Of a stretch of DNA of 64,000 bases, positions 1 to 64,000 are shown one piece after another. The translations under genes and the position numbers were made by a program. The notes beneath the pieces are model-generated. The model saw only the letters and a list, made by a program, of their open reading frames with translations, was not told the DNA's origin and did not search any database. Every line of letters begins with the position of its first letter. Position 1 is the first letter of the stretch. The DNA comes from Dryococelus australis (Eukaryota > Arthropoda > Insecta > Phasmatodea > Phasmatidae), in contig CM056995.1 in the NCBI GenBank assembly GCA_029891345.1, positions 82,771,895-82,835,894 on the forward strand, given 5' to 3'.

Positions 1-251
1 CAGAAAAGGATTAGCTGCTGTCAACAAACGTGTAAATAACAAATAAGAACAACAATGGAGTTTCAGTAATCACAAAAATAGTACAAAACCGCCACAGAAT
101 GAATAATTAAACAAACAACACGGGTCATGTAGAAAATTGCAAACGATTGTAGACAACACAGAACACAGTTTGGCAACGAAAAGAGATTCCATTTTCCGAA
201 ACGTCGTACTTGCTTCCTATAAGAAAGCCTGCTGTGTAAGATTGAAAAAAA

Positions 252-405
252 GCGAGTGAATGAAGAGATTTGAGAGCCGCTGAAGGTGAAGTGAGATTAG
301 TATGGAGCAGCGCCGGGATATCCCCAAGAATACCCGCCAAACAGCGGCATCGTCCGGCCTTGGTGGGAGGCGAGCAGTCTAACCTCTCAGCCACCATTAC
401 CCCAA
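252..405 (-). repeat. tRNA-derived SINE (family S), internally deleted
   Basis: Read on the minus strand, this begins with a pol III A-box-like segment (GGCTGAGAGGTTAGACTGC) and a tRNA-like stem ending in CCACCAAGG. It then runs into the SINE body (GACGATGCCGCTG, GGGGATATCCC) and the tail ending near TCTCTTCATTCACTC. The part holding the B-box (GGTTCGAATCCC in other copies) is missing: the sequence jumps from CCAAGG straight to CCGGACGATG. Comparison with the copies at 23621, 27191 and 41537 shows the deletion. It is an inactive copy. Apparent ORFs across it are by-products of the SINE sequence. Confidence 0.85.
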
Positions 406-479
406 GATATAAAAAAGGGAAGAAGGAATTTATAGCTGTATACAAAGAAGAAAAAAAAGAAACACATTGCTAACATAGA

Positions 480-707
480 ACCTTGGACCAGCATCCTACG
501 TGTTAAAACCGCAAGCATTTTACCACACCACCACACATTCGCGCAATATTCGGTTAGATTTCCTGGAATATAATATCTACTCTTGGGAAGGACTAAGGTT
601 AGTGATTTACAGAATTACCACACTTATTACTGTCATTGAGTCTGCAGCGGACTAACAGTTACACGGTTGCGGTTTCATAATTGCAGAATATATTGTTTTG
701 TGAATGA
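480..707. repeat. Direct repeat H, copy 1
   Basis: About 230 bp that recurs in the same orientation at 1925-2170. Shared landmarks are GGAATATAAT/AGAATATAAT, CTCTTGGGA, GGTTAGTGATTT, a GCAGTTTCGTAACTGC-like palindrome and GAATATATTG. The left part of copy 2 resembles an inverted tRNA with its B-box reading toward the left, so this could be a tRNA-headed SINE, but copy 1 is too diverged to confirm that. Confidence 0.5.
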
Positions 708-840
708 TAGCGCCGGGATTACAATTATTGGCATTGAAGACCTACGAAATTATAATTACAGCCAGTTCAGTTGGTTACAAAAAATACTGAGGAAGAGGAA
801 TACACATATCAGAGTGATAGCACGAGCTTATTCTTATCTA

Positions 841-1224
841 TGTGTTGTTCACGGTGAAATGAGCACTTTTGAAAGCCCTGCTCAATTTCTACTTGTATGC
901 ACGTTGTGTATTCCTCCTCCTCATATAAAATTAACATTACCATGAGCCTCATCACTTTATTCATGCGTTGGTGAAGTGAAACCGTGAAATTATTAGAAAA
1001 GTGTTAGAAATAGTTTAAGTTATCACTTATCTTAATTATCTTATTAATGATTATCTAACACTTTTTATTTGACGTCAAGATATTGAACTACTTTACATCC
1101 GTAGTTATCAACTTTACTTAGCGCATGTCACTCAGTGAGCTCGTTAAATATATATGCAGGCAGGGGCAGCGACATTTTTTCTAAGGCTGATTTCAAAAGT
1201 GCTCACTTTATCGTGAACAGCCTT
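841..1224 (-). mobile_element. Family A MITE, inverted orientation
   Basis: Both terminal inverted repeats are present. The left one reads TTGTTCACGGTGAAATGAGC and the right one ends CTTTATCGTGAACAGCC; TA lies just outside both ends (839-840 and 1225-1226). The interior matches other A copies read backwards: CTACTTGTATGCACGTTGTG, ATAAAATTAACATTACCATG, the TTTTTATTTGACGTCAAGAT block and GGGGCAGCGACATTTTT. There is no coding capacity, so it is a non-autonomous element that would need a transposase in trans. Confidence 0.85.
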
Positions 1225-2013
1225 TAAGAAAATAAAAGGCAATGAAGATTTCTACTCTCGAAATAACGTCAAAAGGAAACACATTCTCCCACTTCCAAGA
1301 CTCCTATTCAACAGCAAGTCATTCGTAAACACATTTACTTGTTTTAAGTGAAAACATTATCACAGAATTTAACAGTTTGTAACCTAGACTTCACGACTTG
1401 ATTTCTGGCCATTACAAAAAATTTTGTAACTGCATTACAAATGCTGTTGTTGTACGGTTAGAAAACATTAACAAAGCATATTATTGTATTTTACGAAGGT
1501 CTGTAAATGTATAAAGAATTTCCCGGCAACATTTACAAAAAAGTTAGTGTTTAGTTTTGTCGAGTCATCCAGTTCTTGTGCACGGATTTACCTGTCTACG
1601 CCACAGTGTATGCCCGTGCTGTCTTCGTTGACAAGTCGTGAGTTAACTGCAATTACCTTTTTACGCTTTCTTCGTTGTTTTATTACTCGTTCTAGTATTT
1701 TCTCCTCCCCCGTTTTTTTTTTTCGTAATTTCATACGTAATTCCATTAACAGATTTTTTGATTTGTAATTTACTTATATGTACACAGTAGCTGATTTATT
1801 TATGTCTGTTTTATATCATTGTACATAAAATTTGTGCTCTGAAAAACAACTGTGATTGGCAAAGAGATAAGTAACAAATATTTCTAGATTTTATTCACTA
1901 AAAAAATGCTATAACAGATTCGAGACTAGAACCCACGACATTCACCAAACGACCACTTTGCCTTAGTATGGCCAAACTACTTTTGATCGATAGGTTCAGT
2001 AGGTAATAACATG
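1225..2013. other. Gene-free AT-rich stretch with a tRNA-like piece
   Basis: No protein family is recognised; the 95-codon open frame near 1484-1768 has no visible domain and is rich in Phe and Ser, as expected from AT-rich DNA. The only structure is a tRNA-like segment on the minus strand at about 1918-1985, with a degenerate B-box GGGTTCTAGTC, which belongs to the start of repeat H copy 2. Confidence 0.4.
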
Positions 2014-2170
2014 GGCCAGAATATAATGTCACCTCTTGGGAGGATTTTAGGTTAGTGATTTGTAGAATCACTGCACTTCAGAATGTCATTTAAATGTGTG
2101 CATTAGAACCGTATATTTTCTCAGTTCGCAGTTTCGTAACTGCGTAATATATTGGTTTATGAATTTTTGT
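1925..2170. repeat. Direct repeat H, copy 2
   Basis: Second copy of the repeat at 480-707, about 1.45 kb away in the same orientation. The best-matching part runs from CAGAATATAATGTCACCTC through GGTTAGTGATTTGTAGAATC to GTAATATATTGGTTTATGAA. Divergence between the copies is clearly visible by eye, so the duplication or dispersal is old. Confidence 0.5.
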
Positions 2171-2499
2171 GTTGAGACAACTGCTGTGTACTGAAAACTG
2201 CAATGTAAGATAGAAACACCTTTAAAATCGTTAAACTATCTTCGGTGCGAAATAATATTCTTTTAATGTGAACAAACGCAGGTCAACAAATATTTATTTC
2301 TTTGCTATAAAGGAAGGAATAATTGCCATTAAATAAAATCGCACGAAGAAAACATTTATTAATAGCACATTTATGTTTCCATACAGTTTTCTTTGAATTA
2401 AAGCAATTTTGTGTTACTGTAAACAAACAGCCTCAAAGAGATCGTTTCCTTGGTGATGAAGTAAACTTTAAAGGAATTTTTTAGTGTATCTAGAATGTT

Positions 2500-2870
2500 A
2501 ACGGTTAATTGAGCAATTTTGAAAGCTCTGCTTGGGATCTACTTTTATTCTCATGTCGTATCCTTCCACCATACGCAGAAGACCGGGCTTGATCAGTTGA
2601 ATCATGCGTCATCCAAGCGAAATCATGTAATTTTTAGGAACGCAAATATGTTATCAATCTGCAAATGTGTAGGTTAACGTGTATGAAACATGAAACACTG
2701 TCTTCTATGGCAATACATTTAAACATTACACTCAATATATAACGGCAAGTCTTAGAACTATTTTTATCAATTCTCTGCGAACGTAGCTGGGAACCTGCAC
2801 GCCAACAGTGTAGGATAGGCCTATATATAATTATGGGCAGTGACTGTTTCTCAGAGGCTGATTCAACCCA
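2500..2870 (-). mobile_element. Family A2 MITE, degraded
   Basis: Starts with a decayed terminal repeat (ACGGTTAATTGAGCAATTTT), then GAAAGCTCTGCTTGGGATCT, and runs into an interior that matches 28665-28810: CGTATCCTTCCACC, ATCATGCGTCATCC, then TTTTTAGGAACGC. The right end (TTTCTCAGAGGCTGATTCAA) resembles the AAGGCTGATTTCAA near the end of family A. The outermost bases cannot be placed with confidence. Confidence 0.5.
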
Positions 2871-3479
2871 TTCAGACCCAGTGTACACAATAGTATAAAT
2901 TACACATGTGTAGGTAAATTTGGTCTGTACTGCACACTGCGTAGCTCAATGACCAATGATATTACCTGTGGCTGTGGGTAAATGATTCGCAAACCGTCTT
3001 ACTAGTCTAGATCATAACTAGTTTATATCACTGCAGCCGAACAAATAGCCTGCAGTTCACTGGCTGTGACAACCGAACAAGCTTTGTGCCTAATTAAGTA
3101 CATCACTCATTGTAACACCTGAAATCGTACATTAAAGTGGGTCTCAAACGGTTAAAAAGTGATTACATTTCCCGTGAATAGATTATACCGTTATACGCCA
3201 AGGCCAACCACGATTTTAAAAAAGGGGTAGAGTAATTTGGGAGGAATATACTAAGAATTTAACTTGATGAGAGACCACAAGGTGACATTCTTTGACTGTA
3301 GAGATAGTATATCAAAAACTGATCCCTCAGGGGCCGTGAGGACCATACAAGCTGGATTTATGTAACGAGGGATCAAAGCTCAGTAATAACTAAGTTTGTG
3401 AGAATCGTTTCGGTAGCCAAATGGTTTGGAACCCGTGAATGAACCAAACTTAAAAGTTCCATCGCAGGTTCCAGGGCCC
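2871..3479. other. No recognisable feature
   Basis: Moderately AT-rich unique-looking DNA. No open frame with a recognisable domain, no SINE head and no terminal inverted repeats were found. Confidence 0.4.
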
Positions 3480-4100
3480 TCAAAATCCTTTCTGGTGACG
3501 GGCGTCACAAAACTCGCTCGTCTAGCGGGACAGGGACCTCCGATAACAGACTCCTGCCTTCGCGAGATTTATTGAGCCCCGCGCACGGCGCAGGAAGCCG
3601 CGACGAGACCGCGATTGTGCGAGCGCACACGGGGTCGCTGCCCGTCATCTCTCGCCGACGCGACGCGACGCCCTCCTCTGGTGTTGATAAATTCATTCTC
3701 CCTCTTGCGAGCGGTCTTTTGTTCCGCGCCGAACATTCCTGCATCCCGTCCTCTCCCCTGACCCCCTATCCCCCTTCCCCTTCTCAACAAAATACCATCC
3801 CCCGCAGCCTAACAACCTCACAACCCCTCCCGATCCGGGGTCGGATAATATTCAGCGGAGCGGGAAGAATCGATTGCAGCTACACTCAAAAATTCCTCTC
3901 ACTACAGAACAGCGTCCCCCCCCCCCCTCCTTCCACGTCGCCGACCATCCACTCCCCTGATCGCAAGGGTTAGCTCGGAAACCAGGCGTTGAGCCCATTG
4001 GCACAGGTCGCTTGTTTCATATTTAAACTTCTTACCGCGACAAGCGCATGCGGCCGCTCAACAGGAGGGGCGTCGGAACAAACGGATATCGTCAACAACA
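3480..4100. promoter_or_regulatory. CpG-rich block, possible CpG island
   Basis: Sharp rise in GC and in CG dinucleotides over the AT-rich surroundings, densest at 3500-3740 (GACGGGCG, CGCGCACGGCGC, GCCGACGCGACGCGACG), followed by a C-rich, pyrimidine-biased flank with poly-C runs at about 3917-3926 and 4131-4143. Open frames on both strands reflect high GC rather than coding constraint. In animals with CpG methylation such blocks often mark unmethylated promoters. No TATA box or initiator could be tied to it, so a regulatory role is only inferred. Confidence 0.35.
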
Positions 4101-5088
4101 CTTCACCCCCTCCCCATCCCCTCCTCTTTCAACCCCCCCCCCCTTTTTTTCACCAAACCCTACCTAGTTTTCAATATGTAAACATTCCCATTGGCCGAAA
4201 CGATCCCTTTTTGGGCCCCGTAAAAAAAAAATGTTTCGCTGGGGATGAAAGTTTTTATCGGGAATATTTGTTTAAAGTCTTATATGTATGTTGCCGAAAA
4301 CATGGGAATTGTACATATGCAAATTAACGTGCACCCCCTCTCCCTCTTTTTTCTCTTTACAACCCAAGCCTCGAAACGAAATAAACTGTATACACATCCA
4401 GTATAAAATAGTGTTTGTATTTCATTTCAAATACGGCATTTAAAATTTCGATTCCTGTACACGGGGATCGCAGATGACTGTTTTAGTCTATACTTTTTTT
4501 TCTTCCAAATCCAGCGATAGGCGCGTTATTTGAACACGTGTGCATGACCGTTTATGTGCGCCATCGCCCCTTCAACGCTCGTACCCGACTAAAATATCGC
4601 GACACGCGTGTTTGCATGCGAAACTGCAGGGTGCGCGATCCCACGAATTTAGGACACCTGCAACTATCAGTAGAGCTAGTGACTTTTCGCGAAAAAATAT
4701 GGCTACACGGTAGATTCAATACTATAAGCACTCACCAGCAGTTTGTCTATTGTCATTGGTTGCTCTCTGCTTGAGAAGGCATTTGCATGTTTGACCGGAC
4801 CACTCAGAATTCGGTAACATCCGCTCTTACATGATTCGTGTGCAGACAGTTGACACGTGTCGAAAAGTAATTCAGCTAATCAAGATAGGTAAACAACTCT
4901 ACGGTGTTTTAAAATATAACTTATCTTGAAATCTCTTCTCGAAATTTCACTACCCCTAACTATCGATTACTGGCCTGATCAATATCTCACACTCCTAAAT
5001 CACTATTATATGAGGGTCATAAACAACCCATTGCATAGACCTACAATTGTATCCATAAATGCTTAGGTAGGTAATTTTTAGCCGGCAC
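4101..5088. other. No recognisable gene
   Basis: C-rich tract at the left, then ordinary AT-rich sequence. A TATAAAATAG-like string near 4401 is not followed by any recognisable gene. Nothing else could be supported. Confidence 0.35.
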
Positions 5089-5168
5089 CGTAAACTTTCT
5101 AAAATTAATGGTCGGTACTATAAACACACCCTAAAATTATGGTCGGTACTATAAACACACCCTAAAAT
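5089..5168 (+). repeat. 31-bp tandem repeat, about 2.5 copies
   Basis: The unit ATGGTCGGTACTATAAACAC followed by ACCCTAAAATT occurs twice almost perfectly, preceded by a diverged third unit (GCCGGCACCGTAAACTTTCT). It lies directly outside the left end of the subterminal-repeat element at 5189. Confidence 0.7.
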
Positions 5169-5188
5169 CGAAACTAATAAAACTGCCC

Positions 5189-6097
5189 CACCTGAATCAG
5201 TAAAACTCTACTGATCATTTTAGTTGCTGGTAACATTTCAATTCGGATTGAACTAGAGGTGGACTGAAGAATCCTGATTGAAAATTTACTTTAAACACAA
5301 CCGACTGGACTGAAGTAGGAATGGAGTGAGATAATCCAGTTCATTCGCCAAGGTGGACTGGACTGTAGAATCCGGATTGAAAGTTCAGTGCCGCTAGGAA
5401 TGAACAGCAACTGAAAGCAAAACATAAGGCGCAATTTTGAACAAGGACAGGATAACCTGTTTGGGGCATTTCGTGAAAGTGACTTAAAATGTGCAGCACG
5501 AAAAAGGTGCAGAGAAATGTGTGGTCAGAAAGAGAGAGAGAGGGGACGGGGGGTAGAAAATTTGCTGGAAATAGGCCTACTGCTAGACAAGCAGATATTG
5601 AAGCTGTTGGATGACGGAAGTTCAGTTGAAGAAATCAGTGGACATTCATTGTTTACACTTTCCATACTGGAAAAATTACATTTGTTGAGTACTATAACAG
5701 TGTACGTACATAAATTATTTACTTACAAATATCTATGATCCACGACAGATTGCAAGACGATTGATGGCCCGTTCTTCCTGTTAATAAAATCTCTATACCA
5801 ATAACATGATCCCGTTTCAATTCTCATTCAGTCATGTTTACACTTTAGTCCACATTCGAAACTTTACCTTAACGCTTACTTTCGATACGAGTTCACTCCG
5901 AGTTCATTCCAATCCGAGTTCGGCCCAGTCCGAAATTTTACTTTAAAAGAACTAATATTGATTTCTACTGATCCGTATTAAAATGTACTGGCCTCGCAGT
6001 AAGTGCGTTCCACTGATTCGCGAGTAGATACCAGCTTATTAACTGAAGATTCAGTAAAATAATTTTACTGATTAAAATCATTGATTCAGAACTAGTG
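5189..6097. mobile_element. CACTA-like non-autonomous element (E), interrupted
   Basis: The ends read CACCTGAATCAGTAAAACTC on the left and, on the reverse strand from the right, CACTAGTTCTGAATCAATGA. Both flanks carry many copies of a short motif in both orientations (AATCAGTAAAA and TTTTACTGATT), confined to 5190-5235 and 5950-6095. CAC-type ends with clustered subterminal repeats are typical of CMC/EnSpm elements. The middle is a different repeat-rich element, so this is probably a nested pair. No transposase is present. Confidence 0.45.
5240..5935. mobile_element. Nested element with ACTGGACTG/CAGTCCG subterminal motifs
   Basis: Left side: CGGATTGAACTAGAGGTGGA, CTGACTGGACTG-type strings and AATCCGGATTGAAAG. 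Right side: CGAGTTCATTCCAATCCGAG and GGCCCAGTCCGAAA, that is, the same words in inverted orientation. Motifs related to GGACTG and AATCCGGATTG occur only in the outer 200 bp. The arrangement inside element E, whose own motif resumes on either side, indicates a later insertion. The exact ends are not defined. Confidence 0.4.
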
Positions 6098-7027
6098 CTC
6101 CGCAGGGCCCAATGAATTTTCCTGTGAATTACTGATCCGTAAACCATCTTACAAGTATAGAATTCCAATGGTTCTTATCTCTATATCCGAACACAAAATT
6201 ACAGCTCACTGCTTGTGCTAACTACAAACAAGTTCTGCGTCGGGTTGAAGTCAATCGCAGATTTAAAAAAATGTCTTGTTTGCAGCATCTGAAGCCATGC
6301 AGTAAATAACGTCTCGTCTGAAATGGTTGAAATCAAGTTAGAATAAAAAGTGTCCACTTTTCAAACACGCAAGGAATATCTCATTCTTGACTTTAATATT
6401 GTTGAAAAAAGGTGGCAAATAGAAAGTACGGGAGTCTCGTTTGTACGAGTGTTGGAGAACTGGGCAATATATGAGCGTCGCTCAATAGAACAAGAATCGC
6501 TAATGGTCAATTGAATTTCTGGACATACAGGGCCTGCGAAATGCGCCAGTGTGCGATTGTGGTGCAGAGAAGCGATTTGTTCATTAAACTGTGAGCGAGT
6601 GACCCAGCAAAGCGTTGGGAGGTCCCTGTGGAGATTTTATTGCAACATAATCAGAACCTTCGATATTCAATAATACTTCAGCTGTACAGTAATAGTTTTA
6701 AGTATACATTTTTATTTAACCAGCTCTAAACATAATTACTACCACGTTTTCCTGAGTGTATGCACTGCCTTAAGGTTCCGGCCTACCTGGCGCTTCAACT
6801 CCGTAAGTAATACACACGTCAGACAAGAACTGTTGTGTGCTGTCAAGACGTCGTACGAATTTCAAATTACTCCAAAATGGCTAAAAACGGCTTTTTGAAA
6901 GCGCTGTATCTCAGAATATACACGTCAGATACATACAAAACCACTCGAGGGTCCTGCACTGAACCTTGCTACAGACTTTCAAACAATAAAATAACACGGT
7001 TACCGCTGAAAGTCCCATACAGTCTAA
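6098..7027. other. No recognisable feature
   Basis: AT-rich unique-looking DNA between two subterminal-repeat elements. Short open frames only, none with a recognisable domain. Confidence 0.35.
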
Positions 7028-8176
7028 CTCTGAATCAGTGAGAATTGCACTGTTTCTATCACTTAAACGTATCTGACTGATACATCAGTCACTTCAGTGA
7101 ATTTAACTGATAAACCAGTGAAAAAATGCCATATCTCCTTCACTGATTGACTCAGTGACATTTACCACTGATTCATCAGTCATTTTTTCCAATGTTTTCT
7201 CAGTGGTTAATTTTTTGACTGATGGACAAGTTAAACATCTGAGCAACTTGCTCCGTCTCTAATTATTTTTGACTCATGTATTAGTGGAACTGCGTGTAAA
7301 ATGGCCGTCGAACATCGTTTAGAAATGGCCATTAAACAACGTGTAACAACAACGAATAAAACCAATATAAAATACTTGATGGAATGTGTTTCGCCTTTCA
7401 AAAAGCCATTTTACGAGGTAATATGAACACACAGCCTTTCATTCCATTCTTACGTCTTTCATTTCGATTCCATGTAATCGTCACAGCGCTCTGTTTGAAG
7501 TTTTAAACTGTATTTAATGTGGCGAAGAGAAACTTCAAACTAAACAATTCCGCAGCAGAAGTATAACACATGCATTTTCCTCCCGCAGTTATAACTTGGC
7601 GTGGTAGCTCAAACGGTACACTACTTCCACAGCTCAGGGTTAGGGTGGCCGACTTGCAGTCGGAGGCTCGCGGGAGCGCGCCACGGCGCCTCCGACGCGG
7701 CAGATTTACAGTTCGCTTGTCGCACTGGGAATTTGTCAACAAGTCGGTCTCACTTGAGCTCAACAACGACAACTACGTCAACAACGACAATTACAAACGC
7801 AAAAAGAAAAGTAGGGTAACGGCTTTGAGTCGAAAGGTGCGCGAGTTCAATCGCGGCCACCTGCGATTTTTTTTCCTACTTTTTTAAATTACGGTAAATT
7901 GTACAATAGAAAAAGTAAACTATCGTAAATATGTTTATTTCACGTAATTATTCGGCTATATTCTGTAAAAGCAATATATAATTCGCCACTGCAGTCGGCA
8001 GTCCCTTATCCAATCAGTTAAATTGTTTCACGTCACTAATTCAATCAGTGAAATTTTTCTCACTGAAGCAATCAGTGGTTCTCCACTGATTATAAGTGGG
8101 GCCATTTTCACTGATTAGAGTAGTTTAAGTTCTCTGCGAATCGGTGATTTACCACTGATTCGAATTTAGAGTGTGG
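7028..8176. mobile_element. CACTA-like non-autonomous element D, copy 1 (about 1.15 kb)
   Basis: Left end CTCTGAATCAGTGAGAATT; right end, read on the reverse strand, CTCTAAATTCGAATCAGTGG. About 200 bp at each end is packed with ATCAGTG/CACTGAT words in both orientations; the middle lacks them. The inner-left part (CATTTTACGAGGTAATATGA, ATGTGGCGAAGAG) matches 9280-9760 and, inverted, 38400-38540. The centre holds a tRNA-like pol III unit (7600-7872). No transposase frame exists. Confidence 0.6.
7600..7872 (+). repeat. Split tRNA-like (pol III) unit with internal hairpin
   Basis: A good A-box (TGGTAGCTCAAACGGTACAC) starts near 7600 and a B-box-like segment (GCGAGTTCAATCGCGGCC) lies at about 7839-7858, some 240 bp downstream instead of the roughly 40 bp of a tRNA. 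Between them is a GC-rich hairpin: GTCGGAGGC (7659-7667) pairs perfectly with GCCTCCGAC (7688-7696). It could be a tRNA-related SINE head or a tRNA-like sequence split by an insertion. Activity cannot be judged. Confidence 0.4.
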
Positions 8177-8245
8177 GTACACGCAGTGCGACGAGAACAC
8201 TGCACGCCAGTTCAGAGCCTTGCGCTTAGCGGCGATGGCGAATTT
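8165..8245 (-). repeat. Family F repeat fragment
   Basis: On the reverse strand this carries the F core: GCCGCTAAGCGCAAGGCTCT, GAACTGGCGTGCAGTGTTCT, CGTCGCACTGCG. The same core is at 31082, 34001, 45085, 47860 (inverted) and 57885. It begins at the right edge of element D copy 1. Confidence 0.6.
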
Positions 8246-8586
8246 GTTGTAAAATTCCTTAAAGTCCTTACGAAATATCGTGGTCGCAGCAGGAGTTGAG
8301 CACGTCACAATTTCCTAACAATTGAATTTTCGCGGAGTTGTTTGATATATCCTTCACACTACTACCGATTTTCAACGAACTCAGAGGGTTATGGCAAAAT
8401 TTTGTTTTCCGTTTTTCTGTCAAAAAATGCACTACTTCAATACCACCAAGTTCCACTTTCAGAGGATAGTGTAGATCGTTTAGTCCTACATGTTTTTATA
8501 CCCTTTTAAAGTAATTTGTATTTTTGTAATGATTGTATTTCCTGACCGTACTATGGCAGCCGAAAGGAAATTATATTTTGAGGCTG

Positions 8587-8818
8587 CACTTTAAATCAGA
8601 ATAAGTGAGAATTTTACTGTCTATATCAGTTAACAGCGCCTGACATATTCAACGGTCACATCAGTCAATTTAACTGATGAAGTAGTGGAAATATATTCGT
8701 TTTCCTTCACTTATGGATACAGTGACATTTTCACCTGATTCATCGACCACTTAATTCGCTATTTACTTGTTTTTCATTGATTTGTTTTTTGACTGACTGA
8801 TCAATTAAACTAGGTGTA
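8587..8818 (+). mobile_element. Element D, 5' fragment
   Basis: Begins CACTTTAAATCAGAATAAGT GAG and continues with the D left-end pattern of ATCAGT words (CACATCAGTCAATTTAACTG, TTTGACTGACTGATC). It breaks off at a family A element starting at 8819; the sequence after that element is a second D start, not the continuation of this one. Confidence 0.6.
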
Positions 8819-9240
8819 TACAATGTTCGCCATAAAATGCGCAATTTTGAAAGTCCTGCTGAAGATCTACTTGTATGCCCGTTGTGAATTTTTCCGCTCT
8901 ATGTAAAATTAACATTGTCACAGACCTCATTATTTATTCATGCATCGGTCAAGTGAAATTTAAATAATTGGAAAATAAAATCTTTTACAAATCTGATTAT
9001 TTTTATACTTCGATGCATTAAAGAAAAGCAGAAAGCGAAAGAAATAATTTAAGTTTTCACAAATGGGTTACCTAACATTTTTTATTCGACGTTAAGATAT
9101 GGAACTACTTTCCATCAATAGTTACCAAATTTACTGGGCGCACGTCACTCAGTGCACCCGTTAAAATATATGATGTTAGTAGCAGAGACATTTTTCTTAG
9201 ATTGATTTCAAAAGTGCTCACTTTATAGTGAATAGCCTTT
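8819..9240 (-). mobile_element. Family A MITE, inverted orientation
   Basis: Full-length-looking copy. Left end ATGTTCGCCATAAAATGCGC is decayed; right end ATTTCAAAAGTGCTCACTTT followed by ATAGTGAATAGCC is well kept. The interior shows the family landmarks CTACTTGTATGCCCGTTGTG, TCATGCATCGGTCAAGTGAA, ACTTCGATGCATTAAAGAAA and ATTTACTGGGCGCACGTCAC. TA flanks both sides. Confidence 0.85.
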
Positions 9241-9279
9241 ATAATATGAAATAAGTATTATCTTAAGTGGGGAAGAAAA

Positions 9280-9760
9280 CACTCAATATGTATCAGTGAG
9301 AATATCTCTTTTTTAATACGTGGATAACTTGTGACCTACCTTATAGTTATTTTGAAACACTTGATATGGAAATTCAGTGAAAATATGCCCGTTTCCCTTC
9401 ACTTATTTAATACGCGACATTTTCCACTGACATATTAACGAACTGTGCTGCAGATCCCTCGGCGATATAGTTTTCAACTACTCTTCTAATGGCCGTACGT
9501 TATCTGTCTGAAAATAAATACGTTCGTAAACAGATAAAAACATTAACAACAATTGAACTAATGAAACCCATAAAATATATATTTTTTTATGTGTGGTTTC
9601 GTTTTAAATAATACTATTTTACGAGGTAACATGAACATTCAGTCTTTTATTTTGTTTTTACGTAATCGTTATAGCTCTCGGTTTGGAGGTTCAATTAAAC
9701 TGCATGAAATGTGGTGAAGCGAGTGCATTCATACGTACTATTTGTATTAAACACTTCTAT
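9280..9760 (+). mobile_element. Element D, left part (truncated)
   Basis: Starts CACTCAATATGTATCAGTGA, matching the D terminal sequence, then TTCACTTATTTAATACGCGA and CATTTTCCACTGACATATTA. The inner part (ATTTTACGAGGTAACATGAA CATTCAG, GAAATGTGGTGAAGCGAG) aligns with 7410-7530. The tRNA-like centre and the right end are absent. Confidence 0.55.
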
Positions 9761-9837
9761 GTTACCAATTTATTAAATACGAAAATAAATGGCATACATT
9801 TTAAAGCTCCGTATTTTCGATTTCATACTCTTAATTA

Positions 9838-10095
9838 TATGTTACCCGCGGCTTAACTGGCGTGCAAAATTCATACCTTAGTTACATATATTGTCCAAGT
9901 GCTCCATCTTAAAGGTTGGTGGCATATTTTATATATTCCCTAGGAAACTGTTCGTTTTTCCGGGATGAAAAGTTCCCTAAGTGCTAATCCAGAATATAAT
10001 TTACCCCTGTGCCAAATTTTATCCAAATCCGTAGAGTCGTTACGACGTGATTGAGTAACAAACAAACATACAAATTTTTGCATATATAATACACG
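9838..10095 (+). repeat. LINE 3'-end-like dispersed insect repeat
   Basis: Runs from GTTACCCGCGGCTTAACTGG through TTTTTCCGGGATGAAAAGTT, a CTGTGCCAAATTTTATCCAA block and ATCCGTAGAGTCGTTACGAC to AACAAACAAACATACAAATT and a TATAATA end. This order of blocks (CGCGGCTT, CCGGGAT, CCAAATTT, ATCCAAATC, CAAACAAACATAC) is one I recognise from a degenerate repeat common to many arthropod genomes, which I take to be a non-LTR element 3' region. That classification is from memory. Confidence 0.55.
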
Positions 10096-10192
10096 GGCTA
10101 CATTTCCCCCATGAAAGTCGACGTCGGCTTGGTAGCTCTGGTAATTATGGTAGTCAACCAGTAAGCTGACGGTTGGTGAAATAAAGCTTTTA

Positions 10193-10621
10193 TAATCCAT
10201 TCACGGTTACTTCATACTGTTCTGTAACCCTGCTTAAGTTATGCTTCCAGGATATTCGTCCACCTCGTGCAAATTAAGGTTAAATAAGTCTAGAGAATTA
10301 CATCAAAGGGCAACACACCGACTTCGTGCGCACTCAGTTGTATTAATATTTTGTATGAGAACTAATTTTTACTAGGCACTACCAACACACATGTTTTCTC
10401 ACTGTTTTATACATGTTTATTTATAAATTAAATGTTATAATTTATAGATTAAATATTTGTAAAACTTCTACTTAACGTAAAATAAGAGACTTTTATGTTA
10501 ATAGAGGCATAAAACGCTTGTGATACATTACATATTTAGAAAATAACTAAACGCGTTATAAACGGGGTGATTTTTCAAAGGTTTGATTCAAAAAGTTTGA
10601 AGAAACCACGAATAGACTAAA
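10193..10621 (+). mobile_element. Family B MITE, complete
   Basis: Left end CCATTCACGGTTACTTCAT; right end GAAGAAACCACGAATAGACT. Interior landmarks shared with 24197, 34437 and 35588 are AGTTATGCTTCCAGGATATT, CGTGCGCACTCAGTTGTATT, CCAACACACATGTTTTCTCA and GGTGATTTTTCAAAGGTTTG. It inserted immediately after the LINE-like repeat. TA lies at both borders. It has no coding capacity. Confidence 0.8.
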
Positions 10622-10627
10622 GCCGAC

Positions 10628-10860
10628 GTCCGTGGCGTGGTTAGTTGCGTATCAGGTTAGCGGCGCGAGGGTTTCTGGGTACGAGTTTTGGGTAAGGTAT
10701 GGATGTAAAACGATGTACGTGTGAATCAATCAAACTGTATGGGAAAGAGTCGCTAATTGTAACAGGTGAAATGTATGTCACTGAAGGTCATTCAATAATA
10801 TTGGTAAGGTGACAGTCTGGAAGTAGAATACTACGGGTTCAAATCCTGGGGAAATATGTG
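10628..10860 (+). repeat. Two degenerate tRNA-like heads
   Basis: First: GGCGTGGTTAGTTGCGTATC (A-box-like) followed about 25 bp later by GGGTACGAGTTTTGGG (B-box-like), 10633-10690. Second: GGTAAGGTGACAGTCTGGAA followed by GGGTTCAAATCCTGGGG (10803-10852), a good B-box. Both look like SINE heads, not functional tRNA genes, because neither can form a clean acceptor stem by eye. Confidence 0.4.
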
Positions 10861-10899
10861 TTTCATTAACCCCCCCCCCCCACGTTATAAAAATAAAAG

Positions 10900-11045
10900 T
10901 TAAATTGACCGACGCATGAATAAAGTGATGAGGCCCTTGGCAATGTTAATTTTGCATAATGTGGAAGAATACAAAAATGTGCATACAAGTAGATCTTCAG
11001 CAATGCTTTCAAAATGTGCTCATTTTACCGTGAACAACCTATAGG
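10900..11045 (+). mobile_element. Family A MITE, right half only
   Basis: Contains GACCGACGCATGAATAAAGT, GATGAGGCCC and the right terminal repeat ending in GTGCTCATTTTACCGTGAAC AACC. The left half, including the left terminal repeat, is absent. It starts just after a run of C at about 10870-10880. Confidence 0.75.
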
Positions 11046-12840
11046 TGTTTGAAACGTTCGTACACTTCCTCGGCAAAGTTTCAATGTATCTACAATACAG
11101 TCAAGTTGGTATTTCATCCATATAAAAGGTTGAGTCTGTTGCAAAACCTAACGTAAACGAACACGTTCATCACTTTGACAGTTGTAATGGCGGTGGGTGA
11201 GTGAATGTCGTGGACATGCGCACAAGACGAATATCAGACTACTTCATCTTTTGTTGAAGATAGAAGGCCCATTTAACTATATTTTACGTTTTTTTCCGAC
11301 AGAGATTTTAAAGAGCGCGATTCTTGGTCTGATGTTAGAAGACTTTTTACGTAAGGGTTATGCGAAGGTCTCGCAAAGCGGGAATTCTTGAAACATAATA
11401 TCTAGAACATAATTTCAACAACTTAATATATTTTCACAATATTAGATTTGGCAAGATACATTGCTGGTAACTATAAAATGCAGCAATACTTTATGCAATC
11501 TGTTGTATTTTACTTAAAAATTGCTAACTTTTTCGGAAAAATTTGGGATGTAAACCACATCATTTGACAAAATAACCATCTCCAATTCAGACAAAATATT
11601 ATCTACAACTCTGTATTACTGAAATTTAATTATAATTTCTTTTTTAAAGAACACATTTTCAACAAGAAATTCTTTGAGTCAAAAAAATTTGTTTTTTCTT
11701 TTTTTTTCAATTTTGTAATCGTAAAGTTATAAATAATAATGTTTTTTTATTTTAAAACAATTAATTTTGCTTATGGTTTCTGTTCGATACTATCCGAAAA
11801 CCAGTCTACGGTGTTTTATTCGAAAACTATACACTGTATCATCTATATAATGTCCATTGCTCTTTATGAGAGTTCTCTTCCTCTGACTAAGTTTGCATGC
11901 AACGGGAATATATTTAAGTCACGCTAAATGTTTTTTTATAACAGAAGTTTCTTGAAAAAATTAAACAAAAAAATAAAAGCACGTCGATGTCCGAATTCGT
12001 GATATTGACAGTTATGTGGACAACTGACGAGATGGTTGTAGCTGTCTGCTTTTATCTTAATTTTGATTTTCCTTGAAAAAAATAGGCCCCAAAACACGCA
12101 TTTTGAGTGGCGCAAAGTTACTCCTACAAGTGTAATGTAATCTTGCTTTAGGCTTTAGGGAAACTCATTATTGATCTACGTGGTATCGCCATGACACTCC
12201 ACCACATTCGTCATCATTGATGAGGGTAAAAGTGAGGGGGGGAGGCAAGGAGAAGTAACATGAATATAACCATGGCATAGGTTGGAGTTAAATTATGTAT
12301 TGCGGTCAATAGAAGTTGAAGGCTGTGTAGACCTGTATTACGCCCATAATTTAATAGGAAAGGCTGCCCTAAGTTGGCTATAAACCTGAGGATGGACACC
12401 ATTAAAAACCGAAGGCAAATTCGTGGAAACTAAAATTAGTGTTGCAAAACGTCCAACAATTACACAAAGAATTGATTTAACGACCAGTTCCGACATGACA
12501 TATCACATTGACGGTTAACTTACGGCACAGTTGCCCATAAAAGTACAGAGGAACCCAAGGCAAAAATATTATACCACCCTTAGTTCTCCGTGGCATAAAT
12601 ATACCAACCTTAGTTCTCCGTACCCCCGGCGATTCTGGTTCTCCGGTAAAAGTCCTACTACAGCGGAATCAATTGGAGTTTGTCAACTTTCTGCAAAAGG
12701 CCATTCCGCGGGCATGGCCAATAGCGATAGATATTTTTTTTTGTCGAAGTTAAGAATGTCTTACATATATATTTTCCCCCGGAAAAGAAAATCGAAACGC
12801 TTCACGTTTTTTCTCGCCCCCACTTCTTTTCCTGGCTGGC
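11046..12840. other. No recognisable gene
   Basis: AT-rich DNA with homopolymer runs. A short direct duplication of CCTTAGTTCTCCGT occurs at 12578-12620. Open frames are short and lack recognisable domains. Confidence 0.35.
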
Positions 12841-12849
12841 TAAATGCAT

Positions 12850-13300
12850 AACTGGGAGCAAGACAGGCGAGTGGAGAAGAGAACAATAGTGGGGAAGCGA
12901 AGCGGTGGGCGAAATAAAAAGTCCCTGGCGGTAAAAACGGCGCGACTGTGGCGCTGCCACGCGGCCGGGCGCCCTCGCCAACCCCCTCTCTCAACCCTCC
13001 ATCGAGCCCTCTTTCCCAGCAGCACTTCGCAAATGTATGCAAACGGTGTTAGGAGGAAAGTGGGCATGTAATTGGTCCCAGAGCTGCCACTGTCTATTGA
13101 TTGAGGAGAGCCAGTACTGCGTGTAGGGTTCGCGGGGGAGGGAAGTCGGGTGGGAATCTAGTTAGGGGTGGGGTGGGGGAAAGTTCTTCCCCTTCTATCT
13201 GCCTCCCCAGCTGGGATTCCCTGCCCATGCCGGCAGGCAGCAGTGGAGGGCCGCATAGCCGCGACCAGGCCAACACGGTTCTGACAAGGGGGTCTTGTCA
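12850..13300. promoter_or_regulatory. GC-rich block, possible CpG-rich regulatory region
   Basis: GC rises strongly, with CG-rich strings such as AACGGCGCGACTGTGGCGCT and CACGCGGCCGGGCGCCCTCG, followed by purine-rich GGGTGGGGTGGGGGAAAG. Overlapping open frames on both strands have low-complexity compositions and no domain, so coding is unlikely. Role inferred only from composition. Confidence 0.3.
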
Positions 13301-13486
13301 TCTCCAATAGATAAAACGAGTCCTTACTGAAATTAACATTTATTCTACCCAAGCTGGTAAAAAGCTAATAGTTTGTCAACTAAAAATTTTCGCCGGCAGG
13401 TATCACAAGTTCACAGGATTTTCCCCAATTTGCAGTTTTCATAAAATAAATACAATTTTATAGAAGCTTCCTATTTGTATTGTACT

Positions 13487-13737
13487 GGAGTGAAGAGTTT
13501 TGAGCGGCTCTTAACAGCGTGGTCTTGAGAGCCGATATGGGTGATTGAAGGGAATATGGAGCAGCGCCGGAGTGGGGGGGGGGCGGGGGAGGCGGGAGAT
13601 CCCCGAGAAGGCCCGCCGACCAGCGGCATCATCCGACACGATTCCCACTTACGAAAATCCGGTTACCCGGCCGGGGATTGAGCCCAGTTCGCCTTGGTGA
13701 GAAGCGAGCGTTCTAATCGCTCAGCCACCGTGGCCCC
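13487..13737 (-). repeat. tRNA-derived SINE (family S)
   Basis: On the minus strand: a tRNA-like head with A-box (GTGGCTGAGCGATTAGAACG) and B-box (GGGCTCAATCCCCGG), then the body GATTTTCGTAAGTGGGAATC, GATGCCGCTGGTCGGCGGGC, CTCGGGGATCTCCCG and a tail of GAGCCGCTC and CTCTTCACTCC. A G-rich insertion (run of G at 13574-13582) lies mid-body. Nearly full length. Confidence 0.9.
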
Positions 13738-13944
13738 TGTATTTTGCTGGAAACTACGTAGACAGTAAACTTTGTCCTTCGCACTATGAGTATAAATATA
13801 ATTAAATAACAGCATTTGAAATCATAGGACCCTACTTCTTTGAGGATGGGGATGGCTGTTCAGTAACTGTGAACTCAGCGATATGTGCGTATGTTGACTG
13901 AATTTTTTTCCCCCGACAATGTCCCCGATTTACACAGCCTTGAC

Positions 13945-14300
13945 ATTGTCCTGGGGACAGTTTACTTCCAATAGGATGGAGCGATAGCGCATACCACTCG
14001 TCACTTCATGAACACTTTAAGGACGATTTTCAACATCGCATACTGTACAGACTTGACAACATTCCTCGGCCGGCTAGATCACTCGACTTGTCTGCATGCG
14101 ACTTCTCCTGTAGGGATTGCTCAAGAGTACAGTGTTCGCAAACACATCCAACAGACGTCAACGCACTAAAGTAGCGAATCGTGGACGAAGTTACTGGCAT
14201 ACCAGCCGCAACATTTGTGCATGTTATGGACAGTTGTGAATCCCGTCTATGTGAGTGTTTCAGGCATGATGGACGATACTCGCTGGTATTATCAAGAAAT
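13945..14300 (+). pseudogene. Degraded mariner-like DDE transposase, C-terminal part
   Basis: Frame-shifted translation shows, in order: NRMER, a histidine-rich stretch, DNIPRPARSLDLSACDF (equivalent of the WPPRSPDLTPxDF motif that contains a catalytic Asp), CSQTHPTDVNALK and IVDEVTGIPAATF with MDSCESRLCECF. The order matches the C-terminal third of mariner-type transposases that carry the FPNRWIGR motif. The start, the first catalytic Asp region and the terminal repeats are gone. The open frame at 14181-14381 is its last piece. Confidence 0.6.
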
Positions 14301-14381
14301 AAACAATATGTGATACTATGGTGTTACAACCAACAGACTACATTGTGCATGTGTATTCATTTGTCACTGTTGGTGAAGTAA

Positions 14382-14813
14382 TATTGATTATTAAAATAGC
14401 ATTCCCGTAACTACGCTGTTGTATATTTAACGCCCATCATAAACTGGCCAACTTATACACATTTTACAATGGTAAGTCTTCAATGCCCCAACCTGTATTT
14501 ACTAAGTTCCTAGGTCCATACTTAATGAATGCAAACATTTCAAGCAAAAATCTGCCATGTTCTGTTTCCCAGAACATAAGCACCAACAAGCGCCGAGGGC
14601 CACACCCATGTACCTGGGGAAACCAAAAAATATTCACTGTTCAGGTTAAGCTCAGCTAAACATGGACGGAACCAGAACTGCAAAGTCCAAAGTAAATACG
14701 AAATAAGATTAAGGTGAAAAGAAGGTTTTAATATTACCGACCTAAGATTGCAAACAAGTTGTGAAAATATGTGAACACAAACAACCCAATGTGAAAATAT
14801 AAATAAACCCCGG
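14382..14813. other. No recognisable feature
   Basis: Unique-looking DNA between the transposase remnant and the gypsy fragment. It could contain decayed gag or protease-upstream sequence, but I could not identify any. Confidence 0.3.
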
Positions 14814-14873
14814 GCAAAAACTTGTTCCTCTGACCGGACTCCACAAGTCCTACTTGCTCAAATCAATAGTGAT

Positions 14874-15590
14874 ATGACTAGCTTCATCCGTATATCAATA
14901 ACTATTAATGATCAATCCCGCCGAGCTCTGATAGACACTGCCAAATCCCATAACTTTGTAAGGAGCAGCTTCGTCGACAGTGACAAAATAAACCCCATAA
15001 ACAGAGCAGTTCAACTGGCAACACGTAAACTTACGGGAAAAATCAAAGAGGGAGCTAGTATTATTGTACACATCCGTGATGTGGAAACGGTGTCAGTCGC
15101 CTTAGTGTCCGACGAAATAAGGGAGGAAGCTATCCTCGGAATACCCTGGCTGGCCGAGCAAAATATCGTAGACGAGACTGCCGCACGAATAATACACTTC
15201 GGGAGGAAGGAAAGAAGAACAGTGTATAACTTGGACCGCCGACCAGCTGGGGAAGCACCGGCCGTTGCGCTGGATGAACTGGACCATGCTGTACCCCCGG
15301 AGTTCCGCGAGGTGATGCAGCGTCTTCTCGACGAGCGTCGCGATCTGTTCACCATGGCAGATCTGCTGCATCGTACCATGGTGGCCGAGCATGCTATCCC
15401 GCTCCTCGACGAGACCCCGATTTTTCGAGTGTCCAAGGCGGTACTACCCACACCAACGTCAAATCATCCAGGAACAGATCAAAGAAATGCTGGGTAGAGG
15501 GAGTGATCGATCCGTCGGAGAGCACGTTTAAAGAGGCGAACACTCTCGGTCCGAAGAAGGGTGATACATGGAGGTTCTGTAGACGATGCA
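14874..15590 (+). pseudogene. Ty3/gypsy retrotransposon fragment: protease to start of reverse transcriptase
   Basis: The open frame at 14874-15497 begins in a retropepsin-like domain. The active-site region reads ALIDTAKSHNFV, so the glycine of the DTG triad is missing and a catalytically dead protease is expected; ILGIPWL follows at the position of the usual ILGMxWL motif. After a linker comes HAIPLLDETPIF, the start of the gypsy reverse-transcriptase region. A frameshift near 15440-15470 moves the rest (DPSES, LGPKKGDTWRF) to another frame, and homology ends near 15590. No LTRs, integrase or gag were found. Dead, truncated copy. Confidence 0.8.
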
Positions 15591-16019
15591 TATAAACATC
15601 AGCATCGATTCGATTACTAGCAATAACCGATACGACTGAATCGATTCAGCTACTAATCGAATCGGAATCGGCCATCCCTATAGCTACGGCCTTCGCCGAA
15701 ACCACCCAGCACCAGCGTCACTGAGTCTTAACACCTCGGGCTGCCGTCAACGGGCAACGTCTTTCAACAACGTAAGTTACCCATGACCCGAGACAGATCG
15801 TCTTGAGGTAGCGTAACTCCGTCACGCCATTTGTCGATTGGTTGCGCCTGCGAGACTCTTGTGTTTCATTGGCTACCGCGTGTTGTGGAAGATTCACTAC
15901 TAGCTGGGCTTCCGGCTGGCAATTAAACTATTGCAGGCGCTGATTGGCGAACGGCGTGGCGTTCTGTCAAGATGCTCGCCATTTTGCTAGAGTGTGCCTT
16001 TGGAGTTTGCAATATACTA
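15591..16019. other. Gene-free stretch with several CCAAT-type motifs
   Basis: Near 15605-15670 are imperfect repeats of ATCGATTC and AATCGAATCGG. From 15830 to 15960 the sequence holds several ATTGG/CCAAT words (GATTGGTTGCGCC, CATTGGCTACCGCG, TGATTGGCGAACGG) in a GC-richer context. CCAAT boxes are common in promoters, but no gene follows and an A element begins at 16020. Confidence 0.3.
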
Positions 16020-16442
16020 AAGGCTGTTCACGACAAAGTGAGCACTTTACAAATGAACCTTAGAAGAAAGTCACTGCCCCTGCATGCATATATTTTAATG
16101 GGCGCACTGAGCAACGTTCGCCTAGTAAAGTTGGTAACGATGGACTGGAAAGTAGTTTCACATCTTAACGTCGAATAAAAAGTGTTAGATACCGTAACCA
16201 TTTGTGATAACTTGAAATTAATTCATTCACATTCTGTTTTTTTAACGCATCGAAGTGTAAAAATGAACAGATGTGTAAAGAATTAACTTTATTATTAATT
16301 TCACAGTTTTATTTGACCGACGCATGAATAAAGTGGCCCATAACAGTGTATATTTTACATAAGGCGGAGGAATACAGAATTTGTATACAAGAAGATCTTA
16401 AGTAAGACTTTCAAAAGTGCTCATTTTACCGTGGACAGCCTA
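16020..16442 (+). mobile_element. Family A MITE, complete reference copy (423 bp)
   Basis: Starts AAGGCTGTTCACGACAAAGT and ends ATTTTACCGTGGACAGCCTA, with TA on both sides (16018-16019 and 16443-16444). Interior order: CACTGCCCCTGCATGCATAT, GGGCGCACTGAGCAACG, AAAGTTGGTAACGATGGA, TCTTAACGTCGAATAAAAAG, CGCATCGAAGTGTAAAAATG, GACCGACGCATGAATAAAGT, AAGGCGGAGGAATACAGAAT. Used here as the forward-orientation standard. No open frame for a transposase. Confidence 0.9.
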
Positions 16443-16602
16443 TAGTTGTTTTACTTCTATATTTCTGACCTTCCCTAGCCTGCGATCCGGACCTACGACG
16501 ACTTGCCGTAAACTTGCGTGTAACAAGCTGCATAACGAAGCGAGATCGGGGACGGAAAAATTTCTCATTTGTATTCCAAATATGGCCATCATCTCTGAAT
16601 AA

Positions 16603-16673
16603 GACCGTGTCCTGATCTAAAGAATACTCTTTTGAGAGAGCACTCTTTCGCACAACTTAGCGAAAGCACGACT

Positions 16674-16717
<44 letters not shown>

Positions 16718-17362
16718 GCTCTCGCTCTGTGAAATTGAGACAATCACTCTTTCATTTATCTTCGGCTTCATGCAGACAGGTAATGCCAAAATGCGCGAAA
16801 TCATGTTAAGATAAAATCATGGCAATAGCTATTGGAAGTAATTTATTGTTCAAAAACTTCACAAATAATTATAACACTGCAAGAATAATTGCTAGCCCAT
16901 AAAATCATATTATAATATAATATGATATATATATTTATATTATATATATTACCCTCATGTTACAACGAAAGGACAAAAAATACGAAACTTTGTCAGACAT
17001 CCTTATATATGTTTACAAACACGTGTAACATAACTTATTTCGTTGACTATTAATAGTTGAAATTATTCCCTTGCAGTTAAAATGCGACCTGGTTTTGGCC
17101 CAGAACGCTACTATAAACTTATTCTAACACTGGAGCAATGTAAATAAATATGGCGCGTGGTCAGTGAGTGCTAGAGAGCACCAGCGAGTACAAAACTTCG
17201 TGCTCTCTCTCTCTCTCTCTGTGTCTCTCTATGTGCTCTCATTCTTTCGCGTTCTCTCCAACGAATAAAGACGACCAGCGAGCGTTCTCACTGACGTCAT
17301 GATGTGAGGTCGCCAGATCGAGAGCACGAGAGAGCGCTCTCAGGGCCAATTCAGACACGGCC
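16603..17362. mobile_element. PIF/Harbinger-like MITE (760 bp)
   Basis: The left end GACCGTGTCCTGATCT and the right end, read inverted, GGCCGTGTCTGAATTGGCCC match, and both ends are flanked by TAA (16600-16602 and 17363-17365). A TAA/TTA duplication and GGCC-type ends are characteristic of PIF/Harbinger elements. Next to the ends are GAGAGCAC/GTGCTCTC words in both orientations. A CT microsatellite (16677-16715), an AT-rich centre and a second CT run (17203-17220) lie inside. No transposase. Confidence 0.65.
16677..16715. repeat. (CT)n microsatellite
   Basis: About 19 uninterrupted CT units inside the Harbinger-like element, following its own GCTCTC subterminal words. Frames across it encode Leu-Ser or Arg-Glu repeats and are not genes. 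Confidence 0.95.
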
Positions 17363-17365
17363 TAA

Positions 17366-19708
17366 GCCTTTAGCTGTTCTTTCTCCTTTAAAACAGATCC
17401 AGACATCTCCTTGTAAGTTTTTCTAGGGATCATTTACTTCTTGGTTTATAATGTTGTGTTATTTTTATAAGTTTTATGCCTGACATGCGATATGCATGTT
17501 CTTTCCATCTTGTTTATTCCTAATTTATTGTTTTAATAGTATTGTGACGAAGAAGGGGGAAAAAAAGGGGGGGGGGCATGAAGGGTCCCTCGGGGAAAAT
17601 AAAAGGAAAGACAAATAATTTAGTTTAGTCTTTAAAACAAAAACACTGAATGTTCAACTACCTCCATCACAAGGCTGTTAGTAAAAACCACAACAAAAAA
17701 AAAACGACGATCAATAATGGGGACCGCCAGGAAGCCCTTAGTTTGTACCAATTATAGTTCAAGATCACTTATTCCAATATTCTCTGTTTTCCTATAATCA
17801 CTGTGTGTCCCGAAGATAAATACAAAAAAAAAAAAAAAAAAAAAATTATAGTATGATGAGTATAGGGGAAAAGGTAAGGGATAGTGGTTGGCAATAACTC
17901 AGAGGGGGCAATGGGGAGAGATTAGGAGATCTTTTCATGACTCACCAGCGCTGGCTGCTAGGATAACGGCATTTAAATCCCACTCTAATGACACAAGTTA
18001 AAAAAAACACAAATAATAAAGTATTTAGTAATACACATATTTTGAAGTTTATGTTTCTCCAGTCTGCCTGAGAGAGAGATAGAGTGGTCACCAGCGAGAA
18101 CTATTTTATCAAAAGAGATTCAGGGGCGTATGCTCCATGAATGCAATGCATACAGTGCATGCTTTAATGACATTCAAACACGAGCATATTTCTTAACCAT
18201 ATACTTCCCATTTTTCTTTTAATTAAAAATAAAATTTCGTTTCCTCGCTACACATGGGACTAGGTTGCACGCCTCAAACTAATAGTTAGTCAAAAATTCG
18301 CGGCAAAGCGCTGATGGGAGGGGCGCGCAGTACGTGTTTCGATAATCGATCGTAATAGTTCCCTGAAACGCCGAGGTACAGCGCTGTGGTATTCTCAACA
18401 TTCGTTCAGCTGGTGTGATGTCACAGAAAGTTTGCGCGAAATGTGGCAAATGCATGCACAAGGTGACATTGCATTCAGTGTGTTAGCGAGCGAATTTATA
18501 ACTTTATATTAAATTTTTAGAGTGATTGATTGTTTGTGTGTTCTAGTGTTACATTTGAATTAGCATTTTAAACAGTAGTTTCACAAGATGAATGGTGACT
18601 GTTAAAGTGACGTTGTAATAAGTTTATTTAATAAATAGTTTCTGTTAATGGTAAATGTTCCAATGGAAGTAATTCTTGAAAACATAAAACTTAAAACTAA
18701 ATTATGTTTTATGAACATTTAGTAGTAATTTTAAATTACTTTTTAATTACGTTTTAGACAGGCAAATATTAACATTTTTAACATATTTTAAATTATTATT
18801 GTTAGTAAGAATAAATGTAACTTAGCCTTAGCCCTAATTAAGTGATTTACTATTATCGATTTGAGTTGTTTTGTGAATTTTGGGTGCTTAAAATAATTTT
18901 AAACTTTTCAACTTTAAGTTTAAAATTTTTTGATTTGACCAGTGAATCTCGCTATTTGACACCTGCATTTATGTTTTTACTTTCTCTCATTTGGAACATT
19001 AAAATGGTTCTTTTTAGAAATTGTCTACAATACTTTTTTTTTTATAAATGCCTACACTAACACTATATTTTACCGTAAGGATTAAGTTTTTTTATTTTCT
19101 TCATCTTACACGCTGAAGTATCTTGTCTATGATTTTTCTTAATTTAAAGTGTCACTTATGATTTTATTTAGGGTTTAATTATGTTCAGTGATATGTGTCG
19201 ACGTACTTGAGTGTGGTGATTTGTATATTTTTGTATTACTTCAGTACTTCAGTTTTCTTCAGGATTGGCAGTGTACAGATATTTCCCACTTTACTTACAC
19301 CTATGTAAGGGTATTATCTAAATCTGGAGAAGCTTTTGAGCTCAAAGCAACCCAGATAAAGGTAAAAGTGAGAGGAAAAATGTACTAAGAACTCAAAGAC
19401 GTTTCGAGCAACCTTTTATTTTTACTTCGTTATTTATTAATATTTAATTCCTCTGTGCAAAGCGAAGTGCCAAAATAAGTTTGGTGTTGCATACATTGCC
19501 AAAATTCTTAGTATACACTTCTGATTATTGATTAAGTATGCAAAATATTCCTTAGATTTATTTATATTATATTTAACTTCTGATTCTAAATGTGGCTTTA
19601 AGATAACAGCTCAATGCTATCTTATTGTCATCTTAACAAAGGGAAAGTAAAAGTCTTACAAAAGCAAATAACACTCACCAAGTCCAAACGACAAAATGAG
19701 TATTTATT

Positions 19709-19710
<2 letters not shown>
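17366..19710. other. AT-rich stretch without recognisable genes
   Basis: Includes a poly-G run (17567-17576), a 22-bp poly-A run (17824-17845) and long AT-rich unique DNA. At 18133 a CAGGGGCGTATG string resembles a hAT terminus, but no matching right end was found. Around 18290-18480 is a small GC-richer island with no recognised protein. Confidence 0.4.

Positions 19711-19711
<1 letters not shown>

Positions 19712-19797
<86 letters not shown>
19712..19797. repeat. (TA)n microsatellite, about 43 units
   Basis: Long perfect TA repeat ending in TATACAT. The Tyr-Ile frame across it is an artefact. Confidence 0.97.
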
Positions 19798-22367
<2,570 letters not shown>

Positions 22368-22440
22368 GCCTGTTCACGGTTAATCGAGTGCTTTTGAAAA
22401 CCCTGCTTCTGATCGACTATACATTCACATATTATACCCT
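22368..22440 (-). mobile_element. Family A2-type MITE end fragment
   Basis: GCCTGTTCACGGTTAATCGA followed by GTGCTTTTGAAAACCCTGCT matches the terminal repeat and first internal block of A/A2 elements. The homology then fades, and no right end belonging to it was identified. Confidence 0.5.
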
Positions 22441-22533
22441 CAATTCAACACTAGGTCTTGGGACTTTTTTCATTGATTCGCTGCCAACTAAATGCAAGAC
22501 GGCGTACCAGTATATACTGTAGCATATGTGTAA

Positions 22534-22660
22534 CTATAGGCAATTCTCGATAAAAATGAGCACTTTTTGAAGACCTCTCATTTGTGAATTAGAGAATAAA
22601 TTTTCTATTTTAGTCTTAGACGTTAACTTTCGAGTCCGGTGAAATGTATACACTGTGTTT
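22534..22660 (-). mobile_element. Family C2 MITE, partial
   Basis: Starts TAGGCAATTCTCGATAAAAA then TGAGCACTTTTTGAAGACCT, and continues with CTTAGACGTTAACTTTCGAG TCC and ATGTATACACTGTGTTTATT, the interior of the C2 element at 25233-25467 in the same orientation. It stops in GGTGGCGTATGG without a right terminal repeat. Confidence 0.55.
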
Positions 22661-22898
22661 ATTACTTACGGTGGCGTATGGTGGGGTATTGCAAGGTAAG
22701 CTGGTGCTTGCTCACTGCTGTACATTCTCGGTGCACGCAGCAGAAGCCAGTAACCACCGAGTAGCCTAAGGAAGCTGAATGTATCCCGACCATTCACAAG
22801 CGAGCAGCAAGGGACCCATTACACACGTCCTGTGGCATCAGCTGCCGAGCTACGTTTTAGTTGTGGAAATGTAAAAACTAGCATGCAACAGGGTATAG

Positions 22899-23361
22899 CA
22901 CACAGCTAACGCCAACTTGCCTCGCAACAGTTCCATAGACTAAAGATGAGGTAGACCGCTTATTCGTCTTCTGTGCATGTACCCAACATTGGCCTACCTC
23001 AAAGGAACACAACTGTCAAAGTCACATTGTCAACAGTGATGAATGTGTTTGTATATATCTTAATTTTTAAATGACAAGCACTTTTATATTAATAAAATAC
23101 TATTATCATTTTGAACGTAATCAAAAAGCATTACAAATTGACCAGAGGAAAAATAACAATATCTGAAAAGCACTTGTTTACTAAGCAGAGTTCTGATCTC
23201 AAATCCAATCCACGCCATTTTTGCTACCCGTACATATTCGCAGAAAAACAGTTCAATGTTGGGACACGGAGATCGTTTGTGCGCAGCCTGCGAGATCGGT
23301 CTACCTCATATTTAATCTATGAACAGTTCACCACACGCCACTGGCACTTAGTGTGCAGCTG
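22899..23361. repeat. Imperfect inverted repeat, arms about 100 bp
   Basis: Left arm 22899-22992 (ACAGCTAACGCC, ACAGTTCCATAGACTAAAGA, TGAGGTAGACCG, CCCAACATTG) reappears inverted at 23254-23361 (CAATGTTGGGACACGGAGAT, CGGTCTACCTCATATTTAAT, CTATGAACAGTTCACC, GCCACTGGCACTTAGTGTGC). The spacer is about 260 bp. It resembles a foldback MITE or two opposed copies of a repeat. No coding potential. Confidence 0.55.
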
Positions 23362-23367
23362 ACATAC

Positions 23368-23620
23368 ACTCTCTACTACACACCTCTCTTTTTTGTTTAA
23401 AGTACCACGAAAATAAATTATTCCGCATTATCTTTGGAAATAGAACCTCATTTCTGCAGGACAGCTGAAAAACCAAAAAAGGGGGGGGGGGGGTGGCGCT
23501 CTACTCAATAATAAAATAGCCAGCTAAATTAAAACTCTTGGTAGAGTTGCAGACAGAAAAAAATTAAGATCCAGGACAAGGTGACGAGGCGTGGCACAAA
23601 TACCACACACCTATCCTAGG
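23368..23620. other. No recognisable feature; poly-G run
   Basis: Contains a run of 12 or so G at about 23481-23492 and unique-looking DNA. Confidence 0.35.
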
Positions 23621-23867
23621 TGAGTGAGTGAAGAGATTTGGGAGGCTCTTAACATCGAGGTCTTCAGAGCCGATGAAGGGGCTTTGAGGTGAGAATGGAG
23701 CATGAAAGGGCGCGGGGAACGGGATATCCTCGACAAAACTCGACGACCAGCGGCATCGTCCGGCACGATTCCCACATGCGAAAATACGGATGAGTGGCCC
23801 GAACGGGGATTGAACCCGGTTCGCCTTGGCGGGAGGAGAGCAGGCTAACCGCTCAGCCACCGCGACT
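23621..23867 (-). repeat. tRNA-derived SINE (family S), near full length
   Basis: On the minus strand: GCGGTGGCTGAGCGGTTAGC (A-box), AACCGGGTTCAATCCCCG (B-box), TTTTCGCATGTGGGAATCGT, GACGATGCCGCTGGTCG, body and a tail with CTCTTCACTCACTC. The tRNA-related part is well preserved and resembles a serine or leucine tRNA acceptor/D-arm more than other tRNAs. Best-kept promoter boxes of the family in the window. Confidence 0.9.
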
Positions 23868-24196
23868 TCATCAACTTGTGTCATTTGGCCAGTTCACAAC
23901 TTACATGCAGGCAGAGGAACAAGTCGCAATCAATGCTGCACGTGTGGTAACGGCACAGAGCACCTACGAATACAGATACGAAACAGCTACTTATACCATT
24001 AACTCCAGCTAAACACGCCAGCAAGCTAGTCTCGCTGGCCCACATGTTCGAACGCCATTCGCCAATCAGCGCTCGGCAACCCACTCCCCACTCCTCGCTA
24101 GCTGGCAGCCCAGCCAACAGGTAACTTGCAGTAGACGATCAGGAAACAAGCCTCGTTCACAGAGACTCGCGCAGCCTATCAGGAAACAGATATCGA

Positions 24197-24642
24197 CTAT
24201 TCACGGTTTGTTCAAACTTTTTGAATGAAATCTTTTGAATCAAACCTTTGAAATATCACGCCATGCATGACGTGAATGGCTGTTTTCTAAATATGTCATA
24301 TATCACAAGCGTTTAATATTTCTGTTAACATGAAAGTATCTTTTTTTTTTTTGAGTCTTTTAAACTTTTTACTTATATTTTATTTAAAAATTATAATGTG
24401 TAATGTATTATTAATATGAATGAAAACAGTGAGAAAATGGGTGTATTTGTAACGGCTAGTAATAGGGTATTTCTTATGCAAAATTATATTATTCTGAATG
24501 CGCACGAATGCAGTGCATTGTCACTTAGGTGTAATTTCTTAGACTCGGTTAAGCTTTATCTGAATGAGGCGGAGGAATATATTGGAAGTAGAACTTTAGT
24601 AGGGCTTCACAAGAGTAGTAAGTAACCGTGAACGGACTATAA
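24197..24642 (-). mobile_element. Family B MITE, inverted orientation
   Basis: Begins CTATTCACGGTTTGTTCAAA and CTTTTTGAATG and ends AAGTAACCGTGAACGGACTA. Interior in reverse order: ATCAAACCTTTGAAATATCA, TATCACAAGCGTTTAATATT, a diverged middle, CGCACGAATGCAGTGC, ATATTGGAAGTAGAACTTTA. TA lies at the right border (TATAAGCC). Confidence 0.75.
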
Positions 24643-24993
24643 GCCCGTACCACAGGGAACCACCATGACATTCCGTCTCTACGTAATCTACTCTGTGGTA
24701 ACGACGTCAGCTGCAACGAATCAAGTAGGCCGGTAAATGGATCCCAGTTACATAAATTAACAACCGCCAGCTGTTTTCTCGCCGCGTGTTCTAGGACTCC
24801 TTTCACCTCGGTCGTTGAACTCCTTTGGATTTCCAGTCCAGCTTCTTCCGGACAACTGTTAACGCTACGTAAAGGAAACGCATATAAAGGGATATAGTGG
24901 AAAGGGCGAATCCAATTCCAAAATTCTAGTTTATTTCCAGAGCTCTAACGGAGGTCACTTCACCCGCGGCGTGTGGTGAACTGTTACAACGTT

Positions 24994-25481
24994 TAGGCTG
25001 TTCACTGTAAAGTGAGCACTTTTGAAAGCACTGCTTAAGATCTACTTGTATACACGTTGTGTATTCCTCCGCCTCATGTAAAATTAATATTGCTATGGCC
25101 TTCATCACTTTGTTAATGCTTCGATCAAGTGAAACTGTGAAATTATTAAGAAAGTAAACACTTTACAAATCTGTTCGTTTTTACACTTCGATGCATTAAA
25201 AAACAGAAAGAGAAAGAATTAATTTTAAGTTATAGATTATTCACAGTAAAGTAAACAACTTTGAAAGCTTTCTCATTTGGAATAATATTCAAAAAATATA
25301 TTTGATTTTTACCTTAGGCATTAACTTCCGAGTGCCGTGGAATATACACACTTTGTTCATTACTTGCATGGCAATATGTATTTAAAAGTGTGATTAAAAG
25401 CTAAAAAGGGCTAAAATAAAAAAGTAACTAGAGCCTCAAAAATGCTCACTTTACCGTGAACCGCCTATATCACAATGGTTA
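24994..25481 (-). mobile_element. Family A MITE, inverted, with nested insertion and truncated
   Basis: Left end TAGGCTGTTCACTGTAAAGT GAGC and the usual interior (CTACTTGTATACACGTTGTG, CGCCTCATGTAAAATTAATA, CTTCGATGCATTAAAAAACA) run to AATTTTAAGT at 25230. A C2 element occupies 25233-25467. The host sequence resumes as TATCACAATGGTTACC, the expected continuation. It stops at about 25481, where mitochondrial rRNA-derived sequence begins. Confidence 0.8.
25233..25467 (-). mobile_element. Family C2 MITE nested in family A, 235 bp
   Basis: Starts TAGATTATTCACAGTAAAGT AAAC and ends ATGCTCACTTTACCGTGAAC CGCCTA. TA at 25231-25232 and 25468-25469 is the target duplication: removing the insert plus one TA restores the AAGTTATCACAATGG of intact A copies. 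The interior (AGGCATTAACTTCCGAGTGC, ATTACTTGCATGGCAATATG) is the inverse of the inner element at 37193-37428. Confidence 0.85.
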
Positions 25482-26110
25482 CCAAAATACCGCGGCATTT
25501 AAATACAATCATTGAGAAGGTCAAATCTCATATTTATTTAATCAAGAGAAGATGTTTTTGATAAATAGGCGAATAAATAATTTTGCCTAATTCCTTAATA
25601 CAACTTAACAAAAATAACAAATATAATAAACAAAAATATACCAATTAAATAATTATTCTACATAATAAAAGGTTTACTGTGTAATTTGTTTTATTAATTT
25701 TGAGGTAAAATTTAAACTTTAATTATCTTGACCTGAAATAAATAGTGAATTAAATTTTATAAAATAAACTTATAACGGCAGTATATATACTGATTAAAAA
25801 TTCAAGAAAGATTAAATCTGGGACTATCGATTACGGAGCAGATTCCTCTGAAAATACAAAAACATCGCCAAATTATTTAGGTTTAAAGAACATATCTACT
25901 ACTACCTTGGCCAAAATTAACATATAGAATAACAGGGTATCTAATCCTAGTTTATATTCCATATTTCAAATAATCTAAAATACACGATTAATAAAAAAAT
26001 TTATTTTACGTCAATATTAATCAATTAAACTCAAATAAAATAATAATGATTAAAAAAATAGATATATTGATTTACGAATAACATTTCACAACAACGTAAT
26101 TATAATTAAT
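25482..26110 (-). pseudogene. Nuclear mitochondrial insertion (16S + 12S rRNA, rearranged)
   Basis: On the minus strand, 25482-25740 resembles arthropod mitochondrial large-subunit rRNA: near 25550-25567 is the inverse of the conserved CGCCTATTTATCAAAAACAT site, and 25483-25500 inverts TTAAATGCCGCGGTATTTTG. From about 25755, conserved 12S sites appear: the inverse of TATAACGGCAGTATATATAC, of CTCTGAAAATAC, and CAGGGTATCTAATCCTAG at 25932-25949 (inverse of the AGGATTAGATACCC motif). The distance between the 16S and 12S landmarks is too short for an intact mitochondrial segment, so the 16S 5' region, tRNA-Val and 12S 3' region are at least partly deleted. Not a functional rRNA gene. Confidence 0.88.
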
Positions 26111-26227
26111 AAATGTATCACTGTGACTAACATGATAATGCAACAATTGATCAGGCGCCACTGCGACAAGGCGAACCAGGCCCAATTCCACGAGGGGTGA
26201 ATCAATGGTTTTCCCGTGTGGTAAACG

Positions 26228-26588
26228 TAGCGGACGTTGCGTATGTTTTAACATGCGCACTGAGTGCCATTCGCCCGGTAGAGGTGGTAACGACGAAGAG
26301 AAAGTAGTTTTATGTTTTAAAGTTGAATTAAAAGTGGTAGGTAAAACATTTGTGACAACTGAAATGGTTTCTGTTTCTTTTTTTAATGCATCAGAGTGTA
26401 AAAATTAGCAGATATGTAAAATATTGACTTTTACTAATAACTCCACAGTCTCGCTCGGCCGATGAATGAATAAAGTGATGAGACCCATAGCAATGTTAAT
26501 TTTACATACGGCGGAATAATACACGACAGACATACAAGTAGATCTTAAGGAGGGCTTTCGAAAGTGCTCAGTTTACCGTGAACAGCCT
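26228..26588 (+). mobile_element. Family A MITE, left end missing
   Basis: From GTATGTTTTAACATGCGCAC TGAGTGCCATTCGCC through GGTAACGACGAAGAGAAAGT, TAATGCATCAGAGTGTAAAA, a CGATGAATGAATAAAGTGAT block to the right end CTCAGTTTACCGTGAACAGC C. The first 70 bp or so, with the left terminal repeat, are absent. Confidence 0.8.
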
Positions 26589-26589
26589 C

Positions 26590-27190
26590 TAACGTGTTTG
26601 ATTATATTGGAAGTAATCGAGAGGCATCGTCTGAAGCGTGAGTTCTTTTCGTAGGACAAGCGCATTAGACATGCTTTCCCTTAGTTTTAAGGGCGGCGGA
26701 CGTAAATGGCGGCCAAGTGCAGAGAACTGCTCCTGCATTCGCAGCGGTGGGGACGAACCACCCACGCCCCTTCTCTGGGATTATAAGCAATACTATCCCT
26801 GGTTCCATTTTGTTTCCGCAGTAAATTGTAAGTGCAAGAAAAATTGGCGCCGGCAGTACTAGTAGGTGTATATCGACTTGCAAGAGTGGAAGGTTACGGC
26901 GTAATTAACCTCGGCGCGTTTTCCGCGCGGAGGAACAAGAGGTGCGTGGGGGGAGGAAACCCCGGACCCTCAGTAATTATCGCGAGCCATTAATCAACAG
27001 CCGGGGGGGGGGGGGGGCAAACCTCCGCGTTTGGTGACCGGCTCGTTCGACCGCGCGGCCAGTCCCGCACGCGGACAACGGCTCCGGAGCCCACACTCCC
27101 GACACAGAGCAGTCACATGTACAGAGGCGCAATCTGCCGGCGCGGCTGTCGCTCCCAAGGACCTCCGCACAACGCCCTCTGCGGTGTGAG
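26590..27190. promoter_or_regulatory. GC-rich block with 16-bp poly-G; possible regulatory DNA
   Basis: From about 26880 to 27190 CG dinucleotides are frequent (CTCGGCGCGTTTTCCGCGCG, TGACCGGCTCGTTCGACCGC, CCGGCGCGGCTGTCGCTCCC). A run of about 17 G lies at 27001-27017. Frames on the minus strand here are composition artefacts. The interval 26600-26680 weakly resembles part of family F (CATCGTCTGAAGCGTGAGTT). Function unknown. Confidence 0.3.
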
Positions 27191-27443
27191 GGGTCACGGT
27201 GGCTGAGCAGGTAGCATACTCGCCTCCCACCAAGGCGATCCGGGTTCAATCCCCGGCTGGGTCACTCCGGATTTTCGCAAATGGGAATCGTGCCGGACGA
27301 TGCCGTTGGTCGGCGGATCTTCTCGGGGATCTCCCGTTTTCCCACCCTTTCATTCCGATGCTGCCCCATACTCGCCTCAATCACCCTCATCGGTTCTCAA
27401 AACCTCGATGTTAAGAGCCGTCCAAATCTATTCACTCACTCTG
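27191..27443 (+). repeat. tRNA-derived SINE (family S), full length
   Basis: GGTCACGGTGGCTGAGCAGG (A-box), CGGGTTCAATCCCCGGCTGG (B-box), ATTTTCGCAAATGGGAATCG, GACGATGCCGTTGGTCGGCG, CTTCTCGGGGATCTCCCG, a CATACTCGCCTCAATCACCC block, CTCGATGTTAAGAGCCGTCC and the tail CTATTCACTCACTCTGCGG. Forward orientation, all modules present. Confidence 0.93.
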
Positions 27444-28333
27444 CGGCGTGCCTCTCCGCCTTGGTGACACAAGTAGGGATTGTACAATTGTCGTGAATAA
27501 ATTTTGTGACAAGCCATACTCCAAACGTAGGTGCACTTAGGTCATGCTTGTTATTGGATTAGAGTTTATCAGACACTCCCTCGAGGACTATGAATAAGAG
27601 CCCCGAGTATTTAGCGGATTGAGTTGGCAGCAAGCTAGGTTGCACAATCCTCTCCTCTATACACTCGAGACATTATCGTTTGCTTATTGGTTGCTGTGAT
27701 CAAGTAAGGCCTCTGTTTAGGACTGACTAACACTACTGCTTCCTGCTTATTACTGGATCACAGTTAAACGGGGCGTGTCTAAACAACTGTCGCCCAATTA
27801 CAACAGTAGGAGAAAAGAACAAGCAAGTTTATGGAGTCTGCCTTGCAAACGAATGAATTCGCGAAATACTCGTGGCTCTAACTATGGCCCAATAACTAGG
27901 GGCAGTGATTTTCCGCGAAAATATTTCGAGATAAGATAACAGATCAAGGGACTGTGGGGTCATCCAGCGTTTGTGATCGGCTGAAGCATGATGTTCTGCC
28001 CATGTTAACTGTTTGCGCAGGAATCAAGAAGGTAGAGTGTCAGAGTTACGGAATCCTGAGTGGCTCAGTCAAAGGAGGAAATGATACCAGCAGCCAATGG
28101 AGGTATGACAACATCCGAGGTGTATAAATTGTGTTGAAGTCTTTTGTGTGCTCCGATTTATTCACGAAAAACCAGTGGCCATACCAATAACACACCTTCG
28201 AGGAAAGAAGCGCATAATACCATGCTACCTATTCAGGTTTGGAACTAACCACCACTGAACAAAGATCTGAGGCATGTTTGAAGTGTGAATATGATTGTGG
28301 AGTGAATTCGTGAAATTTTCCCGTCCCTAGAAA
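27444..28333. other. No recognisable gene
   Basis: Unique-looking, moderately GC DNA with several ATTGG words (TATTGGATTAG, TATTGGTTGCTG). No open frame with a known domain. Confidence 0.35.
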
Positions 28334-29056
28334 TAGGCTGTTCACGGTAAAGTAATTACTAGAGACCTGCAAATTCGCGTTGTCTTTAGTTAACAGGATC
28401 AACTCCACTGCCCTGTAGATACATGACCACAGTCAGTGGTTTTATTGGTCGCTAATATTTAAGTGGAGCCACAAGCCTGTTTGATTTCGTTACAGAAAAT
28501 TGGTCCGTCCAAGCTGAAGTTACGTTACTTGCTCAAGATTCCCGCGAGGCGTGCATGTCAGACATACTGCCGGCCTACGGCAGAAGTCGGTCAAACGCAC
28601 AGTAACTTGGAGTTCAGTCTGCCGCTAAATAATATCGCGAATTTCGCAGGTCTCTAGTGATTACTTTTGAAAGCCCTGCTAAAGATCTACTTTTCTCCGC
28701 ATTTTATATCCTTCCGCCAGATGTATGTACATTGCTGTGGGCCTAGTCACTTTAATCATGCGTCAGTCAACTGAAAACGTGATATTTTTTGGGAACCTAA
28801 GTGTGTCTACAATATGCCATTTAGTACTCCGATGGTACAAAGCAGAAACAACACCAACTTGATTTGCCGTAAAAGACACCGTAATACAAAGACGCAAAGC
28901 CACGACTTGTAACTATTGTTCTTAAATTACTACCAACTGAAATGGTAGCCTGTATGCTTGTGTGTACGTTAGTATACACTGTATATCCGCTAAACGGGCA
29001 GCAATTTCTTCTCAAAGGTTGGTCTCCACAGTGCTCACTTTAGTGTGAACAGGCTA
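28334..29056 (-). mobile_element. Family A2 MITE with nested hAT-like element
   Basis: Left end TAGGCTGTTCACGGTAAA; right end GTGCTCACTTTAGTGTGAAC AGGCTA. The interior after the insert (CTACTTTTCTCCGCATTTTA, CCTTCCGCCAGATGTATGTA, CATTGCTGTGGGCC, CATGCGTCAGTCAACTGAAA) matches the A2 copy at 2500 and partly the A family. Without the 297-bp insert and one 8-bp duplication the element is about 418 bp. Confidence 0.75.
28360..28656. mobile_element. hAT-like MITE, 297 bp, nested
   Basis: Terminal inverted repeats TAGAGACCTGCAAATTCGCG and, from the right, TAGAGACCTGCGAAATTCGC match over about 21 bp with one gap. Flanks GTAATTAC (28352-28359) and GTGATTAC (28657-28664) are an 8-bp target duplication with one mismatch. 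An 8-bp duplication and TAG-type ends fit the hAT superfamily. The open frame at 28463-28657 inside it has no recognised domain. Confidence 0.75.
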
Positions 29057-29885
29057 TATCACAGAATACTTGAGAATTTAGAATTGAAACAGCTGCTTAT
29101 ACAGTGAACTCCATACACAGGAACGAAAACATTGTGTGTTTGCATGTTACCTGCCAGAGGCTAGCCCAACCAATAAGAAACAGAAAGCAGCGTGGTCGAT
29201 CCGACACACTAACAATCCGAAACTGAGTGCGCTTCTGCATATTTATCTAGTCTGTGCTTTAGCCTGTGTCTTGGACTAATGAGCAGTCCGCTGTCGTGCT
29301 AATACGTCGCCACGGCACAGATCGTTAACATGAAAATTCTCGCAGCCAATGATGTGGGGCGAACATGGAGCACATCCACAAATTACTTAATGAAACTAGG
29401 GTGTAATTAACTGACTCAGTGACCACGTTTTCCATCCGTTATCCTCTCAGCGTTTTATTTCTGTTTCGAACCACATGAGTGATGGCTACACACTTCAAGA
29501 GGCGGTACCAGCGCATTGCGAGTATTCTGGTAATGCAGCTGCTATCTGACTACTTTCTTTCTGTCAACGGAAGTAAATCGCGCAGACAAGTGGAGTGTGA
29601 AGACCTGTATTGCGAATCTGGAAAGAGCAAGGGATTGCGTATAATTCATCTTACCCATTTTGATAGCACGATAATACTGCACCTGCACCAGCATCAGAAA
29701 GCAAACGCCATGCATGCCATAAAACACTAGATGAACTACACAGTATTAAAAAAAAAAAATTCATAATCAAGTCGGCAGAAAAGGCAAGATGCAGAAAGAG
29801 AAATATGGGAAACGAAGAGAGTTTTCAAAATACGCAGAAGAAATAAGAAGCAGAAAATAATAAATACATAAGTAAATTTTCTCAA
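29057..29885. other. No recognisable gene
   Basis: Unique-looking sequence. The 84-codon frame at 29479-29730 is rich in His and Ser, with no recognised domain and no splice context that I can defend. Confidence 0.35.
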
Positions 29886-30425
29886 GGGTGTTCGACCTCA
29901 AAAAATTAATCATTTTACATTTGTACCTGCTATCGTCCACCTTGTACGCATTGTATGTGAAAACGTTTTCTTCTAACAAATAAAAGTTTACACTATATAT
30001 TGTTTTTAATAGTTTGATGTCAAATACAAAATTCTTCTGTTTCATTACTAAGTTGTACAGATGAAAAAATTTACAAAGTAAACGAATCCTATGGTCTACC
30101 GCGTGCCAAATATGTAAATCACCAACTAACAGATCATATATATGAAAACAAACGTTAAAATAAAGATATTTTTATATTTTTAACATTTTTTCAACGTATA
30201 AACAGTTAATTTGGTGATTACGTATATGTCAAGCAGTAGCCCACGGCATTCGTTTATGTTATAAATGTTTTCATCTGCACAACTTAGTACGCCTATATGT
30301 TATAATTGTTGCAAAGAAACAGAGGAATTTTGAATTTGAGGAAAATGTCTTCACATACAATGTATACGGGTTAAACAATGTTTGGTACAATTATAAAACA
30401 ATTAATTTTTTGGGGTCGAACACCG
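29886..30425. repeat. Long imperfect hairpin (arms about 230-245 bp)
   Basis: Left arm 29886-30131 starts GGGTGTTCGACCTCAAAAAA; right arm 30201-30425 ends TTTTTTGGGGTCGAACACCG, its inverse. Matching blocks run the full arm length in order: TTAATCATTTTACATTTGTA, CATTGTATGTGAAAACGTTT, TTCTTCTGTTTCATTACTAA, GTTGTACAGATGAAAAAATT, AAACGAATCC and GTAAATCACCAACTAAC pair with the right arm. The AT-rich loop is about 70 bp. Likely a foldback transposon or two head-to-head copies; a transcript would form a long double-stranded RNA. Confidence 0.75.
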
Positions 30426-31019
30426 TTACGACGTCTTTAAACTAACACTTATGGCAAAGAGTTGATTTTCCAGGAGGCTAAACTTCGCGATACTCTATAT
30501 AATCAGACCATCTTTAAGAATGTACTTTACATTATATAATATCAATGATTAAAAATGACAAAAAAAAAACCCGTATGGAAAAATACGCAACTTTTAAGAA
30601 ATCATTAGGGCAGCCGTCCCTTGTCCCCTAAGGAACAGAGTTCCGTCCTAAGTCAGTCCCTCTTGTTCTCTCTCTCCTCTGGTCCTCGATAAATCAAAGT
30701 TTATATGTCTTCAACGCCGTTCACGTCAAGTAGAGAGCGCCCCAGATGACGTCACATTCACAAGAGCCACCAAGTAGTTCTGTAGAGGGGGAGAGGAGGT
30801 GAGCGACCCGACGAGGAAACCAGCCCAGCGGACAGGCGCGCGGTATGACTATAGCCCGCCCGCCGACATAACAGTGGAGCAGACCAATCAGATTGGGCAC
30901 ACGCACCAAGGTAAGCCACAGCCAAAGCAGCAGAGATCATCCACGTAACTCTCCTAGAACCATCAGCAAATGGCACGGGTATCGTTCTTAAGGGGGAGGC
31001 CTGGTTTAAGGAATTTTGC
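30426..31019. other. Gene-free; GC-richer block at 30600-31000
   Basis: Left part AT-rich. From about 30600 GC and CG content increase (GAGAGCGCCCCAGATGACGT, GCGACCCGACGAGGAAACCA, GACAGGCGCGCGGTATG). TGACGTCA-like ATGACGTCAC at 30747-30756 resembles a CRE site, but no promoter or gene can be assigned. Confidence 0.3.
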
Positions 31020-31150
31020 ACGTCTGAGGCCTAAAAGCGTGGCAGCGCTAGAGGCGACCGAGACATGCGCATCAACTATCCCATTGCCTCTACGCGCAAA
31101 GCACTGAACTGGCGCGCAGTCTTGCCGTCGATAACGTGTCTCTATGAGAC
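31020..31150 (+). repeat. Family F repeat fragment
   Basis: Carries TGAGGCCTAAAAGCGTGGCA, CATGCGCATCAACTATCCCA and CGCCTCT-like TGCCTCTACGCGCAAAGCAC followed by TGAACTGGCGCGCAGTC, matching 45030-45130 and 57830-57930. Confidence 0.6.
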
Positions 31151-31600
31151 TTTCAACGGAGACTCTACCAATTTTATGACGTAATAATAAAATATAAAGG
31201 TTTGATGCCCGTCCCCATTACTTTTTAAATGCTTTAGAGAGAAATTGAGGAACTGATAAACATATAGAGACACGTTACATTTCTTAAATGCTATTCGTAA
31301 GTAGACGTCACTCAGACACATTGGACGGTTTTTTTTAATAAAACGTTTTCTCCTGGGGATCTGCACACCGTTCGGCGGCCTACCCAGGCCATAATGCAGA
31401 CGTTCGGTGAACGATGTGACGCCGTCACACAGGAACACTTCTGACATGTCTGCAAACGCCTGAGCATTACCAGAAATGTGTCATCCGATCACAAATGTAA
31501 CAAGGTGATACAGGATTCTGAATTATATTTATTATAGTCAATTTTCTGAAGGCCTCTAAAATTCTACATTCATTATATTCCACCGCCCCCCCCCCCCCCC
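31151..31600. other. No recognisable gene; poly-C run
   Basis: Unique-looking DNA. A run of about 16 C lies at 31585-31600 directly before a family B fragment. Confidence 0.35.
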
Positions 31601-31790
31601 CGTGCAAACAAAACTTAACTAAGTATAGAAAATTACACCAAAGGAACAACGCACCTCATTAGTAGGCAATCTGTTCAGTAACATTTAGCATAAGTACTAT
31701 TTCTTACTGACATACCAACACACATATTTTCTCTCTGTTTTTACCCGTTGCTCTTAATTATAAACGAAATATTATAATTAAAACCATTTT
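31601..31790 (+). mobile_element. Family B MITE, internal fragment
   Basis: GTGCAAACAAAACTTAACTA, GAAAATTACACCAAAGGAAC, AACGCACCTCATTAGT and ACCAACACACATATTTTCTC match the left interior of the B copies at 10260-10420 and 35640-35790. Neither terminal repeat is present. Confidence 0.65.
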
Positions 31791-33087
31791 TACAGAACAA
31801 TAAAACAATAATAATCGTATGAAAAAAGTGCACTATCTTGTAGAGAACTATTTTAGAATGAGTATATACTGACACTTGCAGGGTACTATATCTACGACAG
31901 TCTCTCCCACATTGCTTTGAGGAATTTTATTCTATCTGCGAGATCCATAACTATTGTACAAAGCATACTAGAAACTGATAACCCCTTCAACCTACCTTTC
32001 ATTATTTCGAAAGCGATTTTACTTTTCAGCAGTTAAAATATTTAATTCACTACATCTCCTGTTTAAAGACCAGCGTTACAGCAAAACTAACAATTTAAAC
32101 ATGATATAGTCTTTATTTACATGCCAACACATTTTACACTGTTGATGAATATTTAAATCACTCTCAAAATAAGTAACAGTTTTAAATATCCTACAGATAT
32201 TCTCTTATCTGTAAAATGCAGATATTTATGTACTGTATTATGTGGATACTACGTCTGTAGTTGCATTATGTAAATATTTCCTTAACTTCTCTGTAAATGA
32301 GTATGCTGTGGTTTCTAGCTCTATGTGCTGATGCACGTTAATAGAGGAACTTATTAATGTATAAAATTCGTTTCATATTAGAAAATATTATATTTGCGTG
32401 CTCCATATCCCCATTGTCCACAACACATATAAATGTATTACCGGAGTGACTAAAAAAAAAATTTCTTTGCTATGTTTAAAAATACAGTGAGTGTAAGAGA
32501 ACGTATATAACAATTATGTTTTCTTAGTGTAATCGTTTTTATGCAGAAAATTATCAATAATACAGCAATATTTCACCCAAAAAGCTCTAAAATAATCAAG
32601 TAGTAATAAATTAAACTCGAGCAAAAAGAGAATTGAGTCAAGTCGTCATATTCGAGATAACGACAAGTAGTAATAAATGTAAAAAACATCAAAGTAAATT
32701 AATTAATGGGAAAACGTAATAGGAAAAATCCAGCCATTGCTCCCTAAAACACCTGTGTATATTATAAAAAAAATAATTTTTGATTTAACAAGCAGTGAAA
32801 AATGCTCCCTCTCCCGCACACACCACACACGTACACACACTTTTTCAATAAATCCTGCAGCTGTTACTGCGCCCACATAGCGTGTAAGGAACACACCAAG
32901 TTTCAAAACTGGGTCGTATGCAGTACGACGATCAATGGCGGCCAATCTACCGCACAGGTCTTTGTACACACAGCAGCTGGGTGAAACAGCAAGGAGCAAG
33001 ACGGATACCACAGCAGTTACACTCAAGTTACACGCCAGCGTGATAAACCTGGAGACTTCAAACCTGTCTACATGAACCCGCTGGACT
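31791..33087. other. AT-rich stretch; one possible small frame
   Basis: Mostly AT-rich, unique-looking DNA. On the minus strand at about 32860-33026 a frame gives a hydrophobic stretch (VVSVLLLAVSPSCCV) followed by a Cys-containing, protein-like segment, but there is no ATG start at its head and no family is recognised. A gene is not supported. Confidence 0.3.
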
Positions 33088-33326
33088 GCGGTGGTGTAGT
33101 GGTTAGACTACTCATCTCCCACCTGGGTGAACCGGGTTCGATCCCAAATTTTTGCATGTGGGAATCGTGCCGGACGACGCCGCTGGTCGAAGGGTTTTCT
33201 CGGGGGTCTCCTGTTCCCCGCCCTTGCATTCCGGCGCTACTCCATACTCGCCTCGCTTTACTCTCATCGGATCTCAAGCTCTCGATGTTACGAGCCGCCC
33301 ACATCTCTTCACTTCACTTCACTTAC
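33088..33326 (+). repeat. tRNA-derived SINE (family S)
   Basis: GCGGTGGTGTAGTGGTTAGA (A-box), AACCGGGTTCGATCCC (B-box), TTTTTGCATGTGGGAATCGT, GACGACGCCGCTGGTCGAAG, CTCGGGGGTCTCCTG, CTCGATGTTACGAGCCGCCC and a tail of tandem CACTT units. The second half of the B-arm stem is shortened. The A-box variant (GTAGTGG) matches the copy at 41537. Confidence 0.92.
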
Positions 33327-33888
<562 letters not shown>

Positions 33889-33961
33889 TAATTGTTTGAA
33901 AATAACTGAATGGCAGCCAACATTATGCACCTATGTGTGATGCAAACATCGACGAAGCATT

Positions 33962-34390
33962 AAGGGCGACGCCACCGGCGTATGTGAAGCGGTCTTGCCT
34001 CTATGCGTAAGGCGCTCAACTGGCCGTCGACGACACGCCTGAATGTGACTTTAAAGGGTGACGCTATAATTTTATTGGACGCGACTCTGTAGCAAAGTCC
34101 AATGCATGCCCTTATCGTAAATCCGCACGTATCCGGTTAGTGTATTTTGACATACGTACAACAGTCTGGAAAAGCAGTTTTTTGCTATTTTAGAGGACAT
34201 TAAGATAATATTTCCAACTTGCGTAATGTCTTGAAAGTATAGTTCCGCCATTGTCTTGAATGTACTTTCTTTTCGTGTGGGTAAACTTATTTGGGGCACG
34301 TTTTATAGTTTCGTCAAAAAAACAAATTTTTCAAACACACTGCTACGGATTTCAAACACCAGGCGGGCGACCGCCGTAACTTGCAAACGT
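33962..34390 (+). repeat. Family F repeat, longest copy
   Basis: Starts around GGGCGACGCCACCGGCGTAT and holds the F core (GCCTCTATGCGTAAGGCGCT CAACTGGC), then AGCAAAGTCCAATGCATGCC, GTATCCGGTTAG, AAGCAGTTTTTTGC, TGCGTAATGTCTTGAAAGTA and the right part TAGTTTCGTCAAAAAAACAA. The same order of blocks occurs at 45005-45365 plus 45908-45985. Class unknown: no terminal repeats found. Confidence 0.6.
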
Positions 34391-34436
34391 GTTCTTGCCA
34401 CTATTACATTTACACAATTGCGCGAGTAATGAGACA

Positions 34437-35063
34437 TACTCCGTTCGCGGTTAACCATACTTTTCTGAAGACCTGTTTAAGTTGTACTTCCAGGATATTC
34501 CTCCTCCTCATACAAACAAAGCTTAGAAAACTACACCAGAGAGTTAACGCATCGCATTCATGCGCACTCAGTAGATAGTCAATTCGCGGTCAAGTGAGCA
34601 TTTTTTAAGGCCCTGCGAAAATTTTTCCTTTTAGCCATTTTCTATTTTTCCCCCACTTTTCAATATAAACATTGCCCTCTAACCATAAACACACTACATA
34701 CATTCCACCACTCCCAAAAGTTAATGTCTGAAGCTGCCATAAAATATATTTATTAGTGGTTAATGCCTATTCGAAGAACCTTAAAAAGTGCTCACTTTAC
34801 ATAAGAACTATATCCTGCTGGGTACTAACAACTTGCCTAATCTTTCCTTGGTTTTGTTCATATTATTTATAAATATTATTTTACAATTTATAAATAAAAT
34901 ACAAGTAAACGCTCAGTTTAACCAAACATAAGGTACTTTAGGTTAACACAAGTATAATACGCTTGAGATACCTGACATATTTAGGAAACGACCAAGAACA
35001 TCACACATTAGGTGATTTTTTAAAGGTTTGATTCAAAAGTGAAAAGAAACAGCGAATAGACTA
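34437..35063 (+). mobile_element. Family B MITE with nested family C element
   Basis: Left end CTCCGTTCGCGGTTAACCAT; right end AAAAGAAACAGCGAATAGAC. B landmarks lie on both sides of the insert: TTGTACTTCCAGGATATTCC and CATGCGCACTCAGTAG before; TGCTGGGTACTAAC, CACTAAGTATAAT-like and GGTGATTTTTTAAAGGTTTG after. Without the roughly 234-bp insert it would be about 395 bp. Confidence 0.75.
34577..34808 (+). mobile_element. Family C MITE nested in family B
   Basis: Left end TAGTCAATTCGCGGTCAAGT GAGC; right end AAAGTGCTCACTTTAC. The interior (TTTTTAAGGCCCTGCG, TTTTCAATATAAACATTGCC, CAAAAGTTAATGTCTGAAGC, ATATTTATTAGTGGTTAATG) matches 36900-37136 and 60626-60845. The right border is uncertain because host and insert look alike there. 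Confidence 0.75.
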
Positions 35064-35090
35064 TTATTGTGTCTCGAATTAGCAGAGATA

Positions 35091-35505
35091 AAGGCGGTTC
35101 ACGATAAAGTGAGCACTTTTGAAATCAACCTTAGTAAAATGTCACTGCCCCTGCTTGCATATATTTCAAAGGGCGCAGTGAGTGACATGTACCCAATAAA
35201 GTTGGTAACGATGGATGGAAAGTAGTTCCATATCTTAACGTCGAATTAAAAATGTTAGGTGTCCATTTGTGATAACTTAAATTATTTTATTTTGCTATCT
35301 GTTTTTTTTTAATTCACCTGATTGTAAAAATTACCAGATTTGTAAAATATTACTTTCTTAATAATTTCACAGTTTCACCTTACCGACGCTTGAATAAAGT
35401 GATGAGGCCAATGACAAGTTAGTTTCACTTAAGGTGGAAGAATGCATGAGGTGCATACAAGTATATCTAAAGCAGGGCTTCCCTCGTTTTACCTTGAAAA
35501 GCCTA
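35091..35505 (+). mobile_element. Family A MITE, complete
   Basis: AAGGCGGTTCACGATAAAGT GAGC at the left and a decayed right end CCTTGAAAAGCCTA; TA at 35089-35090 and 35506-35507. Interior as in the reference copy, including CACTGCCCCTGCTTGCATAT, TATCTTAACGTCGAATTAAA and GACGCTTGAATAAAGTGATG. The right terminal repeat has lost GTGCTCATTT. Confidence 0.88.
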
Positions 35506-35587
35506 TAAATTCCGCTACAAGAGGGGAAAGCTGCGCTATACAGGAAAGATGCCTCACCACAGTTTCGCCGGACGGGGGTGTATCTTC

Positions 35588-35991
35588 GGGCTTTTCTGAA
35601 GCCCTGCTAAAGTTCTACTTCCAGGATATTCCTCCGCCTCGTGCAAACTAAGCTTAACTAAGTCTGGGAGATTACACCAGAGGGAAAACGCACCGGATTC
35701 GTGCGCACTCTGTTGTAACAGTATTTTGTATAAGAACTATTTATTACTGGGCGCTACCATAACACACATGTTTTCTCTTTGTTTTTATTCAAATTATTTA
35801 TAAACGAAGCATTATAATTTATAGTTAAAATATAATATTTCAATTTAACAGAAGAAAAGCAACTTTTATGAAGACAAGTATAAAACGCTTGCGATATATG
35901 GCACATGTAGGAAACAACCAAGCACGACATACATGGGGAGATTTTTCAAAGGTTTGATTCAAAAAGGTCGAAGAAACCGTGAATGGACTAT
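35588..35991 (+). mobile_element. Family B MITE, left end damaged
   Basis: From GGGCTTTTCTGAAGCCCTGC TAAAG through TCTACTTCCAGGATATTCCT, CACCGGATTCGTGCGCACTC and CATAACACACATGTTTTCTC to the right end GAAGAAACCGTGAATGGACT followed by ATAG. The left terminal repeat is not recognisable. Confidence 0.75.
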
Positions 35992-36836
35992 AGTTGTGCT
36001 GACTGCAGCAGAATGGCTAGGCACAGAGGAAGAGGGGCGTTGTAAGGGCAGTGCGCCCACGACGTGGAAGGGAAGAGGGCGGTTAAGGGTCGCGACCAGC
36101 CAACCCCTTCCCACCCCCCGCCTACACCCCGGCACTCCCGACAAGCCGGCACGAGTAGTGAGGCTAATTACAGGTCATTTAGACTAACACTAACTCCTTC
36201 ATTAGAAACAACGATCGGCGCTGTTCTCCCGGACCAGTTTAATTACGAACGCGCGGCGGGCCCGGCGATTCGTTGCCGGGTTGTGTAGCTGCGACCTGGC
36301 GACCCTATCGGTCGTGGACCTGCGAGCGGAGATCGATTGGTCGATCCCGCCGCGACCGTGTCACTATACCACCACCCTCGCCCCCCTTTCCCGTGCGGAG
36401 CACAAGCAAGTCCCCTGACTACATCACGTTTCTGCATCTACTGATGAACATTCTTCTAACATATACAGGAGAAAGATACATGAACGCATTTACTGCATTT
36501 TTCCTGATACCCCTAACTAAATTAAAATTCAAGACTAGGTGGCAGCGTTCTGGTAAAGAGCAAATTTAATACATATATTTGAGCAGTATCACTTGTATAT
36601 ATAGCCACCATGAAAATGTGATAGTCTATTTTTAGTCATCATTTAACTCCTAAGTTTATTGCAAAGATTTTGGTCTTTACCGCATACCTATTACCATACC
36701 TATTAGAAAATAAATATTTCATAAATGGTCTCAGACAAACAATATTATAAACTTTATTGCTATTATAAAAAACATATTTCTAGACATGTATGTTGTGATC
36801 ATGAATTTTGTCTGCCAACCCGAGGGTATTAGTTTA
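35992..36836. other. Gene-free; GC-rich block at about 36030-36420
   Basis: The block contains CGGTTAAGGGTCGCGACCAG, CGAACGCGCGGCGGGCCCGG and GATCCCGCCGCGACCGTG with many CG dinucleotides, then falls back to AT-rich DNA. Overlapping frames on both strands are uninformative. It may be a CpG-rich regulatory region. Confidence 0.3.
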
Positions 36837-36899
36837 AAGGCTGTTCACGTTAAAGTGAGCACTTTTGAAATCAACCTTAGGGAAAAGCCACTGCCCCTA

Positions 36900-37136
36900 T
36901 AGGCTGTTTCTCAGTAAAGTGAGCACTTTTTAAGGCCCTTCTAAATTTTTACTTTCACCCAATTTCTATCTTCCTGCTGCTTTTTAATATAGATATTGCA
37001 ATGTGGTCCATAAACACAGTATGTATATTTCACCCTCTCAAAAGTTAACGCCTAAGGCTGCAATAAGATATATTTATTAGTGGTTAATGCCTGTTGGGAG
37101 GGCCTTAAAAAGTGCTCACTTTACGTGAATAGCATA
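36900..37136 (+). mobile_element. Family C MITE, nested, 237 bp
   Basis: TAGGCTGTTTCTCAGTAAAG TGAGCAC at the left, GTGCTCACTTTACGTGAATA GCA at the right, TA at 36898-36899 and 37137-37138. The interior shares ATTGCAATGTGGTCCATAAA, CAAAAGTTAACGCCTAAGGC and TTAGTGGTTAATGCC with 34577 and 60626. Confidence 0.92.
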
Positions 37137-37192
37137 TACCTGCATACATTTTAACGGGCGCCCTCAGTGACATGCGCCCAGTAAAGTTGGTA

Positions 37193-37428
37193 TAGACTGT
37201 TCACGATAAAGTGAGCACTTTTGGGGGCCTAGTTGCTTTTTCCTCTCCGTTATGTTTTATCCTTTAAACACCTTTTTAGTTAAAAATTGCCAAGTAAGTA
37301 ATAAAGGCAGTGTGTATATTCTACAGCACCCTAAAGTTAATGTCTAAGGCTAAAATAAAATATAATTATTGACCATTGTTCCAAACGAAAAGGCTTTCAA
37401 AAGTTCGCACTTAAACGTGAATAGCCTG
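37193..37428 (+). mobile_element. Family C2 MITE, nested, 236 bp
   Basis: TAGACTGTTCACGATAAAGT GAGCAC at the left, AAGTTCGCACTTAAACGTGA ATAGCCTG at the right, TA at 37191-37192 and 37429-37430. The interior (AAAATTGCCAAGTAAGTAAT, AAGTTAATGTCTAAGGCTAA) is the inverse of 25233-25467 and differs from family C proper. Confidence 0.92.
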
Positions 37429-37947
37429 TAACGATGGGTGGAAAATAGTTCTATACCTGAACGTCGAATAAAATGTGTTTGGTAACCACTTGTGATAACT
37501 TAAATTACTTCTTTAATTTTCTGTTTTTGTTTATGCATCGACGTGTAAAAATGAGAATATTTGTAAAATATTTACTTTTACAATAATTTCGCAGTTTCGC
37601 TTGACCGACGCATGAATAAAGTGACGAGGCCCATGGCAATGTTAATTTTACGTAAGGCGGAAGAATACACAGCGTGCACACAAGTAGATCTTAAACTTCA
37701 AAAGTGCTCATTTAACCGTGAGTAGCCTATTGATATATTGTTCGCTCGCCAAGTGCCCCAGCGGACATGGTTGTGTTTTGCAAGTCGGCTTTGTTGTGAC
37801 GAGACGTCTTGTTTACTGTTTGCACGTGCGTTCTAGTTTACCGCTAATTCTAGGGAACCGTGTTATCGCGGTTGTACAGTTTTCTCACCTTTATATAACT
37901 CATATAAACTCATCCTTGTGGAATGCGGCTGCCGTGGATTCTGGCGG

Positions 37948-38827
37948 CACTCGAAATAGGAATTAGTGGAAAACCAATGATTTGCAGTGAAATTCAACTA
38001 CTCGAATCAATCAAAATCACTCAACGTGGAATCGGTGAAAAACCACTAGTTGTTTCAGTGAAAAATTTTCACTGATTGAATAGGCGATAGTCAACTGCGT
38101 CAGCGAATTAAATACTGTTTTATTGAATTCAGCCAAATCATTACGAGAATAAACATATTTCCGATAGTCACTAGTTATATTGTGCAATTTTACGTAATTA
38201 GAAAGAAAGCAAAAAAAAAATTACTGTTTAGGATTTGAACCGACAACGCCCTGCTTCCAGACGTTGACTGTAACGGGAAAATTAGACTTACATGTATTAT
38301 ACGTCTATCGAAAATATGTAGCTGTAAACTATGTCTTTTTTTTTTTCGTTTTGTAGTTTAATTATAATTATTAGGACTGTTAAAACAAATAGCATGTATA
38401 AATGCACTTACTTCACCACATTTTATTCAGTTTACACATTCAAACAAAGCGCTATGATGATTGTGAGAAAACGAAATGAAAGACGTAAAAACGAAATTAA
38501 AGAATGAATTTTGCCTCGTAAAATGGTAGGCCTATTATAAAATACGAAACTCGTATTTAAAAAATATAAATATTATGGATTTCATTAGTTTATACGTTGT
38601 TATTTAATCCTGTTTAATTGATCCATCAAGCAAAAAACAAAATCATTGAAAAAGAAAAAAAATGAAATGGTTGATGAATCAGTGGAAAATGTCACCAAAT
38701 CAATAAGTGATGGAAAACTGGTTTTCTTTAACTAATCCAGTTAAATTGATTGAAGTGACTGTTAAATAAGTCAGATGCTGTTAACTGACTTAAATAGTGA
38801 AATTCTCACTGATTCATATTTACAATG
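37948..38827 (-). mobile_element. CACTA-like element D, complete, inverted orientation
   Basis: Left end CACTCGAAATAGGAATTAGT GG; right end, read inverted, CATTGTAAATATGAATCAGT GAGAATT. CACTGAT/ATCAGTG words cluster in the outer 150-200 bp of each side. The interior (GCCTCGTAAAATGG, CAAAGCGCTATGATGATTGT) is the inverse of 7410-7530. The centre (38225-38290) holds an inverted tRNA-like piece with B-box GGTTCAAATCC. No transposase. Confidence 0.6.
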
Positions 38828-39214
38828 CAGGCCGCGACTGACTACTCGCATGCTTGTTCAGCTGTCATCTACCTTGGTGAGCACGCGTGTTAAAACCCAT
38901 GTTTAGCTGGGTTATCAGGGCGACGTTGCCGTACAGTGGGACAAAACACCCTTTTCCTAGACAAAACCTCTGATATTGTAGTTTTTGTTCTATTTGTATC
39001 GCTTATACGCCAACTATTTAAGTATATGAAGCAAATATGAAGCATAAAACTCTGCATTTCGAAACATCAAGGTGTCAAGATCAAACATTATTTAAACACT
39101 CATAATTCCACGAAACCAGCGAAAAAAAATAAAGATATTATTTCTGTTTTAAGAATCAAAAGCAATGATATTTCTGTTAATACAACACAATATATAGCAA
39201 TTAATAGAATCACT
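38828..39214. other. Probable 3' flank of the minus-strand transposon ORF
   Basis: AT-rich sequence downstream (minus sense) of the degraded ORF. Its far end, read inverted near 38945, is CCCACTGTACGGCAACGTCG. No terminal repeat partner was identified at the other side. Confidence 0.3.
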
Positions 39215-39841
39215 TTAATAATTATAATCACTATCATTAACATCATCATCAACATCTTCACACCACAAGCTACGAACTTCAACTTCTGGGCTTATTTTTC
39301 TGTTTTTCCTCGGTGCCAGTGCCCTAATAGAAGAGATTACAGGGTCAGCAAATATAAACATTATATTCATTAGATCTTTGTTATTCGCCTCTCTGCTTGA
39401 CTTGCGACATATTCTCTCCCGGAACATGCGAAAATCTTTGCTCCGGCTTCCTGGGTCCCTTCACTTACTGTAGCGTTCCTGTCGGAAGCAACGCGACTTC
39501 AATAACGCGCGAACCATGAATTAGAATTTTGTGCACTGCAAGAGGCATCGGATACCACAAATACTCACCGACGTAAAACCGCGCTGTACAAGGGCGCATT
39601 GAAGAAAATATTGGGCGCTGAGACCATATCCACAGGATAAGGTGCACAATGTCATACCACACCGCTCTATTAGGACAACAGAAAGCCCCGTGTTCGATGC
39701 CGGACATGCGCTGTCATCGGAAAAACGACGGGCTGTATTTCCGTCATTCGTTGGACCCTGACCTTGTTTGACAGTACGAATAAGCATGTCCATCACTAGT
39801 CGGAATAAGTTCAAATTAATAAAGATTCCGCTTAGGGTCAC
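39215..39841 (-). pseudogene. Frameshifted ORF of an unclassified insect mobile-element family
   Basis: Joining three frames on the minus strand gives one plausible protein in order: TVKQGQGPTNDGNTARRF (39760-39715), then SGIEHGAFC with LYPWY/VHK-type motifs here as YLWYPMPLAVHKILIHG (39540-39500), then FRERICRKSSREANNKDL and FADPVISSIR (39420-39330). I recognise the motif order (NDGNTARRF, PxxVHKxLIHG, DPxISSxR) from recurrent uncharacterised ORFs in insect and hydrozoan genomes that behave as transposon genes; the superfamily is unknown to me. At least two frameshifts and a stop make it a pseudogene. Low similarity to DDE families. Confidence 0.55.
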
Positions 39842-40639
39842 GATACCTGGAGAGATGATGGCCGTTGTGGGCTCAGATTGACTTGTTTCACTCCAAGTGT
39901 CGTAGGATTAAGGTTAGGTTTATGTTTCGGGTTAGGTTTGAGTTTCATTTTCTACTGTGGCTTTTAAATAAAGACTCGATTCAGGTTTTTTTTTAAGTTA
40001 ATTTCAAGCCCTTCTTGATAGTGCGTCCCGATCGTATTTTTTAATTTCATGTTGCGTTGCGTTTCGTCGATCTCTTAGGGTGTAATGTTACAGCAAAAAC
40101 TTGGGGGTTCAAGTGTCTGTATAATACGTATGCGAAATTACCTTCGTTTTGCAAATTTTCTTTATATTTTCTTTAAAATTCCTAAACAACAATCTTAAAC
40201 CAAAGCTCGTGACAGAGAAACTAAGACATGATTGTATTGGACCAAGTTTCCCCCTTTTTTTATTTGTTGAATAAATCTGAAATCGAGTAGAGAAATTTGA
40301 CACATCTAAGATCCTCAAATTTAACATGGTTAAATAGTGTTGCTAAAACGTAACTTTATTGGAAAATTCATCGTAATTAAATATTTATAAACGTAGAAGA
40401 TTGGCTTAGTTAAACTATTTTAATTTATTTACCATTTAATTTTGCGAGTATTTATGTAATTTATTTAAGTAGTCCAAGCCCTTCCCCAATTCCGTTACAT
40501 TATAACATTTTTAAGTTTTGGTTAACTTGTGTTTAGGACATGTCAGTTGTTACAAGGGTCCTGTATGGAACCTTTGGTGTTTCCTGTTTGAACGAAGTTT
40601 AAGCAGTAAGCCAACGATTCACACTTTATCGGGACGTGA
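39842..40639. other. No recognisable feature
   Basis: AT-rich DNA, possibly the 5' flank of the degraded transposon ORF. The run GTTAGGTTTATGTTTCGGGT with TTAGGTTTGAG (39910-39945) is a short imperfect TTAGG-like repeat, too short and impure to call telomeric. Confidence 0.35.
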
Positions 40640-40750
40640 ATTAAGTGATCGTGTACGTGGCAGTACGGCGGAAGAATACAAATGAGCAGAAAGGTAAGTA
40701 GGTCCAAGACAGGCATTTCCAAAGCGCTTCACTAACCGCGAACAGCCTAT
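40640..40750 (+). mobile_element. Family A MITE, right end only
   Basis: GCAGTACGGCGGAAGAATAC AAAT, AAGTAGGTCCAAGACAGGCA and the decayed right terminal repeat CTTCACTAACCGCGAACAGC CTATA. The left 300 bp are missing. Confidence 0.6.
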
Positions 40751-41536
40751 ATCTACATAACCATACGAACCGTGGTTCTTGGCGTAAAGTGCATAATTTA
40801 CTCCGTAGCTGTAGCCCACATTTAGCTTGATCGCTGATTGTGCCACAGTCTCGTACGAGACGTGAAATGTGGCATGGCAAAATACAGCACGGCGCCGTCC
40901 ACAGCAAAAACAGCAGCAAGTTGGCCGCAACATGTCACCTTTTCCACTGGGCGATTAGCCCGGTGCTCGCTGCTCCATTAATTAAAATCACCTGCAGCGT
41001 GTAATACCTGAACCGCAGGGCCCAACATTGTTTTTAATGCATCTTTTATTTTCTACCATTACACCTTTCCCCTTCCCCAACAATCAATCCCTTTCCCGAA
41101 CTCAATTCCCCACCAGAGTTTTATAACTGTAAGCCATCACTGTAATCGGGTTATCAGTGACGTGAACGTGCCGGGCATTACATCTGATAATGGAGGCAGT
41201 GTTTTGTACGCTACGTGTTTGCAATAAATTGAACACATTTCGAGTTGCGTTTCCTTTATTTACACGTCATGGACGGAAAATCTACTCAACTCTTAGGCCA
41301 GAGGAAGATGGCTAATTGATGTGTAATTCTGCAGGTCGAAACCACGCCTTCTTTTGTGTAATATTTTCGCCACAGGTTTCCTACAAATTTAAATTTCACG
41401 CTGCAACTTTCAATTTAAATTCACTGAATTTATCACTGGTACACGTGGACTGCACAATGCTGTGACCACTAACCAAGTCAAGCATGGCTTAATAACATGC
41501 CCATAAAACCAGAGAGGGCAATAACTTTGTTACAGG
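40751..41536. other. No recognisable gene
   Basis: Unique-looking DNA. Minus-strand frames across 40619-40933 overlap the MITE fragment and are not supported as genes. Confidence 0.35.
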
Positions 41537-41788
41537 AGTAAGTGAAGAGATTTGGGCGGCTCTTAACGTCGGGGTCTTGAGAGCCGATGAGGGTGAAGTG
41601 AGGTAGGTATGGAGCGGCGCCGGAATTAAATGCCGGTGGAAACGGGAGATCTCCGAGAAAACCCGCCAGTCAGCTGCATCGTCCGGCACGATTTCCACAT
41701 GTGAAACTCCGGGGGCGACCCCATTGGGAATCGAACCCGGTTCGCTTTGGTGAGAGGCGAGTAGTCTAACCACTACGCCACCCTGGCT
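41537..41788 (-). repeat. tRNA-derived SINE (family S)
   Basis: On the minus strand: GGGTGGCGTAGTGGTTAGAC (A-box), CCGGGTTCGATTCCCAATGG (B-box), GAGTTTCACATGTGGAAATC, GATGCAGCTGACTGGCGGGT, CTCGGAGATCTCCCG, and the tail with TCTTCACTTACTCC. Full set of modules. Confidence 0.92.
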
Positions 41789-43007
41789 TCTTTTTTGAAG
41801 AATATTAGAGCAACATACAGTAAATGAAAATCACAGGCGTCACAACCGTTAGTTGTGTGTAACGTAGCAATGAGTACTATATTCTACAACATTTTGCTCT
41901 TTCCGTACGTTTAGGATGAGCAAAATTACTAGAAAATGCATTGTTTAAAGTGAAAATCAGTAACAAATGTCTGGGTGTTCTATTTCCGTGATGTTTCCTT
42001 GGCACACCACGTGGATTTTAAAACACCGTAAGTCAAGAAAGAAAAGATACTGTACAATCCATTTAAAATACTGCCTCGCGATTAATAGAATGAAGGCGAA
42101 GGATGTTGGGGGTAACCCGAGGTGCTGAAACATGAGAAGTGTGGCGAACCACTCCACTGCTGGATTCTGCGGGCGGTCAACTGTAGATGCGTGCGGAATG
42201 GAATGGAACAGCATCGGAACTTCGAAGCAATAGCGTCAGTCTTCACTCGTAGGCCAGCGGATTCGCCTCCACAACTGGTAGCTCCAGGATATCCCGCCGA
42301 GTGCTGCTCACCTACGTCCGAGGGAAATTTTGGGAGAGGGGGAGGGAGTGGCTACTCGACGCATTTCTCCCCACCTTCACCCGCGATGTAGAGCTCCTTA
42401 TGTCGGCGCAAAAGAGCGAAGATGGAGTAGGTGCCATGACTGAGGTGCCCGGATTTCTTGCGCCCTCGACTGGAAGCTTAAGGACCCTGCCTGAAGTCAC
42501 TGCTGTCGATATTGCTGTGCGGGTAGTCAGGCTGCCGGCGCAGGAACATGGATGGCAGTTCCACCTCAAGGACGCATCTGCCTTTAACATGCTGGCCCAA
42601 AGCTCCGCCACCTCTCTACTAGATTCTTCACTCCAATATTAAACAGCATGGACTCCACTCCTGCTATCTCCTTTAGCATTTTCACTAGTGCTCCCACAAG
42701 TTTAACTCCTTTTCTGTCGATATGGGTTTTACCGTGTCCACGTGTTTACGTGTCTACCCCTTCTTAATGTAGCTTTAACTACACTACACTTACGGAGGTA
42801 GGCATGGCTCCAAAGTGATTGCCATGCCTACCCATTCCCTCTAGACCGCAATGTCCACCTCCTTTGTATTCAATTCCCTTTCCTATAGGCATAAGGGGCT
42901 AAGCCCTGAGATGCAATTAAAACCCGACCCTACCTCCGGATTTACACTTAACACTTAGAATAAGGTAGTTTAGACAACAAAAGCTGTTTAGAAATGAAAA
43001 TGAGGTA
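41789..43007. other. Unassigned; 113-codon frame at 42301-42642
   Basis: The frame (MLLTYVRGKFWERGREWLL and so on) lies in a GC-richer block (42110-42640) and is protein-like in composition, but I recognise no domain. A short hairpin, TAGGCATGGC pairing with GCCATGCCTA, lies at 42801-42832. The block could be part of an unrecognised retroelement. Confidence 0.25.
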
Positions 43008-43120
43008 TTAGAATCGGCTTATAAGTATTGGCACAATGGCGCCCTCATACTGTTCGGTCGCGTAAACAACATGCAACACAAGGTAATGTATACGCAGATG
43101 TCGTGGTGCTTAGTACTGGC

Positions 43121-44840
43121 AACATGGGACCAACGAAAGGAGAACATTCGTCCTCCGTTCGAGAGAATATTGTGTTACGGCACTCGCAAGGCAGATGTTA
43201 TACAGAAATAGGTAGAATTCTATCAGCTTCTACACTGTACGATCTATAATACACAAATACAAGGAACAAGGTACTACACGAAACAAACCCAGATCAGGGC
43301 GATCACGAATACTCACGCACCGAGAGCGACGCCATATCGTACGTTCCGCCCAAAATGAATCGACAAGAAACGCTGCCTCGTTAGCTGCGGACGTTGCAAC
43401 AACTTCTAACAAGACAGTAAGTGTACAGACCATACGAAATGTCTTTAACAGTGTCGATATTTATAGTAGATCTCATCCAAAGAAGCCATATATTTCGGAA
43501 GTCAACAGGAAAAAACGCCTTACGTTTGCCAACGAATATTGTAGAAAACCATTGGATTTCTGGGACATTGTCATATTCTCAGACGAGTCGTAGTTCAACG
43601 TGTTTGGTTCTGACGGACGAAAGAACGTGTGGCGAAAACCGAACACCGAATTACACCAACAACACACACTGCCAACAATAAAGCATGGTGGTGGACATAT
43701 TGGGTTGCATGGCATCCTCGGGAGTTGGAAATGTGGCCTTTATTGGAGGAAATATGGATCAGTACAAATACATTGGAGGATGTGGAGAAGGGAATCGTGT
43801 TGAATGGGCAATGGATAAACAACATTCGCTATGCAGATGTTACTGTTATTTTCGCAGATAGCCTGGAAAGTTTACAACTTATGGATAGAGTGACACAGAG
43901 TAGTTATAAATATGGTCTTGATATTAATATAAGTAAAACAATACTAATGGTCATTAGCTAAACTGTATCCCTACGTGTCATATTAGTATAAATCAGAGAC
44001 CTGTTGAACATGTACACAAATATACATATCTCGGTACCACCATAAATAACCAGTGAGATTGCTCTGAGGAAGTGAAGTCTCGTATTGGAAAAGTTAAGGC
44101 TGTCTTCAACAAAATGAGTAACCTTTTTAAAAGTCATGAGATAACAATGACCACAAAAATGAGACTTCTACGCTGTTATGTGTTCTCTGTTCTATATTAT
44201 GGCGTTGAAACTTGGACTCCGACGGAGTCACTCAGTAAAAGACTGGAAGCCTTTGAGATGTGGTTATATCGGAGAATGTTAACAGTGCCATGGACAGACC
44301 ATGTTACAAATGTTGACATTCTTCGGAGGATGAAAAAGTGCAAAGAAGTATTGACCACTGTGAAAACAAGGAAGCTTCAGTACCTCGGTCATATCATGAG
44401 GAACGAAAGCAGATATCAGCTACTGCAGTCTATTCTACAATGAAAGATACCCGGGAAGAGAAGGGCTGGTAGGAAAAGAATCTCCTGGTTGAAAAACCTC
44501 AAAACATGCACCGCTAAGACATCTACAGAGTTATTCCGAGCAGTGCTTACTTAGTATAGATAGCATAGCTGAGATGGTTGCCAACATCCGGAACGGATAG
44601 GAACTACAAGAAGAAGACAAATACATTAGTATGTTGCGGGGTAATTTGTCCAACAGTGCACACATCTCAGCCTGGACGGGGTCTTCCGTTTCCAACGTAA
44701 TGACCTCAAACACACTGCTTTAAAAACTAGCGAATGGCTACTATACCATATCCCTAGACGACTTCTTACTCAACCACAGAGGCCGAATTTGAATCATAGG
44801 GAGATGGGATCATCTTGGGAGGGAATATGTAGCTACTTAT
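43121..44840 (+). pseudogene. Tc1 transposase remnant, interrupted
   Basis: Starts at the ATG near 43121 (MGPTKGEHSSS). An N-terminal helix-turn-helix region (IVLRHSQGRCYTEIGRILS) is followed, after a stop and frameshift near 43245, by NKPRSGRSRILTHRERRHIV and a second HTH. Then FANEYC and the second catalytic-Asp region FSDES (about 43580), with a stop after it, then FGSDGRKNVWRKPN. After the LINE (43774-44616) comes DQYKYI joined to SMLRGNL and, near 44775, the decayed equivalent of the third motif (NLNHREMGSSW, where families have DLNPIExxW). Multiple stops: dead gene. Confidence 0.8.
43774..44616 (+). mobile_element. 5'-truncated LINE inserted in Tc1
   Basis: Inserted between two copies of ACAAATACAT (43764-43773 and 44617-44626), a perfect 10-bp target duplication. 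Codes for the end of a reverse transcriptase: IRYADVTVIFADS, in which the second Asp of the YADD catalytic motif is Val, so inactive; then, past a frameshift, KMRLLRCYVFSVLYYGVETW, LEAFEMWLYRRML and KLQYLGHIMRNE. The 3' end is a simple CAAGAAGAAG tail instead of poly-A. This RT end and short-repeat tail are RTE-like to my reading; the clade is uncertain. Confidence 0.88.
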
Positions 44841-45004
44841 TTCATGTTGTTGTTGCTGTGATTTCAGTGAAATATATTTTTGTTGTACATTATATTACGG
44901 AATACACGCATTATTTTCTTTCTCGTTTCCTTTATATGAATACTACGGGGGAAACATTGGGTGTGCCAATACTTTTTGGAGCAAGTGTATGTGTTATCTT
45001 GTTG

Positions 45005-45985
45005 CCTACCTGGAGCTGTTCTCCTCGTTTGAGGCCGAGAAGCGCGGAAACGATAAGGACGAAACTGATACACGCATCAAGTACCCCATCGCCGCTAAGC
45101 GCAATGCTCTGAACTGGCGTGCAAGTGTTCTCGTCGCACTGCGTGTGCCAATGGGACTTGACCAAATTATTTTATCGCTGGAAAGTGTCTGCAGCAAAGG
45201 TCAATGCATCGCCCTCGAGTAATTTTATACGTATCTGAGATGAAAGAGCGCTTTGAAAAAGCTGTTTTTAAACTTTTTGGAATGTTGTGAAATGGCGTTT
45301 ATAATGTGCGTGACGTCTTGAAAGTACTCAACAGACCTCGTCTGAAGTGCGTGTTCTTCTCTTGGATCAACATATTGGACACACGTGTAATATGCTCGCA
45401 AGCAACCAAATCGACTCACCCATAACGCGCGCATACAGACATGTTTTCCACAAAAAGGACATAACATATTCATGAAAAATATATGTCGTTTTAAAGCCCG
45501 ACACTTTAGCTTTACGTTGACACCGTTCACATAAAGCTCTCTTCAGTACACTTTGCAATAATGCCATTTACGTCAAAGTGTAGGACAATTGGGAATTTAG
45601 GTAAGAACGTATGGTTACGTATTGTTCAAATGAAACAAACAATTGCACAATAACAAAGGTAATTTATTGAGTCAATACTGATAGTAGCTTGTAATCGATG
45701 TTTCATTGATCTAATCAACGTTCTTACATGGTCTTGAGGAATTCCGTCCCACTCCTCTAACAACGCCGTTATGAGCTCGTCGATAGTCGAAGGAACTGGA
45801 TTTCTGACCCGGACTCTTCGTTTACGTTCGTCCCATACATGTTCGGTCGGATTCATGTTTGCACTGAATGCTGGCCAGTTCATCGTCCGTAGCTGTATGC
45901 ACGTTTAGTGGGTGAGGCCATTTGGTTGCCCGCGTGTGTAGTTTCGTTGAAAAACGTATATTTCAAACACTCTTCGACGTAGTTC
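45005..45985 (+). repeat. Family F repeat, interrupted by Tc1 fragment region
   Basis: Left portion 45005-45365 contains GAGGCCGAGAAGCGCGGAAA, CGCATCAAGTACCCCATCGC, CGCTAAGCGCAATGCTCTGA ACTGGCG, AGGTCAATGCATCGCC and GTGACGTCTTGAAAGTA. The right portion 45908-45985 (GTGGGTGAGGCCATTTGGTT, TAGTTTCGTTGAAAAACGTA) matches 34285-34345, the end of the copy at 33962. About 540 bp between them, including a Tc1 remnant, is absent from that copy. Confidence 0.5.
45640..45885 (-). pseudogene. Second Tc1 transposase, C-terminal fragment
   Basis: Minus-strand frame from about 45885 down: MNWPAFSANMNPTEHVWD is the third catalytic region of Tc1 transposases; the usual DWPxxSPDLNPIExxWD shows changes including Asp to Asn at the DLNP position. 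Then RVRVRNPVPSTIDELITALL and IRSMKHRLQATI, the normal C-terminus. Start, HTH domains and first two Asp motifs are absent. Separate from, and oppositely oriented to, the Tc1 at 43008. Confidence 0.8.
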
Positions 45986-46746
45986 TAGCGCCGTGTAGGG
46001 TAGGCGGGAGCCTCGACGCAGTCTCTCCCCTTCTCGATTTGCTTGATCACCGAGGGTGTTAGGTTTAAGAATCTGGAGAGGGTGTAGGTTGAAGAAACTT
46101 AGGGGGTGATAGTATCTCACCCTCCCACAGCGTTCATCCTACTCTTCCCCTCCGGTACGTGAAAATTAACTCCGCACGTGGTCAAAATTGCCCAAATTCA
46201 GCTGCTCCGCCCCTCTCCCCGCACATACACCCCTCTCCACAGCAAAACCCAATTTTCGAGCCAACAAAAATACAACTCTATCCGGCACCCCTCGCCTGTC
46301 TTTCTTCCGCGGATCCAATTTACATTTCGTGTGGTCGCGCGGACCACAAATGGAATTGTAGAGGCGTAAATCTTGTTGGGGACTGTGCGAGAGGGTAACG
46401 CACGAGTATATATCCCCGCAAGCATGCTTCATTCCCGTGTAAGTCTAAACAGGGGGCACGATCAGCTCTCTACAAACATCGGCAGTGGGCAATGTCGTAG
46501 GTATGAGATCCATGTCAGTCCCTGTTTTACGAGGCTTTATACGTCTAGGATGGATTACGTGAGAGGATGATCCTCTCTCCTTGTAGCTTTTCGGAATTAA
46601 GTGTGACATTAACAATAAAAATTATAAAGTTAAATCTATACATAGTATCAAACAAAGTCGTCCGGCCGCGTGTGTCTGTGTATTCGGCTAAGGCTTCTAA
46701 ACTACTTGATGGATTTTGATACGGTTTTCACCATCATTTAGAGAAT
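45986..46746. other. No recognisable gene; GC-richer block at 46100-46450
   Basis: A C-rich, moderately CpG-rich segment (TGCTCCGCCCCTCTCCCCGC, TGTGGTCGCGCGGACCACAA) with overlapping frames on both strands that carry no domain. GTGGTCGCGCGGACCAC is a near-perfect palindrome at 46331-46347. Confidence 0.3.
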
Positions 46747-46879
46747 TTCTCGAGGAAGGCCAGCGGCATCGTACGGCGCGATTATTACACAAGGAAATCT
46801 GGAAGCGACTCGGCCGGGAATGGAACCCGGTTCGCCTGGGTGGGAATCGAGTATTCTGCCCACTGCACCGCTGTGGCCC
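46747..46879 (-). repeat. tRNA-derived SINE (family S), 3' truncated
   Basis: On the minus strand: GGCCACAGCGGTGCAGTGGG (A-box), AACCGGGTTCCATTCCCGGC (B-box), GATTTCCTTGTGTAATAATC, CGATGCCGCTGGCC and CTCGAGAAATTCTC, then homology stops. The second half of the body and the tail are missing. Confidence 0.82.
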
Positions 46880-48348
46880 CTACTCTAAAGGAAGACGCTC
46901 GTAACCCCGGTACATGGTAACGGCCATGAGTATTTCTCGTGCTTGTGCAACATACCCGTGATCGTGAACACGAGGAATGAAAGTTTTTTTAGTTTTAAAA
47001 AATCACAATGACGCTAATCTGCGAAGGTGGACGTGAGGATTAATTTGATAGCGCTCCCCTTATCGGTCACTTGCCTTTGCTACAGAGCTGACCGCGGCAC
47101 GAAAATGAGCAGGAAAGGTGGGTATATGTAATTTATGGATTATCTGACCACTCTGATCACGAAACAACAAACATATTCCATTCCGATTTCCGTTCCAGTG
47201 ATGAATTGCGAGTTTTAAGTGTCGACACTCGTCAGTCTGTTAGTATGATTAATCACAAAGTTTCCCTTCTGTTAGTATTTTTTAAGCGTAACAATCACAT
47301 ATACTCCGAAAACTTCACTGAAGCTAAATTATACTACTTTGCCGTAGAATAATGAATTTTTTTATACTACGCTACGCACAGTATAATTATACTACGGTTG
47401 GGAACACTGGCACCCGGTTTCATACCTTTCGACTAACCAGGAAAGTTTTAACATTAAAACTGACGTAAAAATGCTTCTAAAAACGGCGTCCACTGGTTAC
47501 TCGGTATCATAACCCAAGACCTCGAAAGCTGAAGATAATGCTTTACCCAATTCGTCCATGACAGGCCATCTCAAGGCGACGCATTAGCTACCTCATGTAA
47601 TGTTTGAAATATAGTACATTTACAGACATCTTTCATACGAAAATAAATCATACTTCAGAATAGTCCGAAATAAAACTTTCCAAAACAGATCGATTACTGC
47701 AAACATTATTTCGAGTCACATTCAACTCAGGCAAAACGTGCGTTTCCAAGCTGTAATACCTTGAACTATACCACTTGAATATTTGCTAAACTTGTACAGA
47801 AGTCTGCATTAAAATCTGCTATAAAATTTCTACAACTACAATGATAGTGTCGCCGCTGCCGTACACCAGTTCAGTACTTTGCGCACAGAGGATATGGGGT
47901 AATTGATGTGTCGCCCTTTCAATTTTCTTACATCCATGGCTCACACGCACAGAATAGCTCCAGATATGCGGGCGCCTTGAAAACACAAAATAATTTATTT
48001 CCACAACTAATTGTAGAAGCCAACTACACCTTCAAGTGTAATGGATTTTTATTTTAAATTGATGATATGGACATTATAATTCAGCTAAACCACAGCATAT
48101 TGGAAACGTGCCGGAGCTAAATTTGATGGTATCTCTTGTCTTTCACCCCTATTTTAACAAGGAGAATATGGCTGCTGATGTAATTATAATTTCCAGAAAC
48201 GAGTGTTTCACGGGCGTAATTTCACGTGGAAAACCATAACGCAAACACGAACCCATGAATGTCTCCCTTTAAGATCACAAAGGTTACATCTGACCTGACA
48301 CAGCTAAAATAAAGTTTAAGTCGCGCCAGGTTGGAAATTATTTGGTTA
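46880..48348. other. No recognisable gene; small family F fragment at 47860-47910
   Basis: Mostly AT-rich. At 47860-47910, inverted, CCCCATATCCTCTGTGCGCA AAGTACTGAACTGG resembles the family F core. Nothing else identified. Confidence 0.4.
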
Positions 48349-48766
48349 AAAGCTGTTCACGATAAAGTGAGCACTTTAGAAAAGAACCTTATAAAAAAAT
48401 CACTGCACATATTTTAATGGGTGCACTGAGTGGCATCCGCCCAGTAAAGTTGGTAACAATGGATTGAAAGTAGTTCCGTATCCAAACGTCGAATATAAAG
48501 TGTTACGTAACAATTTATGATAACTTAAAAATATTTATTTCGCTTTCTGTTCTTTTTTTTTTTATGCATCCAAGTGTAAAAATTAGCAGATTTGTTAAGT
48601 ATTTACTTTCTAAGTACTTTCAGTGTTTCATTTGACCGAAGCATGAATAAAGTGACGAGGCCCATGTCAAAGCTAATTTTACATAAGGCGGGGAAATACG
48701 CGAAGTGTATGCAAGTAGATATTAAGCAGGGCTTTCAAAAGTGCTCATTTTACCGTGATCAGCTTA
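48349..48766 (+). mobile_element. Family A MITE, complete
   Basis: AAAGCTGTTCACGATAAAGT GAGC at the left; GTGCTCATTTTACCGTGATC AGCTTA at the right; TA at 48347-48348 and 48767-48768. A short internal deletion removes part of CACTGCCCCTACCTGCATAT. Otherwise collinear with 16020-16442. Confidence 0.9.
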
Positions 48767-49735
48767 TACGAATGGTAGCCCTATTGAGGCCAACATGTTA
48801 AAATCTCGACCATGTTTCTATAACCCATCATATTTTCAAAATACGTCTATAACGCTCGTTATTTGCTTTTGCATGTACTTAGTTGTATTAATGTACAACA
48901 CGTAAAGTTTAAATGGCAAAAATGAACAATCGTACGTGTTTGTGTATTTCATCTGTTTTAACAAGAAATAATAAATGTCAAGCTACGGATGCCACGGATA
49001 TCAATAAAACCATAAATCATTTGTTTTGATTTTGTTGATAGACAACAATTCTGCGCAAACGGCAAGAATTTCGCTCAGTAACACATGAAGTGTTGTTGTA
49101 CGTACCGACTACTGCGACCTAACTGTGTGCAGTACTTTCGAAACGGTGGACAGTTTCGAAGGTAGCGACCATTAAATAATATATATTATCGAGCAATCTC
49201 GACCTATCAAAATAAACACACCCACTCCAAGAGCATTATTAAAAGTAACGTTTTAAAGAAAATAATACGATCACCTCATGGAAAGATAATTTTCTGGAAT
49301 AATTTGCGTGTAACATTCACTTGCTTGGAATAAGGGAATGATATAATCCTTTCACACATGCTTAAGAATATCTCTCATGAATTAGTTCGTGACCTGATGC
49401 AAAGAACCGAACACCGACAAATATGGTTTCCTGGTCAGACGTGGCCACTTTGCATATGCCAGAGCGCATGCACAGAATATAATGCATGTACTTTTGCAGT
49501 CGCAGCAAAATGTTTTACTGTGAATAACATGGATGCTGTTGCTGCCAAATAAATATTTTGCGGCAGCCAATAAAATTTTTCTCAATAAACAAATATGTCA
49601 GTGAGCACTAAACAGCTTTCGTACTAGTCAATTTACGTGTTACTGGGCACCACGATCTTTTTTTACCAACAACAAAATTTCGCCTTGAAAAGCTGCAACC
49701 AAACAGTTTTTGTAGCCACTAACACACACACACAA

Positions 49736-49738
<3 letters not shown>
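48767..49738. other. No recognisable gene
   Basis: AT-rich unique-looking DNA. Short frames at 49358-49552 and on the opposite strand have no recognised domain. Confidence 0.35.

Positions 49739-49801
<63 letters not shown>
49722..49801. repeat. (CA)n and (TA)n microsatellite
   Basis: A short CA run (49722-49734), CAAGCA, then about 31 perfect TA units up to 49801. Confidence 0.96.
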
Positions 49802-49803
<2 letters not shown>

Positions 49804-50027
49804 CAGTGTAGTTATGAAAGTAAATTGTTATCAGAATTATGTATTTTGGCCAAACATTTTCAGACGTTGTAAATTTTGTATGTTATATCGGCGTTAAGAT
49901 TATATGCAGTTCATTTAACTTATATTGCAAAGTAGTTACTCATGAAGTTGGAAAGAACCATTAGTCAAATTTACCCTTTTTCAGGTTTTCTAAATTGTGT
50001 AGAATTCAATTGACGTATTTGGAGCTA

Positions 50028-50448
50028 AAGGCTGTTCACGATAAAGTGAGCACTTTTGAAATCAACATTAGAAAAATGGCACTGCCCCTTCCTGCATATA
50101 TTTTAACGGGCCCCCTGAGTGACATGCGTCCAGTAAAGTTGGTAACGATTGATGGAAAGTAGTTCCGTATCTTAATGTCGATTAAAAAGTGTTAGATAAC
50201 CTTTTGTGATAATTTTAATTATTTCTTTAGCTTCGTGTTTTTTTTTTTTTTTCTTCCCATGCATCGAAGTGCAAAAATGAGCAGATTTGTATAATATTTA
50301 CTTTTCCAATCACTTCACAGTTTCAGTTGACCAGCGCATGAATAAATTGATACGGCCTTTGACAATGTTAATCTTACATAACATCGTGCATGCAAGTAGA
50401 TTTTAAGCAAAGCTTTTAAAACGTGATCATTTTACAGTGAATAGCCGA
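50028..50448 (+). mobile_element. Family A MITE, complete
   Basis: AAGGCTGTTCACGATAAAGT GAGC at the left; ATCATTTTACAGTGAATAGC CGA at the right; TA at 50026-50027 and 50449-50450. Collinear with the reference copy; a T-run of about 14 lies at 50237-50250. Confidence 0.9.
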
Positions 50449-51479
50449 TAATTTGTTCTTCCGCAACCTCTTAAGTAGTCGAAACCTGGGGCTTATCCAC
50501 AAAGAAAGGAAAATAATTCCACAAAGCAAGAATTATTTTCTGCGATTATATTAAAAAAGACTTAATAAAACTACTGATCCAATAATAAATGTTACGTGTT
50601 GAGTCTACGACTGAGCAAACGTTGACTGTCGGTTTAGTGTTCAATAATGTATTTCGGCCCAAAATTATAAAGCAAAAATTTCAATATACCTGAATTCTTC
50701 TATGGAGCCAGTGATATTAAGCACGAGATAATTTCTCTGGCATATATAATATAATGGGCACAGTTTCATCGTTTTGTGAGCTTGTTATGATCAGCTGTAG
50801 GCAATAAAATTAATTTATATATCTGAACACAGTCCGTGACGTAATTAAAACAATATGTTTACCAGTTGTTTCTTTAAGTATTCTCGTGACAGTTTTCATT
50901 CATGCATATATCAACTTAGAACTTGAAAAAACTTAAGTTAATATTTTGACATATTTACATCAGTAAGTAGTATTACGCAACTGAAAAGAAAATTGACAGG
51001 TAAACTAGTATTACTAGTTTAGTATACAGATTCTATTTCAAGGCAAAAAAAAATCCTCTATGAGGTCGCTTAAATAATTCAAGCTTGGAATCTGTTGTCT
51101 GCAGTAGATCAAAATATTCTGCAATGTAAGCCTGAAAAATGCGTAGATGTCCTAAGATAGGTTTCTAATGTCCCTTCCAATTCCAGTGTTTCGGGTAACT
51201 GAACTGCGAAACTTGGTTCTGGATTAAGAAACTGAGTGATGAAGATAGAGAGAAAATGAGCGTAAAGCGAAGAGCCAGAGAAACAAGAATACGCACCCTC
51301 CTGTGTTAGAGGCACACACTGCATTTGTCGTGGAACGGATATTATTATTAGCTTGCCAAAAACATGAGACAATATCTTATTCGCACATGTACAAAAAATA
51401 CTGCGTTCTGATGTGTCAAGCTTCCATTGCAAAAGGTAAATCAGTGAAAATTTTATGACTTAAAGGGAACTGAATTGTT
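50449..51479. other. No recognisable gene
   Basis: AT-rich DNA. The 107-codon minus-strand frame at 51109-51432 has no recognised domain. Confidence 0.35.
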
Positions 51480-51637
51480 GAGTTAAGAGATTTGGGCGGC
51501 TCTTAACGAGGTCTTGAGAGCCGATGAGGGTGAAATGAAGTGAGAATGAAACAGCACCGGAATGCACGGGCGGGGAAAACGGAAGATCCCCGAGAAAACT
51601 CGATGACTAGCGCCATCCTCCAGCACGATTTCCACAC
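51480..51637 (-). repeat. SINE (family S), body part, split by transposon
   Basis: Reads inverted CGATTTCCACA-side body: GTGGAAATCGTGCTGGAGGA TGGCGC, TCGAGTTTTCTCGGGGATCT and CGGCTCTCAAGACCTCGTTA with tail AAATCTCTTAAC. The tRNA-like head is on the other side of the element at 51638-52358. Confidence 0.85.
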
Positions 51638-52358
51638 TGTTAAAAAAGTGTTACGGAAAAGTGCTGGTAAACATTTATCCAGAAGTGTCCGTAAACTCTC
51701 TGTAAAATTACGGACACGCTGATTTAGAAACGGACCTTCCGTAAATTGCACGGAACCTCTCCGTTAATTTCCAAGTTAGTTTTCTGTACTTTCCGTTCAA
51801 AATAAAAAGAGATAATGAAAATGTCTTTAATTTTCGTTATGTCAGTGTTCTACCGTGTATAAAAAATGATATTAAAAAGTTAAAATATTTTGTACTTAAG
51901 CGAGGTTTGAACTCGAGTCAAAAAACTACCACTTCACGATTCTGACCATTCATCCACAACTCTCACTCGCAAGTAATGGTATAATTTTTTGTATTTATAC
52001 TCAAAAGGCAGAACCAAAAAATTTTGTTTCTTTTAAATTTAGTGTATTTTTAGTGTTGCCAAATGTTACAGACGCCTGATGCTGTTTTTTAATGTTTGAA
52101 AGAATAGGTCATAGTCGTGTGGAAAACCTTAAATGCCGCAGAAACGATAATTTTCTTGTTACAGTGGCGAAGATAGCTTCGTGTGGAATCGCCATTGTTC
52201 GTCTCCGTAACTCGAAGCCAAAGGGAATAACGGAGACTTTCCGTATTTTGTATTTACGGACTTGACTCCGTTTTTCGTCATTACGGATTGCCTTTCCGTA
52301 TATACACTGTACATTTCCGTAAAACATTCCGTAAATAGACAGAAATTTTTTATAGTGT
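51638..52358. mobile_element. CACTA-like element with TTACGGA subterminal repeats, inserted in a SINE
   Basis: Ends CACTGTTAAAAAAGTGTTAC and, inverted from the right, CACTATAAAAAATTTCTGTC. At least eight TCCGTAA/TTACGGA-type words per side crowd the outer 150 bp in both orientations, none in the centre. CAC-type ends with dense subterminal repeats are the signature of CMC/EnSpm (CACTA) elements. The centre (51905-51965) has an inverted tRNA-like piece with GAGTTCAAACCTCGC as B-box. No transposase. Target duplication ambiguous (2-3 bp). Confidence 0.65.
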
Positions 52359-52360
52359 AC

Positions 52361-52416
52361 TTTCGAAAATCCGAAGTGACCCGGCAGGGGTCCCGGTTCG
52401 CCTTGGTGGGAGGACT
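52361..52416 (-). repeat. SINE (family S), tRNA-related part, split
   Basis: Inverted: CCTCCCACCAAGGCGAACCG followed by GGACCCCTGCCGGGTCAC and TCGGATTTTCGAAAG. This is the B-box half of the tRNA-like head joined to the start of the body and completes the piece at 51480-51637. The A-box half is missing. Confidence 0.82.
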
Positions 52417-54706
52417 TAAAGAGAAAATCAATGTATGAGTGAAATGAGAAATACAAGAAATGCAAGTAAATGTATACCGCATATACTATACATTTGATTG
52501 CGACAGCGTGACTGCGGAAGCAAAATTATCACGAAATGACAATGTATATTAATTTGTATTACTTTAGTGGGTTTTGAGCTAGCTATTAGTTCCTTTCTGG
52601 CTAATAAGGATCGCATACACTTCTGGCAGGCAGGACGTAACCAGCTCGATAGTGGCTAGAGTCGAGCAAGAGTTCCTATGATTGCACAAATACGGCGAAT
52701 TTCATCACACTCATGACATTGTTTAACGTCTGTGTAATATAGAAGACTACAATCGGAGACCACCGACGACTAACAGGAAAAGCTAGGCAAGTGTCTATAA
52801 CCCAACAATAAATAAAGTTAACCGCTAAGCAACAGTCATTTACGTACTACAGGCAACAGCGGAAACACTCAAATGCACGATAATTAAAACTTTCAAAATT
52901 CTGAATCTGAATACTATAAAAAATAAACAATAGCCGTTGTTATATGAAAACTCTAGAATGCGGAGTCCTCACAGTGGGCACAGATCGAGTTAAGGAAAAG
53001 GAAAGGGAACGAGGAATGTTCTCGAGTTCGCCACCATTTACGTTACGATATTAACAATAATGGCGTGGTACATTTACTACAAGTGTCTAATGATTTATAG
53101 TGCTATCGTTACTTCAATAGGCTTTTGCCATTTCAGTCTACACATTTCCACTGGTTGATACGACTTTCGACTTAACAGTACAAACCTCTGAGATTCTTGG
53201 GTGGACGGTAACCTCGCTAAAGCAGTGTTTGCACACTCGCAAGCAGATTCTAGTAGTTTTACTACATATGAGAAACAAACTGTCATACGAGGATGTCAAG
53301 AACTTCCATACAAAACTTAACCTACAAGCTAACTGTCCTCTGAATGGAATTAATTCATAGGATCTTTAATTTATATTTTAAAAAATCCAAATCCAAACAT
53401 AATGACAATATTCGGACTCTGATCTCTCCGTAAAACGATCCAGCCTAAAAAAAATTGTCTAAATATTGTTATTTACAATGCGAATAGAACTCTAACTGCG
53501 CTTATTTATAAAAATTATAATAATTTGATTTTTGAAAGTTTTTTTAACTGATGTGTTATTGCTCACTCAAAAACAACATGTTTTTTTTACCATGTACAAA
53601 CCCTTAAACAAAAAAGAAGACTTTTTTTTTTTGCCCGGCGTTGCACCGAGTCTTGTAATGAAAATTAAGACCCAAGAATGTCTTGTAAGGTATCACGAGC
53701 AAGTAATTCCTTAATATAGACTGACATCCATATGTGATAACGGACTCGAAATAAGGCAGTTTGAAATAAAAACCGTTACATCAAAGGGAAGGTTTCTTGT
53801 AAGATGGCTACTGAGAGTCCTTAAAGTATGAATGAAGTACAAGCCCCAAAGGCTTGAGGCTGCCAAAAACTAAACACTCGGGTGGGGAGTTTCTTGTATT
53901 ATTAAAGGAAGACAGAGCTGCGAAAACTGTTAAAACTGCAAAAGAGCCAACCGAATTCAGAACCGAAGTGGGGAAACATCTACGATAGACTAGAAACCAA
54001 CGAAACATCGTGACGATTTTTTATTGGCTACGTGAGTACCATTGAAGATCTGAAAATTAAAAGAAGTGTTAGCCATATGTTTGTCTAAGATGCTTCAATA
54101 GGAACACTAGTCCGTTCGTCCAAAAACTTTGTTAAGCACATACTAGTAATAATTCGTTCTCTGTTCTGTTACGACCATCGGTGAACAAGGAATTCGGCTC
54201 TTCTATCTGAAAGCAAACTTACAATTAAACGCACCCTATTTGAAATTACGAAAAAAAAAAAAAAAAATTCGCGTGTGTTATCGAGAGTTCCAAGCACACT
54301 GAAGTAACAAAAAATTAGACTAAGAAGTCACGAGAGAGAAAAATCTTCCAAAATCAATACGGTTGAAAAAAAAAAAACCATCCAACGTTTCAAACATTCG
54401 AAACATTTTTGTCAGTAAGAGCTCGATGACCAAGTAGTGTGTGAAATGACAATGCATTATCTGCATTTATTAAAATATAACGCACGGACGTCCGTCGAAA
54501 AGCAAATGTTCACGATGTTGTTGGTAAAGTTTATAAACCAGAGTGATTAAATTACGCACTGAATAAAAATATTGATCATTAAAAGTGACATTTTATTTTT
54601 CCTAATGTCTATCGGTTCACAAAGTCCTTAAATAGAATATGGGAAAGAATGTCGCTGTGCACTCAATAGTGGCTGGAAGTCAGGTAAGTAACCGTAGATA
54701 CTAGTA
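52417..54706. other. No recognisable gene
   Basis: AT-rich, unique-looking DNA with poly-A and poly-T runs (for example 54249-54266). No open frame with a domain, no terminal repeats. Confidence 0.4.
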
Positions 54707-55129
54707 AAGGCTGTTCACGTTAAAGTGAAAACTTCGGAAATCAACCTTAGAAAAAAGTCACTGCTCCTACCTGCATATATTTTAATGGGCGCACTGGGTG
54801 ACATGCGTCCACTGTAAAGTTGTTAACGATGTATGGAAAGTAGTTCCATGTCTTAACGTTAAATAAAGTGTTAGGTAACCATTTGTGATAACTTACATTA
54901 TTTATTTGGCTTTATGTTTTTTTTTCATGCGTCAAAGTGTAAAAATGAGCAAATTTGTAAAATATTTACTTCTCTAATAATTTCACAGTTTCACGTGAGC
55001 AACGCATGAATAAAGTGATGAAGCCCATGGAAATGTTAATTTGACATAAGGCGGAAGAATACACAATGTGCATACAAGTAGATCTTAAGCAGGGCTTTCA
55101 AAAGTACTCAGTTTACCGTCAACAGTATA
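54707..55129 (+). mobile_element. Family A MITE, complete
   Basis: AAGGCTGTTCACGTTAAAGT GAAAAC at the left; AGTACTCAGTTTACCGTCAA CAGTATA at the right; TA at 54705-54706 and 55130-55131. Interior collinear with the reference copy. Confidence 0.9.
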
Positions 55130-55338
55130 TACCACGTGGAACTGTACAAAGAGTCCAGTTTCGCCGTGAAGTTTGTAAGCATTTCTACAAGAGAAGGAAA
55201 AGTATGACGAACGCGCACAGTTTACGGTAGAAAGTTGGAAAAGGAACGTTTAATCGACGTACGCCGCGTAACACGAAGAGCTCGTGTAAATCAAAAACAG
55301 CGAAAGCGTCCCAAGCAGACGGTGCCGGTTTGGTCGCG

Positions 55339-55381
<43 letters not shown>

Positions 55382-55740
55382 GCGCGCGCGGACCCACACA
55401 CAAGCAGCACGAATATTCCGGCGAGCGGGATAAAAATCAGCGAGGCTCTTCAGACCTGACAATTTGGAATCAGCAGTAACGAGAGGAAGTGTGGAACGAG
55501 AGAGGCAACGAAGAGAGGGGGGGAGGGATGAGGATGAAGCAGTGGGTAGTGAAAGGGGAAGGAGGAGACGGCAATCCGAGAAATTGGGGCGAAGACGCGC
55601 GCGCGGGCGGGCGGGCGGGTACTGCAGAAACACCGTCGTCGCCGTCAAAAGGGGCCCGGCCAGCCTCTGCCGCGCCGCCGTCTGCAAAGTAAACACGCCA
55701 ATTCATTAACCGCGCGCCGTCATAACGCGACGGCAGAGAT
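55130..55740. promoter_or_regulatory. CpG-rich block with purine-rich and GC/CA tracts
   Basis: Includes GACGCGCGCGCGGGCGGGCG, ACCGTCGTCGCCGTC, CGCGCCGCCGTCTGC and AACCGCGCGCCGTCATAACG. A purine-rich run (55484-55560) precedes it. Frames on both strands are low-complexity. Composition is that of a CpG island; no promoter element or gene can be tied to it. Confidence 0.35.
55335..55390. repeat. (CG)n(CA)n(CG)n alternating tract
   Basis: CG repeat, then about 16 CA units, then CG repeat again: 56 bp of alternating pyrimidine-purine with a single phase break at 55380. Such alternation is prone to form Z-DNA. Confidence 0.95.
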
Positions 55741-57824
55741 TTTTTTTATTTTATTCCGTGGGGGTTGGGCTGGGGGAGGGGGAGATGCTCGTCTCTTTCC
55801 TCCCCCTTACCGGCCGTTTTCCTCTCTTTCCATTGCCTTCCTTTCCGTTAACGGTCTTTCTCCCAGCCTCGTTTAGGACTGGCGGGCTTTTTTTTTTTTT
55901 TTCACCATTCTATTAAATTAGCGTCTATCGTACCTCCCCGCTCACCCCCTCGCAACCCATAGTCGTCCCAAACCAACCGGTGGTCCGCACTTCGGGACAG
56001 GCCTGGACGCATACTATGTAGCCCTATGAGCTCCTGTTTTAATTCCAGAGAAAATAATTCCCGCCCCTTCCTTCCCTTTTTTTTTATACTTCTACCACTC
56101 CCCTTGAGAGACCAACCGATATACGACTTGATTGCGATTGCAAGTGCACACGGAAGTAAAGCGAAGTGAGGAATTTCACACATGGAAACCTACGACGAAA
56201 TATTAGCGATAATATTTTTGGCTGAGCCTTGCTGAAAACTAACTTTCGTCGAAGGGACGAAGAATTCCGGACCACCCCCCCCCCCCCTCCTGCCTAATAC
56301 TTACAAGTTTTACCTCTATACCAACCAAAACAACTTTTTATAAAGGCAAAACCAAAGAGTGTCTCTGTTTAATGTATTTGTAGTCTGAGTGAATTTCTTT
56401 CCACTCCCCACAGTTTTGCCAAAATTTTGACAAGCAGTAGATCATTGGCATATTTCTGTGCTTAGCACAGACACCATCATATATTCACTAACGTTGAGAT
56501 TACAATGGTTGCTCGACATTCCCTGGGCCTACGCCTTGTTAAACCACGTTCTGTTTATGATAATACAAACGCTGCATATTCCATCGGCGAAAATGTCGAG
56601 TTTCGTGTGTGCTAATCCAAGAGAAACTCACAGTACGCGCATTAAGATGAAGGAAAGCAATTTATTGATTTTTAATCAACGTCGATTTGTTGCAAGTAAG
56701 AGTACGGAAGTAATGTGAACAAATATTCTATCAATTACGTTCCATAAAACAGGGAAGTCTGAAGAGTACAAAGTTTCAAAATATTTTTACGCCTCTGTCA
56801 TTTTCCGATAAATGAATGCATATATTGCAAGAATTTTGATTCACTAGCCTATGCGAACTGAGAAAAACTCGTCGATTTAAAGTTGTAGAGCATATAGTAA
56901 TCACAATACAACTGCGCGAAAACCTAATAATATTTCCTTAAATAATGAGGGGAAGGGGGAGGGGAGGACAATTTAGCACAGAGTGTCAAAATAAATCAAT
57001 CGTTGACATTCGACTACATCAGTTCAGTAATTTCTTAGAATTCACCTGTTTAAAATGTAACACGCTCATTACAATATTTATATACAGCATAGTTCTTAAA
57101 CCTAATTATTACATTGCCGTACCTCCAAAATATCCGCACGACGCTAATTTTATGTTGGCAGTGTACAACCAAACTTAACAACAAAATGCCAACCACTGGC
57201 TCAACGTACAGTATGTTGCTGATAGGGCTCTTACAGCAACTTCAGAGAAGTTACAGGCCCTATTACTTCGATAACACGAATATGAATAATGTTGCAAATA
57301 TCATTATGATTTCACAATTGTAGTATCTATTATGACGATAGTGAGACAAAACTATAATTTTAAATGTTGATCTAAATAAAATTGTTTGTCACCATTCCCA
57401 GTCCCTTATTGGTTTTATCTCCATGCAGGTAATAAATCCAACTATCACCTATAGCAACACAGTGTATACATTTTGTGTTTCAAATTTATCATTGTTGTTT
57501 ATCGCATATACATAGAACAAAGAAACACTTTTCATGTGGTCGTATAACTCCATCTTTTGGGTTATTTCCCACTTATTTTTACACTGTCACCAGCGTTGTG
57601 GTAGGGGAAAGAACAGGCTCCTGGCGTAAAACTGTTCGGTCGATGATTGGCTGCGTCAATGCAGTGGAAAAACTCATCGCGGAAAAGTTGTCAAGCTGAT
57701 TGGTTGTGCCGTGAGGTGGGGGGAACTCGCCGCTGCCAGTGGATATTTACCTTAACGTTTGCGATCGGGGGAGAAAAAAAATCGCGAAGCTTTCAACGAA
57801 CTGCAAAACCTTCAATCTGTCTTC
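55741..57824. other. No recognisable gene
   Basis: C/T-rich at the left (55741-55910), a run of about 14 C near 56274-56287, then AT-rich DNA. The frames at 56458-56718 and 57475-57699 have no recognised domain. Confidence 0.35.
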
Positions 57825-57935
57825 CCCGGGTGAGGCCGAGAAGTCTGGGAGAGATAAGGACGACACTGCAACGTGCGTCAAGTAAGCAATCGCCTCTACG
57901 CGCAAGACTCTGAATATACGTGTAGTGTTCTCAGG
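57825..57935 (+). repeat. Family F repeat fragment
   Basis: CGGGTGAGGCCGAGAAGTCT, GAGATAAGGACGACACTGCA, GTGCGTCAAGTAAGCAATCG and CCTCTACGCGCAAGACTCTG AAT match 45025-45115 in order. A SINE begins just to the right. Confidence 0.65.
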
Positions 57936-57938
57936 GAT

Positions 57939-58138
57939 TGGAGTGGAGAGATTGGGAGTCTTGGGAACCGATGATGGTGAAACGAGGTCGAAACGGAGCA
58001 TTGTCGGAATGTAAGGGCAGGGGGAAACGGAATATCCCCGAGAAAACCCGCCCACCAGCGATATCGTCCGGTACGATCCCCACGAACGAAAATCCGTGAG
58101 TGAGCCCGCCGGTAATCGAACCCGGATCGCCTTGGTGG
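57939..58138 (-). repeat. tRNA-derived SINE (family S), 5' truncated
   Basis: Inverted: CCACCAAGGCGATCCGGGTT CGATTACCGGC (B-box), ACTCACGGATTTTCGTTCGT, GATATCGCTGGTGGGCGGGT, CTCGGGGATATTCCG and tail TCTCTCCACTCC. The A-box half of the head is missing. Confidence 0.85.
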
Positions 58139-59619
58139 TGCAGTGATTTTGTCGTGTTGCAAGTACATACGGGACTAAGCGGTGTTCCTGTCGTTTTATT
58201 TGTGAAAACCTACAGCACTCAACAGAAAGTTTTTAGCTACAACTGTTTGAAAATGTCGCTTTTGGCCATGTTGAAAAACTTCAAAATAGCGTTTCCAACC
58301 AGCGTATTCTGTTTGAAGTTGTATACCGCCTTAGTCTTCTTAAATTTTATTTCTTTTCGTGTGCTAATAGGTCGTACACAAGTGAAGCAGTTTGTTGTAA
58401 TATGCGTATTACAAACACGCACTGCAAACCATTTCGCGCGCGAGGTGGTTATAGCCTTGCCATCCTGTAGTAATTTACCACAGTCTAACTTTAGACAGTT
58501 TAGACACATAGTTTAAAGTCTATACGTGTATATCATCATTTGTGAGAATGCGCCAAAATACGACAACCGCATTGACTACATATGTGAACAGACGTAGTTG
58601 ATGATGCACTTAGTTTTTCGTGTTCGAGTTGCAAATGGCATTGAACGAGTGCCTACCGAGTGCATTAATTTATGCTTCTTCCCCAGGATCAGTGCGATTA
58701 TTTCAATGCAAATACAGCCAAGAGACAAGCACTCGATCTGAGCAGCCATATGGTAATTGCACATTTCAAATATTACGGGTGCACCCAATGTAATAAAGTG
58801 GAATGTCACAAATTTGTGCAGTAAAATGAAAATATATCATGTTTAAATTGATTGTCTGATGGGATGTCATTTCCAAAAATATAATGTTTTTTTTTTGTGT
58901 CATGCCGTGGCAGTATGTTCGGCAGGTCGGGGCCCGGTAATGCCATGATATTACGGTTGCTAATCTGGAACGTGCTTTGAATGCCACAGGAAACAATTAA
59001 GTATCCTCGAGGAAAGCAGCAGAGAAGTGTGGCGTGTCAAAAAGCACACTTGCTCGCAAACTGACAAGCAAAAATACAACAAAGTATGACCGTCCATGAA
59101 ACTTTCATTAGATGAAGAATTAAGAAAGGCTAACAAATGCTTTACTCTAAACAGTGGCCTGGGATTTTCCAATGTCGGAATTGGACGTGAAACTGCTTGT
59201 CAAAGGGAACCTTGACAAGACTGGTGCGAAAGGGCCAAGCTTAAAGAACAACATTACTATACGATTATTAAGCATCAATAAAAGCACTAACAAAAGTTCT
59301 TACTATACTGTCACATAAAATACAGACTGGCGAGCTGTATTTTCGTACAAAGGAAATCAAATGAATGGTCAAACAAATATATACAGTTGATTCAACTAAA
59401 TAATTTGCTGACAGTCTAATTTCTTTTGGCCCAACACAAGCGTGTGTTTTGTGAAATAAACAAAATCAATTTTTGTTTGCTTTTAAACTTTTGTTTACGC
59501 ACGAAAATATTTTGTTGGCGCAACAAAATATTTTAATGGCATTATACAAACAAATATTATGTTGGCTGAAACATAATCTTAATGTATCTGGCAGACCTTG
59601 CAAAGCTAGGTCTTCCTTA
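58139..59619. other. No recognisable gene
   Basis: AT-rich DNA. Overlapping frames of 90-138 codons on both strands at 58100-58516 start in the SINE or lack any recognised domain. Confidence 0.35.
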
Positions 59620-60030
59620 CAAAAGGCTGTTCACGATAAAGTGAGCACTTTTGAACTCAACCCTAGAAAAAAGCCACTGCTTCTACCTGCATACATATAT
59701 TTTAACGGGCGCTCTGAGTGGTATGTGCTCAGTCATGTTGGTAACGATGGAGGGGAAAGTAGTTAAAGTTTTAGGTAGCCATTTGCGGTACCTTAAATTA
59801 TTTCTATCACTTTCTGCTTTTTTAAAAATGCATCCAAGTGTAAAAGTAATCAGATTTATAAACTATTTACTTATCTAAAAATTTCACAGTTTCACGTTAC
59901 CGACGCATGAATAAAGTGATGAGGTCCATGGCAATGTTCATTTTACATAAGGCGGGAGAATACACAACGTGTATACAAGTAGATCATAAGCAGGGCTTTT
60001 AAAAGTGCTCAGTTTTCCGTGAACAGACTA
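59620..60030 (+). mobile_element. Family A MITE, complete
   Basis: AAGGCTGTTCACGATAAAGT GAGC at the left; AGTGCTCAGTTTTCCGTGAA CAGACTA at the right with TA at 60031-60032. A small internal deletion removes the CGTCGAATAAA block. Otherwise collinear with 16020-16442. Confidence 0.9.
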
Positions 60031-60625
60031 TAAGCAGAAAACAGTAATAGCCCGAGATACTAACAGCCAAGCTTTGTTTAGTTTGTGGTGAAGTGTGACG
60101 ATCTGTTACGAGACGCTGTGCCATCATTCAGCTATTATCTCCAGCATTATTAATCAGTGGACGTTGTCGAGGTTATACGAGATATGAATTTTAAACACAG
60201 AATTCTTTTCACAAAAAGGGACGAGATCAGGCGAGTCTTTTATGCAATGTAACAACCAGAACACGCTTTTATTTTTATTTCCTTTTTTATATGGCAGTTT
60301 CGAAAAATCGCACGATGATTTTATAACGTTCTTACAAAGTAGGTATTTCGGCCCATAAAATCACTGAGTGCTCGGTATTAAAATTATGGTTTGTTATCAC
60401 GGTCAGCTTAAAGTGCAGTTGGCGACACAATTAATTCGCTGCGTTCAAGGAAAACTGAATCAATACTAACTGCCTAGGTGTAGAGCCGGTGAGGCGATAT
60501 TTACTGTATTTATGGTGAGTATTTAGCTCGTGCACATTTTAAAAACGAAATATCCCTTCACTGTTATGCCTTTAAATCGAGCAATGAAACAATTATAAAA
60601 TAATGTAATTATGGTACGACAGCTA
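60031..60625. other. No recognisable feature
   Basis: Unique-looking AT-rich DNA between an A and a C element. Confidence 0.35.
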
Positions 60626-60845
60626 TAGGCTGTTCACGGTAAAGGGAGAGATTTTTAAGGCCCTGCTAAATTTCTACCTTTCCGCCACTTTTTAATGGAA
60701 ATATTGCAATATGGCTAATAAACACAGAGTATACATTTCATCACTCTCAAAAGTAATGTCTAAGACTGCAATAAAATATATTTATTAGGGGTTAATGCCT
60801 TTGTGAGGGCGTTAAATAAATTCTCAATTTACCGCGAACAGCCTA
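60626..60845 (+). mobile_element. Family C MITE, complete (220 bp)
   Basis: TAGGCTGTTCACGGTAAAGG GAGAG at the left; TCTCAATTTACCGCGAACAG CCTA at the right; TA at 60624-60625 and 60846-60847. Interior as in 36900-37136: ATTGCAATATGGCTAATAAA, CAAAAGTAATGTCTAAGACT, TTAGGGGTTAATGCC. Confidence 0.9.
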
Positions 60846-63204
60846 TATATACATGTTGCAATAGTAGATGCATTTTTATGAGCGAGAGTGGCGTTGGAAC
60901 ACCTTACTCTCGCAACGCAAAGTTCAAAATAAGCTGATGACCCCATGCAGCCAAGGTCGCAGACAGGCCTCGCCGCATTGCAAATGCAAGGACGTTTTTA
61001 ATCCCGGCTATTTACGTGAGCGTTCAGACGGGCTCGCGGTCCACGGGTTGCTGGCCTGAGGTGGCGTGCTGTGCGGGTTGCGTGCGCGCCGCTATCAGGG
61101 GGAGGTTCACGAGTCAAGTGAGGGAACCATTAACACCGGCTCTAGATGTGGGGTGAGGAGGGGGTCGTTGGGGATGAGGAGAGGGTCGTTGTGTGACTGT
61201 CAGGAGACACACGTGCACAAGAGGCGGGACACACCGACATGGAACTTCTCTCGCCGTTCTTTCGCCACGGCAAACATTATCACAACAAGAAACTCTACAT
61301 AGATAAGTACTATAGCAAAAAAAAATCACTTCTGAAATAAAACTAAAAATTGTGCTAAGTGTAGCGCGTGAGTAATAATACATCAAGGATTGGTTCTCAC
61401 TGTGTTCACACAATGCTATTTCCATGAAAAGCTGATAATATTTTAATTGATACTAAATCCATTTTGGATTAGGTATATTTATAAACAGTAAACACGACCA
61501 TAAAAACCAAGTATTGGCGATGACTAACGTTTTGCCTTGTAGCTCAGCACCTTCTATTGACTGGTGTATTGGGAGTTCATGAGTTTCATTCAAAAATTCT
61601 ATATGAATGTGTCATGTTTAACTCCGCTTTCGATCCAGTTAGTGAGTGAGCCATTTCACTACTAGTGTTATGTAAATTAATATGATTAATTATTTTAGAA
61701 TTTAATTGCAACATTGTAGTAAATAATTAATACAATTATGACGAGCTCTTTCCAATGTGTTGGGTGAGCGAGAAAGACGGCTGGGAGCAAAAAAGTGAAA
61801 AACTAAACATACACTACTAACAAATATATTAACACTACAAATAGCTTGTACGGATTATTAGATTCCTGTCAACCCCAACTAACTCAAACGCAGAATGTAC
61901 GGAACGAACTAAAACTTAAATTATGAATTATTACACATACCACAAGAAACCAACAATCACAAACAGAAACAGGAAATGAAAAAGAAGAACAGGACTGCAT
62001 ATTAAATATAAGCCAAACATAACGCCCAGAAAAACACAATAACAGTTGAATCCAGAAGCTAATTAAGTGGCCTGCATACTTATCAAACGTATTGATTCAG
62101 ACGGCTGTAATTTCCAGTTTTCGAAAAATGACACAACATAGATACAAAAAATCTCTTAATAGTTCCAAAATTCAAAGATCGGAATAGTTACAAACTATTT
62201 TCAGTAATTACTCAATCAAAAATTGTACACATAATATACTGACACCCTTCATATTTATTACAGTCAAGCTATAAAAGCCCCACTCAAGATGCCGCCAATA
62301 GTTATAATGGACCGGCAGCCCATTCCTCAACAGCTTGCTTCTGATGAACGCGTTTTCAACGTTGGCAATCCTTGGAAATAATTAACATGCGGTGACATTT
62401 ATAAGGACAAGGAGATAAGTAATAAATTGAAGGCTATCAAGGGAAATGGCTTCATATAAAATTGCTGACTACTTACTAACTTACTGCACGATTAACATAA
62501 CTAGTTCTGGGCTAGTATTTCATAGCATCCAGGTACTATCGAGTACAAGCACTTAGTGAACAGGTCTTTGTGAAGACAGCGCAGTTTTCTGTGTACACTA
62601 AAAACTTTTATTTTAATAACATTTTAGGTTTCGTTGTTGCTACATTTATAACATAAACCTCAAATTTGGGGCCTTGTATTCTAGAAGATAGCTATCATTC
62701 TACATGCGCAAACCCTAAAGCAACTACTGTACAGTAACTGATAATGTATTACCAGTTTTAATTTTTTATTACATTTCTTTTGTGATACTTTGATACGTCT
62801 AATAGTCAGCACTGCCGTAGCTACCCTGGTTATACAAAAATCAGTCATATCTCAGCAAGTATTAATTTCCTTATCAACAAAGATGTGAGATCCATACAAA
62901 TAGTTACACGACAAACCACACAAAATATATTTCTAATACGACCGACATCAACATGTACGTTATTCCTGAACTGGACAATACTTTATATTAAACTAGGTTG
63001 ATATTTCTAGGGCATTGTCACCTGTATTTATGCCTCTACAGCTGATGGCATATTTACTGTAGTGGATGATCACTAAAAAATTACAGTTTGTAAGGTGGAG
63101 TTAATGACCTAGATAATGGTGGTTATGGATACGTCAGCAACGAACCCATCAGCATCAACAATAAGTATTCAAACTTTCAATAATTTCAATACAAAACCAC
63201 AAAA
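60846..63204. other. No recognisable gene; GC-rich block at 60930-61260
   Basis: The block has CTCGCCGCATTGCAAATGCA, TGTGCGGGTTGCGTGCGCGC CGCTATC and purine-rich GGGTGAGGAGGGGGTCG. The rest is AT-rich. A TATAAAAG string at 62271-62278 (GCTATAAAAGCCCCAC) is a good match to a TATA box, but no gene start follows. Confidence 0.35.
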
Positions 63205-63295
63205 ACGTAGCGAGATGGCACGGAGGTATAACACACAAGACTCGCTGTCGGACGAACCCAGGCTCGATTTCCGGTCCAGGTATAATGTTTTCGGT
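63205..63295 (+). repeat. tRNA-like SINE head of a second family
   Basis: GAGATGGCACGGAGGTATAA CAC resembles an A-box and CCCAGGCTCGATTTCCGG, about 40 bp on, resembles a B-box. It differs from family S in anticodon-arm sequence (CAAGACTCGCTGTCGGA). No body of known type follows. Confidence 0.45.
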
Positions 63296-63654
63296 TTTCA
63301 GTAGAATTCTGAAATAAATTAATTCGAACGCCAGGACGGTAACTTAAGCTCGCTTCACGATGGAAAAAATTGTGCGTATCAAAATAAAAGTAGGCATTTT
63401 TACGGTCCAGTTCATGGCTATTCTACTTCAGGGCTATTTACGCACACGATGGTTGATAACCGAGCCATAAAGAATACGTGCCTTCATTTTGATACATCTA
63501 CACGTTCGTTATGCACATGTTCTTCGCTGTGAACCGAGCTTTAGTACACACCATGGTTTATTTCTTGCCCGTTCTTCATTCTCCAAACGCGTGTTTACCT
63601 TTTTAATGATCCCGCTGTGGTCGAGTAGTTATTACGAGTGGGTAGGTAGGTGTG

Positions 63655-63850
63655 ACTTACATTTCGTCGACAGCGAGGTCAAGAGAGACGGAGCAAGTCA
63701 CCCAGAGAAGAAGGGGCAGGAAATGAATCAGCCACGGTATGTAGTGAGAACCCATTCCAGCGTTCCCCTGGAGTGATTTCGGGAAACCATGAAAACCGAA
63801 ATGAGGATGACCAGACCGGGAAATCCAGTGATTTATCACGGCGCCACCTC
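63655..63850 (+). repeat. Widespread insect dispersed repeat (GACGGAGCA / GGGAAACCAT type)
   Basis: In order: GTCGACAGCGAGGTCAAGAG AGACGGAGCAAG, AGAAGGGGCAGGAAATGAAT CAGCC, CATTCCAGCGTTCCCCTGGA, GTGATTTCGGGAAACCATGA AAACCGAAATGAGGATGACC. From memory this order of blocks belongs to a dispersed element known in Orthoptera and other insects; no database was checked. Apparent frames across it are not genes. Confidence 0.5.
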
Positions 63851-64000
63851 GCTATAAGTACGAACAACGAGGAAGAAAAAAAAAATAGAACTTCACTAAA
63901 GGAGAAAGGATGTCTAAAACTGCAATATGGACAGACAAGACGTGGGTGCGTATCGAGAGGGTAGCAGGGCGACTGACCTGATGTAGTCGGTCTTGCAGAG

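Follow-up and report, generated by a model that had tools for sequence, protein, structure and literature searches.

Nested MITEs and unevenly filled TA target sites in the genome of Dryococelus australis

The window analysed here, a stretch of 64,000 bases of the Dryococelus australis genome, holds a copy of the MITE family A into which two shorter relatives, C and C2, have been inserted. The best explanation, which we consider very probable, is recurrent insertion at hot TA dinucleotides, with a single A copy struck once at each of two hot sites, in place. In this explanation, A, C and C2 would be non-autonomous elements with a common outer terminal inverted repeat (TIR), which insert at TA and duplicate it and which may be mobilised in trans, as if by a transposase of putative Tc1/mariner type. 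The machinery would prefer a weak extended context around the TA, and A would carry well-contexted TAs, above all TTGG-TA-ACGATGG, together with CCCC-TA-CCTG in its TA-bearing subfamilies. With tens of thousands of A targets available, A, C and C2 would each have landed there many times, with C and C2 arriving in both orientations at TTGG-TA-ACGATGG. The class of element is already known, and the useful result is a quantified natural hotspot. Tens of thousands of near-identical empty targets with countable fills allow the choice of targets by a TA transposon to be measured in nature, down to the single site.

Anatomy and class of the nested elements

Host A lies on the plus strand and begins at 36837, directly behind a TA (36835-36836) that is the left copy of its target duplication. 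Its left part (36837-36899), recognised by comparison with A copies of the window and the genome, opens with a TIR starting AAGGCTGTTCACGTTAAAGTGAGCACTTTTG and ends in the TA of the first insertion site, here called the C site (host context CCCC-TA-CCTG). This site holds C (36900-37136, plus strand), delimited with solo C copies and flanked by TA at 36898-36899 and 37137-37138. A middle stretch of A, 56 bp long (37137-37192, plus strand), separates C from C2 (37193-37428, plus strand), which was delimited with solo C2 copies, occupies the C2 site (host context TTGG-TA-ACGATGG) and is flanked by TA at 37191-37192 and 37429-37430. The right part of A follows with the right TIR (37429-37729, plus strand), and its outer right target duplication is degenerate, with TT at 37730-37731. 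A preliminary description had ended the element at 37726; its start at 36837 stands, and we place the right end at 37729 since CAGCCTA followed by TA closes many other A copies.

The boundaries first given for C and C2 are exact, and excision of each insert with one TA kept restores the host sequence, giving GCCACTGCCCC-TA-CCTGCATACATT (CCCC-TA-CCTGCAT) at the C site and GTAAAGTTGG-TA-ACGATGGGTGGA (TTGG-TA-ACGATGG) at the C2 site. The nest had also been called three-layered. Three elements are indeed nested, but in two layers, with C and C2 each lying directly in A and neither inside the other. The proposed duplication of TA was borne out: TA flanks both inserts, and outside A it is found on both sides of 31 of the 38 solo C2 copies with placed ends.

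An empty A measures about 420 bp (the present host 416 bp without its inserts), C 237 bp and C2 236 bp, and the A, C and C2 modules together make up 5,406 of the 64,000 bases of the window. The TIR core TAAAGTGAGCACTTTT has 36 matches in the window with at most three mismatches, against 1.38 expected, so that chance is no explanation. Over their first 31 nt, compared without gaps, the terminal inverted repeats match at 25 positions in A, 24 in C2 and 14 in C. The end of C is shifted, and its inner arms (36914-36944 and 37094-37124) are 94% complementary over 31 nt. The view that the elements share a terminal repeat and differ in their interiors was nearly right, with C and C2 being about 65% alike over some 228 bp and C also resembling some 70-100 bp at one end of A. 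No stop-to-stop frame of at least 130 aa overlaps 36837-37729, indicating that the nest has no transposase gene of its own, and Rfam and tRNA scans of the window found nothing.

The elements thus display the features of TA-inserting (Tc1/mariner-type) MITEs, namely TA duplication, TIRs, short and homogeneous copies in high number and the lack of a transposase gene of their own. The terminal motif of plant Stowaway MITEs is CTCCCTCC, whereas the ends of the present elements begin TAGGCTGTT or AAGGCTGTT. The 3-bp duplication of PIF/Harbinger (Tourist) elements (e.g. TTA/TAA) is likewise absent, the flanks of both nest inserts sharing TA only. Plant MITEs nested in MITEs were reportedly read for target preference by Jiang and Wessler in 2001 (Plant Cell 13:2553), to judge from the title. 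The likeness to that system is the nesting of MITE in MITE, and here filled and empty counts are available at four TAs.

Filled and empty sites in the window and the genome

Ten other A copies of the window were aligned. Nine of them extend to the C2 site, which is empty in every one, while the tenth (24988-25225, minus strand) stops short of it. A TA at the C site is present in three of the ten, at 54706, 59622 and 9240 (the last with a different right flank), and the remaining copies have TG, TT or a missing stretch. The claim that the restored host strings recur in other A copies holds at the C2 site; for the C-site string CCCCTACCTGCAT it fails among the ten aligned copies but is true genome-wide, where the string is common. 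The tenth copy, a right part of A whose upstream part is short, hosts a second nested C2 (25233-25467, minus strand; alignment 25238-25467 plus 5 bp at one end) at a third TA of A (GTGA-TA-ACTT).

Both sites are also empty in all eight sampled siblings from the A subfamily of the nest host. Because these siblings are empty, the data support C and C2 as insertions into A and not as modules of it. Among the best 39 C2 matches besides the nest, 38 were fetched (L061-L098; aligned lengths 228-237 bp). None of these is nested in A, one free copy (L075) adjoining an A copy, and the 39th match (L014) does lie in A.

The whole nest served as query in a search of the genome (3,415,067,245 bases in 646 contigs), which returned A copies carrying either C2 or C alone, or neither of them, at identical positions and with differing outer flanks. 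Filled and empty sites were counted genome-wide with junction and empty patterns at no more than one mismatch, and reversed-pattern controls gave 0 or 1 match in each case. The C2 site is filled in 909 places and empty in 41,752 (2.1%), and the C site is filled in 186 and empty in 17,813 (1.0%, a lower bound, with TG alleles counted as empty). The third TA is filled in 54 places and empty in 28,506 (0.19%), and a cold TA (CATGAA-TA-AAGTGA) in 5 and 41,674 (0.012%), all filled counts being ones that could include amplified composites. The C2 site and the cold TA, about 190 bp apart within one element, therefore differ 178-fold in filling, as counted with patterns of 22 to 24 bases and hence of slightly unequal stringency. 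The four TAs were not random choices: the third was taken for the insertion found there in the window, and the cold one was chosen before counting for its low motif score and conserved flank.

These counts bear on the idea that C and C2 are internal modules lost from most A copies, to which we assign next to no probability. Recurrence at identical sites is the only point in its favour, whereas the C2 site is empty in tens of thousands of places, TA is duplicated at filled sites, insert types and orientations are mixed and C2 occurs free of A. For the present copy the idea is already refuted.

Tc1/mariner elements (Hsmar1, Mos1, Himar1, Sleeping Beauty) resemble the present ones in the TA target and its duplication. 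In the available portion of PMC3544897, their choice of target is held, TA aside, to be essentially random apart from some biased cases, and biased TA use is described with a Mos1 hotspot in the cat gene and no major hotspot for Hsmar1. In the present natural element, in contrast, one TA is filled about 180 times as often as another. Bari elements also display nested insertions, with no obvious positional preference according to the text available from PMC4877112, and the corresponding part of PMC2997013 is without nested-site analysis.

The sequences that land at each site were classified in samples. At the C2 site, 20 of 100 listed places were picked (exact matches on the first twelve contigs; 909 places in total) and 19 were classified, L118 being left out with too short a slice. 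They held C in the same orientation as the host in five cases and in the opposite one in three, C2 likewise in four and one, and inverted A-type inserts in six, among which L102 has the right-end module only. The junction pattern is independent of the orientation of C or C2. Six further listed places outside the pick (L003, L004, L009, L035, L040 and L054) all contain C2 in host orientation, which brings C2 to 10 to 1 in favour of that orientation, not 4 to 1, among the listed places examined. A bias of this kind would agree with an orientation preference or with partial amplification of composites.

At the C site, 20 of 100 listed places were picked (186 in total). Fifteen contained an inverted A (that of L128 rearranged), one an A in the same orientation, three a C2 in the same orientation and one an unresolved insert. 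Known A+C copies in the list (L017, L022 and others) lie outside the pick, so the absence of C from the 20 means little. The orientation counts of A are biased by the pattern, since an A in host orientation starts AAGGCTG, which costs one mismatch to the junction pattern. Where right junctions could be placed, the sequence returns to that of the host, and many of these junctions have a TA or its decayed form.

Other TAs of A have been struck too, in L013, in L051 and at 25233-25467 of the window. In L013, C2 has entered a TA that lies some ten bases upstream from the C2 site. An assignment of L051 as C at the C2 site was rejected, the insert lying at a different TA further into A. These additional TAs weigh against gene conversion among A copies as the means by which filled sites reached unrelated hosts. 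Such conversion, too, would leave an insert at exactly the same position in scattered host lineages, but it cannot yield opposite orientations or different insert families at one TA, and we hold it to be highly improbable.

If hits at the two sites are independent, both would be filled in about 2.2 per 10,000 A copies, or some nine among 41,752, so that a nest such as the present one is expected in the genome. One clear further double nest is L007, where C and C2 occupy both sites and the A flanks are decayed. Inserts at both sites are also present in L011, in which a whole inverted A lies in the C2 site of another A that has C at its C site, and in L035. The latter is a palindromic derivative (1190-1975), made up of an A left end, an inverted C at the C site, the middle, C2 at the C2 site and a reversed A left end. 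A different rearrangement is seen in L014 (1435-2045), which consists of A with one C2 whose left junction is that of the C site and whose right junction is that of the C2 site, the 56-bp middle being absent, as if it had been deleted through recombination between two nested TIRs.

Lineages and divergence of hosts and inserts

The preliminary description had reasoned that the same inserts at the same positions in other A copies would make them internal parts of one composite element. Such copies do exist, but the reasoning fails, because the kind of insert, the orientation in which C and C2 lie and the host lineage differ from copy to copy. Copies that share an insert at one site need not go back to one ancestral event. 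The alternative holds that one A copy received C and another C2, and that these composites then moved as units, the recurrences being their descendants. We regard this as unlikely, and the trees of hosts and inserts speak to it on both sides.

The A tree was built from 56 copies and extended to 68, with the duplicates L031, L032, L034 and L043 left out of the trees. The nest host falls in a clade with five empty copies (support 100/98) and in a wider one with eight (100/92). Hosts with a filled C2 site (27, including L013 with its C2 at the neighbouring TA) are scattered over the A lineages: the filled label requires 17 changes against a shuffled mean of 20.4, with 43 of 500 shuffles as low, and at least six changes are forced by the starred branches. 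Seven of the 19 newly classified loci had too little host sequence for this tree. Scatter of this kind, together with the empty siblings of the nest host, speaks against composites. In their favour, hosts carrying C2 (L013 again included) show slight clustering, with 31 of 500 shuffles reaching a value as low, and many loci have the same inserts at the same positions between differing outer flanks.

In the C2 tree, which has the form of a star, copies in A and solo copies are mixed (14 changes against a shuffled mean of 16.3). It contains the C2 of the nest twice (W_37193 and L001), labels L075 as being in A because it abuts one and, having little resolution, is by itself compatible with one composite. 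A distinct C2 lineage is common to L005 and L012, which counts against purely separate insertions. The first C tree placed seven A+C copies together, which, like the 10 to 1 orientation of C2 among the listed places classified, favours movement as units. In a fuller C tree, C copies lodged at the C site are intermixed with those lodged at the C2 site, the latter in both orientations, in a group of 13 (90/88), and a single A+C composite lineage was dropped once the C2-site copies had joined the same group. The C of the nest itself falls outside this group, among solo C copies. In this tree L007, L051 and L108 are labelled as solo although they lie in A, and L108 belongs to the group of 13.

Host and inserts are thus not inherited together as an A+C+C2 unit would be, given the empty siblings and the mixed insert types. 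The C2 site accepts C, C2 or A, with C and C2 in both orientations, and recurrent insertion agrees best with this. Some other A+C2 or A+C copies may have been partly amplified as composites.

Divergence was compared with the relative ages that nesting implies. Between the host and its subfamily consensus, 22 of 410 sites differ, and the eight empty siblings diverge by 4.3 to 7.7%. Compared with the C consensus, the C of the nest has 12 differences in 229 sites, a level not different from that of the host (p = 1), whereas its C2 differs from the C2 consensus at 33 of 235, above the host (p = 2e-4), in a comparison set made up largely of best matches to the nest's C2. Lying inside the host, C2 landed after it, and yet it is the more diverged of the two, so divergence does not date insertions. 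The relative ages put forward earlier are accordingly sound as far as A precedes C and C2, which follows from the nesting, and are contradicted by C2 if taken as a simple clock. More generally, how far a nested copy has diverged need not tell when it was inserted. Probably the C2 of the nest was already decayed when it moved, or came from an unsampled lineage; the need for a decayed copy to have moved is a point against the favoured explanation. A minor C2 subfamily was rejected as its source, with at most seven of the 33 differences shared among 65 copies compared.

Target context and derivatives of nesting

The preference for relatives proposed in the preliminary description is borne out as one for particular TAs inside A, and this agrees with a symmetrised target motif trained on insertion targets outside A. 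Trained on 70 targets, the motif places the C and C2 sites at ranks 1 and 2 among 32 TAs. After removal of four targets that resemble the hot sites, the remaining 66 put the nest sites at ranks 1 and 3 among 34 TAs and the third TA at rank 12. Motifs from subsets agree in part, placing the nest sites at 1 and 2 (C only), 6 and 3 (C2 only) and 7 and 8 (A only). Overall the motif is a weak one, with a mean percentile of 0.77 on leave-one-out testing, and the order of its top two sites is opposite to their fill rates. We have moderate confidence that local target context is the main cause of the hot TAs. Sequence context, rather than later amplification or chromatin, would then set the rates of the individual TAs.

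The relatedness of the inserts to their host raises another explanation, in which the TIR-like DNA of A attracts the transposase and local TIR-like motifs tether it beside the hot TAs. The sequence GTAAAGT, present in the flank of the C2 site and also in the TIR, agrees with this. The best TIR-core match near the hot sites is 7, however, equal to that of the third TA and reached by 28% of 1,500 background TAs, and the cold TA of A, at a distance of about 190 bp, is filled about 180 times less often. We therefore find such targeting very unlikely. The flanks of 56 solo insertions displayed no TIR-core enrichment (mean 6.04 vs 6.13), and tethering by motifs beside the hot sites was rejected for this lack of enrichment.

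A tandem array of 117-bp units is located at C5:224595342-224599617, each unit extending between the TIR of A and that of a C2 inserted at the hot site, with at least 37 left-end matches among those listed. The array terminates in its own A+C2 copy (L012). It seems that this A+C2 nest furnished the direct repeats of the array through the nested TIR, and the array would have arisen by unequal exchange or slippage. MITE-derived satellites and nested insertions are reviewed in PMC12628747, and in the portion of that review available, as here, tandem arrays consist of MITE parts; the unit of the present array spans from the host TIR to the TIR of the nested C2. A more speculative and doubtful proposal is that A acts as a landing pad for its clan, its two hot TAs absorbing A itself and its relatives at rates some 5 to 180 times those of two other TAs in the element, and that nesting would be a sink which diverts insertions and seeds satellites.

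The window also contains another dispersed family (13575-13737, 23702-23869, 41625-41790, 51562-51649 and 58010-58097), which by eye we take to be SINE-like. Some of its copies have a tRNA-like stretch, GGGATTGAACCCGGTTCGCC, in which ARAGORN calls no tRNA. A 240-aa stop-to-stop frame at 14775-15497 resembles, by eye, a fragment of a retroelement protease/pol. Long (TA)n and (CT)n runs are found at about 19712-19797, 33786-33886, 49737-49800, 16676-16720 and 20284-20380.
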